NCBI GenBank assembly: GCA_001606155.1
Contig: LODT01000039.1
Coordinates: 1-64,000, forward strand
Length of the DNA: 64,000 nucleotides
Direction: 5' to 3'
Source: Tieghemostelium lacteum
Lineage: Eukaryota > Evosea > Eumycetozoa > Dictyosteliales > Raperosteliaceae
How positions within the stretch are numbered: the first letter of the stretch is position 1; each line of letters opens with the position of its first letter. Below the pieces are notes generated by a model. The model made no database searches. It saw nothing but the letters and a program-made list of their open reading frames with translations, and was not told the DNA's origin. Below, in pieces: positions 1-64,000 of the stretch. The translations under genes and the position numbers were made by a program.

Positions 1-99
1 AAGGTTTTAAGATGATAGTCATCCATTCCTGACTACCTTTTATGTATACTTTATACTAATCTATACTGTACTCATGTGTAACTTGGTAAGGAGCATTCT
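1..99 (+). repeat. tRNA-upstream repeat, copy 1
   Basis: This 99-bp sequence occurs again in inverted orientation at 24,905-25,003, with 97 of 99 positions alike by eye. Similarity ends abruptly after GCATTCT. The copy ends 68 bp before the tRNA-Leu gene; the other ends 67 bp before tRNA-Pro. It is cut by the window edge on the left, so its full length is unknown. It is probably the end of an element that integrates at a fixed distance upstream of tRNA genes; identity not established. Confidence 0.8.
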
Positions 100-167
100 G
101 ATAAAAAAAAAATTTTTGTAACGTTATTTGACATAAAATTTGTTTTTTTTTTTGATTTTCATGTTTA

Positions 168-246
168 GTACTTTTGTCCGAGTGGTTAAGGAGTTAGCTT
201 TAGGCGCTAATGGGAAACCGCGTGGGTTCGAACCCCACAGAGTACA
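168..246 (+). tRNA. tRNA-Leu (anticodon UAG)
   Basis: It folds as a class II tRNA. The acceptor stem GTACTTT pairs with AGAGTAC, and the D-arm contains GAGTGGTTAAGG. The anticodon stem TTAGC/GCTAA encloses loop TTTAGGC (anticodon TAG). There is a long variable arm with GGGAAACC, then T-arm GTGGG-TTCGAAC-CCCAC and discriminator A. No intron is present. A T-run follows about 10 bp downstream and would serve as the Pol III terminator. LINE debris follows from about 303. Confidence 0.96.
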
Positions 247-302
247 CATCTTTTTATTTTTTAAAAATAAAAAAAAAAAAAAAATACCCACCAACCACAA
301 CT

Positions 303-580
303 CTGCCAATCTACACGGTATATTCCCTAGGGAATAGCTAGAATTGTTCATCACAAAGGTAGAAACACCTTCTTTAGATTTTTTGCAAGATCTACACTAA
401 ATGATAAAAAAAAATAAAAAATAATAATAGTAAAACCCAATTTGAACAACTGAAAATAAAGAAGAACTTACAAACAAGAACTAAAACAAGAAGAAGAACA
501 CCCACCTATCACAACATAAATGTATTAATCACAATCAAAACTCACATCACAAAAACAAAAAAATCAATCATAACTTTTTT
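303..580 (+). mobile_element. LINE 3' fragment (TRE-like), internally deleted
   Basis: Positions 303-395 match, in opposite orientation, the ORF2 coding region of the LINE at 23,254-24,717 (around 24,105-24,200). Positions about 425-565 match its 3' untranslated region (around 23,390-23,560). The stretch between has been lost, so this is a short decayed piece. It lies downstream of tRNA-Leu in the same orientation as the tRNA, mirroring the LINE downstream of tRNA-Pro. Confidence 0.8.
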
Positions 581-597
581 CAAACAATGTAACTGAT

Positions 598-642
598 ATT
601 GATCCTTGATAGGTAGTCTAGGTATTTTAGCAGTTTCCATTA
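598..642 (-). mobile_element. Short LINE fragment
   Basis: About 45 bp around GGTAGTCTAGGTATTTTAGC match the end of the LINE ORF2 at about 23,707-23,752 in the same orientation. It is therefore inverted relative to the neighbouring fragment at 303-580. It looks like a rearranged remnant. Confidence 0.65.
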
Positions 643-753
643 ATATTAGTTTACCAATATATTTTTTAAGTTCAATTCTTTAAAGAAATTAATCAAGTTT
701 CTTGAATTTAAAAAATTATTTTTTTTTTCCCATTATTTTTTACGTATTGATGA

Positions 754-1086
754 ATGAACAATTTAATCCCACACTATAAAGAGATCTATGCTAATGAAAA
801 AAGAATCAAAAAGAATTTTAAATTCAAAAAATCAAAGAGTAATTTTGCACAATCTAGAAAATCACTAATTAAAAATGAAATTGAATCATTAGTAGATTTA
901 TCAAAAGATTATGAAATCTATAGACAATCCATTTTAGAATGGTTTAATAACGATACTGTTTCATCAGTAAAAGTAAATTTGAAAATATTACAATCAATAA
1001 CTGTGTACCTTAAAAAGGATGAATTTAAATCTAAAGGTAGAAATAGACTCCACAATATATCTAAACCTTTGTATTATATATACTAA
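754..1086 (+). CDS. Hypothetical protein, 110 aa
   Basis: The open frame begins MNNLIPHYKEIYANEKRIKK and is rich in Lys, Ile and Ser, with dictyostelid codon use. I do not recognise a domain. It ends 20 bp before the next ORF on the same strand; the two are in frames that no GT-AG intron I can find would connect, so I list them apart. It may be a small separate gene or a 5' exon of the downstream gene. The chosen start is the first ATG of the frame, after a poly-T stretch typical of dictyostelid promoters. Confidence 0.5.
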   Translation: MNNLIPHYKEIYANEKRIKKNFKFKKSKSNFAQSRKSLIKNEIESLVDLSKDYEIYRQSILEWFNNDTVSSVKVNLKILQSITVYLKKDEFKSKGRNRLHNISKPLYYIY

Positions 1087-1106
1087 TATATATTATATAT
1101 TATATT

Positions 1107-2705
1107 ATGATAGAATTTTTAGATTTATTAACAGATAACAATCCAATGAAAAGATATTTATATCTATCACTATTGTTAAATGAACCACAGAGTTTATTTT
1201 ATTGTGATGCTAATGTTATTAAACTACTATTCAATGATCAAGAAATTGGAATTAGATTGTATACAGGACATTTGATTGGGTTAAATGTAAAGGTGCTATA
1301 TGAAAAATATTTGGTATTCTTACCTGAATTTCTTCAGGTTACCAGAGAGTATCCAAATTGTTTTACCTATCTAATTCCAAAAGAACATTTTAAACTTTTT
1401 GATCAATTGGATTATAAAGATTTAAAAAACCATTGGTATCATAAATCATCAGTAGAGTTTATTGGTATGATTCAGAGATTGATAAAAGAAATTATTAAAT
1501 GTATATCAATAACTAAACCCAGACATAGATCACCAATTAAAATAGATTTCATTTTTAATTATCTAAATGATACTGATATATCAATTACTGAAAAATTGGT
1601 TTCACAACAAGATATAGTATCAGGCCTTCAATATCTATTTGGTAGAATTAATTCTGAAAATTCACATTATGTAGTTAAAAATCAATTGGATACACTATTG
1701 AAGGTTTTCGGTCACCAAGTTATCTATGATGGTATGGCAAACGCAATAGTCAGTGATAAGAGAATATTCGAATGGTTTAAAACATTGGATCCTGATTTTG
1801 TAGCTGAATTAATTGAAAGAAAAGGAGTGGAATTTTGGAAAGAACCAATAAGAAATTCAGTTTTGGTTGGTAGATATTCACCTTATAGTACAGACTTGAG
1901 TGTAAAAATCAAATTGTTGGAAATCATGTCATTGGAAACCAAAGAATCTCGTCAAGAGTTTTTTAAGAAAAAAGTAAATGGTCAATTTGTATCAGAACGT
2001 GGTATTTGGTTTTATATATGGTTACATAGACAATATCAACAAGATCTCTCACCAATGTTATTCAAGGATTTTGAAAATAGAATATTAAGAGGTAGCATTT
2101 ATGGTAATCTTATGGAATCTCTATTGAGATTCTATCTATTGAATAGAAAACCAGATATGGAATATCCACGTGACTTTATAGAAGTTTTATATACCCAATT
2201 ACAAAAGTCAATTAAAACCAATTATCTACCCAATCTTCCTGGTGTCATACTAATTTTGGGTAGATTTTTATCAGATGATAAAATTATGGAACTTTTCCAA
2301 ATCTACTTTAAAAGGTATATTACAAATGGGCTTATTATTGATGAACTATATGGAGTTTTAAGAGCCTATCCAAAAACTATATCCTATATAATAGATTCCA
2401 TTATTCAAATTCCAATTTCTCGAAATATTTTTAATAGTCATACATTATATCGCCTAATTAGTACAATTGTTAGAGTAGTATCACAACTAAATATCAGCGT
2501 ACAATCAACATATTCACAAAAACTATTAGAATTATTTATAAATTTTAGAGATTATTCACTATATAGAACAACAATTCCAATTGAATATCCAAAATATTTA
2601 TTCAGTATCATTCAACTATCTTCAAATCCATTATTTTACTATTCACTATTATTAAATTGTAATCATTTTTTTGATCCAATAACAAAAAAATTTAATTTAT
2701 TTTAA
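1107..2705 (+). CDS. Hypothetical protein, 532 aa
   Basis: A single long uninterrupted frame starts MIEFLDLLTDNNPMKRYLYL and ends KKFNLF. Composition is hydrophobic-helical, with repeated Leu/Ile-rich helices (for example NYLPNLPGVILILGRFLSDD) that could form an alpha-solenoid; this is inference from pattern only. No signal peptide, membrane segment or catalytic motif is obvious. It lies between a small ORF upstream and another unrecognised ORF downstream, all on the plus strand. The length and normal codon use argue for a real gene, probably of a dictyostelid-specific family. Confidence 0.7.
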   Translation: MIEFLDLLTDNNPMKRYLYLSLLLNEPQSLFYCDANVIKLLFNDQEIGIRLYTGHLIGLNVKVLYEKYLVFLPEFLQVTREYPNCFTYLIPKEHFKLFDQLDYKDLKNHWYHKSSVEFIGMIQRLIKEIIKCISITKPRHRSPIKIDFIFNYLNDTDISITEKLVSQQDIVSGLQYLFGRINSENSHYVVKNQLDTLLKVFGHQVIYDGMANAIVSDKRIFEWFKTLDPDFVAELIERKGVEFWKEPIRNSVLVGRYSPYSTDLSVKIKLLEIMSLETKESRQEFFKKKVNGQFVSERGIWFYIWLHRQYQQDLSPMLFKDFENRILRGSIYGNLMESLLRFYLLNRKPDMEYPRDFIEVLYTQLQKSIKTNYLPNLPGVILILGRFLSDDKIMELFQIYFKRYITNGLIIDELYGVLRAYPKTISYIIDSIIQIPISRNIFNSHTLYRLISTIVRVVSQLNISVQSTYSQKLLELFINFRDYSLYRTTIPIEYPKYLFSIIQLSSNPLFYYSLLLNCNHFFDPITKKFNLF

Positions 2706-2721
2706 ATTTTTAAATAGTAAT

Positions 2722-2758
<37 letters not shown>

Positions 2759-2901
2759 GTAAAATAATAATAACTAGAGAAAATATTAATAATGAAAATT
2801 TAATAATACCAATAATTATTGTTAAAAAAATATTAAATTTATCAATTCAACCAGGAATTTCAAAGAAAAGAATATCAACTAGACAACATTTACATTGTTT
2901 A

Positions 2902-3783
2902 ATGTTAGTTTCAAAATCTATAAGTTTATACATTTTAAGAATTTTACCATTTAAACAGTGTAGTACACATAGAGATATTTTAGAATATATAGTAAATGAT
3001 AATCATAAATTAATAACTATAACACAATCACCAACTGATAATATTATTAATAGTTTACACTATAATAATAATCAAGTTAAAAGTTTAACTATTCATGTAC
3101 TATCAAATGTTAATAAGTTTCAAATGTGTAGTGGTGATTCTACAGTATTAAAATTTCAAGTACCCTCTACACATCATCTAATGGAATTGGTTAAAGATAA
3201 AATGGAAAAATGTACCATATTAGAAACTCTAAAAATTAAATGTCATTTTATAGTAGAATCTGAAAAATCAAAGCTAACAAGTTGGTTAGAAGAAAATGTA
3301 CCAATATCCATTGTAATACATTTAACCATTAAAAATGATAATTCATCTATGAAACTTTGTTATCAAAGAATTGGTAACGGTAAGAAATTACATAGATATT
3401 CAATTCATTGTAAACCTAATAATAATCATATTCCATTTCAAAATTTATTTATTGAAAATCCAAAATTGATTAGTATAAGTTCTTCAATAGAATTTTTTAT
3501 TAGATTTGTTGAATATCTATCAAAGAATTCAAACAAACAACAATCTGTAAAGATTTTAGATTTTACCATTATCAATCTAGAATCTTTAAAAATGGATACC
3601 ATTACAAATATTTTAACAGAGAAATTAAATCAATTATTTCAATCTTTAGTTGTTTGTACATCCATTATAAAAGTTTGCCTATCATTAAATGATCAAATAC
3701 CAATTAATTGTAATTGGTCATTAATTAATCTTCATAATATCTATGAACCAAATAATAATTTTACAATATTTTATAAAAAATAA
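2902..3783 (+). CDS. Hypothetical protein, at least 293 aa, 5' end uncertain
   Basis: The frame from ATG at 2,902 reads MLVSKSISLYILRILPFK and continues to a stop before an AT-rich tail. The same frame stays open upstream to about 2,688 through an Asn tract and the plausible peptide IPIIIVKKILNLSIQPG, but no in-frame ATG occurs there. Either a short upstream exon is missing, or the gene has lost its start. The stretch resembles the leader of dictyostelid F-box/leucine-rich-type proteins (compare the minus-strand ORF at 49.1-50.8 kb), but I see no clear repeat register. Function unknown. Confidence 0.55.
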   Translation: MLVSKSISLYILRILPFKQCSTHRDILEYIVNDNHKLITITQSPTDNIINSLHYNNNQVKSLTIHVLSNVNKFQMCSGDSTVLKFQVPSTHHLMELVKDKMEKCTILETLKIKCHFIVESEKSKLTSWLEENVPISIVIHLTIKNDNSSMKLCYQRIGNGKKLHRYSIHCKPNNNHIPFQNLFIENPKLISISSSIEFFIRFVEYLSKNSNKQQSVKILDFTIINLESLKMDTITNILTEKLNQLFQSLVVCTSIIKVCLSLNDQIPINCNWSLINLHNIYEPNNNFTIFYKK

Positions 3784-3850
3784 ATAATAATTATCTAATA
3801 TATATATAATATATATAATATAATATAATATCTAAATGGCATTTTTATTA

Positions 3851-5959
3851 TTATTTTTTTAAAGAAAAATGAGCAATTTGAGCTTCGGTATCAGAGATAT
3901 CACCTCTATCCCAACGTACAAACTTATTGAGTTGAAGATTTTTATAAAAGATATATTCACAATAACGACCTTCATTGGTAGTATCTTCAAGACCAGAAGC
4001 ACGAAGAGTTTTGTAATTGTCTTCAGTTTGTTTAGTGGTAATGTAGGAAAGGAAAATAGTTGGCATATTACCATTGGAAGCAACAATATCTGCAGCTCCT
4101 TGAGATTGTAATTTTCTATCTAAATAATCTTCAGTATTACCAAAATGAGTTACAATAACATTGACATCGGTATTATCAATTTTTAAAACTGCATCGATAA
4201 GACAAGCCAATTCACCTTCTGGTGAAGGTAAAATGACATGTTTAGATCTGACAATTGGATAAATGGTCAATAGAGCGCATCCCCAGGTATTTTCACTAGG
4301 AGCAGGACCAAAATCACTGTACATTTTCAATTCATAGGATAACCATTCAACTAAATCTCTGTTACCAGTCATTACACGTGAGAGATCAGATTCTAAAATA
4401 CCAATGATATTGGTATTGTGAGATTTAATAGCAGCTGTGATATTTGGGAATGAATTTCTACCAAAATTATCATAACCAAAATGAATAGTCCAAATCATTG
4501 CCTTGATATCTTTTGGTGGAATATTTTCAACATGAGTCATATTGGTATGTCTTTCATAGTGTGTACCTTGAACTAGAGCATCAGTTGGATGTGTTATAGC
4601 TCTATTTACAGAGAATAATAACATTAAAACCAATAAAGCAAATAGGAAATTCCAAATTTCTCTATTTGGATAGGTAGTATTGGATTTCTTTAATAACTCT
4701 TTAGATTGACTATCTTTGGAATTATCTTGACGTGATGAAGTGGATGAAGTATCACTGAATGAAAAGGATAAAATACCAATTGCTATACATAGAATATTAG
4801 CAATAATCATAGTTTGATGACGTTCTCTTAATAAATTTGCACCTAAATACCATGGTAAGAATTTATAAGATACTACAATAATTGCCCAGAATAACAATAC
4901 AACATAGGTTATAATAGAGAAGAGGAATAATTTTGGTTTAGAAGTTGCTTGATTCATACGTTCAACCATTACAACCCATAATGATGAAGTATACATTGCC
5001 AAGTAACTACCACATATTAAACCTAGGAAACCAATCATTGGTGGAACAGTTCCAGAACAGAAACCAAATACAGTACCAACAACCAATGCAAAAATATGAT
5101 AATTTCTAGAATATAATAAATTTGTTTTTTTTGATAAAACAACACCCATCATTAAACCTATAATAACCAATAAACCACCTGGGAATGGTGTCAAATCAAC
5201 CCAACGTGGAATTAAACCATAAGTTGAAAATAATAATTGATTAAAGAAAATTAAACCACCAAAACCAATACCAACACTAACAGAAGGACCATTGATATGT
5301 AAACTTGATTTTGTATTATGAATGGTAGTTTTTTCATCTTGAACTTCACGTAATAGGATGACCAAACATACAATGGAAAGAATCAAACCAAAGACTATCC
5401 AATTTTTCCAAGTTACAAATGGATTAATACTAATGTATGGTAGTCTAAAGATGGCATGTAAAATGATTGCCAAAGCATAGGCATAGGCAGTTCTTTCTCT
5501 CTGTACTGTTGATCTGGCAGTACTAAACTTATTACATTGAGCCAACCAATCAATAGCCACTGCAACTGAGATAAAGAAAGTTTTGGTTACATGTGGAACA
5601 TTAAATAATCCAAATTCATTCTTTTTAATATTGGCCTTGATGATGGTATAGGGAAATACTGATAGAAATCCTACAAGTATTGCTATAAATCTAATTTGTG
5701 TATTAAATCTACTAACAAATCTATTTATAAATCCCAATGACAATAAAATTGGTGAGAAAATGGCAACTAAACATATTTCCCATCCAGTAAAACCCATATC
5801 ACCCATTGGGAAAAACCATATAACTGTAATGAATTCAACTATAAAACTCCAATTTACAAATGCTAAATAAACTTCTGAAAATAATCCTAAAAGATATTTC
5901 TTATTAACATCTCCTACACTATAGGATTTGTTTGTATTAACATTTGTAGGTTTGTTCAT
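3851..5959 (-). CDS. cwh43: CWH43 / PGAP2-interacting protein homolog
   Basis: This 702-aa frame has no intron. The N-terminal two thirds hold many hydrophobic membrane segments, including WSFIVEFITVIWFFPMGDMG, typical of the CWH43 N-terminal region. The last ~230 residues (from about 475) match the CWH43 C-terminal endonuclease/exonuclease/phosphatase-fold domain: IWTIHFGYDNFGRNSFPN, IIGILESD and the closing GDISDTEAQIAHFSL. Yeast Cwh43 acts in lipid remodelling of GPI anchors to ceramide in the ER, and the human protein is about this length, so the gene looks whole. It is divergent from the BAR-domain gene with about 440 bp between them. Confidence 0.9.
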   Translation of the reverse strand: MNKPTNVNTNKSYSVGDVNKKYLLGLFSEVYLAFVNWSFIVEFITVIWFFPMGDMGFTGWEICLVAIFSPILLSLGFINRFVSRFNTQIRFIAILVGFLSVFPYTIIKANIKKNEFGLFNVPHVTKTFFISVAVAIDWLAQCNKFSTARSTVQRERTAYAYALAIILHAIFRLPYISINPFVTWKNWIVFGLILSIVCLVILLREVQDEKTTIHNTKSSLHINGPSVSVGIGFGGLIFFNQLLFSTYGLIPRWVDLTPFPGGLLVIIGLMMGVVLSKKTNLLYSRNYHIFALVVGTVFGFCSGTVPPMIGFLGLICGSYLAMYTSSLWVVMVERMNQATSKPKLFLFSIITYVVLLFWAIIVVSYKFLPWYLGANLLRERHQTMIIANILCIAIGILSFSFSDTSSTSSRQDNSKDSQSKELLKKSNTTYPNREIWNFLFALLVLMLLFSVNRAITHPTDALVQGTHYERHTNMTHVENIPPKDIKAMIWTIHFGYDNFGRNSFPNITAAIKSHNTNIIGILESDLSRVMTGNRDLVEWLSYELKMYSDFGPAPSENTWGCALLTIYPIVRSKHVILPSPEGELACLIDAVLKIDNTDVNVIVTHFGNTEDYLDRKLQSQGAADIVASNGNMPTIFLSYITTKQTEDNYKTLRASGLEDTTNEGRYCEYIFYKNLQLNKFVRWDRGDISDTEAQIAHFSLKK

Positions 5960-6401
5960 CTTTTAAAAAATATGAAAAAAAAAAAAAAATTTTTTGTATT
6001 AAAAAAATTATTAGATTTCATAGATATTTTTAAGAGAAGTTCAAAAATTTTTGTAAAAGAAAATTATGAAAATGATTTATTAATTAAATTAGTTTTTTTT
6101 TTAAAAGATTAAGATTTGTTTAAATTATTTATCATTATCTATATTGATTTTTTGATTGATTTTTATTTTAATGTAGAATAGAATTAATTCTATTATGTTT
6201 ATTAAAAGTTAGGTATTTGAAAAAAAAAAAAAAGTAATTAGGAGTTCGTCATGTAATCGATTTCTTTCTCACCTTAGAACCATTTATTATTATAATTCTT
6301 TACAAAAAATAAAAAAAAAAAAAAAAAATTTTTTTTTTAATTTAATTTAATTGTTCACTATTTTCACACTATCACTATAGTTATTAAGTTATCAAATAAA
6401 A
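5960..6401. other. Intergenic, divergent promoter region
   Basis: This AT-rich spacer with several poly-A/poly-T runs lies between the divergent CWH43 and BAR-domain genes. It presumably holds both promoters. A slightly less AT-rich patch at about 6,240-6,290 has no recognisable structure. Confidence 0.6.
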
Positions 6402-7279
6402 ATGTTTAAAAAAGGTTTAGAAGTTTTAAATAAAACAAAAGAAGCAGCAAAATCATCATTACAAGTTGAACAAATTGAAGAAGCTGAATTTGTACAAACT
6501 GCTAAAGCATCATATAAAAATATGAAATGGACATTAAAATTATTAATTGAATCTGCTAAAAATTATTATATTGCTGCTAGTAAGTAATAATTATATTTAT
6601 ATTTATACATTTTATATTAATAAACAAAAAAAACAAAAAATAGATAAACAAGTTGAAACTGGAGGACAATTTTCAAATGTTTTACAATCATTTAGTGAAA
6701 AAACATCACATACCAGTTATATTACAAATCAAACTGTACCATTATCAGTAGCATTAAAGGAGACTGGTGAAGGTGTAAAGAATACACAAATCTATTTCCA
6801 ACAATATACACAATTATTCACTGATAAATTTGCTAATCAATTACAAACACTCTATAATAGTAATGTAAAGAAAATTAGTCAATTGATTAAGCAACAAGAG
6901 GAAGTTAGATTCAGACATAACCAAGCTCAAAGTAATTTGAAATCTGCTCAAAAATCTGGTACTACTGGTCAAAAACTAGCAGAGAAACAAACTGAGGCTG
7001 ATAATCATAAAGCTCATTATGATAAAGTCAATGAAAATCTAGAGAGAACTATAAATGAAATGGTAGTCTATGTTCAAAAAGAAGTTGCCATTGCTCTCAA
7101 GACATTTGTACAGGAACAACAATTACTAGTTCAAGAAGGTATTAAAATTTGGACTCAATCTGAAAATCGTATATTTGGTGTTGAATCTCCAATCACTAAT
7201 CCACCACAATCTTTTGATAATGGTTCAACTGTACCTGTTTCATTAGAAAAACTTTCAATTGATCATGAACCAGAACATC

Positions 7280-7319
<40 letters not shown>

Positions 7320-7410
7320 TTATCAACAACATAGTGAACATAGTGAAACAACTAATACTACATCACCAAATCCATTTGATGAAAAAAATCCATTTGATAC
7401 CAACTTATAA
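6402..7410 (+). CDS. BAR-domain protein
   Basis: Two exons, 6,402-6,579 and 6,644-7,410; the intron has GTAAGT...TAG ends and keeps frame, giving about 314 aa. The N-terminus MFKKGLEVLNKTKEAAKS is a probable amphipathic helix. The central long coiled helices (QLIKQQEEVRFRHNQAQSNL, then KSAQKSGTTGQKLAEKQTEA) have the BAR-fold look of membrane-curvature proteins. The C-terminus is low complexity: a poly-Gln run near 7,280-7,317, then two NPFD-type repeats (NPFDEKNPFDTNL), which resemble endocytic EH-domain or clathrin-adaptor ligands. A role in membrane shaping during endocytosis is inference. Confidence 0.75.
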
Positions 7411-7455
7411 AAACTCAATTCATTAATAATAATAATTTATTATATTTATTTTTTT

Positions 7456-8895
7456 TTATAATTCTTTTATTAATTTACCATCTTTCCATAAACCATTTGT
7501 ACGAATTTGATTTTTTAAATAATAACCAGTACCATTTGGTATACCATTTATAAATTCACCATTATATATTGAACCATCAGATTTATGATATGTACCTCTA
7601 CCATAAAGTGTTGTTTTAGAAGAAGAAGGATCAACTAAAGTCTCTTTAAATTCAGCTTGATAAATTTCACCATCTATGGTTTTTAAAACACCTGATCCAA
7701 TTTTTAAATTTTTAATCCAATCACCATTATATGTTGAACCATTAGACCATGTCATTAAACCTTTACCTTGTTTATATCCATTCACAAATGAACCTTTATA
7801 AACAGATTCATCAGAATAATATTCTTCACCTTTACCATTTGGTATATAATCTTTTAGTTCACCTTTATATATACTTTGATTATCTTGAGAATATAAAGCA
7901 CCATTTTGTAATTCACCATTATTCCAAGAACCTTCAATTAATAGACCTGTTTGATATAATCTACCATTACCATTTGGTTTACCATTTAACCAATGATCAT
8001 TCTCAATCATTTGATTCTCTGGTTTATTATACCATGATCCTGTACCATTTGGTGTGTTGTGTTTTAGACTACCTATGAATACAGAACCATTTGGAAATGA
8101 TATTCTTCCACTACCAGTCCATAAATTATCTTTAAAATCACCATAATATTCCATTTGATTTTCTTTTAAAACTTGATGACCATATACTAATTTACCTTGT
8201 ACCCATAGACCTTTAATCTCAAAATCCTTTGTTGAATAGATACCATATCCATGTAACTCATCGTTCTTCCATTGACCTTCATGTGTTATACCTTCAGCAG
8301 TTATCCATTTACCACTACCATTTCTCTGATCATTTTCCCAATCACCATCAAAATGATTACCATTTTTACAAACTAATCTACCTCTACCCTCTCTACGACC
8401 ATCTTTAAACATTCCCAAAAAGAAATCACCATTTGACAATTGTAATTCTCCAAATCCATTTGGTATACCTGTATCACTAACTTGACCTTCATATACAGAT
8501 CCTGATTTTGATTTTACAGTTGCTTTTAAACCTGCATTATCAAGATAGGTAACATCTTCTCTCCTACTACTGTTATCAATATTATGAAAATTTAATATAT
8601 GTCCTTTACCATCATTATGATATTCTTGTTCAATTTCAAATGGAAATTTTAATTTATCAATTTCAATTGATGATTTTATAATATTATCATCATCTATAGT
8701 TAAAGATTGGAGTTTTGATCTTTCTATTAATTTTTCAATCTCAATTTTAGGATTTGGTAAATTTTTTAAAATTTCATTTACATTTGTATTATTATTATTA
8801 TTACTACTACTACTACTACTACTACTATAATATTTAATATTTGAAAATGATATTATTCTATTTTCAATAAAAAATTTAATTAAATATACGTTTTG
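7456..8895 (-). CDS. MORN-repeat protein, 5' end unresolved
   Basis: The frame runs open from about 8,895 down to 7,456. The C-terminal ~330 residues are consecutive MORN repeats of the form G.G....NG..Y.G.W (for example GDFKDNLWTGSGRISFPNGS). Upstream in the same frame come another MORN unit (SGSVYEGQVSDTGIPNG), a charged segment and a Ser/Asn tract. No in-frame ATG exists before 8,895, where a stop occurs, so the initiating exon must lie further upstream or the start is lost. MORN repeats often tether proteins to phosphoinositides or mediate membrane-cytoskeleton contacts. No catalytic domain is visible. Confidence 0.8.
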   Translation of the reverse strand, partial: QNVYLIKFFIENRIISFSNIKYYSSSSSSSSNNNNNTNVNEILKNLPNPKIEIEKLIERSKLQSLTIDDDNIIKSSIEIDKLKFPFEIEQEYHNDGKGHILNFHNIDNSSRREDVTYLDNAGLKATVKSKSGSVYEGQVSDTGIPNGFGELQLSNGDFFLGMFKDGRREGRGRLVCKNGNHFDGDWENDQRNGSGKWITAEGITHEGQWKNDELHGYGIYSTKDFEIKGLWVQGKLVYGHQVLKENQMEYYGDFKDNLWTGSGRISFPNGSVFIGSLKHNTPNGTGSWYNKPENQMIENDHWLNGKPNGNGRLYQTGLLIEGSWNNGELQNGALYSQDNQSIYKGELKDYIPNGKGEEYYSDESVYKGSFVNGYKQGKGLMTWSNGSTYNGDWIKNLKIGSGVLKTIDGEIYQAEFKETLVDPSSSKTTLYGRGTYHKSDGSIYNGEFINGIPNGTGYYLKNQIRTNGLWKDGKLIKEL

Positions 8896-9281
8896 TTAAA
8901 TGATTCATTTTGACAAAATTTTAAAAATCTTTTTTTTTTTTTTACATATCAATTTCATTGCCATCACACACAAATAATGTTTTAATTGCTGTCAAAATTT
9001 ATAAAATATTAAAAGTCTAAATCCACCAAAATTGGATTTTACCAATCTGATCACCAAATTTGAACTGATATATTCTTACACATCATTTAGTCTTTATAAT
9101 TATAATACGTTTACACTTTTATGAAATATAGATTAATGGACATTGAATTAAAAAAAATTAAAGATTCTTTATTATTTATGAACTTGAAATTAAACAATTT
9201 AAAAATTAAACTATTTCTAGAAATTTAAACCAGCAAAATCATAAAATAAATTAAAAATTTATTTTCTCATCCCTTTTTTTT

Positions 9282-9390
9282 TCTACACTGATGACCATAT
9301 CACTGGTATTTAATGTTTGTATTTTTTAAATCTAATTACTTAAATTTGTGATCTGATTTCACATTAATATTTAACGTTGTCGGTGTAAGA
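9282..9390 (+). mobile_element. Small TIR element (MITE-like), copy A
   Basis: About 109 bp, starting TCTACACTGATG and ending GGTGTAAGA, which are near inverted repeats of one another. The core ACTTAAATT...GATCTGATTTCAC is shared with copy B at 11,047-11,173. No coding capacity. It lies 150 bp downstream of the U-box gene's stop codon. The rest of the spacer 8,896-9,538 is plain AT-rich sequence. Confidence 0.65.
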
Positions 9391-9538
9391 AAAAAAAACT
9401 TAAAAAAAAAAAATATTACATGAATGTAAAATATTACATAAAATAAAACTTACTAATTTTAAAGAAAACGTAAAATAGAGAAATTTTGAAAACAAAATTT
9501 GCAGGCAATAGATCTGATATCTTAATAACATCTATTTA

Positions 9539-10618
9539 TTATCTCAATGAGATCAGCTTTTTCATTGTAGTGCATTCATTTGGAATAAGTTTTTGAATCA
9601 TATCCCTTGACCAGTCTGAGATCTCACGTCTCTTTTCATTAAATGACTGTTCTGTAATATTTCCCATATCACATGCTATTCTCAGATATCCATCAGCAAG
9701 ATCTCGCATTTTTCGTATCGCTCTAATATTTCCATAAAATTGAGTAGCTATATAATATGCAAGAGCATATGCCTCTTCTAGTGAGAGTGTATCGGGATTT
9801 TTAATCTTCTCTATCATCTCGTTTTGATTATCAAATAGTGTATTTCCAACATGAAGAGCATCCTTGACCTTTGAAATCAAATTAGCATTTTCAAAATTTG
9901 GTACATCAGAAAAAAGATTACTTGGAAGACTTTGAAGGATAGTCTCCATTTTTTTGATTAATTCACCCGCTACCATTAAAACCCTTTTACCTGTATCTTC
10001 ATGTATCTCGAGATTATTTAAATTAATGGCTTTGCGGCATTTGGGACAAAAGTCACTGTCCCATCTTATAATTGCCTCATATTCAAATACATGATCAACT
10101 ATTGATCCACAATCTACTTTAGCTGGAATAACTATAGGTTCTCTAGTGATATCGCATGTAATACCATTGGGTGGATTTTTCATGTACTTTTCATAAAACC
10201 CCTTTATAATTAATTCAATTATAGGAGCAGTTTGTTGCATCTGATCTTTAACCATCGTAACGTCATTTTTAAGATTTGCTACTTTTATACAAGCGCTATT
10301 ATAGCTGCTTGTCCCTTCAATTGCTCCTGCAGTTGCTATACCTAGACCTCCTACAGCTACTGCTCCTATTACAACTCCTTTCACAGCACTACCAGCTATA
10401 CACCCAACAATTACGCCACCGACAGCACCACCGACAGCACCCACACCAAATCCAATCCCTGCTCCTACCGCCATTCCTGTAATTGTTGAAACTGCAATAA
10501 TCTTTTTCCGCTCTTTTTCAGCTTCTTTATCATCACAGATTTTTACAGTTAAGCCAATACCATTTTTAGGATCAAAGCTCAACTTCATAAAACTCAATCT
10601 GTTTATGGTGATTGCCAT
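9539..10618 (-). CDS. Glycine-zipper plus U-box-like protein
   Basis: A single 359-aa frame with no Asn/Gln tracts. Residues 49-98 are a strong glycine zipper (GMAVGAGIGFGVGAVGGAVG and on), a membrane-inserting or oligomerising motif. Residues about 149-215 look like a U-box: NGITCDITREPIVIPAKVDC, then DHVFEYEAIIRW and CPKCRKAINLNNL, keeping the order of U-box ubiquitin ligases. The remaining C-terminal half is helical and unknown. A U-box would recruit a ubiquitin-conjugating enzyme; ligase activity is inference. Odd points: it stands alone inside a mobile-element island, has less biased codon use than its neighbours, and is bracketed by two copies of one small TIR element. It could be an acquired gene or a dictyostelid-specific one. 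Confidence 0.7.
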   Translation of the reverse strand: MAITINRLSFMKLSFDPKNGIGLTVKICDDKEAEKERKKIIAVSTITGMAVGAGIGFGVGAVGGAVGGVIVGCIAGSAVKGVVIGAVAVGGLGIATAGAIEGTSSYNSACIKVANLKNDVTMVKDQMQQTAPIIELIIKGFYEKYMKNPPNGITCDITREPIVIPAKVDCGSIVDHVFEYEAIIRWDSDFCPKCRKAINLNNLEIHEDTGKRVLMVAGELIKKMETILQSLPSNLFSDVPNFENANLISKVKDALHVGNTLFDNQNEMIEKIKNPDTLSLEEAYALAYYIATQFYGNIRAIRKMRDLADGYLRIACDMGNITEQSFNEKRREISDWSRDMIQKLIPNECTTMKKLISLR

Positions 10619-11046
10619 ATCCTATTTTCTTTATATAAATAGTGAGTATAAATAATTCTTTTTATTAATTAAAAACTTTACCTTTTTTTGGACGATTTTT
10701 AAGTTTTTTTTTAGTTTTTAAATAAAAAATATAATTTACTTTTTTTTTTTAACATATTTACAATCAAAATACACAAAACACAACATTAAAGACTTTTAAA
10801 CACTAAATTATTTATTTTAATAATCTATAGGATACTATTTAAAAAGTGTTTATTTGTTCTAAAAATTTTAATAATTAAAATATATAGAAATGTTAACTAT
10901 TTACAAGAAAAAGAACAGTTGAATTATTACCTGATTTCACAGCACTTGCTAATAAGTATAAATGGAATTATAGATTCATTTTACCTGGACATATGTTTAT
11001 TTTAATGCTGGAATCTTTAGAGACAAAGTCAGACTTTTTTTTTTTA
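10619..11046. other. Intergenic upstream of the U-box gene
   Basis: AT-rich sequence with poly-T runs. The fragment CTGATTTCAC near 10,932 recalls the core motif of the flanking small TIR elements. No open frame of interest. Confidence 0.5.
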
Positions 11047-11173
11047 TCTTACAGAGTCTTATACTGATGGTATATTCATATTTTTATTTTTTTAATTAAC
11101 TTAAATTATGATCTGATTTCACTATCTAATGTTGTCACTATCACTAGTACGGTAAATCATCAGTGTAAGAGAT
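11047..11173 (+). mobile_element. Small TIR element (MITE-like), copy B
   Basis: About 127 bp, beginning TCTTACAGAG and ending CATCAGTGTAAGAGAT. The end read in reverse (TCTTACACTGATG) matches the start of copy A, and the core GATCTGATTTCAC is shared. It has the same orientation as copy A and is about 1.77 kb from it. Confidence 0.65.
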
Positions 11174-11537
11174 AAAAAAAAATTAGGATATATACACATT
11201 AAAAACATTCTTAGTTGATCATTCCATAATATTAATGAAGCACAGTTGGTGTGCTCATATACAAAAAATGGTAGTGTTTTTGATTGTAGAAGTAAATACC
11301 CTCTCTCGTACTAACTTTTTTTTTTATTTTCCCACATAGGTAATTATTTATTAAGTTTATTTGAGATATCAATGTACCAACTTTATTTAGAATATAATAA
11401 TATATAAATTGTAGGAGAAATTTAGCAAACAAGTGTGAAACTACACCTAATAAATCATCAAATTTTCAAATATTAGAAAATCATCAACCTATTTACTGTC
11501 AGCAGATTCAGATTCTAATCAAAATGTATATATTAAA

Positions 11538-11625
11538 TAATAGTAATAGTAATAGTAATAGTAATAGTAATAGTAATAGTAATAGTAATAGTAATAGTAA
11601 TAGTAATAGTAATAATAGTAGTAGT
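11538..11625 (+). repeat. AGTAAT simple repeat
   Basis: About 80 bp of (AGTAAT)n. In the frame of the following fragment it encodes alternating Ser-Asn, so it is likely the coding low-complexity tract of the broken gene that follows. The spacer between 11,174 and this repeat is plain AT-rich sequence with no supported gene. Confidence 0.8.
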
Positions 11626-11961
11626 AGTAAATCAATGTGGACAACACCTTCAACATCATTTATGAACAAGGTGGTAAATTAGGTAAATCTATAGCAGTAC
11701 CACTTTCTGAATTATTTTCAAGTCAACAACATAACAGTGTAACAGGACTCTATGGTGGAAGTGATGATTTAACACCTCAACAACATCAACTACAGTTTAT
11801 GAATAATATCATACAAAATTCTAATTGTAATCAATCCAATAATAACAACAGCAACACTTATACTATTGTATCAAAGATGCAAGAGACATTGGAGAGAAAA
11901 AAGCAACTAAATGAAAGAAGTATGCTATAGATTACAGAAGAATATACGAAGCTGCATACTA
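11626..11961 (+). pseudogene. Fragment of an unknown gene, copy 1
   Basis: Pieces of one protein are visible: WTTPSTS early, then GKSIAVPLSELFSSQQHNS and TIVSKMQETLERKKQLN. The first piece is in a different frame from the later ones, and the sequence is cut at the poly-T end of the LINE. The same gene recurs on the minus strand at 22,632-23,060, where WTTPST and TIVSKMEETLERKK share a frame and the text continues YAIDYRRIYEAAYYSNTG. The family is unknown. Both copies look like partial duplications of a host gene located elsewhere. Confidence 0.65.
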
Positions 11962-13990
11962 AAATTTTTTTTTGTGGCCTGTGTAATTAGCAATACGCTA
12001 ATACGGCGGCAATCAGTTATATAAGTTAATTTATTGAATTATATTTTTGGTTACATTAGTTTATATATTGTTGTTAATTTGTTAAGTTGGGTTGTATTAT
12101 TGTGAGTAATTTGTTTTTAGTGTTGTTTTTTTTTTGGTATTCTTCATTTCCTTGTTTCTTCTTGAGGTGTAATAATATTTCAATTGAGTGATCTTCTAAT
12201 TGGTTCAAGTTGTGTGATTTTTGTTTTTGTTTTTTTTTTTTTTTGGAATATGTTTAATTGTGTGGAATTGGGAGGGGTTTAAGAGGAGTTTGGCCAACTC
12301 CTATTGAATACAGATTTTAGCAGGACATCATCAATATTACCTTTGATTTTAGATTGATACGCTAGGTATTTAAGTAGTTTCCATTTTGCCGTGTTGATGG
12401 TGTCTATCTGTTCTTTTTGGATTATAGCAGTGTTCATTTCGGGATGTCAGTTTCAAAGAGATTATAGCATACAATTTTCCACTTTTGGTGCATTACTATC
12501 GAGATCAAGTTAGGATATACTTTTTCTGTTTTGTTGATAGTGGTCAGGTCAGTAGCATGAATGTTCCAGAGGTGTATCTTTTTGAATGATAGATGGTTCA
12601 CTATTTGGACAATAGCAGGGGCATATGACGTCACATTGCATTGGAAGAAGAAGTGGACATATGGATCAGTGATCGATTGACGACATGAATCTATTGGACA
12701 GTTCATTCTTTGATGGTTGATGCCAGGAAGGCAATCTGAAAAGTGTGTTTCTTCCTTTGTGGTGGATAACTTTGGATATCTTTTGTAATATACCGGTGAT
12801 GTTGATATTATACCGTAGGTTCTTCTGACCATCTGTAAGTCTAATGGACGTGTATTTCTTAATGACTAGGTTGGCGTATATGTCTCTGAGTTTGATTGGT
12901 CTGTTAGACATGTTTCTGAATCCATTTACCCACTTGACATCTTCAGTTTCTTCATTTAGTTTATTCAATTTGGGCATGGTAGCAGCGTGGTTGGTTCTGT
13001 AATCTTTCCAAGCTTCCATTTGATTTCTCAGAATGCTAGATACTATTCTACCTGTTGTTACTTGTTGAATATACCACTGTTGGACTTCATTACATTCTCT
13101 ATCAAAGTGGATGCATAGGAGTCTATTCATGTTCCATATCTTGAATGCTTCTTGTCTGAGTTCCAGATCCCACATCTTAATACCACCAACTTCCCAGTCT
13201 GCATAGGCTCTGTCCATTGTCATTAATGTTTTGTATTTTGTCTCTGGTTCGAAAGTGTTTCTCATAGAAGAGAATAGGAACCATGTAGACACGTTGTTGA
13301 CTTTCTCTATTTGTTCTTTGGTCATCGAATCTATGTAACATTGGTAGGTTAGCTTGGATAATGCATAGGTTTTAAGGATAGACATTTTTGATCTAAGGGT
13401 GTAACCTTCTTTTTTCCAGTTGCTTAAAAGTACTGTTATTTCCTCTATTATTTGATCTATTTTGCTATTCAGCCCTTTACCTGTGAAATTTAAACCCAGG
13501 TATCTTTCAGGGACATCACTCAGTTGGAATGGGAGGTTTGTAGGAGTACTTTTTCCAGTTGCAATCATTATGGTCTTGTCTGCATTTAGAGATGAAGATG
13601 TATCTTTACAGTAGAGCTTGATCCATTCCAAGACTTTGTTGAGATCATCAACTGATGAGTTGATGGAAGCTATGTCGTCAGCAAAAGCTCCAATCTTAAT
13701 TGGTGTTGTCAATCTTTTTAATAAAATCCCTTTGATTTCTTTGTCATTTAAAATAGCTTGGATTAGAGGTTCTATAACTATTGCAAAAATGGTTGAAGAG
13801 AGAGGGTCCCCTTGTTTGGTACCTCTCTTTATAACCACTTCTCCTGACATAGTATTGTTCACTTTCACTCTGTTAGAAGCCCCTTTTTTTTGATAAAGAA
13901 AAATAATAGAAATAGTTTGCATTTTCACTTCCATGTTTCCTTAAACAAATTTTGAAGTTCTTAATTTGCCACTTGTTGATTTTTGTTTTT
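11962..13990 (-). mobile_element. 5'-truncated LINE (TRE-like non-LTR retrotransposon), copy 1
   Basis: The minus strand carries the reverse transcriptase part of a LINE ORF2. It shows RGTKQGDPLSSTIFAIVIEP and the catalytic FADD box (IGAFADDIASINSS), then the long C-terminal region ending with the cysteine-containing CLPGINHQR...PIDSC segment. The element ends at a poly-A tail (poly-T at 11,962-11,972 on the plus strand). The coding region changes frame near 12,735 and again near 13,890, so it is dead. The 5' half, including endonuclease and ORF1, is missing. It is colinear with the copy at 23.3-24.7 kb but well diverged from it, so it is an older or different subfamily. It has inserted into the gene fragment at 11,626-11,961. 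Confidence 0.9.
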
Positions 13991-14021
13991 TTTGTATTTG
14001 ATTTTTTTTTTTTGTATAAAT

Positions 14022-14429
14022 ATGACAACAATTTGCAATATAGTTGATAAATCAAAAGTTGGTTGCCCTGAACGACCTTCTTACATAAAATATATTTCAA
14101 AACAATTGAAAAAAGAACAAAAAACACCCCCACCATTAGAGTGTGTTGTATGTGGTTGTAATTATTCAGAAGGTTGTCCAAATAGAAAGCACACCAAATG
14201 CGGAAATTGCAAATCACATAGCTATGAATCATGTCAATTACAAGGAGCACATATTGCTGTTGGTACTCACCCTGATCATCATGGAAATACAAAGTATCCA
14301 GTTTATCTTGTACCGATGTGTAAATCGTGCAATCTCCAACAAAGGGGTTGTTTTTTTAAAATCAAACTTGATAAAAATTATGTGGTAGAGAACTGCAAAG
14401 GAACCAGAAAACAACTTGGCTTAGATTAA
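14022..14429 (+). CDS. Small HNH-like zinc protein
   Basis: A 135-aa frame from ATG at 14,022, following a T-run. It contains CVVCGC, CPNRKHTKCGNCKSH, then GAHIAVG and YLVPMCKSCNLQ. The order Cys pairs, then GAHI, then PxCxxCN is that of small HNH-fold zinc proteins found scattered in protists, bacteria and viruses. Nuclease activity is possible but not shown; I see no fused DNA-binding domain. It starts about 30 bp beyond the truncated LINE and is compact and intact. It lies upstream of the recombinase gene, separated by the decayed gene. Possibly cargo of a mobile element or a domesticated gene. Confidence 0.6.
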   Translation: MTTICNIVDKSKVGCPERPSYIKYISKQLKKEQKTPPPLECVVCGCNYSEGCPNRKHTKCGNCKSHSYESCQLQGAHIAVGTHPDHHGNTKYPVYLVPMCKSCNLQQRGCFFKIKLDKNYVVENCKGTRKQLGLD

Positions 14430-14727
14430 TGCTCTACTATTTTTAATGTGTTAGCTGATTAACCATTATTTAACCAAATCAAATCATCTATCTCTTGTAA
14501 GTATCTAGTATTATCTGTATTATAAGTAATAGTGTATATATTTATAACATTTTAAATATGAAATCCAATCACAAGGAATATTTTTTCATTTTCATTATTT
14601 TTTGTTGAACATGCTCTAACAACAAATAAACAAATAAAATTTAGAGTATGTCTCACACAAAGACAACAATAAAAAAGAAAGATAAAAATAAATGTATATA
14701 TAGCAATAGATTAGATTAAAATACATA
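14430..14727. other. Spacer
   Basis: AT-rich sequence between the HNH-like gene and the decayed minus-strand gene. It may hold the last intron and exon of the latter (acceptor-like TTGTTGTTAG near 14,615), but no convincing coding follows. Confidence 0.4.
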
Positions 14728-15966
14728 CCTGAATAAAATCATGTAATCCTCTTTTTAGATTATCATAGTTTTCTTCTCCTCGAAATATTAAAAATGGATT
14801 GGATTCTCTTTTGGATTTATTATTATCAAAATAGATAAGCAACCAACTTCCTGGTCATTAGCATGGTTTTTGGACATTACAGCACCATCAAAGTGAACTG
14901 GTAACACTATTAACCATCGATCACTTTTTAAACCCAATTCATTATGGTATTCAAATTTTGGTCTATTAATACCATTTAACTAAATTAAGATCATCAAGTA
15001 CAATTAATATATAAACATTGTATTTTTGTATGCACATTTATATATGACGTGGATATTTTAGCTGAAATAAACTTCTGACATGTTGATCAAAATCCAACAT
15101 ACAACCAATCATTCGTCTAACTTGTAAAAGCTTGACAGTTAGATCATCTATTATTTTTTTATTACTTTTTTAATTCTATAGGTAGAAACAGTTATTGTGT
15201 TAAAGTTCATTTTAACCATAGCTTTTTTTACATTTTCGAATGATAAACTATTAGAAACCTTAAATGCAGCTTTATCATACGAATTAAAATTTAAATCATA
15301 TATTAATAAATAAATTTATAAACAGCTATTATATTTATATTTACTCTTGGTTGATTGGAGAGTATGTTCTGCACTAGCTACTTTCAATAATGTGTTATTT
15401 TTTATCATGGTACAACCTTTACAATGACTTACTATATATTCTAATTAGAACCCTCATCAAAATTTTCATGATGAATTTATGTAAGCAATAGGTTTTTGAG
15501 GTTACTTTATTACAACCTAAATGTGGACAAATATTTGAGGTTTCAGATTCACTCTCTTCATCAGAACTCTCTTCATTCTCTTCAAATTCTTCTTCTAATT
15601 GTTGATCTTCATCAGATTCACTTTGATAGTCAGGATTGTAAGACTTAAGTTATATTAAGGATAGTTATATTAAGTTCTAAAGTGTTATATGTATCTTTAA
15701 CGTACTATAGACCCTACTGAACCACAATGGTTAATGTTTATTATATATGTTTATTAGAGACCCTAGATCTCTTAATATTACTATATATGGAAATGTTACT
15801 AGTTTTGTCTATTGTTCTATACTAAGACAAGTTACCTAAACAGACCAATGTCTGACACAGGATCATTAATAATATCTGTATTATCATCACTATTTTCATC
15901 ACATTCAATATTTATCATATTATGTCTTTTACAAAAATTATTATCAACATCTATTAATACATCAAC

Positions 15967-15992
<26 letters not shown>
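14728..15992 (-). pseudogene. Decayed gene with acidic tract and zinc-finger-like region, split by a solo LTR
   Basis: On the minus strand one reads an Asp-rich stretch ending NDPDYQSESDEDQQ, then an acidic run, then TSNICPHLGCNKVTSKTYC with a following CKGC. Further on are SYDKAAFKVSNSLSFENVKK, DDLTVKLLQVRRMIGCMLDF, and WLIVLPVHFDGAVMSKNHAN. The last exon-like piece ends at a good donor (CAG/GTATGT, 14,728). Frames shift between pieces and stops intervene, so it is broken. A solo LTR at 15,637-15,857 separates the NDP from the DYQ segment. The order Cys-rich finger then a PVHFDGA core suggests a transposase, but I cannot name the family. Confidence 0.5.
15637..15857 (-). mobile_element. Solo LTR of the 18.5-20.7 kb LTR element family
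   Basis: 221 bp, read on the minus strand from TGTCAGACATTGG to AACTTAAGTCTTACA. It is closely similar to the LTRs at 18,451 and 20,523 with a few differences, so it is somewhat older than that element. It is flanked by a perfect 6-bp target duplication CAGGAT at 15,631-15,636 and 15,858-15,863. No internal region remains, so this is a relic left after LTR-LTR recombination. Confidence 0.9.
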
Positions 15993-16003
<11 letters not shown>

Positions 16004-16030
16004 CATTTTCACTATTATTATTATTATTAT

Positions 16031-16365
16031 TATTTAGAGCTCCCAGATTAAAACACAAAACTCTGTTTACTATATGTATATATCTCACGAATCTGGATAT
16101 TAAAGAGAAACCGCTCCATGTAGATCTTCTCAAATGTACTAACGAGTATTCAGGTCATAATGAAGATTTAGAAAGTGATTCTGAAAACTCTGATATGAAT
16201 ATTAGTGATGATGAATCAGCTACTAGTGGTGAATCTTTATCTAGTGAAGAAGATGATGAAGATGATGAAGATGATGAAGATGAAAATGTTGAAGATGACA
16301 AAGATAATGATGAATATGATTCATATGCAAGTGAAGAGACATTATACTCATCTGAAGATGAATGA
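16031..16365 (+). pseudogene. C-terminal tail of an unknown acidic protein
   Basis: An open frame without ATG reads LDIKEKPLHVDLLKC and then a Ser/Asp/Glu-rich tail (DESATSGESLSSEEDDEDDE) to a TGA at 16,363. It looks like the last exon of a gene whose body is missing, perhaps a transposase or nuclear protein tail. Function unknown. Confidence 0.35.
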
Positions 16366-18450
16366 TTTTTTTATATATAAATAAACATTTTAAAGTTTAA
16401 TAGATAATTTAAACAACATTCTAGTATAGTTACACAACTTCAAACATATGTGATTTCCACGGTTTATTATTATTATCTTTATTATTATTATTATTATTAT
16501 TATTATAATATTTGATTATTAGAAAAATTTATTTTAATATTATTAGTGGTCAATTAAATATTTTATTTATAAAATTTCTTTATATTTTTTTTATCCAAAA
16601 TGTCTACTTTTAAAATAGATACAATAGAAAAGCTTTTTAATCTATTAAATTTAAACAATAATAATAATGTTAATAATAATAATAATTTTGAAATATTATT
16701 AAAAAATACATTAGAATAAGATAATTTTGTTTATATTTTATTAAATTATAAACAAAGTGAAAATTTTATAGATATAGTATTAAAATTAAAATCAATAGCT
16801 TCAATAAATTCTAAACCATTTAAAGAAATTGAATTATGTACAAATCAATATGGAATTATGGTAGTTTTATTTTTATATTATTTGATTCACTAGATATCAA
16901 TCATTGTATATATCAAAATTTTAATTATAATTAGAAATGAATTTAAGTAACAATAATATAGACTTTATAAATAATAATATTCAAATAAATATACCATATA
17001 AAGATACAAAAATACCTCTTAGAATAGATTTAGGATTGATACATTTATCCTATCTGATTTTTAAAAGTAAAAATTCTATTTTGGATAATAATAATAATAC
17101 AACAACAACAAAAATCAATTTAAAAAACCAATTTTCAAAGAAAAAAGTAAATTTACAATGTTTGGGTAGTGGTCATACATCATGTGGTTGTAATCATTAT
17201 AAGAGAGAATTACACTATCTATCATTTAAACCAAATGATATTTCAAATTTTGAATTGTTGAATTTAAATTTACCCAATGGATGGGTAGAATTTAAAAATG
17301 AATTTAAAGATTTAAATTCATAGTTAATATTATATCAACACATGTCCATTATAAATCATAGAGAGATAGTAAATCCAGAGAATAGAGAAGATATTGTTAT
17401 TACATTTGATACTAGAAAATTTAAAGGAAAAGAAAATCTTTTTTTAAATGGTAATCAATTAGTTGAACATTTAAAAAAAAATTGTCAATTAATACAATTT
17501 CTATCAACTAAAGATTATCATTTAAATGGTAAAAGAGGAAGTTATATTGCAATTTGTTATAGTGCCAAAAAAGATTTGGATAAAACTATAATTTTTAAAT
17601 TTGGTAATTTTAGAATGGTATGTAAGATTTTATATTTTTTTTTTTTTAATCAAAATCAAGTGATCATCTAACAGATTTTTATTAGATACCACTAGATCAA
17701 TCATATGAAAAAAAAACAAAATTAACAATAGATAAAATTTTAACACCTAGAAATCTACAAGCTCTGAATGCATCCATTCAATCAAAAATCAATCATATTA
17801 AACTATTAAGAATTAAAAATTCTAATCAAAATAATAATAATAATAATAATAATATAGATTATGATAGAAGACAACTATTAGAGTTTATTCACAATGATTG
17901 GCAAATAGAAACCAATAATATAACTAAAACACACAACAATACTCATTATATAATGACAAGAGCCAGTACAAATAATGAATGGAACAAGTCAGAGATTATA
18001 CTAAGTCAAATGGTAAATGGTTTAACGTGTAATCATATTCTCTATGAAAATCTTTGTCATAATTTGGCTTTCTCTATTGAAATTGTATCTGTTATGAATT
18101 TTAAAGTAACGGATAGAGCTCAGCAAATGAAAGTATTGACTAAAGTCAAGTTTGGTGATGTTATCTTTTATAATTCACCTGATAGGTTTTCTCGTAGACA
18201 ATCAGATTTTAGAATTTTGGTAAATATACTCTCTAAAGTTGATTGTGATTTGATTTTCTTCAATTCACCATTCCCAGAGATTGATGGTTATTTGGTAAAA
18301 TTAAATTTCTTTCGTCAGACATTAGAATTGGTTAAAAAGAAGGAAACTACAGAATTACCTGGTAAACATATCACTTTTCAGTGGTATTTATCAAGTTTGG
18401 ATGAATATTTCCCCGTCTATCTTTCTCTCTCAATGGAGCATGGTCTTTAT

Positions 18451-18672
18451 TGTCAGACATTGGTCTGTTTAGGTAACTTGTCTTAGTATAGAACAATAGA
18501 CAAAACTAGTAACATTTCCATATATAGTAATATCTAGAGATCTAGGGTCTCTAATAAACATATATAATAAACATTAAACCATTGTGGTTCAGTAAGGTCT
18601 ATAGTACGTTAGAGATACATATAACACTTTAGAACTTAATATAACTATCCTTAATATAACTTAAGTCTTACA
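18451..18672 (+). repeat. 5' LTR
   Basis: 222 bp, TGTCAGACATTGG to GTCTTACA. By eye it is identical to the 3' LTR. Confidence 0.92.
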
Positions 18673-19189
18673 TGACGATAACTTAGGATTTTAAAACCTC
18701 ATATTATTTATCTGTTAAAAATTATTTTTCAAAAGTCAACATTTATTAAAAATGGGAAAATGAAAAATTTAAAAAATCTATATAGCAATGGTTTAAAACA
18801 TTTGGTATGTAAAAATGGTTGTTTGTATACCTGACAATGACAAGAGATTTTACATAGAGGCTGATGCTTCGCTAGATAGAGTTGGATACGAACGTATACG
18901 AAAAGATTAGGGTAGATGTGCTTATAATATTTAATGATGATGTGGAATCGGTGGTTAGACCTGAAGGTCTGGATAGGAATACCGATAAGGGTATTGAGAT
19001 TGATGAATCTCTGCAGATTGACTGGATGTCAATAGTAATAGTAATATACCATATGATATGGAGGTTGATGAACCTTTGAAGATTGGCAAGGAGGCCAATA
19101 GAGAATTATGGAATAAATATATTACGAGAACCACTGATTCAAACAATGACTGTAGTGATGGGACCGATGGTGCTGCAACACGAGATATA

Positions 19190-19560
19190 ACGTTAGTAGA
19201 TGGGTTGATGGTCTTCAACCGGGTACTCTACAGGATATAACGTTAGTAGATAGGGTTGATGGTCTTCAACCGGGTATTCTACAGGATATAACGTTAGTAG
19301 ATGGGGGTTGATGGTCTTCAACCGGGTATTCTACAGGATGAAACGTTAGTAAATAGGGTTGATGGTCTTCAACCGGGTACACTACAGGATAAACTTTAAT
19401 AGAGGGGTTGATGGTCTTCAACCGGGTACACTACAAGATAAAACGTTAGTAGAGAGGGTTGATGGTCTTCAACCGGGTACACTACAGGATGAAACGTTAG
19501 TAGATGGGGTTGATGGTCTTCAACCGGGTCCACTACAGGATATAACGTTGGTAGAAGGGG
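19190..19560 (+). repeat. 51-bp minisatellite inside the LTR element
   Basis: About seven tandem units of near 51 bp, with core GGTTGATGGTCTTCAACCGG and CTACAGGAT. In the open frame each unit encodes 17 residues such as VDGLQPGTLQDETLVD. The core contains the palindromic TTGATGGTCTTCAA. Units differ slightly in sequence and length. A degenerate last unit (GVVGQQPVLHND) merges into the downstream ORF. Confidence 0.9.
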
Positions 19561-20522
19561 TTGTAGGTCAACAACCTGTACTTCACAATGATCAAATGCA
19601 AGTAGATCTACAAGGAAAAAGGTATAATGCTGGGAAAAGGGTAGTAGATGAGGTTGTAAACCAACAACTGGTAAGTTTACTGCCAGAGGACAGGGCTAAA
19701 AGGGTGACTGATATGCTCGTAGACGAGGTTGATGGTGACGATTATCAATCTGGGACTTTACAACATGTAGTGCACCAAGAGTTAGCAGGAGTCCAAGGTA
19801 AAAGCATTATGGGATCATTGGATAGTAGTGTCTCTACGGAATCTGGAAATACCAAAGGAAAAAGGTGGGTGGAGTATCTTCAACGAAATTCCAGAAATGG
19901 TGATGAAGAAGCCGCTCATAGAATATTGGATGATTTACTCATGGATATTGAGAAGTTCAAAAAGATAGAATTAGAATCTTACATTGATATAAAGAACTCA
20001 AATCATCTGAAAGAATGGATAGAAATTCTAAAGAAAGAAAAAGACGAAAGAACCAACAAATGGAGGAATAATGTTATAGAATTATTTGAGCTAGAGGAAA
20101 AGGAGCCAACCAAGACTAAAGAGATTGCTAGTCTAGTTGAAAAGATACTTAACTCTAGAATGGGTGTTGGAATGTTACGTATAATGGCTAAAAGATGGGT
20201 AACTGGTAAGAGAAAGAGTGCTAAGAAACATGTAGAATATTTAGTACAAATATCTAACCAGAAAAAGTGGTTCAGCTCAGAGGAACTTAAAGACAAAGGT
20301 TATACCAAGGATAGTGTCAATTACAATCAAGAGAAATCAAATGTCTCACAAGCTACCAAAGATATTGTGAAAGAATGTCTGCAAGACAAATATAAAGATC
20401 AAGTAGTGACATCACTGTTAGTACTGTCTGATAAGTGTGGTGGTGTACTATTAGAAAAGCTGTTCCAAGTCTTAGATAAGGATCCAGAAGTCTACATTCC
20501 ATCCTAAGAAGAAAGGGGGGAT

Positions 20523-20744
20523 TGTCAGACATTGGTCTGTTTAGGTAACTTGTCTTAGTATAGAACAATAGACAAAACTAGTAACATTTCCATATATAGT
20601 AATATCTAGAGATCTAGGGTCTCTAATAAACATATATAATAAACATTAAACCATTGTGGTTCAGTAAGGTCTATAGTACGTTAGAGATACATATAACACT
20701 TTAGAACTTAATATAACTATCCTTAATATAACTTAAGTCTTACA
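20523..20744 (+). repeat. 3' LTR
   Basis: 222 bp, same sequence as the 5' LTR, preceded by the purine-rich tract and followed by CTTTAT. Confidence 0.92.
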
Positions 20745-22352
20745 CTTTATTCACTAAGACATGTTGAAATTTGTAAAGTCTTAGAGAAAACCTATGCAAG
20801 TTTAACAACTGCAAAACATGATCAAGTACTTTCAAAAGTATTTAAGATCTTTAAATACCCTGAGAATCCTTTGAATTTAATTCAAGGAATACAAAAGCAA
20901 CCAGTTGCCACAATTGATCCAACTGTTATCATCTTTTCAAGAACTTCTTCTGGAATGGGTATTGGTGAGGGTGATTCAATTGAATTACAAAATGAACTTA
21001 TATCTAGTCTTTATGAAGGTATAAAAACAATTGCATCATGTTATAGTTTTCAACCTCCACATGAATTTCTAAACTTTGAAGGTTTGAATACAACCAAAGA
21101 AAAGTTAGCTTTAGTTTCTAAATCAACAGATAACTTTCTTATCTATAATCTTGCAGAATCTTCTGCTCCTGGATCAGTTTTTCTTACCACTGCTATTGAC
21201 AGAACTTTTCGTTGTAGATATTTCCTTGAACATTTCTATAATACCTACAAGAATAAGGTTAAGATTATTACATTGTTTCCTCCTCAACCTGTACTTTCTA
21301 AACTTATTCAAAATAATCAACTAGAAGATGCATTTTTAAATGTTCCAAAAAACATTTTTAAGTAAATCAGAGGTTAATAGTAATAATCCATCTATTAAAA
21401 CCTATTTGGATTATGTTAAAAAACTGGTTCTTAAACATGAAAGTATTTTTAATGGTACTCAATGCTTTAGAGCTATATTATTTCCAATGGTTTTGGAAGA
21501 TAATAATTTTAGTCTTTTTTCTGATGCAGTTGAGAATGCTTTCAAATTCAGAATTTATTATCATGCATCACACACTCATATTGAACTGGGAAAATTAAAA
21601 AGTTTTCAAGTTGATAAAACCAAAGACATTGAAAGTCATTGCTTATTTGCTTTCTATAATTGTTCCATAAAGTTTGATAATCATACGATATTTGAAACTA
21701 TCCAAAACTCAATTGAACTCCATGAAGGTAGAATAACTGTTAATGGTAAAAATAGAACCATGATATATTCTGGTAGTAGATACTTATCTGATGGATATAA
21801 GTTTCAAATTTTGGTAAAAGATTTTTACCAACAGTTACAAAAAAAGTTGATAAATATTAATTTCAAGTTAAATTTGGAAACCAATGTTAACAAATTACTT
21901 GAAAATGAAAATTCAACTGATGAAGAAAAAACTGATAATGATGAGAAAGAAGTTGATAATAATAATGAAGAAAGGAGTGAATCAGAGACTTCCAAAAAAA
22001 AGAAACCTAATATACAAAAAAGAAAAGAGCAAAAGGAAATGGTAGAGAAACTCCACAACCATTATCACCAATATAATCAGCTTCCATCTTTTCAAAATCC
22101 TAAAGAAACAATTATAACAGAAATGAATCATATGATAGGAATGTACAAATCTTTAGCAAAACAAAATATCAAAAAGAGAAATATTGAAAACATTTCAATT
22201 TTAAATAATAATAATAATAATAATAATGATGATGATGATTATTTGTAAGAAATTAAAAATGTAAACATTAAATAAAATTGATCAAATTTTTTTGAAATAT
22301 TATTATTATTATTAATGTTATTATAAAAAATCATACATTTTCAACCTTGATA

Positions 22353-22436
22353 CTGATTTCACACCAAATTATTTACAATATCTATGGTATTTATTGTTAT
22401 CACTAGTATTGGTAACGAACGAAATCAGTGTGAGAG
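22353..22436 (+). mobile_element. Small TIR element, partial copy C
   Basis: Starts CTGATTTCACAC and ends GAAATCAGTGTGAGAG, imperfect inverted repeats of each other. It shares ATCACTAGTA..GGTAA with copy B. A second end-like motif AATCAGTGTGAGAGG follows at about 22,478. The stretch 22,249-22,631 is otherwise AT-rich with no gene. Confidence 0.5.
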
Positions 22437-22631
22437 TTTAAAAAAAAAAAAAATAAATAAAATAGAGTGCACCACTTTAAATCAGTGTGAGAGGTTAAGA
22501 CTGTCTCATTAACAAAATAATTTATTTATATGTAGTGTCGTTTCAAATCCTCATATTAAAAGTGATCAACTAAGAGCATTTCTTACCTGTAGTGAAACAC
22601 CCTTACTAGTCGCTTAAAAACCTATAGGTTG

Positions 22632-22821
22632 TTAATTTTTTTTAGTTTTTTTTTCTCCAATTGGAGAACTTAAGTTTGAACCAACATTTCCACAAATACC
22701 TGTATTTGAATAGTATGCAGCTTCGTATATTCTTCTGTAATCTATAGCATACTTCTGTTTTCTATAATAATTTAGTTGCTTTTTTTCTCTCCAATGTCTC
22801 TTCCATCTTTGATACAATAGT

Positions 22822-22897
<76 letters not shown>

Positions 22898-23060
22898 GAA
22901 GGTGTTGTCCATATTGATTTACTAAGTATATCAATACTATTACTATAGTTACTCCCTGTACTATCTCTAGAACCACTACCTCCCAATAGAGAATCACTAG
23001 AAGTATTATTATTACCACCACTACTACTATTACTACCTATACTATTATTTAATATACATG
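22632..23060 (-). pseudogene. Fragment of an unknown gene, copy 2
   Basis: Minus strand: a Ser/Asn-rich region, KSIWTTPST, a long (ACA)n tract encoding poly-Thr (about 22,824-22,900), TIVSKMEETLERKK, then in another frame QLNYYRKQKYAIDYRRIYEA and AYYSNTGICGNVGSNLSSP. The frame change falls in an A-run after ERKK. The same protein pieces occur at 11,626-11,961. The triplet run can also be read as poly-Gln, but the flanking conserved words support the Thr frame. No family recognised. Confidence 0.6.
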
Positions 23061-23138
23061 TATATTTGATGAATATATAATAATGAATGTTTATTTTGAT
23101 TCTCCCCCAACCCCTTTTTTTTTTTTTTTTTTTTTTTA

Positions 23139-23569
23139 ATCTCTTACACTGACATATCACAGTTTTTCGAATATAATTTTTAAACTTTAAAGTGTAATTA
23201 GCCGTTTTAGCGTATTGCAATTGTCAGAGTAAGAGATATATGTCAGTGTAAGATTTTTTTTTGGACCTGTGTAACTAGCAATGCGCCAGTACTACGGTAA
23301 AGTCTTAATTACGTTTATTTATTGAGAGGTATTATCTGTTAAAATTGTGTTGTGGTTGGTGTTAAATGGTATTTATCTTGGTTTTGATTGTTTTGTTTTT
23401 GTGATGTGAGTTTTGATTGCGAGTTGTGATTGATACATTTATGTTGTGATAGGTGTGTTCTTCTTCTTGTTTTTGTTTTCTTCTTATGGGGTCTTCTTGT
23501 TTTAGTTCTTGTTTGTAAGTTCTTCTTTATTTTCAGTTGTTCAAATTGGAATTTTACTATTATTATTAT

Positions 23570-23616
<47 letters not shown>

Positions 23617-24735
23617 TACTTTTAATTGTGTGGAATTGGTAGAGGATTGTAAACTGTTTGCCAGTTTCTATTGAATTCAAATTTAAGTTTAACATCGTCA
23701 TTGGAGTTGTTGATCCTTGATTGGTAGTCTAGGTATTTTAGCAGTTTCCATTTGGCGATGTTGATTGTTTCGGATAGTTCTTTTCTTATTATAGCTGTGT
23801 TCATTACAGGTGGTGGTTTATTGGATTTGTCAGTTTCAAAGAGGTTGTAACAGATTATATTCCACATTTGGTTCATTATTATAGCCATCAGGGTTGGGAA
23901 TGTTTTCTCATGGTGGCTGATTTGATTTAGATCTATGGCATTTAGACTCCAAGAGTGGATTTTCTTGATAGAGAGTTGGTTGACAATGGGAACAATTTCG
24001 TTACAGTGTTTAGTTGATAGCTTACAGTTGAAAAAAAAGTGGATGTATGGGTCAGAGAATGTTAAACTACATTCATTTAGAGGGCATCTCTTTCTTTGGT
24101 GATTGATGCCAGGTAGACATCTTGCAAAGAATCTAAAGAAGGTGTTTCTACCTTTGTGATGAACAATTCTAGCAATTCTAGGGAATATACCTTGTAGATT
24201 AAGGTCTAGTTGGAGATTGGATTGGCCATCAGTCCTTCTAACTCTAGAGTTGTATTTCTTGATGGTCAAGTTCTTGTATATATCTCTTAACTTGATGGGT
24301 TGATTGTGGTCATTTCTAATCCCATTTACTATTTTGATATCACCTATTTCATCTTTTAGCTTTCTTAGTTCAGGAGTCGATCTGGCGTGGTCTTGTCTAT
24401 AGTTTTCCCATGCATCCACTTGTGGTCTGAGAATATCGGAGACAATCTTTTTGTTTTTGATTTGTTTAATGTACCATCCTTGGAACTCGCTAACATTATT
24501 ATCATGGTGTAGACAAAGCAGCCTGTTTAGATTCCATATCTTGAAGGCTTCTTGTCTTAGCTTTAGATCCCATAGTTTTATACCTCCTTGCTCCCATTCT
24601 GCATACGCCCTGTCCATTGTCATCATTGTTCTGTAGTTTTCATCTTCATTGAATGTATTCTTTATTGAAGAGAATATGAACCATTTAGAGACATTCATGA
24701 TTTGGCTTATTTGTGCAATGTCAGTGTAAGAGATT
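23139..24735 (+). mobile_element. TIR element next to tRNA-Pro, split by a LINE
   Basis: A 20-bp terminal repeat AATCTCTTACACTGACATAT starts at 23,139. Its inverted partner ATGTCAGTGTAAGA lies at 23,240-23,253, and a further copy ending GAGATT at 24,718-24,735, because the LINE has inserted in the right end. The similarity extends outward through a long T/A run to CCCCCAACCC, which at the right side abuts the tRNA-Pro gene. The element or inverted duplication thus starts directly 3' of the tRNA. The core shared between the ends is only about 110 bp. Confidence 0.6.
23254..24717 (-). mobile_element. 5'-truncated LINE (TRE-like), copy 2
   Basis: Minus strand, 1.46 kb. A frame at 24,698-23,622 encodes the ORF2 C-terminal region (DRAYAEWEQGGIKLWDLKLR and RCLPGINHQRKRCPLNECSL), colinear with copy 1. 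A 3' UTR of about 350 bp follows, ending in a poly-A tail at 23,254-23,262. A 14-bp target duplication ATGTCAGTGTAAGA flanks it (23,240-23,253 and 24,718-24,731), so the boundaries are exact. The 357-residue piece is open, so this copy is younger than copy 1, but it lacks the reverse transcriptase and cannot move alone. Its 5' end faces tRNA-Pro, about 36 bp from the tRNA 3' end. Confidence 0.93.
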
Positions 24736-24766
24736 AAAAAAAAAAAAAAAAAAAAAAAAAGGGTTG

Positions 24767-24837
24767 GGGGACTAGCGAGAATCGAACTCGCGTCTCATTC
24801 ACCCTAAGAATGAATTCTACCACTTAACTATAGTCCC
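24767..24837 (-). tRNA. tRNA-Pro (anticodon AGG)
   Basis: Minus strand: acceptor GGGACTA/TAGTCCC, D-loop AAGTGGTA, anticodon stem CATTC/GAATG with loop TTAGGGT (anticodon AGG), T-arm GCGAG-TTCGATT-CTCGC, discriminator C. The D-stem is short and has one wobble pair. No intron. A long T-run follows after CAACCC and would terminate Pol III. The 99-bp repeat lies 67 bp upstream. Confidence 0.93.
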
Positions 24838-24904
24838 TATTGATGATGTTCAAAATTATTTACACTTTTTTATAAATAAGTTCGAAAAACTTCATTATTC
24901 TGTA

Positions 24905-25003
24905 AGAATGCTCCTTACCAAGTTACACAAGAGTACAGTATAGATTAGTATAAAGTATACATAAAAGGTAGTCAGGAATGGATGACTATCATCTTAAGAC
25001 CTT
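24905..25003 (-). repeat. tRNA-upstream repeat, copy 2
   Basis: Inverted copy of positions 1-99. On the plus strand it is embedded in a segment that begins TGTAAGAATG (24,901) and ends ATCTCTTACA (25,035), a TG...CA pair with a 7-bp inverted terminus as in short LTRs. I could not find a target duplication. Confidence 0.8.
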
Positions 25004-25116
25004 TTAGCGTAACTGTTAATACTGTATCTCTTACATTTTTTAGTTCATTTTATATATTAAATTATAGTTAAGAAAGTTGTATCTCTCACAAACTTTAGAT
25101 CCAACTACTACATGTT

Positions 25117-27103
25117 AGGGTCTGGGCATAGGTACGCCTTTAACAAAAACGAAAAACGTCATTCTTAAAAAAATTTCAAAAATCAAACATTTCAATCAAA
25201 AATAAAAGAATTAAAAAATTTTATTTTCTAGTCACACAACAACAATGAGCGAAACTATTAGCCAAACCAGTTCGGATAGTAATTCTAGCACTAGTGGATC
25301 TTTAATTTGGAAGAATTTCAGCATTAACCAAAAACAATCATTTGATGTTTGTAATACTATTTTGGGTTCAACACAAGAACAGTTGGAAAGTTTGATTATA
25401 AAAGCAATAGTTGCTGCTTACCTACCATTCTCAATAACAGAGATTCCAGAATTTAGTAGACTTTTGAGTTTCGGAAATTCTTTTTTAAAAATCCCCAAAG
25501 GGGATGCAATAAAGAATAAAATTGATAAATTGTTTTTAACACAAAAAAAACAAATAATTTCTTTATTTGAAAAGGTGGATGCTATTTCCATCTGTTCAGA
25601 TGTGTGGTCTTCACCTCATGTTCAGTACGTATATCAAAATTTTTTTGGGATTTTTAAAAATTAACAAAAATTTTTGAATATTTTTCTTTTTTTTTTTCTG
25701 ATCAGATATCAAATTTTAGGTGTAACAACTCATTTTCAACTAAATGGAACTAAATACCATCTTCCGTTAGATTTAATAGAAATCTCTGAAAGTCATACAG
25801 CTGAAAAGCTATCAAAATCTGTTTTTGAAACATTACAAGAATTTAATCTTCATACAAAATTGGTATCAATTACAACTGATAATGGTTCAAACATGATAGC
25901 TTTAGGTGAACCATTAAAACGGTTAATACAAGAATCAATTGGGAATGTTGGTTTATTCAGAGGTAACAAAAGCAGAATTAGATGTTTGGCACACACATTT
26001 AACCTCCCTGCACAGACATTTTCTGAAAATTCAGATATTAAAGAGATAATAATGATTTTCAAGAGAATTACAAAAGTAATTCGAAAATCAGGAAGAACTA
26101 GGGAACTATTTAGAGAATGTTGTGAGCTAAAAGGATACAACAACCTTATAACCAAAATAGATGTCTGCACTAGATTCGTATCAAAATTAGAAATGGTGGA
26201 GAATATGTTAGATTTAAAACCTGTTATTAATTATTTTTTTTCTAAACTAGATGAAAAAACAAATTATTACAGTAAGAGTGGATCTAATAACAAAAAGATA
26301 GTATTATCAAATGCACCCACAGAGATTCAGTGGGATAAATTACAAATTATAAAAAGTGTATTAGAACCATTTGGACAAATAATTAGATTAGTATCAGCCG
26401 AGGATTGGTACGCTTCCAATTCACTACCTGCTTTCAACTACGTACAAGAAAAATTAAAAGAATTTATCTTTTTAGCTAAATCAACAAAAGAAAAAAAAAA
26501 TATGGTTTTTTGAAAGAGGCACTGGAGGAATCCTATGATCATTTGGAGAGATATTATGTATTAACTGATGAAACACCACTATTGGCACTATGCACAGTCT
26601 TGCATCCATGCTTTAAAATGGATTTCTTCAAGGAAAAATGGGTCCATCATCATCCCGAATATATAGAAATAGTGGAAAAATATTTAAGAGATGAATACGA
26701 ACAAAGGAAATCTATAGACAACTCAGATAGTAATCAGGAAGAAGATATTCAACAACATAGAAAGGTTGGAAATATGGAAGAATATTTTGGAATTCCACAA
26801 ATAAATCGATTTTGCGACTCTGAAATTGATGAATATTTAAAACTACCCAGAGCAACAGCAGATTATTTCAAGACTCCCCTCAAGTGGTGGTACAACAATC
26901 AAAACTTATTTCCTACACTTTTCAAGATGGCAAAGGATTATTTGATTATAGAAGCCACTTCTATATATTTAGAAAGGTTATTCTCTTCATCAAAACACAT
27001 TGTGCGACCTGAGAGATCATCTCTTAGCTGCAAATCAATTGGAACCTTAACATTATTAAAAAAATGGAATAAATTCATTGAAGAAAATAATGAATTATTC
27101 TAA
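25117..27103 (+). mobile_element. hAT DNA transposon, transposase disrupted
   Basis: The transposase gene starts at 25,245. Exon 1 is 25,245-25,624; an intron GTACGT...CAG (25,625-25,705) is removed in frame; the second exon runs to 27,103. Recognisable hAT features are CSDVWSSP, GVTTHFQLNG, VSITTDNGSNM, IRCLAHTFNL, and the C-terminal dimerisation block TPLKWWYNN...LERLFSSSKHIVRPERSSL. The frame changes by one within the ten-A run near 26,497, so the copy is inactive unless that is a sequencing error. No BED zinc finger is seen at the N-terminus. A left terminus may be TAGGGTCTGGGC at 25,117; its inverted partner was not found on the right. Confidence 0.88.
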
Positions 27104-27196
27104 ATTTTATTTAATTACAGTATATTAATAATAAATCATTAATTTTTTAGAATTGAATTTTATACAGTTAATATTTTTAATGTTTATTGCTGTTTG

Positions 27197-27293
27197 GATG
27201 TTCGATATTGTTTGATAAATGTTCGATATTGTTTGATTGGGTTTCGAGCAAACATCAAACGTTTGATAGCAAACATCAAACAAACAAACATCT
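27197..27293 (+). repeat. Clustered direct and inverted short repeats 3' of the hAT gene
   Basis: Two tandem copies of ATGTTCGATATTGTTTGAT are followed by several AAACATCAAAC words in the opposite sense, forming a potential hairpin around GCAAACATCAAACGTTTGAT. The position fits the subterminal transposase-binding repeats of hAT elements. Confidence 0.7.
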
Positions 27294-29100
<1,807 letters not shown>

Positions 29101-29272
29101 AAAAAAAAATTTTTAAATAAATTAAAATAAATAAATAAATATTAATATTTTTTTTTTTTATTTATAAAAAAATCTTTATAAATAAATATATATATTATTA
29201 AAACTAATAGTTCTATTAAATATTAATATTATATATTTTTTTTTTTTTTATTTTTTTTTTTTAATTGTTGAA

Positions 29273-29833
29273 ATGTCAGAAAAATCAGAACAAAATAATG
29301 ATCAAATAAATCAACAAGAAGAAAATCCAATAGTTTTTTTTGATATTGCTATTGCAGGACAATCAGTTGGACGTATAAAGATTGAGTTATTTGAAGATGT
29401 AGTACCAAAAACTACAGAAAATTTTAGACAATTTTGTACTGGTGAATATAAAAGAGCAGGTTTACCTGTAGGTTATAAACATTGTAAATTTCACAAGGTA
29501 TCAAAAGATTTTATGATACAAGGTGGTGATTTTGTAAATAATGATGGTTCAGGACGTACATCCATCTATGGTGATAAATTTCCTGATGAAAATTTTAAAC
29601 TTCGTCATACTGGTCCAGGCATGTTATCAATGGTAAATGCTGGTCCAAATAGTAATGGTTGTCAATTTTTTATCACTTGTGTTGCTACTGAGTGGTTAGA
29701 TGGTAAAAATATAGTTTTTGGTCAAGTTATTGATGGTATGAATGTTGTTAGAACTATTGAAGAAGTACCTGTTAATCCTCAAACTAATAAACCAAAATAT
29801 GATGTTGAAATTATTGAATGTGGTCAATTATAA
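29273..29833 (+). CDS. ppih: Cyclophilin H (spliceosomal peptidyl-prolyl isomerase)
   Basis: 186 aa, single exon. A short charged leader precedes the cyclophilin domain: [35 protein letters not shown] (catalytic Arg replaced in this alignment by Lys-Asp context as FMIQGGDF), MANAGP-equivalent [17 protein letters not shown], and [16 protein letters not shown]. The insert [20 protein letters not shown] is characteristic of the U4/U6-associated CypH subfamily rather than CypA. It would act as a prolyl isomerase or chaperone in the tri-sn[21 protein letters not shown]-type residues are conserved. The gene looks whole. Confidence 0.93.
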
Positions 29834-30012
29834 AACAAAAAATAAAATAAAAAAACATCCTCTCTTTTATGTATATATATATTATTATTTATATGTATTT
29901 ATATTTAAATTATTTAAATATTTTGTGTGTAGTTTTTTTTTTAACCAAATTGGAAAATTGAATATTATTATTAAAAATTATTCGTTTTTTTTTTTTTTTT
30001 TAATTTTTTATA

Positions 30013-31546
30013 TTAAGAATTTATATTAATATCTTCTTGATTATTATTATTATTATTATTAATTAGTGAATTTATATTTTGAGTTATTGATGAAATTTTA
30101 TTTGGTTCCATGGAAGAGGATATTGGTAATACTATTTTATTCGATTGTGCTGTTAATTCCTGTAAATTATTATTATTTTTATTAGATATAGTAGTTGGAT
30201 TAGGTTTTATATTTAATGGTAATGATTGAATACTATTATCTTGTGGTTGTTTAATGACAATTTTTTTAATTGGTGTTGTATTATTAATCTCCTGTGGTGG
30301 TGTACTATTTTGTGATGATGGTAATGATGATCCTGTTGGTGTTGATGGTTGTGCTGGTAATGTATTACCTGTTGTAGTCTGTTGATTTGATGATTGTTGT
30401 TGTTGTTGTTGCTGTTGTTGTTGTTGTTCAATTGCGCTAGATTGATGGTAATTGCAATATGGGGTAGCTCTTGATTTTGATATTGGGATATTACATTTCT
30501 TATTATTTTTATCACGTGATATATATTTACAATAAATGTAATCTGTATTTGGATCCAATGGGCTATGATGCCAGCAGTATGGTGATCCTGGACTAGCTTT
30601 ACCTTTACAAGGTTTATTATCTTTACCAATGCATAAGCCTTCTCTAGTAGCTAGTGTTGAAGTTAAATCATCAATTTTATATTTTTTACTATTACTACCT
30701 TCTCTATTACCACTATTTTGTGATGAAGATGATGATGATGATGGTTTTATATAATCTCTGATATTACTTGATCCATTGTTTGCGTTTAATGAATTACTAT
30801 TATTATTATTATTATTTGATGGTGTTAAAAATCCATTAGTTGATCTATTAGATTTATGTCTATGAGTTTGTTCAGATTCACTATCAGAATCTGATGAAAC
30901 CACTTCAAATTGTAAAAGTTTATCTAATAAATATCTAAATTTTAAAAATTAATTAGATTTTGTTTGTTGTTTATATATAAACTTGATTTCTTTTTTTTTT
31001 CATTTTCAATAATTCACCCCCATTTTCACACACTAACAAAAATTATTTTTCATTTTTAAATATAGTGGTAGTGTGTTATTGTGGTGGTGTGGATTATCCA
31101 AGTAATAAAAAATAACAATACAAACTATACACTATTATATTATTACTGTGAAAACTATATATATATCTATCAAACTCTCTCTGTTTATAAATATTTTTGT
31201 TTTTGTCTTACTTTTTCTCTTTTGATAATTTTTTAATTTCCTTTTTTGCTTGTTCTAATTGAATTGAAGTCTGTTCTTTACTATCAGTTAAATCCGAAAA
31301 CTTTCTCTTTAATGAAACATATAGGGCTTTATAGTCTGATATTATTTTTGTTAGTGAAAACTAAAAATAGGTGACATCATTAATGATGTCAAATTTGGAT
31401 ATTTATAATTTACCTTCTTCACTATTTGTTATCTGCGTATTATTTGGTGTTGATGTCATATTTCCAATTAAAGGTTTACTATTGCTGACTTTATGATTTT
31501 TATTATATGATAATATATTGATTTTGGTATCTTCTCTACTAATCAT
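30013..31546 (-). CDS. KANSL2/INO80D-type zinc protein
   Basis: Three exons on the minus strand: 31,546-31,414, 31,335-31,212 and 30,934-30,013. Introns have GT-AG ends and phases match, giving about 392 aa. Exon 2 encodes a coiled coil (DSKEQTSIQLEQAKKEIKKL). Exon 3 has a Ser/Asp-rich stretch and then a Cys/His block: CIGKDNKPCKGKASPGSPYC, WHHSP, YCKYISRDKNNKKCN, TPYCNYH. This is the C3H-C3H potential DNA-binding zinc motif of KANSL2 (NSL acetyltransferase complex) and INO80D (INO80 remodeller). A long Gln/Asn tail follows. Which of the two complexes it belongs to cannot be told; chromatin function is inferred from family. Confidence 0.75.
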
Positions 31547-32769
31547 TTTTTAAATTATTATTAATATAAACTCTACAGTTAATATTTTAATTTGGAGGAA
31601 TTTTATATTGAATTGTATATTATTATATATATTAAACTAAATAATAATAAATAAAAAAAAAAAAAAGGTAGAGAATATATTCTCTATTTGAACTATTGAA
31701 TAATATTTTGTTGTTGTTTTTGATATTTTTTCTAAAAAAAAAAAAGTGGGGTTTGATAGAGGTAGAGAAATGTGTATTCCCCAGAGTGTTTGTAATGAAA
31801 TTTATTATCTATTTGGTATCAATGATATATAATTGCTGTTTTTTTTTTTTTTTTGTTTTTTTGTTTATTATTGAAAAAGATATCAACAATAAGAAATAAA
31901 AAAAAAAAGAGATAGTTTGAATCGAATGTGGATGGTGTGTAAGTGGTTTGTCCCAAAAGACCTTACAAATATATAATGTACCAAAATTGCTGTTTTTTTT
32001 TTGTTATTACTGATGTTTTTTTTTTTTTACACTAGTGTTTAGAATCTATATCTCCTCTTGTTCTTTTTTGGCTGATGTTTGGAGTAGTTATTGTTGATTG
32101 TAATTATAATTCAAACAATTGTGCTTTCATAATCACAAATTTATCGATTTTTTTGTAAACTCTTTTTGAAAGGTTCAAATATAGATTATTTTTTTTTTGT
32201 TTTTTAAATTTTTTTGATAAATTCAAATGTAAATCATATCATATTCGATTATGACATTAGAGATTATACTCACTTTCATAAAGATATAAATATAAATCTT
32301 ATATCTTTAATAAATAAAAAAAAAAAAAAAATTTTTTGATTCAAGTTGTTAAGACCTCTGACTCTGTATTTTTTGCGAATGGTTTGACAACGAAACGAAG
32401 GTATGCATTTATAAAATTCAAAAAAAAAACAGAGAATTTTTCATTGAATAATTCCGAATTATCTGTTCTATTATCATAGGATTATTCCCTCCTTTTTTAA
32501 CCACCATTTCAATTTGATCTTCATATACCAGTAAAATTTCATATGAAATTATCTCACCCAATTGAAATTTTAAAACAAATTAAAATTCACTTTTACAAAT
32601 AATTAGTTTTTTTTATTAATTTCCATGAACCATATAATATTTATTCAAATTCAAATATATTGGATATATTTAAATGAACAAATTCTATTTTAAGAATTGA
32701 TTGATCAAAAAAAACAAAATTTTTTTTTTTTTTTTTATTTGATTTCAACTTCAACCAATTTGTATAATA
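31547..32769. other. 1.2-kb intergenic region
   Basis: Divergent spacer between the KANSL2-like gene and ERH. Many A/T runs. I see no tRNA, transposon end or credible coding region. The least AT-rich stretch is 31,745-31,830. Confidence 0.6.
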
Positions 32770-33223
32770 ATGGTATGTCTTATGAATATTCTTTTTTTTT
32801 TTTGATATTAAATATGATTTATTAATTTTGAAATTGGTAATTTAGTCACACACTATTCTCCTCTTACAACCAACAGGTCATAAATCATCACGTACTTTTC
32901 AAGACTATGATTCAGTACATCAATGTGTAGAGGGTAACTAATTTTCAATAACAACAATAATCTTAAATAACAACAATATATTGATTTATGAACAAATATG
33001 TTTAATTATAGGAATTTGTGCATTATTTGAAGCAAAATTAAAACAAACTAGATCACACCAAAAAAACATTACATATGATATTTCACAATTATTTGCCTAT
33101 TTAGATGAATTTACAGATTTATCATGTTTAGTTTACTCTTCACACATCTCAGCATATCAACCATATAATAAGGATTGGATAAAAACCAAGATTGTTAATC
33201 ATCTTCAAAAATTAGCTCATTAA
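32770..33223 (+). CDS. erh: Enhancer of rudimentary homolog (ERH)
   Basis: Three exons: 32,770-32,772 (the ATG alone), 32,846-32,933 and 33,012-33,223. Both introns have GTATGT/GTAACT donors and AG acceptors. The 100-aa product reads MSHTILLLQPTGHKSSRTFQ, DYDSVHQCVEGICALFE, then NITYDISQLFAYLDEFTDLS, CLVYSSHISAYQPYNKDW; these are the conserved ERH landmarks and the length is standard. ERH is a small dimeric nuclear protein linked to mRNA splicing and transcription. The start codon sits by itself in exon 1, so an ORF-only annotation would miss the true N-terminus. Confidence 0.95.
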
Positions 33224-33430
33224 TCTATTAAATTCATCGCAACCCCCTACATCAAAAAAAAAAAAAGTACACCCCCCTCATCACAAACCCCTCCTCTTCT
33301 TAAAAATAAAAACTAACAACAATAATTACACTCAAGATCACCAAGATCAACCAACTTTGCCATACAAAAAAAAAAAAAAAGTAAATAATAATCTACCCTA
33401 AATATAAATACTAAATATTAATTATTATAT

Positions 33431-33487
33431 TTAATGTTTATTAGGTTTATGTTTCTTTATAATCTTTTTAGAATTTGATTTAGTAGA

Positions 33488-33519
<32 letters not shown>

Positions 33520-35457
33520 CATCTTTAGATATTTGATCATTTTTTAAATTATCAAAAGTTCTCTTTTTTTGGGGCCCTCTAAATTTGGTAATTGATTTTT
33601 CATTTGAAGTCATAGTTGAAATGGAATCTCTATTAACACCTTTTTTCTTGAATTCAAATTTATCTTTTTGAGAAGTTTTCAAGTTATTCATCCATTCTGG
33701 TATTTCAGAACCAGATTTTTTCATTGCTTGTGCAATAGTTGGAAGCATAGGTTGATCAGATTCAGTAAAGAAAGTATAGGCAGTACCTGGTTTACCAGCA
33801 CGACCTGTACGACCAATTCTGTGAACATACGATGCCAAAGTCTGAGGAAAATCAAAATTAATGACAAAATTCACACCTTTAAAATCCATACCACGTGCCA
33901 TCAATTCAGTACAAATCAGTACCCATATCTTACCGGTACGGAATTTCTTTACAATAGTATCTCTTTGGAATTGTGTACGATCACTGTGAATTACATCTAC
34001 ATTGATACCATCAAATATCAGTTCTTGAAAGAGATCATGTGCTCTCTCTTTAGATTGAACAAATATCAATATAGGTGGTTCCAAACCCTTCTGAATGAGT
34101 TGTCTAAGTGCTTGTATTTTACCATCTTCTTTACCAACATAGATTAAATGTTGATTGATAGTATGTGATGCTGCATTCTCTTCACCAATTACAACTTTAA
34201 TTGGATTCTTCATTATAGATTTTGCCATATTCTCTACCACTGTATTCATAGTTGCTGAAAATAATGCAATCTTTAATTTTGAATTTTGACATGCATCAAC
34301 CACACTATCAACCTGTTCCAGAAAATCTCTATCAAATAATTTATCTGCTTCATCAAATACTAAAAATTCAACTCTATTTAATGTTATATTACTTTCTTTA
34401 ATTAAATATACTAATCTTAATGGTGTTGTAATTAAAATATCTTTTGTTTTTTTTTTTTAAAGTTAATATATATATTAAACTCTAGAAATCAAATGTAATC
34501 TGTACATACCAAAATTTTTAATAATTTTATCATCATTTTTTTGATGAATATTCTTTGAGAGTACACAAATTCTAAATGGTTTACTTTTTGAAAATAATTT
34601 AAAATTTCTGTAGATTTGTTGTGCTAATTCTCTAGTTGGGGCGATAATGACTGCTCTGAAACCATCTTTTGAAGGTAGACGAAGTGTCTGAAGGATTGGT
34701 ATGGTAAATGCTGCAGTTTTACCAGAACCAGTTGGAGCAATACCTAATACCTCTCTTTCTTTTAAGAGAATTGGTATGGTTTGCATTTGAATTGGTGATG
34801 GTTCTTGATATTTCAAATCACTGATATTTCTACATAGATACTTTTTAACTTTAAATCTACTGTAAAGTTGTTCAAAATCTGTTAATGGATCTGGTATATC
34901 TGTACCTTCAACTTTAATTCTATTTCTATTTCTAATCTTATTCATTTCCATCTGATGTCTTTGTTCTTTTGTCATTTTACTTTGTTTTTTTTTAATTTCT
35001 TCATTTTCTTCTTCTTCATCTTCATCTTGTGGTTTACTTTTACTAAATATTTTTATATCTTCTTTTTCTTCTTCTTCTATTTCTTCATTATTTTCTTTAT
35101 TATCATCATCTTCTTCAATATAATCATCATCTTCTTCATTATTTACTTCTTCTTCTTCTTCTTCTTCTTCATCCTTTTCTTTATTTTCACTCTTTTTAGT
35201 TTCTTCTTTTATATTGGATTGTTGTGGTTTTTCAACAATCTTATTATTGGTTTTAAAGAAATGTATTGATTTGTTTGTAGTTTTATCTAAATCATGTGAT
35301 GTAATACCCTAAATATTAGATGTATTAATAAATATATTAGAATCAAAAGTATTTGTTTTTTTTTACTTACTTTAAACTTATTTATATCTTTAGAATATCT
35401 ATTTTGTTTAAAATTGATACCATTTCTTAAAGATTGAAATATACTATTATCCGCCAT
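33431..35457 (-). CDS. ddx52: DEAD-box RNA helicase DDX52/Rok1
   Basis: Three exons: 35,457-35,371, 35,308-34,510 and 34,440-33,431; phases agree, product about 631 aa. The N-terminal 145 residues are acidic (long Glu runs) and basic by turns. Helicase motifs in order: Q-motif EPSPIQMQTIPILL, APTGSGKTAA (motif I), PTRELAQQ (Ia), TTPLRL (Ib), VFDEADKLF (DEAD), FSATM (III), FVQSKERA (IV), ARGMDFKGVNFVINFDFP (V) and HRIGRTGRAG (VI). The leader RIKVEGTDIPDPLTDFEQL is specific for the Rok1/DDX52 branch, which works in 18S rRNA processing in the nucleolus. The Lys-rich C-tail with an Asn run fits that. The DEAD box is created only after splicing exon 3. Confidence 0.95.
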
Positions 35458-35571
35458 TTAAAGTGTCGTTCGTTTTTTATTAATAAAAAATATATTTTGT
35501 GTTTTTTAATTTTTTTTTTAATTTTTTTATACAAAACATTGTGATTTACAATTTAACAATCAAATTAAAAA

Positions 35572-36398
35572 ATGGTAAAATTTTAAACATTTCAAAAAAA
35601 CTTAAATCTCTGTTTTAAAATGTTAATCAATATGGATTTATTATTATTAGGGTCAAACAGATAGTAGGATACAGCCACAACAAATAAATAAAAATCAAAA
35701 TATATATCAACAACAACAACAACAACAACAACCACAACAACAGACTCCAAATTCAATTTCAAATACAAATACATTAAATCAAAATCAAAATAATAATAAT
35801 AGTAATCAAATTTATACAAGTTATTCAGTTGAAAATCAATATAAAACTGATGAAATTATTACAATTAAACATATAGATAAAAAGGAACATGTAGACCAAG
35901 AATCAATAATGATACAAGATATACCAAATTTCTTTCCACTTTTGACTGATGAAGGTGAAAATTGGAATCCTGTTGAGAATTCATTATCAGTTAGTGATCT
36001 AGATTATAGAGGTATTTTAAATTTATGTATAGATTTTCAAAATTATTTTAAAAACTCTACTGGTTACATTAATGATAAACAACAGGAACTAAATCAAAAA
36101 ATTAGATTAGTTGAAACTAGACAAGCTAGAAAGATAAATAGTATATTACAAATTAAAACAAGTGATGCTACACATGCTCAATTTGCAGTTAAAGAAGGTA
36201 TGTTATTGTTATGCACAATCATAGGTTTGACCTTTAAAATAATACATGTATTAATTAACATTACCATCATTACTTATAGTTTTAGATAAAGTAAAAGTTA
36301 GTTTAGATAAAAGTAATGAAAGTATACTAAAGATTTGTCAAACTATTCAATTGTTGGAATCAGTATTACCAGATGACGATGATAAATTTAAAAGTTGA
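35572..36398 (+). CDS. borcs5: BORCS5 (myrlysin) homolog, BORC lysosome-positioning subunit
   Basis: Exon 1 is only the ATG (35,572-35,574). Exon 2 is 35,651-36,197 and exon 3 is 36,286-36,398; product 220 aa. Splicing yields MGQTDSR, a proper N-myristoylation signal, as in animal myrlysin. A Gln/Asn-rich linker follows, then the family core: MIQDIPNFFPLLTDEGENW, DYRGILNLCIDFQNYFK and helices to SILKICQTIQLLESVLPDDD. BORC recruits Arl8 to lysosomes for kinesin transport. The match in order and spacing is good, although overall similarity is modest. The gene is divergent from ddx52 with just 114 bp between starts, so they likely share a promoter region. Confidence 0.78.
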
Positions 36399-36897
36399 AT
36401 TTTTAGAGGTTTTGGAAGAAATTCAAAATCCAACTTATGTATAGTAATAATCATAATAATAGTAAATAGTGGTATTATTATGGAATAAAATTCATATATG
36501 TTCTATTTTTTTATTAATAATACCCATGGGAATTCGGACAGAGTCATATTAGTAAATTTGGGGGGAGAAAACAAAATTTTGTAAATCTTTTAATAATTTT
36601 ATATATATATGAGATTCATATTTAAATATAAAAACAAAACCTAAAAGATGAAATAATTTAAATTTTATTTAAATTTTTATAATTTTAGTTTTTTTTTTTT
36701 ATAATTTTTTTATTTTAGGACATAAAAACGTATTTTTCACGATATCTTTGATTTTTTTGTATTACATTTGAAATTTCGTGATTAGTTATTTTTTTTTTTT
36801 TTTTTTTTTTGATTGATAAATCAGATTTATATTTTCCCAATTGTTCCTTCTAGAAACTTAAACTTCCTCCTCTTTTTTTTTCCAACAATAAATCAAA
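36399..36897. other. Intergenic
   Basis: AT-rich spacer with poly-T runs, containing a short GGGGGGAG stretch near 36,560. No gene seen. Confidence 0.6.
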
Positions 36898-37947
36898 ATG
36901 GTACCCATTACAATTATGGATAAGAGTAATAATAGTCCAAAACAATTACATATAAAAACACCACTTTTAGAATCATCCATATTATCTAAAAATTATAATA
37001 ATCAAACAACAACAAATGGTACATTAGAAACAGAGACAAAATCAACAACTAAAATATTTTTAAAAATGGATAGTTCACAACCATCTGGATCATTTAAAAT
37101 TAGAGGAATTGGTAAATTATGTCAACAAGTAAAAGAACAAGGTGCTACACATTTGGTAAATTCATCTGGAGGTAATGCAGGAATTTCTACGGCTTATGCT
37201 GGAAAATGTTTGGGTTTAAAAACTACTATTGTAGTACCAACTACTATTGCACAAGAGACTATTCAAAAGATGAGAGATTACGGTGCCAATGTTGTCGTTC
37301 ATGGAAATATTTGGAATGAAGCAGATTTAAAAGCCAGAGAAATTGCAATGGCTGATGGAGGAATGATTGGATATATCCATCCATTTGATGACCCTGTTCT
37401 ATGGGATGGTCATGCTACCATAATGGAAGAGGTCTATCAAGATTTTAAAGAAGGTCGTATGGAAAAGCCAGATGTTGTTGTATGTTCTGTTGGAGGTGGT
37501 GGACTATTTCTAGGAGTTTCCATGGGACTTCACCAAGTAGGATGGGGTGATATACCTATTTTAGCAGTTGAAACTCATGGGTCACATAAATTCCATCAAT
37601 GTTTTAAAGAGGGCCAATACACAATTTTGGAACCACATCAAGTTACATCAATCGCCAAAACATTGGCAACTAGAGCTGTTTGTAAAGCTGCTTGGGAACA
37701 AACTAAGAAACATAAAGTCATTCCAGTTCTTGTAACTGATAGAGAAGCTGTAGAGGCTTGTCTAAAATTTGTAGATCATGAAAGAGTTCTAGTTGAACCT
37801 TCTTGTGGTGCTTCTCTAGCTGCTGTCTATAAAAAAGTTCCAGAATTGGATGAACTCAATCCAAAGAATATTTTAGTTATAGTTTGTGGTGGTAATGGCA
37901 CTTCTTTTTCCATTCTGACAAAGTTTTCTGAAACTTTACCAAAATAA
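36898..37947 (+). CDS. sds: L-serine (threonine) dehydratase, PLP-dependent
   Basis: 349 aa, no intron. Fold-type II PLP enzyme: the lysine that binds PLP lies in SSQPSGSFKIRG, the substrate loop in SSGGNAGISTAYAG, the phosphate-binding glycine loop in CSVGGGGLFLGV, and the C-terminal GGNGTSFS is in the expected place. The enzyme converts L-serine to pyruvate and ammonia (and threonine to 2-oxobutyrate). Length equals eukaryotic serine dehydratases. Two adjacent ATGs at 36,898 and 36,916 could serve as start. Cytosolic; no targeting peptide visible. Confidence 0.93.
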   Translation: MVPITIMDKSNNSPKQLHIKTPLLESSILSKNYNNQTTTNGTLETETKSTTKIFLKMDSSQPSGSFKIRGIGKLCQQVKEQGATHLVNSSGGNAGISTAYAGKCLGLKTTIVVPTTIAQETIQKMRDYGANVVVHGNIWNEADLKAREIAMADGGMIGYIHPFDDPVLWDGHATIMEEVYQDFKEGRMEKPDVVVCSVGGGGLFLGVSMGLHQVGWGDIPILAVETHGSHKFHQCFKEGQYTILEPHQVTSIAKTLATRAVCKAAWEQTKKHKVIPVLVTDREAVEACLKFVDHERVLVEPSCGASLAAVYKKVPELDELNPKNILVIVCGGNGTSFSILTKFSETLPK

Positions 37948-38319
37948 TTCAAATAATAATTATAATAATAATAATAATTAGTTTTTTTTATATAATATAA
38001 AGTTAAATAGAAATCATAATAGATTTTGGAAAACATTAATATTTTGAAAAACCCAATTACAGAATTATAATTCTATTCTTTATAATATTCACATAATCTC
38101 ACATTTGGAGATAAAATAATTTGAAATTCTCTACAATCTTTAAGTACAACAATAGTTTTTTTAAAGATTTTAATTTATTAGTTACTAAATTTTAATTATT
38201 ATTATTTATTTGAGAAAATGATTTATCATAATTTACATAAAACTTAAAAAAAATTTTTTGATTTAATTTTTGTTTTTTTTATGTAAAATATCTATTTTAT
38301 TATGATTTAATATTCCCAC
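37948..38319. other. Intergenic
   Basis: A short AT-rich spacer between two codirectional genes with nothing recognisable. Confidence 0.6.
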
Positions 38320-38694
38320 ATGTTTTTAAATAAGTTAATAAATAATAATAATAATAGTAATAGCAATAGTCCTGTAAAGAATCCACTTTCAATTAATAAT
38401 GATCAAGCAGTTTCAACAACACCAGTAAAAAGTGGATTTAACACACAACAGGTTAGTGGATATCAACCACAATCAGCTTTAAATAGACCAAAACCAATTG
38501 TATTATCACAACAAGTATCAGATATTAATCAATATCTAAATTTATCATTACTAAGAGATAAATCACAAAATGAACTTTTGATGGCTTTAAATGCCATCTT
38601 TAAAGGTAAACCAAAAGCATTAATTGTAGATCCACAAGTAAAAGGTTTTTTAAATTTATTTACAGATACAACATTTTTAAAAGTATTTATCATC

Positions 38695-38725
<31 letters not shown>

Positions 38726-40491
38726 ATATAATAATATTAACTATAAAAAACAGATGCAAGGTATAGAGAAAATTTATGAATTAAAACCTGGTAAATTTGA
38801 TAGTGAATGTAAGAGTATAGTCTATTTGATTAGACCTAGAGTGAAATATATGTATACTATATCAGATCATATTAAACAACATATGATTGAATTTATGAAA
38901 AAGGAATATGCAATCATTTACATACCAAAGATTGATAATATTTGTCAGAGAGTTTTAGAGGAATTGGGGGTCTATGGAAATATATCGACATTTCAATCAT
39001 TCCCTTTAGATATAGTACCTTTTGATAATGATTTATTGTCATTGGAAATAACAAATACTTTTAAAGACTATGTAATTGATAATGATAAATCATCATTATT
39101 GTCCATTGCAAAATCAATAATGAGATTACAATCCTATTTTGGATATATACCTGTGATTAAAGGTAAAGGTCATTGCAGTAAAATAGTTTTAGATCAACTA
39201 GTTAGAATGAGAAAAGAGGTAACTCAAGATGATAACTCAATATCACCAAGTTCTGAAATTGATTCACTTATTCTAATTGATAGAGAAGTGGATTTAATAA
39301 CACCTCTATGTACACCTTTAGTTTATGAAGGTTTAATTAATGAATATTTTCCTATAAAAAATAGTAGGTTTTATCTTAAAATTGATTTTATAATATTACA
39401 CCAAAATAAGGAAATAATAACACAGATTTTATCTACATATAGATGTAACATTTATTGAAAATAATATTATAAACCCAAATTTAGAACAAAATGTTTATTC
39501 TTCAAGTGCAAATAGTTTATCACCATTTCCTTTGCATAGTGGTGATGTGATATTCAATGAAATTAGAGATTTAAATATTGCAGCTTGTAGTGTGGTTTTA
39601 AATAGAAAAGCAAAAAGTATAGATCATAAGAAATCATTAACTGGTAAGGAATCTCTGACGGATTTAAAGACCATAATGAGAAAGATTACAACAGGACAAC
39701 ATGAAGAATATTCATTAAAAGTGCATGTAGGAATCGCAGAGAAACTCTCAGCTATCACCACATCAAGTTATTTTAAAAATCGATTAGAAGTCGAACAGAA
39801 TTTCTTGGCATGTCATGAAATTGATCAGGCTGAAAGGTACATTGACGAATGTATATCTACTAAAGACAGTATATTAAAGATCCTCAGGTTACTCTCTTTG
39901 GCAAGTCTGACATGCAATGGTATACCTCACAACGACTATGAACTATTAAAAGCAAAAATTACTCAAACTTTTGGAATTGGTATGATTATAACTCTAAATA
40001 ACATGGAGAGAGCTGGATTCATTAAGGTAAATGATCATCTTGAGGGACCTGACTCCCTTAACCCTTATAACCAAATCAGAGAACAATTACGTCTCATTAA
40101 CCCTGATGTGGATATCAATCAACCTGATGATGCATCTTATGTATTCTCAGGATATGCACCATTGTCAACCAGGTTTATACAATACAGTTGTTTTAATCCA
40201 CATCGAACATCACTACCTAAACCTTTGGAAGAGACTCTGAAACTCTTACCTGGTGGATCCTATTTTGAGGAGCTTCAGTTCCCCGCCTCCACTCTATCAT
40301 CACTCTCTCCAAATCCTTCACCTATCACTTTAGTCTGTTTTGTGGGTGGTATTACCTATGCTGAGATATCAAGTCTTCGATATCTAGGTAAACAACTAAA
40401 CAGAAGATTTATTATTCTCACAACCAATTTCCTAAATGGTGATGGTTTCATTGAGAATTTTGTTGAAATTTTAGATCATACTTTATTATAA
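38320..40491 (+). CDS. vps33: VPS33, Sec1/Munc18 protein of HOPS/CORVET
   Basis: Three exons: 38,320-38,682, 38,754-39,363 and 39,443-40,491; product about 673 aa. The first intron holds a long TA microsatellite; the second uses donor GTAGGT. After an Asn/Ser leader come LIVDPQVKGFLNLF, GIEKIYELKPG, the SM-family hallmark LILIDREVDLITPLCTPLVY with EGLINEYF, then LRLLSLASLTCNG and VCFVGGITYAEISSLRYL. These place it in the Vps33 branch. It would bind SNARE bundles as the core of the HOPS/CORVET tethers for endosome-lysosome fusion. Looks complete. Confidence 0.93.
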
Positions 40492-40989
40492 AAACAAAAA
40501 ATAAATCATCTTTACACAAACCTTTCCACCATTGTATAAATCAAAAAAACACAAATCGCGTTGACAAAGATATTTTTCATTTCAAATTAATTAAAAAAAT
40601 TTTTTTTTTTTATTATTTGAATAAGATTTTCTATATTTAAGTATTTTTATTCTTCACTAGAGTGTAAATCAAACAAAAAAAAAAACTCTACTACTATCTA
40701 TCTATTTATATATTTATATCAAAAAAGACCAAAGGTTCCAAAAGTCCTATAAAACCACATATTTTAAAAAATAGAAATTTTTTTAAAAATTTTTTAACAG
40801 TGGGCCTATTTTTATTATAATTTAGGTGATTTTTTGACTTAGGGTACAAAAATAATTTATCATTACACAGACTCTTTTTTGTTTTTGTAATATATATTTT
40901 TAAAAAGTTGGGTTGGATTGTACCAATATTCAAACCAATTTTTATAGAGACACACATCACAGTCTGTCTCTAATTAAAACACCACCAAC
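40492..40989. other. Intergenic
   Basis: AT-rich spacer. A CACACATCACAGTCTGTCTC stretch just before the Roco start is probably 5' UTR. Confidence 0.5.
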
Positions 40990-43900
40990 ATGGAATCTCT
41001 AGATAAAACAGAACAAAAGAAAAAGGAGAAGGATGTAAAGGATAAGGAAAAGAAGAAAGATAAAGAGTTAAAAGATAAGGATAAAGAACAGAAAAAGAAA
41101 GATAAAGAATCTAAGGAATCTAAAGATAAAGATGGTGGTAAAGATTCAAAAGATAAGAGTAGTAAAGGTGGATTATTTAGTAAATTTGTATCAACTACAT
41201 TTGGTACTAATGAAAAGAGTAGTAATAGTAGTACTACTCCTACTAATGGTAATAGTGCGCCATCTACACCTACAAACTCTAATATGCCATCTGCAATCAC
41301 CTATCTACCAAATAACTCGACACCAACCACACAGGAAAATCATAAAAAAGCTCTTGAATTTTGGAGTAATACGACTACCTCTACTTCAAATGTTTCACAA
41401 TCAACTGTAAACAACAATAACAACAGTTCTAATAATAATATTAATAATAATAATAATAATAATAATAACGCAAATCAATCTAAATCCAATTTGAGTAATA
41501 GTAATAATAGTAATAGTACTAATAGTAGTAATAGTACTAATAGTAATAACCAATCACCAATTAATAATAAGAAACCTTTGGGAACTAGTGGTAGTGATCA
41601 ATCAGATTTATCTGGAGAAGAAAAGAAAAAACTTATTACTACTTTACAACAATTTCTGACTACCTATTCCGATAGTATTAAAACACTATTGGAGGTATTC
41701 TATCAACCACTTAGAAAAACTGATATACTATCACCAGAGGAATTTAAAAATATATTCTCAGTAATTGAATCCATTTCCACATTTAATCAAGTCATTATTG
41801 AGGATATTCGTAAAGTACTATTAAATTGGTCAACAACTGGTCCTTCAACTTTATTTTCAATATTTACTCAATTTGTATGTAATATCTAAAATTGATATCT
41901 TTATCTATTAATATTAATATTCCTATCTTTTAGATTGCATTATTAAAATTATATAGAGTTTATGGATTACAATATAATTATTCATTAATGACATTGTGTT
42001 CATTATCATTTGATAATACTAGATTTGATAGTTTTCTAAAAACTCAAGAACAAAAACTACAAAATGATCATAATTATAAATTAACACCACTGGTTACTCT
42101 ATCTACTAGTGGTACTATGAAGCCAATTAATTTAATTGATATATTGGGATCACAATCATCAACTGTACCATCAATAGCAATGAATAGTAGCAATAGTAGC
42201 AGTAGTAGTAATTCAACTACAAGCAACAAGAATTTATCAGCATATAAGAGAGCTACTGCAACATTTGGTGCATTGGCTAATAATCAAAATAGTAATTTTA
42301 GTTCAACTCCTAATGTTCAAGGTAAATTCACTTTGGAATATAATTTCAGTAATGTTGCATCACTGTTACTTGTACCTATACATTTCCTAGCTAGATTCCA
42401 ATCCTTTTTTAAATCCCTAGTTGATTTGATACCTGTTGTCTCTCCAGACTTTAAAACCTATCAACAATTGTACAAACAAATTGGTATCATTGCAAAGGAT
42501 ATTGTAACTGAAACTACCAATATCAACAAAGTAATTTCAATTTCAAATTCAATTAAATCTCCAACTATTGGTCTATATAATGTTTGTATTTTATATTAAA
42601 AAAATCATATGATTATATTAATATTTTAAATATTTTTGGATTTCATATATATAGAGAAATGAAGTTATAATAACAAGAAGATATTTGAAAGAGGGTATTT
42701 TGATTGAACAATTTCAAAATCAAAGAACACCATACTTTACATTTTTATTTAATGATTTAATAGTTTTTACTCAGGAGATTGAAGATACAGCTACAGCAGG
42801 TGTTGGTAATCTATTGAGTTATAATGGTAGTTTTTATCTATTAAAGAAATTAGAAAAACTCACTAATATTCAAGTAGATGATCCTGAATTGGGTTTTGAA
42901 TATCGTAAAGGTTTTCAAATTAAAACTAAAGAAAACTCTATATTTTACATGACCAGTTCAGAGAAGGAGAAATCAGCATGGTTCCAAACTCTATCTCAAG
43001 CATTGAATAAATTTGAACAAAAGGATGGTAAATCTGATAGCAGTAACAATAACAGTAGTAGTGGTGGTAATAGAGATTCAATTATTATAATTGAAGAGGA
43101 AGAAGAAAAAATTCAAGAAGAGGATATTAAAGATTTAGCAACTCTAATGAAAGTTATAAATAATGGTCATAGACAGAAATTTGAAATCAACCCACAGGTA
43201 TTGAAATTGGCAACTGATATGAAACCATTGTTTACTCTGTTGGCTAATACTAGAACTGCTGTAAATTCACTAAGTTTTGCACCAAATACCATGAGTGATA
43301 AGATTATGCAAATGTCATTGACTATGCTGTCATTGAATAAGTCTATAACTCATTTGTCAGTCTGTCAGAATGCCATTAATGATATTTGTGCAATGGCTAT
43401 TGGTGATGTGTTACGTTATAATCACACTTTGGTACAACTGGATCTCAATGATAATAATATAGGTGATCGTGGTTTTAGTTCAATTATTGAAGGGGTTTTG
43501 TCACATCCTTCTATATCTATTCTCTCCATGACTAGTAATCATGTTACTGATGTTGGTGCTAAAAGTATTGGACGTCTATTAAAATTCAATCAGACTCTAA
43601 ATGCACTATTTCTTGAAGATAATCCTCAGATTAGTGGTACAGTTGCTGGTGAACTCTTGGATCAATGGTGTCAAACTGAAAATACAGCATTGACTCTATT
43701 GGTATTCCCAATTGTGCCTCCAGAATATAACGAAAAATTTAAAAACAAAATCAAATCCATTAAAAATCGTTTATACAAAAAGAAACAAAATTCCTCAACT
43801 AGTAATGCATCTAATAATACATCAACTAGTAATTTACAATTGAATAGTAATAAGACAACAGTTGTACAAAGTAGTAATAATAGTAGTTTATTAGATATAA

Positions 43901-46900
43901 GTTATTTAGAATATCCAGAAATTACAGTACAGTTGATTAATAAGTTATTATTAAATCTACCGGATAGAAAGAGAATTAGTGATCTTAGAGAACTATATTT
44001 AGATCACAATTGTATAAATACCATCTCTGGTAGTTTATTAAAAGAACTAAAGAGTTTACAAACTTTAGATCTTTCAAATAATCAATTGTCAACTTTACCA
44101 CCTGAGATTACAGAACTTCGTGAATTGCGTGTACTGAACCTCAGTCACAATAACTTAAGTGGTCTACCATTGGAATTAGGTCAATTGGCTAAATTACAGC
44201 ATCTGGATATCAGTTTTAATTTTATAGAGTACCTCAGTGTAGAGAGTCTAGGTCAGCTGACTCAATTGAAGGTTTTAATGGTTCAGAGAAACTATATAAA
44301 TAGATTACCAGTTGGTCTATTCCAGAAATCTCTTACACAGTTGGAGAGTTTCTCTATTGCCGGATCACCATGTTTCCATCCTATAAAACAAAGAATCTAT
44401 GAATGTATTGCTATAAAGGCTATTGTTAAACTTGATCTATCGGATTTAGGTATACAATATCTACCTATTGAAATTGGACTTTGTAGTCAATTGGTAGAAT
44501 TAAATCTAGCAAATAATCGTATTAAAGATCTACCACCACAAATTAACAAACTCTCACTCTTGCAGTCACTGGATATCTCTGGAAACATTATTGAAAAGCT
44601 GCCTTGGCAACTATCAAAACTTGATAAACTCAAGTCTCTATCCATTCAAGGTAATCCTTTATCCATTGGTTTTGATGTTAAGTTATCTCTACCTGATATA
44701 TTGACTGGTGATGATTTGAATGGTCTACTTAAATATCTAGCTGCATCACCAGGTCGTGAAAAACCATGTATGAGAATCAAGTTAATGTTAGTAGGTCAAG
44801 AAAACGTTGGAAAGACTTCAATTGCCAAATGTCTAAAGCGAGAGATTGTACCTGTTAGTAAGAAACTTCGTCAGACTATTGGATTGGGAACTAAGAAACC
44901 TAAATCAAAAGATGATGGTAGTGGCGGTAGTGGTGGTATTGAATTCTCACATTCTGGTATCAATCCATTGAATACCGATTTGAATTTGTCTACTGATGGT
45001 ATTAATATGGATGATTGGAAACCACCTTCTGAAGATCAATCTCCTGCTGTAACATTTTCAATTTGGGATTTTGCAGGCCAAGAAGTTTACTATTCAACTC
45101 ATCAGTTTTTTATAAGTTCACGGTCAGTCTATATAGTGGTATTTGATTTGTCTCTCTATAATCCTGATGAGTCATCACGTGTACCTTATTGGCTGCAATG
45201 TATAGAGAATTTTGGTGGTGATTCTTCCATTATTTTAGTAGGAACTCATTTGGATGAGTTACCTTCTGGAACGGATTTGAATACACTGACACAAGAGATA
45301 CAAAACAAGTATTTTACAAGATTCCCTAATATAAAGTATTTCTTACCTGTCAGTTGCAAATCTGGAAAGAATATAAATAAGCTACAGAATCTCATTGTTA
45401 AACTTGGTAAAACTGAAAAGAAACTTGGTAATGTATATGACAGATCATTCTTCCAACTGGAAAATCTTATACTCTCTGAAAGGGAAATGAATACTCCCCC
45501 TATAATCACCTTTGATGAATTTACAGAGATGGCTCTTCATTGTGGTGTTCCAAAGGACTCCATATTGAAGGCTGCTGATTTCCTCAAAGAACTTGGTGTC
45601 ATTGTTTACTTTAACAATACCAAATCAACTCTAGACAGTTTTATATTCATTGATCCTCCCTGGTTAACTAAATTAATGGCAACTATCATCACTTCAAAAC
45701 CAAATTTTGTACAAGCTGGTGTTTTGGATCAATCTAATCTACATCAAATTTGGAAACCTCCTGATTTCCCACAACATTTACATCATGTCTATTTAGCAAT
45801 TTTACAAAATTTTGAAATTATTCATCCTCTACCATCTAAATCTAATAGTAACAATAGTAATATATCAAATTCAACAACTGCAACAACTGCAACCAATGTA
45901 TCAAATCCCTCAACCAATAATAATACTAGTAATATAACAAATAATAATAGTAATATATCAAAATCAAAATCATTATTTTTTGGTAATACAAATGTTTCAA
46001 CTCCAACTACAACCTCACAAGGTAGTACTAGAAACTTTGGTTCCCTAACTAAAAGTTCTGCTTTAAATCTTAAAAAAGATTTACAAGAGTTAAATAACAG
46101 TAGTGCTAATAGTAATAATAATAATAAGGATATAAATATAAGTTCAAGTGGATCACAATTAATGATACCAAAATTGGTAGTAAAATATTTGGTACCTATA
46201 TTATTAGGTGAAGAAAGACCAAAAGACCTATTGGAGAAATATCATCTAGACCAATTGTACCTCGAGAGAATTTATCAATTTGGTTTTATACCTGTTGGTT
46301 TATTCAGTAAATTGATGATTAGAATTATGCATTTCACTCAGGTTAAAGAGTTTTGGAAGAATGGTATTCTAGTTGAAAAGGATACTAGTACATGTTTGGT
46401 TGAATCTATACCATCAATGAATAGAATAATTATAATGGCATGGGGTAAGAAAGCTTCTAATCTACTTAGATTTATTGTAGAGACATCAGAGGTACTGATT
46501 AGTGGTTGGTATAAATTAAGATATCAATTTTTGGTACCTTGTAATTGTGCAACTTGTATGTTACTCGGAAATGCCTCACCAGAGATGATTGCACATATTC
46601 AACAACAAGCTGCTGAAAATCAACTTCCAGAGACTAAAATTGGAAATGTATCACCAAGTGCCAGTACATCAACTACACCATTATCCTCATTGAAAGATTC
46701 AACTGGATCACTTACACCTACACTCTCGCAAGGTGATATGTCACAGACAAGCTCAGTAAGCACCAATTCAAAAGATGACAGTGATGTTGATTTGGATCTT
46801 ACAGATTACTTTGAAATTGATGGTAGTGTATCACCAGGTGGTACCTTAAAAAGCAAGAGAAAGAAGAATCCAGCTAAATTCCTAACCTTAGTGAACTATA

Positions 46901-49038
46901 ATAAATCAAAAACTAAATCCATTGCTCCACAAGGCAATGCTGGAAAGAATCAGTTAGGTGGTGCCAATATCAATCAAATAAGTTCACTAATCAACCAAAA
47001 TATCAATAACCTCTCATTGAATGCTCAAACTAGAGGTAATGATTTAAGAACTCTCTATCCATACGAGGATCTTGAAAAACTTTTCCTTGCCAATAAGTTT
47101 GATTTGGTATGTAAATCCTCTATAACTGGTGAGGAGAATATCATTAGGTTGGATTCACTGGTTCCTGAATTGGTAATGTCTGATATAGGATCCAATTATT
47201 CCATTGAATATAAAGATTTGGAAATTCTTGAAAAGATTGGTCAAGGTGGTTTTGGTTTAGTATATAAAGCCAAATTACGTGGTGAAATTGTTGCTGTAAA
47301 ACAAATTGATCTCTCTGGAAGTAATAGCCAGGCTACTGCTGAGGATATATATCGTGAATTCCGTAGAGAAGTTTGGTTATCCAATACTCTAACTCATAAG
47401 TCTATAGTTACTTTGAAAGGTTACAGTTTGAATCCATGTTGTATAGTTATGGAATACATACCCAATGGTACATTGTACAGTTATATTCATAAAAATCCAT
47501 CAGCACCATGGCCTCTAAAACTCAAAATTGCATGCAACATTGCAGATGCCATTAAATATCTTCATGGTTTCACACCAAAGATTTGTCATCGTGACCTCAA
47601 GAGTCCAAATATTCTCATGCTTTCTGATCTCTCTGATGGCAACGAAATTGTTTGTAAGGTATCTGATTTTGGTGAAACTAGAGCAGTTGTCACTAGTGCT
47701 TTGGGTAGAGATAAACTCTCCAATCCCATTTGGTTGTCACCTGAAATTATGAGAGGTGAAGAGTATACTGAAAAAGCAGATGTCTACAGTTTTGGTATTG
47801 TCTTGTGGGAGATTGCTACTGGTCTATTACCATTTGACGAATACCCTGTTGCTCATTCATCTTTTATGTATCAATTAGAAGATGAAATTACCAATGGTCT
47901 TAGACCTACTATTCCATCTGGTATTCCATCAGAATATTCAACTTTGATTACTGATTGCTGGCAAAATGATCCTTCTCTAAGACCAACATTCCAACAGATT
48001 CATAATAGATTATTATCAATGAGAGGACCTAATAGTGGTAGTTCAAATTCAAAACCACCAACTATAAGTATAAATAATAGTAATATCACAACTAATGGTA
48101 GTAACCCAATTGTAAAATCTGTATCATCATCTGGAAATTCGTCACCAATGTTGGTTTCTCAGATACTGAAGCAAAAAGATGTTTCGCCATCTAGTAAGTC
48201 GGCACCATCAACTCCTACTCTAAATGGTGTATCTGCAAAGAAACCACCAATTACACCACCAATTCATTCAACATCACCAACTATGGCACCATCACATATA
48301 TCTACACCAACTCCAACTACTACAAATATAACAACAACACCAACTCCAAATACCAATCCTGTTAATACAACTACCAATACAACATCTACCACTTCAAATC
48401 CAAATCCACATAGAGTTGTTAGACAATTACCATCTGTACCTGTTGGATTAAATGCCAGTATTAAAGAAGAAAAACCAAAACAGACTAGTAAATCATATTT
48501 TATTCCTCCTAGTAATACTAATAATTTAACATCACCTTCAAATACTATACCAATTTCAACACCTCACACACCTGCTACTGTACCAACAAGCTCTATTGTA
48601 AAAACAATCAATTCTATTCTTCATACTCCAACCAACACCACAACCAACACACCAACTAATACTACACCAACCGCACCAACATCAACAGCAGTACCTAAAC
48701 CACCAGTTAAACCATTACCAGCAACTCCAAATAAACCCTCTGCTCCTATAATATCAAAAGCTCAACCAACAATAAACCCTACATCAACACCAACACCACC
48801 AACATCTGTTTCAGTTACAAAATCAAATGTAATATCAGCTGCAACAAAAGAACCAACTAATACTACAACCACCCCATCATCTGTTTTAACATCACCACAA
48901 TCTACTGTTCCAGGAAAATCAATATTTATTACAAATTCAAATACAACAACTACACCACCATCAAATAATAACCCACCACTAATAAGAAAACCATCTGCAC
49001 CTTTATTAAAGAAATCATTTGCTCAACCAAACAAATAA
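40990..49038 (+). CDS. roco5: Roco family kinase with RhoGEF (DH-PH-LRR-Roc-COR-kinase)
   Basis: Exons 40,990-41,874, 41,934-42,581 and 42,655-49,038, all in phase; about 2,638 aa. Order of domains: Lys-rich head (1-60), Asn/Ser tract, DH-like RhoGEF domain (about 210-480, LITTLQQFLTTYSDSIKTLL to LVDLIPVVSPDFKTYQQL), PH (about 524-633), leucine-rich repeats in two blocks (about 710-855, 950-1,215), Roc GTPase (P-loop GQENVGKTS near 1,226; switch WDFAGQEVYYSTHQ near 1,314), COR (about 1,436-1,820), and a TKL-type kinase (GQGGFGLVYKA, VAVKQ, HRDLKSPN, DFGETR; about 2,031-2,296). The tail is Pro/Thr-rich. The G-loop, catalytic Asp and DFG are intact. Dictyostelium has several Roco proteins; the DH-PH arrangement points to Roco5, by memory of family architecture. 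Confidence 0.92.
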
Positions 49039-49107
49039 TGATAAATATAAAATATTAATAATAATAATAAATTTTTGAAATTATACTTTAAATTATTAAC
49101 TTTAAAT

Positions 49108-50763
49108 CTAGAAAAATGTTTTCCAGGCATCTGATTGGTTCCATTTTATTTTAGATGAATAGTAAGAGAGTTCAAAGAATAAATTGGAATTTGTTTTATA
49201 CCAAAATTCTCTAATTTTTGATTTAAACCAATCCTGATCAAAATTATCTTCGTTGGGGATAGATCTCAACCCCAAACTGGTTAAAGAGATATTTCTATGT
49301 AATATATCCAAAAAACATTGTATTGAAGAATCTCCATTGATAAATACAGATTTTAAATGTGGATTATTACAAATGGATTCCGTAATTTCTGAGTTTAAAG
49401 AACTAATTGTCAGATTATGAAGAGTTGCATGATTTAATATAATAACTTCATTTTCAAAACTGTCAAGAAAGTTATTTAAAATTAAAGTTTCAATTGATGA
49501 CTTTTTTATGGATTCCAGTAGAGGTAGTGGATCAAATGTATCTCTACCTGTAAATCGCAATTCGTAGTGTGTAATAGAGAGGCTACCTGAAATCAGTTGG
49601 GCGAGTAAATTAAGTTTTTTGGATTGAAAATGTATTTGTACTTTGGTGAGATTTCTATGATGCTCTAATATAGATTTTACAGGATCCAGTTTTAAAACAT
49701 TTATTCTCATTTCTCTGATATTCGAAAGTGATTTCCAGAGAGTTTCAATAGGAATTCTTTTGCCTGTTGCTTTTGCCAGAATTAGTTTTTGTACACGCTT
49801 GGGTTCAATTACTTCCAAATCAGGATCAAAACCAGAGAATGATATTATAAATTCCAATTCTTCCAATAGTTGACAGTTGTTTAATAATTTTACTAGATTG
49901 GTATATGGTTCCTGATGGGAACGTAGAAATATAAAGAGTGTTCTGAGATTTTTTAAATTTGACATGGAATTACTTATAATCTGTGGATTGGTACCTGTAA
50001 AGTGAATCTTATTGGCTATCCGTAGCTTTTCAATACTTGGATTGTTTCCCAATATTGACTCCACTTCTGAGCTATCAATATTCATCATTGATAAATTAAG
50101 TGATACCAGTGTTCCTATAGAGATTATAGATAAATCAAAACCAATAATTGAATTTATTCTACCATAGGTTAGTGATTTTATCTGGTATTTGTTCATTAGA
50201 GTATTAAAATCTGAAGTTTTACTTGTACTTCTATAGCAATGGTAAAATACATTGGTAAAGTATTCCATTGGTCTATATCTTTGGTAGAGTTCCAATAGTT
50301 CATTATCTATAAGAACTTTAAAATCTATTCTCTTTCTATTGCCAAATATATTTTCCATATCAGGTAGATATTTTTTAATATCTTCAATAAAAATTTCTAC
50401 ATTATCAGGTACTGTTATCATAGTTTTTGATATTGAATCACCATTATTATCTAATGGTTTCGAACCAATTAATTTTAAAATTTTATATAACCGTTTGGGA
50501 TTAAATTGAATTAAATTTGACGGAAACGATACAAATTGTATATTAAAACCCAATTCTAACCATCTTATTATAATATCTAAATGTTTTGGTTTATGAATAT
50601 CAATAGATGGATATACTAATGATTCAACCACTTTTTTAAATTGTTTTGAAACTAGTGATAGATTTATAATAAAAAATCTATTAAAATAGATACAACTTTG
50701 TTGGTTAATGATATCTCTAAAACAAATTAAAATATATTTTAATATATAAAATGGTATTTGCAT
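49108..50763 (-). CDS. Hypothetical leucine-rich, F-box-like protein
   Basis: 551-aa frame. The N-terminus (IPFYILKYILICFRDIINQQ, then FFIINLSLVSKQFKKVVESL) has the shape of a divergent F-box as seen in large dictyostelid families. The rest shows irregular Leu/Ile-rich repeats with Asn, such as SIETLILNNFLDSFENEVII and NPHLKSVFING, suggestive of LRRs. A role in an SCF ubiquitin ligase is possible but unproven. No signal peptide. Whole-looking and convergent with the Roco gene, 70 bp apart. Confidence 0.65.
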   Translation of the reverse strand: MQIPFYILKYILICFRDIINQQSCIYFNRFFIINLSLVSKQFKKVVESLVYPSIDIHKPKHLDIIIRWLELGFNIQFVSFPSNLIQFNPKRLYKILKLIGSKPLDNNGDSISKTMITVPDNVEIFIEDIKKYLPDMENIFGNRKRIDFKVLIDNELLELYQRYRPMEYFTNVFYHCYRSTSKTSDFNTLMNKYQIKSLTYGRINSIIGFDLSIISIGTLVSLNLSMMNIDSSEVESILGNNPSIEKLRIANKIHFTGTNPQIISNSMSNLKNLRTLFIFLRSHQEPYTNLVKLLNNCQLLEELEFIISFSGFDPDLEVIEPKRVQKLILAKATGKRIPIETLWKSLSNIREMRINVLKLDPVKSILEHHRNLTKVQIHFQSKKLNLLAQLISGSLSITHYELRFTGRDTFDPLPLLESIKKSSIETLILNNFLDSFENEVIILNHATLHNLTISSLNSEITESICNNPHLKSVFINGDSSIQCFLDILHRNISLTSLGLRSIPNEDNFDQDWFKSKIREFWYKTNSNLFFELSYYSSKIKWNQSDAWKTFF

Positions 50764-50845
50764 GATATGAAATTGATCAAAATTTGTATCGAATAAAAAA
50801 AAAAAAATGAGAAAATGATGAAAATGATATCAGATATTTTTATTT

Positions 50846-52129
50846 CTAATTTGAAGTTGTGGTGGTAGTTGAAGTTGGTAATTTCTTTTGTTGTCTTTTT
50901 TTAGAAGCAGTACGACGAGAGAATACCTCTTCAATTGCTTTTTTGAAACATGTAAAATTATAATCAATGAGACCATGTTTATCAAAATTAGATTCTCTGA
51001 GAAGACAAACCAATGCCAAATATTTGTTTACTTCTCTTAAATATAAAACCATACCGTTATTTAATTTGATTACAGAGTGAGATTCTTGATCATATCCAAG
51101 ACCTTCTTCGTCTTCTTTTAATCCATAAATACATGATACATCAATAACGACATCAATCATATCACTACATAATTCATAGGTTTGCATATCAACTGGTGAA
51201 TTATCAGTTGCAACATAAATTTTACTGACAACATCAACTAAAAATGCTTTTTCAATTCTTGATCTCTGTATAAATAAATTTTTAATATAATATAAGTACA
51301 TATTTTTTATGTTAAAAAATATATATATAAGAGGGATGACTTACAGATATAAAGGCATCTAAAAGATTTTCTAGAGTTGGTAATTGTGGAATTAATTTTT
51401 GAATAACTTTTGAGAAGGCTTCAAAAATGGAATGATCATAAATAGAAGTAACATAGAAAGATGGATGTACAGAGAGTAAAGAAGCATCAGTTAGATCTTC
51501 ATTTACTTTTTGTTGAATATCTCTTTGTCTTTCAATTTTGTGATCATCTGATAGACCATCGGATTTATGAATAAATACTTCAAAATGAATAGCTGGATTG
51601 ATTTGATAGACTTTAACAATGGTTTGATGTAATTTCTGTAGTGCCTCTGTGATTTCATCTTGTGCATCAATAACAAAAACAATAGCACCGCAATTGTTTA
51701 GAATGAAATCATAATCAAATGTTGGGTCAAAGAAATCAATTTGACCTGGGAAATCCCAAATTTGAAATTGTACAAATGATGAATTACTAATATCATTCTT
51801 TACTACTTTACTAGTTGACTCTAAAAATAATGTTTCATTTGGTAACATTTTATGAAATACTACTTTTTGAATTGATGATTTACCTGATCTGTTTATACAT
51901 TGTAATATAATATTAGAGGATTGATCTTTCTTTTATATATCAATACTCCTTCTTCTCTCTCCTCTCTCCTTTCTCCTAAATGTCTGTCCAAAATTTTTAA
52001 TTACCTTTTTAAACCCATTAAAAAGATTTTTGGTTTATTTTCAATTTGTGATGATGAAATATCTTGTTGTGAGTTATCATCACCATAACCCATATCACCT
52101 AAAATTGAATCATAATCTTCATTTTCCAT
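50846..52129 (-). CDS. ragC: Rag GTPase, RagC/D type
   Basis: Exons 52,129-52,005, 51,888-51,345 and 51,265-50,846; product about 362 aa. The P-loop [15 protein letters not shown] straddles the first intron. [20 protein letters not shown] is the switch II of RagC/D/Gtr2, distinguishing it from RagA. The guanine-base motif is VFIHKSDGL. The C-terminal roadblock-like domain ([20 protein letters not shown]) ends in a Lys/Thr tail. With RagA it forms the heterodimer that recruits TORC1 to lysosomes in response to amino acids. Only spliced reading gives an intact GTPase. Confidence 0.93.
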
Positions 52130-52560
52130 CTTCCTCTATAGTTTCAAAATTATTTGATAAAAAAAAAAATAAAAAACTAAAAAAAATTTAAAAAAAAAAA
52201 ATTCATTGTTGTTTTCTTTGGAATTGAGTTCTTCTTTTAATCAATGATATTTTAAAATCTCAAAACATAAATATAAAACATGTATCATTATTAAATATTG
52301 AAAACTTAAGTTATAAATGAAAGGATTTTTTCAAAAAAACTAAAAAAAAAACAGGTTACATCAACGGATCGATTTCTTTTTTTTTTAAATTTTTTATTTT
52401 TTTCACCCCTTTTCCACACTTATATTGTTTTTATCATTATATTATCAATTCTCTATTGTATAGAGAAACAAAATTTATTTATATCATATTTTTTTATATA
52501 TTGCTACACATTGGTGTGTGTAAAATTTTTTTTATATATTTTGGGTATAAACAGAAAGAG
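52130..52560. other. Divergent promoter region
   Basis: AT-rich spacer between ragC and the TMEM184 gene. An in-frame extension upstream of the TMEM184 ATG exists but has no ATG of its own. Nothing else recognised. Confidence 0.5.
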
Positions 52561-54136
52561 ATGACAATATTTGGGGAATTCAGTAGTGAAGATAGTTCAT
52601 TTGAAACTATAGAACCAACACCAACACCAACACCAACGAAAACAGATGAAGTCATTATTAAAATTCCATTTTTCAGACAATCAGTACCAGCCCTATGGGC
52701 AATGTTTGCATTGGCAACATTATTTGTGGTACTAGCGACGTTGATATCATGTCATTTGATATATAAGCATTTAAAATACTATACACAACCAGATCATCAG
52801 AGATATATAGTTAGAATCGTTTTTATGATTCCAATTTACGCCATTTATTCTTTATTATGTTTATTTTTACACCGTTTTCAAGTTTATTTTTCATTATTAA
52901 GAGATTGGTATGTAGTACATGAATAGATTATGATGATTATCATGGTAATCATCTATCTATCTAATAGGATTTTACAGATTTTCTAACTATTGTTTGGGGA
53001 ATATTTATAGCTATGAAGCTTATGTATTATATATGTTTTTTGCACTGTGTGTAAACTATGGTGGTGGAGATAAGAATTTAGTTACACATTTTATATCACA
53101 TCCAGTTATGCGATTACCATTTCCACTAAATTTCATAAAAGTGAAACCAAATGAAAATTTTCTACAAGTTTGTAGAGTTGGTATGCTACAATATGTATTT
53201 CTTAGACCATTTATAACATTGCTATCTGCTATATTTGAAATATTTGATCTCTATGATGAGGGTAGTTATGCCCCAAATAGATTTTATCTATATAATAGTA
53301 TAACCATCAATCTTTCAGTAACAGTAGCATTGTATATTATAGTTTTATTTTCTATAGCTGCCAAAGAGGAATTGGCACCTTATAAACCATTATTAAAATT
53401 TACTTCAATTAAAATTGTAATGTATCAAATATAATATTATTCAGGAAAAAACAAGGTAACAATTAATAATTAACACTATCTATATATATAGGTTGTATTT
53501 TTTTGTTTTTGGCAATCAGTGGCAATCAGTGGTATGACAAATTTTGGATGGATACCATCTATTGATGGATGGAGTGTTGGTCAAATTTCAATGGGATTAC
53601 AGAATTTTTTGATTTGTTTTGAAATGTTTGGAGTTGCAATTTTACATATTTATGCATTTCCATATGAATTGTATAGAGTTAGGGCATTTAGTGCTGCTCC
53701 ACTGATTCATAGAGTGGAAATGGGTACAGTGTTAAAGAGTGTAATGAACTCAGTATCACAAAAGGATATGGTTAATGAGACTTTGAAAGCTACTAAAGGT
53801 ACTCGAATTGCTAAAGGTGTAGATAGATATGAAGGTTTAGAAAATAGAGAATATAATGAATTTGATGTTGAAGCTATAGAATTGGGCGAATTCCAGTCCT
53901 ATGATAATCAATTGGGATCTATCATTATAGATGAATTCCAAGATAACCAATCTCTAAATGGTGCCTCACTATTACATAATAACAAAAAGGACCATGCCAT
54001 TACAGATGAAGATTTCTTCTCAATGATGAATAATGATTTTACAAATATTGATCTATCCAATTTTGATCAACAAGCCCTAGAAGATATGAATTTTGATGAT
54101 GACGACGATGATTTATTATTTACTGCTAGAAGATAA
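52561..54136 (+). CDS. TMEM184 / organic solute transporter-alpha-like membrane protein
   Basis: Exons 52,561-52,907, 53,011-53,416 and 53,492-54,136; product 465 aa. The first splice (TG/GTATGT...TATAG/C) restores RDCYEAYVLYMFF, the hallmark of the family, and the second restores KIVVFFCFWQSV, supporting both junctions. About seven membrane spans are visible, beginning ALWAMFALATLFVVLATLIS. A Pro-Thr repeat precedes the first span. The cytosolic C-tail is acidic (DDDDDDLLF). Members of the TMEM184/OSTalpha family are membrane proteins of largely unknown cargo. Confidence 0.9.
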
Positions 54137-54285
54137 CAACCAATAACGGATAATAATAATAATTATTTCATATTTAAAAAAGTAAAATACTATATTTATA
54201 TTTAAATTTATTTATAAACATGTTGGGGTGGGGTCGCGTGATTAATGGAATTTCCAAAAATTATAATAATTTTTTATGTTAATCT

Positions 54286-55016
54286 TTAAAAGTATTTAAC
54301 TTGGTATGCTTTCTTTAGAATTGAAGATCCATGAACTTTGTTGTGGAATTTGAATAAAGAGTTTGAAGATGGGGTAGAACAAGCAGCTGGAATTTGGAAG
54401 AATTCTTCATAGAATGCATTTTGGTAATTGAAAACATTAGTTAAAATGACACCATCAGTGGTTTGGGTTGAAATTGACATTGGTGCACAGTTAACGTTAT
54501 CCCAGAGAACAAGGGTATCATTATTCAATAATTCAATAGTTTTGTAGGCACCCAAAGAAACTTCACCAATTGGAGTAAAATCAGTTGGTAATCCAGTTGG
54601 AATTTCAACACCATTGTATGCATAACATGATTGTGAACCATTTGATTCATAGATGAAATATTGAGTGCTATTGGATCCAAATTGAATATTGGTACCATTG
54701 TAAGTTTGTCCATCACTCTCCAATTCATATGAACTGTATAATCTTTGACCTACATAATCAATAGTTACAAAATTACCTAATATTTTAAAAATTTTAATTA
54801 ATATCGAATATTAAAATATACAATTTTACAATTTGATTAATGAAATTTATCTATCTACTGACTTTGAATGAAACCACCATTGTTACTGGAATAAGAAACA
54901 GATGCAAGTATTGCTGTGAAACCAATAGAGTTTTCAGAAGCACAAGCATCTTGTGATTTTACAAGAGTTGTAGCAATAACACAAAGTGCAATAAGGAATA
55001 AAATTGAATATCTCAT
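54286..55016 (-). CDS. Secreted ependymin-like protein
   Basis: Two exons, 55,016-54,863 and 54,776-54,286; 214 aa. A clear signal peptide (MRYSILFLIALCVIATTLVK) precedes mature residues starting SQDAC. The pattern IDYVGQRLYSSYELE, QYFIYESNGSQSCYAYNG, IPTGLPTDFTPIGEVSLGAY, VLWDN and a final FFQIPAACS follows the layout of ependymin-related proteins. Several Asn-x-Ser/Thr sites are present. Likely an extracellular or lysosomal lipid- or matrix-binding protein; family call is by pattern, not alignment. It might instead be one of the dictyostelid-specific secreted families. Confidence 0.6.
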
Positions 55017-55253
55017 TTTTAATTATTAATTGTTTATAATATAAATTTATATTATTTTAGAAATTTATATTAAAATTTTTGGCATTCTAGAAGCCATGGT
55101 TTTCTGTAAAGAAAAAGAGTTTTTTGGAAATTTGAGATAAATCCATCATGAATTTTAAAAAGGTGGAAAATATTTCCTTGGGGCGATGAAAATTAACAAA
55201 CCAGGGATAAGATGATGTATTGATAATAAGATTTTTATTGAAATTTTCATTAA

Positions 55254-57113
55254 TTATACCCCAGAGAAACCAAAGTTATCAAACAATCCAGATGGTAATC
55301 CAAACCCACTATTAAAATCAACAAAGGAATTGGTAAATTGGTCTAGAGGATTTAGTGATTGTTGTTGTTGTTGTTGTGCTTGTGCCTGTTGTTGTTGGAC
55401 TACAGCTGCCTGTTGTTGGTAAGTTAATGCAGCTTGTTGGGCTGCCAATTGTGATTGTTGTAATAGGAATCTTTGTTGTTGTACTTGAGCTTGTTGTGCT
55501 TGTTGAATTTGTAAATGTTGTAAATATAATTGTTGTTGGGCCTGTTGTTGTTGGGCCTGTTGCTGTAGAACTTGTTGTTGTAATAGTTGTTGTTGCTGTT
55601 GATCAAAATCTAATTGTGGTACAATGGAACCACTCATACATTGTTGTAATTGTGGTGACATTAATTGTGTTTGTTGTGTTTGTGATGTTGATGATACAGT
55701 TGTTTGTTGTTGTGAACTATTATTAAATATATTTAAATAGGATTCATATGATTGGTTGATATGATCTACTTTTTGTTTATAAGGACATGATTTACAAGCA
55801 CATAAACAATCTTTACCATGTTCACCAGTACCACTACTATAACTACCAGGACTCTTTTCAGATAATTTATACTGTTGATCATTTTTCAACTCACTTTTTA
55901 CCATTTCCAAAATTTCACACATGGTTTGAGCATCATTGGCACAAGTGTTAATCTTAAAAGCAACATCAGCACCATCTGGATCCAAACACTGTAACTGTTT
56001 AAATGCACTTATAAACTCTTTAAATGCACTTTGGAATTCATTTTTATCAGCAGCTTCATCAGCACTGGAATTACTAACTTGTTGAGTTGATGTTAAAGTA
56101 CCAGCATTACTAGTATCGGAAATGGATTCAGCAATTTGACTAATAGAATCACTTATAGATTGGTTCATTTGGGCACTGATTAGTTTTAAATCAATATTAT
56201 TATCTTTATCATAGAAACAAAGTTTCTTTAATAGTCTCTGCTGTTCTTTTTGTTGATGTTCAATTCTATTTAGTGTATCCATAAGAGAATCAGTTGGAGC
56301 TCTCTTTCTCTTTTTAGCCTTTTTCTTGACTTGGTCGGGTTTGGATACAACTCTTATAGGATGGGTAATTACAAATAGACCTGGGATTTCTTTACGTGTA
56401 CGTGGGTCAATTATCTTTACTTTGGCTCGGAATAACATATCCTCCAATTGACTTGATAATACTTTAATACGTAATTCGATTGTTAGTTCATTGCCCTCTT
56501 CATTTGAACGTGTTTTATATTCTAATGGTTTTACAGTTGCCGAATCTACTTCTTTTAGTGACTCTGAATCATAGACCAAATGAACTTCTGGTGATAACTG
56601 ATGAAAATTCAATGATGGATCCAAGAGATTAACAATTAACAAGAATGGATTATTTTTTACTACTACATGAACATTCTTTTGAACACCATTTTTGGAGAAC
56701 TTTTCCTCAACTAGACATGTTTGTTGTGCTAGTATCATTCTTTTACTTCCATTGGTTGGCATGCTTGGACTCACTGACGAAGTTGTTGGTGAGTTGATGC
56801 TTGATCCATTGGATATGGATATTGGTGACGATATATTTATATTGGTATTATTATTACTATTTGATGTATTATTAGCACCACTTGGTGTAGCTTGTGTTGA
56901 ATTTACTTGTTGAATAAGTCCAGTTGGTGGTGTTGATGGTAATGGTGAATTGTAATCAGGTACGGATCTTAATATTTGTTGGGTTTGTAAATGCTGTAAA
57001 TGTGGTACAACATGTTGATGTAAATTATATTGTCCATTTGGTTGTTGTGATTGAATTAAATTTCCATATGAGGATAAATCAATAGGATGAAATTGACTTG
57101 GATTCAAACTCAT
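55254..57113 (-). CDS. cudA: CudA-family transcription factor
   Basis: 619 aa, one exon. After a Gln/Ser/Asn leader, residues about 128-285 contain the conserved core: LAQQTCLVEEKFSKNGVQ, NVHVVVKNNPFLLIVNLLD, ELRIKVLSSQLEDMLFRAKV, RTRKEIPGLFVITHPIRVVS, ending in the basic KPDQVKKKAKKRKR, a nuclear signal. This matches CudA, a nuclear protein needed for culmination and prespore gene expression, related to STAT-type DNA binding. A Cys cluster (KDCLCACKSCPYK) and a very long Gln tail follow. It may be CudA itself or a paralog. Residues 55,355-55,720 on the other strand are only the antisense of the Gln tract. Confidence 0.8.
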   Translation of the reverse strand: MSLNPSQFHPIDLSSYGNLIQSQQPNGQYNLHQHVVPHLQHLQTQQILRSVPDYNSPLPSTPPTGLIQQVNSTQATPSGANNTSNSNNNTNINISSPISISNGSSINSPTTSSVSPSMPTNGSKRMILAQQTCLVEEKFSKNGVQKNVHVVVKNNPFLLIVNLLDPSLNFHQLSPEVHLVYDSESLKEVDSATVKPLEYKTRSNEEGNELTIELRIKVLSSQLEDMLFRAKVKIIDPRTRKEIPGLFVITHPIRVVSKPDQVKKKAKKRKRAPTDSLMDTLNRIEHQQKEQQRLLKKLCFYDKDNNIDLKLISAQMNQSISDSISQIAESISDTSNAGTLTSTQQVSNSSADEAADKNEFQSAFKEFISAFKQLQCLDPDGADVAFKINTCANDAQTMCEILEMVKSELKNDQQYKLSEKSPGSYSSGTGEHGKDCLCACKSCPYKQKVDHINQSYESYLNIFNNSSQQQTTVSSTSQTQQTQLMSPQLQQCMSGSIVPQLDFDQQQQQLLQQQVLQQQAQQQQAQQQLYLQHLQIQQAQQAQVQQQRFLLQQSQLAAQQAALTYQQQAAVVQQQQAQAQQQQQQSLNPLDQFTNSFVDFNSGFGLPSGLFDNFGFSGV

Positions 57114-58163
57114 CTTTTAATAATATATTATTCTATAATTTTATAAAATTAGAAATAAAAATAAAATTTCTAGATAAAAATAAAAAATATATATATATTA
57201 TTATTAATTAATGGGAATGTGTCAATGGTATCAAAATTAGAGGTGTGGTTAGGATTTGAATTGTATTTTCTAGTTGATAATATTTAATTGTAAAAAGGAT
57301 ATTAAAAATTTGTAAACTAGCTTAAAAACTATAGTTTTTTCTAGTGGAGTGTGTGGGAATAAGTGGGTTTTATTGTTATTCCTATAATATATAAATACAA
57401 AAAGTCTGGTATTCTAAATAAAAATAAAAAAATTGTGTGATTTGTTTTTTTTTTTTTTATTATTAAATTGATTTAACACTTTTTACAAATTTTACTATAA
57501 ATAGTTATAGTGTTTAATTTATGTTGTTTTTTTTTTTTTGGGTTGGTGAAATCTTTTCAATGTAAAAACTATTACCCTTGAAATTATGAATAAAATTGAC
57601 TGTCTACTCTATTGTCCTATATTGGGTTAACATACAAAAACACAAGTTTCAAAAATATAAATGGTGTGTGTGTGTTGGTTTGTGGATAATAAAATTTATA
57701 TACCACTATTGTATGTATCAACCTTTACTTTTTGATTGAATCTTTTCAATCTCTATGTCAATGCATTGATATTGATTAAATAAAATCTATTAAAAAAATG
57801 TAGTTTGTTTTAAATAATTTGTTAAAACAACTAACCCCTCACTGAAAAAACCAAGACGATAGCTCTGTTTTTACTTGATTAAGTAATTATCTTTTAATTA
57901 TTCATGTTCCTATCATTTTCCTAAAATCATTGGATAATAATAATAATAAAAATCAAAAATTAATTAAAATTTAAAAAAAAATTTTTACAAAAAAGGGTGA
58001 ACTTAACAGTTAAATTTTAAAATTGCGCTTGTTTTTAAAATTTTAATAAATAAAAATGAAAAAAAATAATAAATTTTCAAAGATTTCAACAATTTTTTTG
58101 AAACCTTAGATTTTAAAAGAAAAGAAATCCTGTTTTAAAGAATTTATATATATATGAATATAT
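57114..58163. other. 1.05-kb divergent intergenic region
   Basis: Large spacer between the CudA-like and formin genes, long for this gene-dense part and thus likely to carry developmental control sequences. Contains several GT-rich words (TGTGTGTGTGTTGG at about 57,667). No gene or RNA recognised. Confidence 0.5.
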
Positions 58164-60730
58164 ATGAATGATATACCATTAAATATTAATATGATATTTA
58201 TAAATTCAACAATGGAAACACCAATTACAACAGATGAAAAATCATTAGAAAATCATCCATTTGAAAAAGACTTTAATAACAAATCTTCAGAATGGGCATC
58301 AAAGTTTTCAACATTGTTTACAAGTATTACTAAAAGAAAGAAGTCAAATTATGATATAGAAATTGATGCTCTAAAAGATGCTTGTATGATCTTTATAGAT
58401 GAAAATATTTAAATTATTGATAGATTTACTAATTTTATTATAAAATAGTAATATTAAATAAACCAATAAATAATGAAGAAGGAATATTAGTTTATACTTT
58501 GGATAAGACAAAAAAGTATATTCATTCATTGAATGAATTGAATATTGGATATATATATCAATCGGAAAGAGAAACTAATATAATTAGACAAAATGAAGAT
58601 GAAGTAACTCTGGCGAATAAAATTATAATTCAAGCAAATTCACTAAAGAGATTTACTATAAAGGGAGTATTGATGGAGGAGATTACTACATTGGCACTGG
58701 AAGGTTTCACCAAGAGAAAATTGTCACAGGGAATGTTGTTTTTGGAGGAAGATGGTTCACTTTGTAGGATATTCTATAGATTAAAAGATTTAATTGAAAA
58801 TACAGTTTATTGTAGTCATGATGATACTATTATGATTCAGAGATTACCTGGTCAAGAGGGTTATAGATTTAGATTTCAAGGTCAATACAGTAGACATCAA
58901 GTCGAACAAGCCCTCATTAGTTTCACATCACCTTCTGATCCAAAGACTTGGAAGAAGTTTATAGTATTAAAAGAACTTCAACACCACTCTTCTCAACCAT
59001 TTGTTGGTGAGAATATTGCCACTAGCTTCCTAAGTAAATTGACAAAATCCAAAGAGGACCAAAGCGACATGAAAATTAAAAGAGAAAACTCAGTCATTAA
59101 ATTAAAATCTAGAATGAATTTACCAATTGATGATGATGATAAGGAAAATAGAAATACTATTAATCAACAACAGACATCCTCATTTATAAATATAGTACAT
59201 AAAGTAAAAAATAGTTCAATGTCAACTCTGACTGATCTATTAAAATCAACCAAAAAATCATCATCTCCAAATCTACCATTGAAATCTGATGGTAATTCAC
59301 AAACTATAAAATCAAATATCAACACTGTTACAACAACTACACTATCATCGTCATCTTCTATTATAGTAAAAAGTGATAAAACAATTTTAGAACAAATTGA
59401 AAATATAGAAATTATTGAAAGTAGTGTGTCATCAGCCCCAATAAGTTGTCCTCCACCTCCACCTCCACCTCCACCCCCTCCACCAATGTCTAAAAAATCC
59501 AACACTAGTAATATTAATAATAATAATAACAAAACACCAAATATTAAACAACAAAAGAAAATGAGACAATTACATTGGAATGTAATTCCAAGAGATAAAT
59601 TATCAAAAACGTTTTGGGATAGTTTATCACCAATGAAATCCAGTGACAATGATCAACATTTAGTTGAATCTTGGTTTTCATTATCTCCAAATCCAAAATT
59701 ACAGAATAACACACAAAAAAAAGAGAATAGTAATAATAATAAGAATAATACAGAAGAGGAAAGAAAAAAAGATGAAGTGGGAATTATTAGATTATTGGAT
59801 TTGAGAAGATCAAATAACACATGTATTCTATTATCACAATTTAAATTATCATTTGAAGCCATTAGAGAGGCTATTATCAATTATGATGAACTTAAACTCT
59901 CTTTGGAACAATTGATTGCATTGGATGCAATGTTACCTCTAACTGAACAAGAACAGATTGCTCTGACTTCTTTTGATGGTGATCGTGAATTGTTGGGTCA
60001 AGCTGAGAAGTTCTATATGGAAATGATGAATATCTCACATCCACAACAACGTATACAATCCTATTTGTTTAAATTGGAAATCAATGACCAGGTAACACAA
60101 ATTGAAGAGAATCTGGAGCTTCTTCATTCATGTCTACTCCAAATTCAGAATTCCAAGAAATTCAAAAGAGTACTTAAAGTGATTCTTCATATTGGATCTA
60201 TTCTCAATCGTGGTACCTATTTGAATTCATCTAAAGGTTTCAAATTGGACAGTTTAGCTAAACTCTCTGATACCAAATCTAAAGATCAAAAACACAATGT
60301 AATTGATTTCATTCAATTGTACATTAGAGAGAATCAACCTGAACTCTTAAATTTCCACGAGGAAATTGATTTGATTACTCGTGTCTCTATGATGTCTTTG
60401 GAAATTCTCTTTGAGGAGATTAACGAAATTGACAGTAAATTCAAACAATTAGGTTTGGAGATTCAATATCAACAAGAAAACATCGAAACCAAACTACCAA
60501 TAGACAATTTCCTGCATCATATGGTACCTTTCTATGACCAATATCTCTGTAGATTTAAATTACTCAAATCCAAGAGTCTCCAAACTCTTAAACAATTCAA
60601 TGATTGTTGTCTCTATTATGGTGAGGATACAAATATTACCTCAAAAGATTTCTTTAATAATATTTCTAAATTTACAATTTCATTTAAAAATATTCAACAA
60701 CAACAACAACAAAATACCAATAAAAAATGA
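58164..60730 (+). CDS. Formin with FH1-FH2 and an atypical N-terminus
   Basis: Exons 58,164-58,383 and 58,449-60,730 (donor CTT/GTATGA, acceptor ATAG/TAAT, in phase); about 833 aa. A Pro-rich FH1 of only one block lies at residues about 405-420. FH2 starts at KMRQLHWNVIP and continues with NNTCILLSQFKLSFEAIREA, LTSFDGDRELLGQAEKFYM, HIGSILNRGTYLNSSKGFKL and the post/lasso features. FH2 dimers nucleate and elongate actin filaments. The N-terminal 400 residues do not look like the usual GTPase-binding/FH3 region; instead an unknown domain appears (RFTIKGVLMEEITTLALEGF). The intron call is inferred; without it the first frame ends early. Confidence 0.85.
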
Positions 60731-60769
60731 TAAAAGAATCTACCACCATTTACCTTATAGATTATATAT

Positions 60770-61570
60770 TTAAAATTCTTTTCTATCAAAAGAATATTTA
60801 TCTTTTAATTTTTGTTGATCTCTTTGTAATGCTTTTTCTTGAAGGGCTGATAGTTTTAATATTTCAAAATTCTTTAAAAGTGATAAATGTATTTTTTTAG
60901 TTTCCTCATCAAGATCAGTATTTTCTAATAATGAATCTTGCATTTCTTTTAATTCTGCTTTAATTTGTTCTTTTGTTTGTTTTTCATCGTTAATTTGTGT
61001 GGATAGATCATCAGTGTTACTAATACTGTCTACCGCACTATTGTCTTTATTAAAAAGACTTTCCAAATCACTTATTGATAGTTTTTGTACAGAATCCTTT
61101 TTCTTGAAATTTAAAGGATTACTTCTCACCTGTTCTTTTTTTAATAACTCTTGAAATACACGTTCACTAATATTTAGATCTTTTTGAATCTTTGGTAACT
61201 CTGCCAATACCTGATTAAATATCTGACTACTACTCTTATTCTTTATATTACCCTTGTCATCAAACTTTATCTGGTTAAGTACATTTTTGAAATCATTCAG
61301 TGCATTGTCGTACACTTGGTCAATTTCCTTTTCAAATTTCTCAGAGGCGTCTTCTTTCTTGGACAGAGTCATTAGATTATTGGTAATCTCTAAAAATGCT
61401 TTAGTCTGTTCAATCAACATTTGATTTTTCTTATCTAAATTATCTAAAACCTGATTGAAATCTTTATCAGCATCATCAATCATCTTATCAAATTTCCCCA
61501 TTGGTTTAAAAAAGTTCTGACTAGCAAATGTCCAAAATGACCATTGTTTTCTTAAGAATTTCTTTAACAT
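60770..61570 (-). CDS. Hypothetical coiled-coil protein
   Basis: 266 aa. The first 20 residues (MLKKFLRKQWSFWTFASQNF) are basic and aromatic without acids, like a mitochondrial presequence. The rest is charged, helical and heptad-like (QMLIEQTKAFLEITNNLMTL; EQIKAELKEMQDSLLENTDL). No domain recognised. Convergent with the formin gene, 39 bp apart. Confidence 0.7.
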   Translation of the reverse strand: MLKKFLRKQWSFWTFASQNFFKPMGKFDKMIDDADKDFNQVLDNLDKKNQMLIEQTKAFLEITNNLMTLSKKEDASEKFEKEIDQVYDNALNDFKNVLNQIKFDDKGNIKNKSSSQIFNQVLAELPKIQKDLNISERVFQELLKKEQVRSNPLNFKKKDSVQKLSISDLESLFNKDNSAVDSISNTDDLSTQINDEKQTKEQIKAELKEMQDSLLENTDLDEETKKIHLSLLKNFEILKLSALQEKALQRDQQKLKDKYSFDRKEF

Positions 61571-62183
61571 CTTTTACTATTAATACTTAAAGATGAAATA
61601 GATAAAACGATTATATGTATGATTTACAAAAAAAAAAAATAAAAATTAAAAAAAAAAAAATCAGATTTAATTAATAAATAATAAATATCAATATTGATCA
61701 CAAAGTCATCAATAATGTGTTTATGAATGAACAACTTTAAAAGATACCACTAGTGAGTTATCAACAGGTAAAAAACATTTTGAGAAAAAAAAATAAAAAT
61801 TTATTCTTTTAAAAATTCGAAATTTAATCGTTGTGGATCTTTTTTTGATAAATAAATCTTATTTTTGGTTTGTTTTTTTTTTTATAAAGTCGATAACAAC
61901 AATTTGTTCGAACTTGGTTAATACCATTTATGATCAGAAATCAACTTTAAGAAATAAACTAGTTATATATTTTTATTTTTATTATAACTAATAATAATAT
62001 TTTTTTTTTTTAATTTTTTTTTTTTTAATTTTTTTTATATTTTTTTTGTTTATATTGGTTTTTTAAAATAAATAAATAGATAATCCAAAGTAATAGATTT
62101 TTCATCTAAAATCTTTAACCCGCCATCCTAGATCAACCATTTAGCATAGAGGTGAAAAATAAAAAAAAAAAACCAGGAGAAAT
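61571..62183. other. Divergent promoter region
   Basis: AT-rich spacer with long T-runs (61,990-62,050) typical of dictyostelid promoters. No gene seen. Confidence 0.6.
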
Positions 62184-64000
62184 AATGTCAACGATAAATG
62201 ATAATCTTTCTCTTGAGGATGAAAATAGATCATTTTCTGATTTAAATAATGGTTCTCTAATGAAAAAATCATCTTCATCATCATTTATAAATCCATCTTT
62301 ATTATCACCAACACTACAACAACAACAACAGCATCATTCACAATCAGATACAAATGGATTCACTCAAAATGAAGATTATCTTAATCCTGATACTGATATT
62401 TATATAAACAATAACAATAACAACAATAATAATCAAAACCAAAACCAAAATCAAAATCAAAACCAACAACAAATGCATAGCGGTAATGGATCAATAACAT
62501 CACCTGAATCTTTTTTAAATAATTCAAACGATAATACAAAATATAATAATAATAATATTCCTGTTATGAATGGTCAGAATCAACATAATAATAGTAGTAG
62601 TAATAATGGTAGTAGTAATAGTTGGGCAGGTAATGGTGGTTCACAGAATAATCCACAATCACCTATGGTTCATCAAACATTTTATCAACATCCGACATCT
62701 CCACAAACTAATATACAGAATCAAAATCATCAACAACAACAACAGAGTTATTCAAATCCTAATACACCACAAATTACATCACCAGTTACTGTTGTTAATC
62801 AGTCCCCGCAGCATTATCAACAACAGCAACAATCTTCACCAACAGGTACAAAAACTACAACTACACAATTACCAGTACAAACTATGACATCACAACAATT
62901 ACAACAAGCACATATGGCAAAGTTACAGCAACACCAACAACAGTTGAATCAAAGATCATTTTCTACAGGTTCAATTCCAAATCCACCATTACCTCAACCT
63001 CAACAAAATATTTATAATCAAACTACACCACAACAACAACAGATACTGTCACCTCAGTATGGATATACACAACAATTTACTTCTCCACCGCCACAACAGC
63101 AACCACCAATACCATTACCACAACAAACAACACAACCAAATACACCAGTTATTAGTAGTGTATCTCCTCCAAATCAACAACAAATGATTCAACAATTAAT
63201 ACAGCAGCAACAGGCCCAACAAGCACAACAAGTCCAACAGCAACAGCAACAACCAAAGCCATATACTACAATAACACAAGCACCTGCAATGTTACCTTTA
63301 CCTTCATCTTTAGCTGGCTCTTCTCCTACTACACCTTCTGCAGTATCTATTAATAATAATCAAAATATTCAAACTGCAACACCTTCACCACAACAACCTC
63401 AACCACAAATGCAAGTACCACCATCCCAATCTGCAATTTTACAACAGCAATTAGCACAACAGCAACAACAACAATTAATACTGCAACATCAATTACAATT
63501 GGCACAACAACAGCAGCAACAACAGATACAAGCAGCACAACAACAACAACTTCAACATCAGCAACAACAAATGGTACAAACACCCACAATAACAACACCA
63601 ACAACTACCAATGTAGCACAAACACCACCACCACCACAGGCACAACCTATATCACAGCCATTAAATTTACAACAATTACAACAACAACAATTAGCTCAAC
63701 AACAAGCGGCATTAGAAGAGGAGAAAAAGAGAAAAAGAAAAGCCACTGAACAATTGGAGAAAAAAGAAACACCTTCAAAGAAATTACCTGAAAAGACTGA
63801 ATTGGATTTACAGTTTGAATCTAAAAAACAAGAGATTATATTAGATAGACAAAGGGGTACAAATCCTGATTATAAATCACCTTTTAAATCTTTAAAAGAT
63901 GCTTTAGAAAGGTTAAAGTATTTTAATATTTTTAATTCATTAGAACCTACAGGTAAATACATTCATTTTAATATATACAGTCACCCCATAGATTCAACTA
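62184..64000 (+). CDS. GLTSCR1/BICRA-like chromatin protein, 5' part
   Basis: Exon 1 runs from ATG at 62,184 to 63,952 and ends at donor CAG/GTAAAT. The next exon probably starts after CCCCATAG (about 63,991), and the gene leaves the window. Most of exon 1 is Gln/Asn/Ser/Pro-rich. Near the end come a basic segment (EEEKKRKRKATEQLEKK) and NPDYKSPFKSLKDALERLKY followed by FNIFNS. This matches the conserved GLTSCR1 motif (PDxxTPFxSxxDAxxRLLPYHVF), found in BICRA/BICRAL subunits of non-canonical BAF SWI/SNF complexes. The usual LLPYH is LKYFN here, so the match is moderate. Confidence 0.7.

Follow-up and report, generated by a model that had tools for sequence, protein, structure and literature searches.

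A broken serine-recombinase-like gene in the dictyostelid Tieghemostelium lacteum and its candidate second domain

The locus and its breaks

The window analyzed here is a 64,000-nucleotide stretch of Tieghemostelium lacteum DNA (contig LODT01000039.1, positions 1 to 64,000), and it carries the remains of an intron-containing gene (Table 1). Translated from the ATG of exon 2 at 16937, the protein comprises roughly 980 residues. LTR elements, a reverse-transcriptase open reading frame (ORF) and a hAT dimerisation domain occur in the neighborhood.

Table 1. Features of the recombinase-like gene and of the element inserted in it (window coordinates)
Feature	Position	Strand	Basis or remarks
Upstream ORF with in-frame TAA at 16717-16719	16600..16860	+	uncertain member of the gene, perhaps its first exon
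Exon 2, starts at ATG, fold not assigned	16937..17617	+	open stretches 16931-17323 and 17324-17671, one frame
Intron, GTATGT...TTAG, phase 0	17618..17685	+	sequence; negative codon score in exon frame (tested 17621-17685)
Exon 3, first part (D1)	17686..18450	+	RAS, TDR at third-Arg position, GDVI, DRFSR
Target-site duplication CTTTAT, left copy	18445..18450	+	junction sequence
LTR retrotransposon in exon 3, 2.3 kb	18451..20744	+	identical LTRs, TG...CA ends
Target-site duplication CTTTAT, right copy	20745..20750	+	junction sequence
Exon 3, second part (D2, candidate resolvase-like domain)	20751..21362	+	IIFSRTS, SIELQ, FEG, IDRTFR
C-terminal part, stop 22246-22248	21340..22248	+	open frame; codon score 0.257 over 21376-22248

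The initial annotation had the gene run from 16600 to 22248. Its first 260 bases (16600-16860) have in-frame codon scores of 0.178 and 0.256 bits/codon on the two sides of the TAA and a best Pfam match below the cut-off (DUF1031, E = 0.014). As no obvious in-frame GT-AG join to 16937 was seen when the sequence was read by eye, we rejected this stretch as a sure first exon. Exon 2 is interrupted by an in-frame TAG at 17321-17323, flanked by codon scores of 0.261 and 0.284. Its translation contains a C-x7-C-x-C cluster and two other cysteines, for which the earlier label of a Cys-rich region is generous, and its family matches are at chance level (Pfam NifT, E = 0.26; PHROG 9568, E = 0.23). The C-terminal part consists of a domain without family assignment, then an acidic and Lys-rich stretch, and finally an Asn-rich tail; no family in Pfam, NCBIfam or PHROG scores above the cut-off.

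The retrotransposon in exon 3, which the initial annotation did not report, leaves D1 and D2 on its opposite flanks. The gene is thus a single one with the element set aside, but not as it stands now. The two LTRs, each 222 bp long (18451-18672 and 20523-20744), are identical to each other; 18 LTR matches occur in the genome, and four pairs account for eight of these. The element is probably non-autonomous; its own ORF was considered as a piece of the recombinase-like gene and rejected.

The locus is a pseudogene of an intron-containing nuclear dictyostelid gene, and this copy cannot work. Three breaks are present: the TAG in exon 2, the LTR retrotransposon between D1 and D2, and a frame change near the 3' end of D2, between about 21340 and 21365. 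The copy had already been called dead, and the LTR insertion makes that case stronger. The published T. lacteum assembly was made from 454 reads (PMC4931340); if the present assembly is that one, a sequencing error may explain the frame change, which falls in a stretch rich in homopolymers, but hardly the LTR insertion. Bacterial contamination was rejected in view of the intron and the host-like codon usage.

One recombinase domain and a candidate second

The motif strings on which two recombinase domains had been proposed are present on the forward strand (TRASTNN...SPDRFSRRQ in 17686-18450, and FSRTSSG...SIELQNE...IDRTFR in 20751-21365), and the two domains fare very differently in profile, decoy and shuffle tests. 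D1 is very probably a serine-recombinase domain, judged from its sequence. The alignment places the catalytic Ser with an Arg two residues before it, the third Arg and DRxxR, all in order. Against the Pfam Resolvase family (PF00239), the check proposed earlier, D1 reaches E = 6.5e-4 and 20.2 bits, below the curated cut-off of 23.3; in a PF00239 search of the host genome (E <= 10) it is the sole match, at 20.7 bits. PHROG 125 ("DNA invertase") matches with E = 0.0043. A profile that we built from 12 phage and plasmid recombinases finds D1 with E = 5.2e-7, the best other sequence outside the ORF of D1 being a D1 shuffle at E = 0.17, and hhalign against recombinases gives P = 1.1e-5. The block score of D1 is approached by none of 106 same-genome ORFs and by none of 300 D1 shuffles, and D1 likewise beats same-genome decoys and shuffles with our own profile and in mean pairwise score; these two tests, the block score and hhalign use overlapping sets of comparison recombinases. 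The significant matches lie mostly in the domain's second half; the Ser is reached by PHROG 125 and the alignment alone.

It is very improbable that the likeness of D1 is convergent or a chance product of an Asn-rich protein of the amoeba. The Pfam score under its cut-off, the lack of any NCBIfam match (E <= 10) and of a close relative speak for chance, but the results with same-genome ORFs and shuffles argue against it, as does the agreement of PF00239, PHROG 125 and our own profile. Five matches to PDB sequences (E 0.45-0.88), none of them a recombinase, are taken as chance.

For D2, the case comes from motif order. RxS, Q and DRxxR occur in sequence, with Lys at the third-Arg position of the alignment. 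A family-motif template, composed with D1 and D2 already in view, is matched by D1 and D2, by 5 of 30,000 D2 shuffles, by none of the 106 same-genome ORFs, and by none of 147 other ORFs; 24 of 30,000 D1 shuffles match it. (An earlier, overfitted version with a recall of 2 of 12 was left out of the evidence.) The other tests put D2 at or near chance. It is absent from the PF00239 matches at E <= 10 and has no match in NCBIfam or PDB, and its family matches are at chance level and not to recombinases (Pfam Aurora-A_bind, E = 0.14; a PHROG without known function, E = 0.21). With hhalign, P is 0.46. Its two profile scores are reached by 1666 and 381 of 5000 shuffles and by 66 and 23 of the 106 genome ORFs, its block score by 168 of 3000 shuffles, and its mean pairwise score by 82 of 300 shuffles and 176 of 422 decoy windows. 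BLASTP detects no similarity between D1 and D2 (E = 2.5).

Since these profile and alignment scores are at or near chance, a tandem of two recombinase domains is plausible, not established. We put the chance that D2 shares the fold of D1 just under even. The competing possibility, that only D1 is a serine-recombinase domain and that D2 is unrelated, with its motifs in order by chance and the long extensions without assigned role, we rate somewhat below even: the near-chance scores of D2 and the failure of D1 and D2 to align favor it, but the rarity of template matches among shuffles and other ORFs, and the presence of D2 in a gene that has a true D1, count against it. More tentative still, and well below even, is a polypeptide with two serine-recombinase folds in a eukaryotic nucleus, in which an active D1 and a D2 with an altered site would form a fused asymmetric pair, either from a dictyostelid element not yet described or from a domesticated system. 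A phrase search of an open-licence library for a tandem arrangement returned no paper.

Copy number, relatives, and origin

The gene is single copy in the 23.3-Mb genome by protein- and DNA-level searches. At the protein level, D1, D2 and the C-terminal part each lack a second copy in the search for paralogs suggested earlier, and the DNA-level searches returned nothing beyond short simple repeats. The usual role of serine recombinases is to move or rearrange DNA. This role, together with surroundings that contain mobile-element sequences, would fit a dead copy of the recombinase gene of an undescribed dictyostelid mobile DNA element, but we consider that origin unlikely: the several copies with shared ends that such an element would show were not found, and a downstream repeat that begins at about 22442 lies outside the gene and has other copies without a match to it. 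The host genome thus lends no support to the mobile-element family proposed in the initial annotation.

Relatives elsewhere are also elusive. In a protein collection searched with D1 and D2 only (E-values for 5.8 billion sequences), 1079 and 515 candidates, respectively, gave no match at E <= 1; since candidates must share 5-residue words, remote relatives may escape this search. Dictyostelids are in the collection, as a control query with another protein of the window gave 29 matches, including P. violaceum, D. purpureum and H. album. Plasmids gave three records for D1 (E 2-8, one annotated as a recombinase) and one for D2 (E = 5); phages gave one unannotated record for D1 (E = 7) and none for D2. 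No relative of D1 was found among genome contigs. Among viral contigs, none of the three queries (D1, D2 and the C-terminal part) found a relative, and the recombinase L006, used there as a yardstick query, had no match either.

A still less likely origin is integration from a nuclear plasmid of dictyostelids (Ddp-type) or from a DNA virus, in which the recombinase would have served replication or copy-number control. There are precedents, in that nuclear plasmids occur in Dictyostelium discoideum and a tyrosine recombinase is encoded by the yeast 2-micron plasmid itself (PMC11962162), and D1 has no close bacterial or phage relative among the phages and genome contigs; the viral contigs, however, offered no relative for any of the three queries.

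The reading that we prefer, and to which we give an even chance, is of a decayed, lineage-restricted serine-recombinase-like gene with a possible second, degenerate domain. Its product would have had a small Cys cluster in its N-terminal part, followed by D1, possibly D2, and a charged tail ending in Asn. Resolvases and invertases cut DNA with a serine that forms a phosphoserine link, and the strands are rejoined within a dimer or tetramer. By analogy with this family, the Ser of D1 in the intact protein would have cut DNA through such a link, with the conserved Arg residues in the active site, and strands would have been rejoined in a dimer or tetramer. D2, if real, appears more diverged than D1 and possibly inactive; with Lys in place of the third catalytic Arg, its role may have been that of a fused partner or a scaffold, and not of another DNA-cutting site. 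The gene would most likely have come from phage-, plasmid- or virus-like DNA that was mobile or extrachromosomal, with an entry old enough for host-like codon usage and an intron to be acquired, and would then have been lost through a premature stop codon, a change of frame and the recent insertion of an LTR retrotransposon.

Comparison with known serine recombinases

The sequence comparisons support D1 as the catalytic domain of a serine recombinase encoded in the nuclear genome of a dictyostelid, and to our knowledge serine recombinases occur in few eukaryotic nuclear genomes. If D2 is real, the fused asymmetric pair would offer a direct test of which subunits need to be active in strand exchange. 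The value of the locus is limited by the breaks in this copy and by the lack of an intact relative in the searches.

Among small serine recombinases (Cin and Hin invertases, gamma-delta/Tn3 resolvase), D1 aligns with the invertases at RxS, the Arg of the TDR position, GD and DRxxR. In contrast to these enzymes, it lies in the middle of a long protein encoded by a gene with an intron, and Pfam finds no helix-turn-helix in the pieces after it. D2 resembles the phage-type large serine integrases L013 and L051 in its S-to-Q spacing and in EGxSIxxQ, but differs in that Pfam finds no Recombinase or zinc-ribbon domains downstream and PF00239 misses D2 itself.

The eukaryotic cases compared, as given in the available parts of two papers, are of IS607 type (PMC3627910, PMC2715888): a serine recombinase in the nuclear genome of Saccharomyces kluyveri (PMC2715888), and Fanzor2 elements with a serine recombinase in Acanthamoeba and giant viruses (PMC3627910). 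Unlike IS607 TnpA, the present gene has no N-terminal DNA-binding domain that Pfam, NCBIfam or PHROG would find in exon 2; the scanned pieces and ORFs contain no Fanzor or TnpB match, and domain order and length differ. What the gene shares with IS607-type TnpA and Fanzor2 is that a eukaryotic nuclear genome encodes a serine recombinase, and a dictyostelid example that is not of IS607 type and has no relatives found would represent a new route of entry into such genomes.

A serine-recombinase domain in a disrupted gene

The initial annotation described two serine-recombinase-like domains in one gene, and we find that it was right about the first (D1, the opening part of exon 3), on the evidence of profiles and alignment, while the second (D2, where exon 3 resumes) is still a candidate. 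The Pfam search with PF00239 that it had proposed matched D1 at E 6.5e-4, narrowly below the curated cut-off; this was the only match in the genome at E <= 10, and the same search returned matches in 10 of 14 control genomes. D1 also matched PHROG 125 (DNA invertase) at E 0.0043 over residues 91-192, a range that includes the serine, and had no NCBIfam match. Four further tests share overlapping sets of fetched recombinases and are therefore not independent: a profile of 12 recombinases (E 5.2e-7, with the next of 751 sequences outside the ORF of D1 itself at E 0.17), a block score (23.9, with maxima of -0.5 for 106 same-genome ORFs, -5.6 for 300 shuffles of D1, and 6.5 for 3000 shuffles of D2), hhalign (P 1.1e-5, probability 82%), and a mean pairwise score exceeding every one of 300 shuffles and 422 decoy windows. 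In the alignment, the Arg and Ser of TRAS, the Arg of TDR, GD, and DRFSR fall at conserved family positions, which in resolvases are established as catalytic residues. Judged by sequence comparison, the tests mostly agree that D1 is a putative member of the serine recombinases.

Gene structure, insertion, and surroundings

The earlier description of the gene was incomplete, as it left out an LTR retrotransposon lying between D1 and D2. Two 222-bp LTRs bound the insert, and because they are identical, the insertion is recent. The LTR has 18 matches in the genome, eight of which form four full-length-like pairs 2.0-2.7 kb apart. Given its short length and a largest ORF whose Pfam matches all fall below the cut-off (a weak one is to MrpR_C_cat, at E 2.2e-4), the element is probably non-autonomous. 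Imperfect repeats occur within it at 19189-19611.

The gene pieces score 0.26-0.31 bits per codon in the frame of the gene versus <=0.08 in other frames, with nine long ORFs of the window as the training set. By eye, no in-frame GT-AG pair links the upstream ORF to the gene.

Features of the gene and its surroundings
Feature	Position	Strand	Basis or remark
Retroelement ORF	12666-13940	-	RVT_1 match, E 3.9e-11
Cys/His-rich ORF, about 147 aa	13986-14429	+	No Pfam match at E 0.01
Solitary LTR, same family as the inserted element	15637-15857	-	LTR match
Upstream ORF	16600-16860	+	Own TAA at 16717; codon score coding-like
Exon 2 coding frame	16937 (ATG) to 17617	+	Open-frame reading
In-frame TAG, exon 2	17321-17323	+	Translation
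Intron GTATGT...TTAG	17618-17685	+	In-phase join to 17686, read from sequence
Exon 3, first stretch	17686-18450	+	Open until start of 222-bp LTR
LTR retrotransposon	18451-20744	+	Identical LTRs, CTTTAT flanks
Gene frame after insertion	From 20751, end 22248	+	Translation
Frame change in gene	About 21340-21365	+	Translation
Retroelement ORF	23622-24794	-	No Pfam match; blocks in common with ORF 12666-13940 by eye
hAT transposase-like gene	25215-27103	+	26480-27103 matches Dimer_Tnp_hAT, E 6.9e-16

Directly downstream of the gene lies a repeat (22442-23059) that recurs in part at least 18-20 times in the rest of the genome, with identity of up to 91-94%. Farther along (23140-23250 and 23254-23300) are a short near-inverted repeat seen by eye (ttacactgacat / atgtcagtgtaa), MITE-like, and next to it a 47-bp stretch that is identical at at least 11 genome places among the matches listed. 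The two retroelement ORFs appear by eye to be related. We take the ORFs preceding the Dimer_Tnp_hAT match, again by eye, as parts of the same gene; one of them (25665-26510) has RhoGAP, below the cut-off, as its sole Pfam match. The Cys/His-rich ORF looks HNH-like by eye.

Copies, relatives, and proposed origin

For the group-3 dictyostelid Tieghemostelium (Dictyostelium) lacteum, PMC4931340 reports a 23.4-Mb genome in 54 contigs. The assembly searched here comprises 23.33 Mb in 43 contigs. In a protein-collection search, a 619-residue protein of the window showed 64% identity to a protein of P. violaceum, 60% to one of D. purpureum, and 58% to one of H. album.

The proposal that the gene is the recombinase of a mobile element finds no support in its own genome, where searches return the gene itself and no second copy. 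When D1, D2, or the C-terminal part served as protein query, the only addition was one D1 match (E 0.48), taken as chance. At the DNA level, 16560-18450 recovered, besides the gene, 23 short matches confined to the two AAT-repeat tracts of the gene, and 20751-23300 recovered the gene, one 70-base match at the Asn-coding tail, and repeats past the end of the gene. Among 5.8 billion proteins, neither D1 nor D2 found a relative; viral contigs yielded none for these two or for the C-terminal part, and prokaryote genomes none for D1; plasmid and phage searches with D1 and D2 gave matches at E 2-8 only.

By analogy with the family, the D1 serine would attack DNA, its arginines would hold the phosphate, and strand exchange would take place in a paired complex. 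The altered active site that D2 would have, if real, suggests a built-in partner, and the N-terminal Cys cluster and charged tail could provide contacts to DNA or other proteins. A gene captured long ago and later lost fits better than the mobile-element reading.
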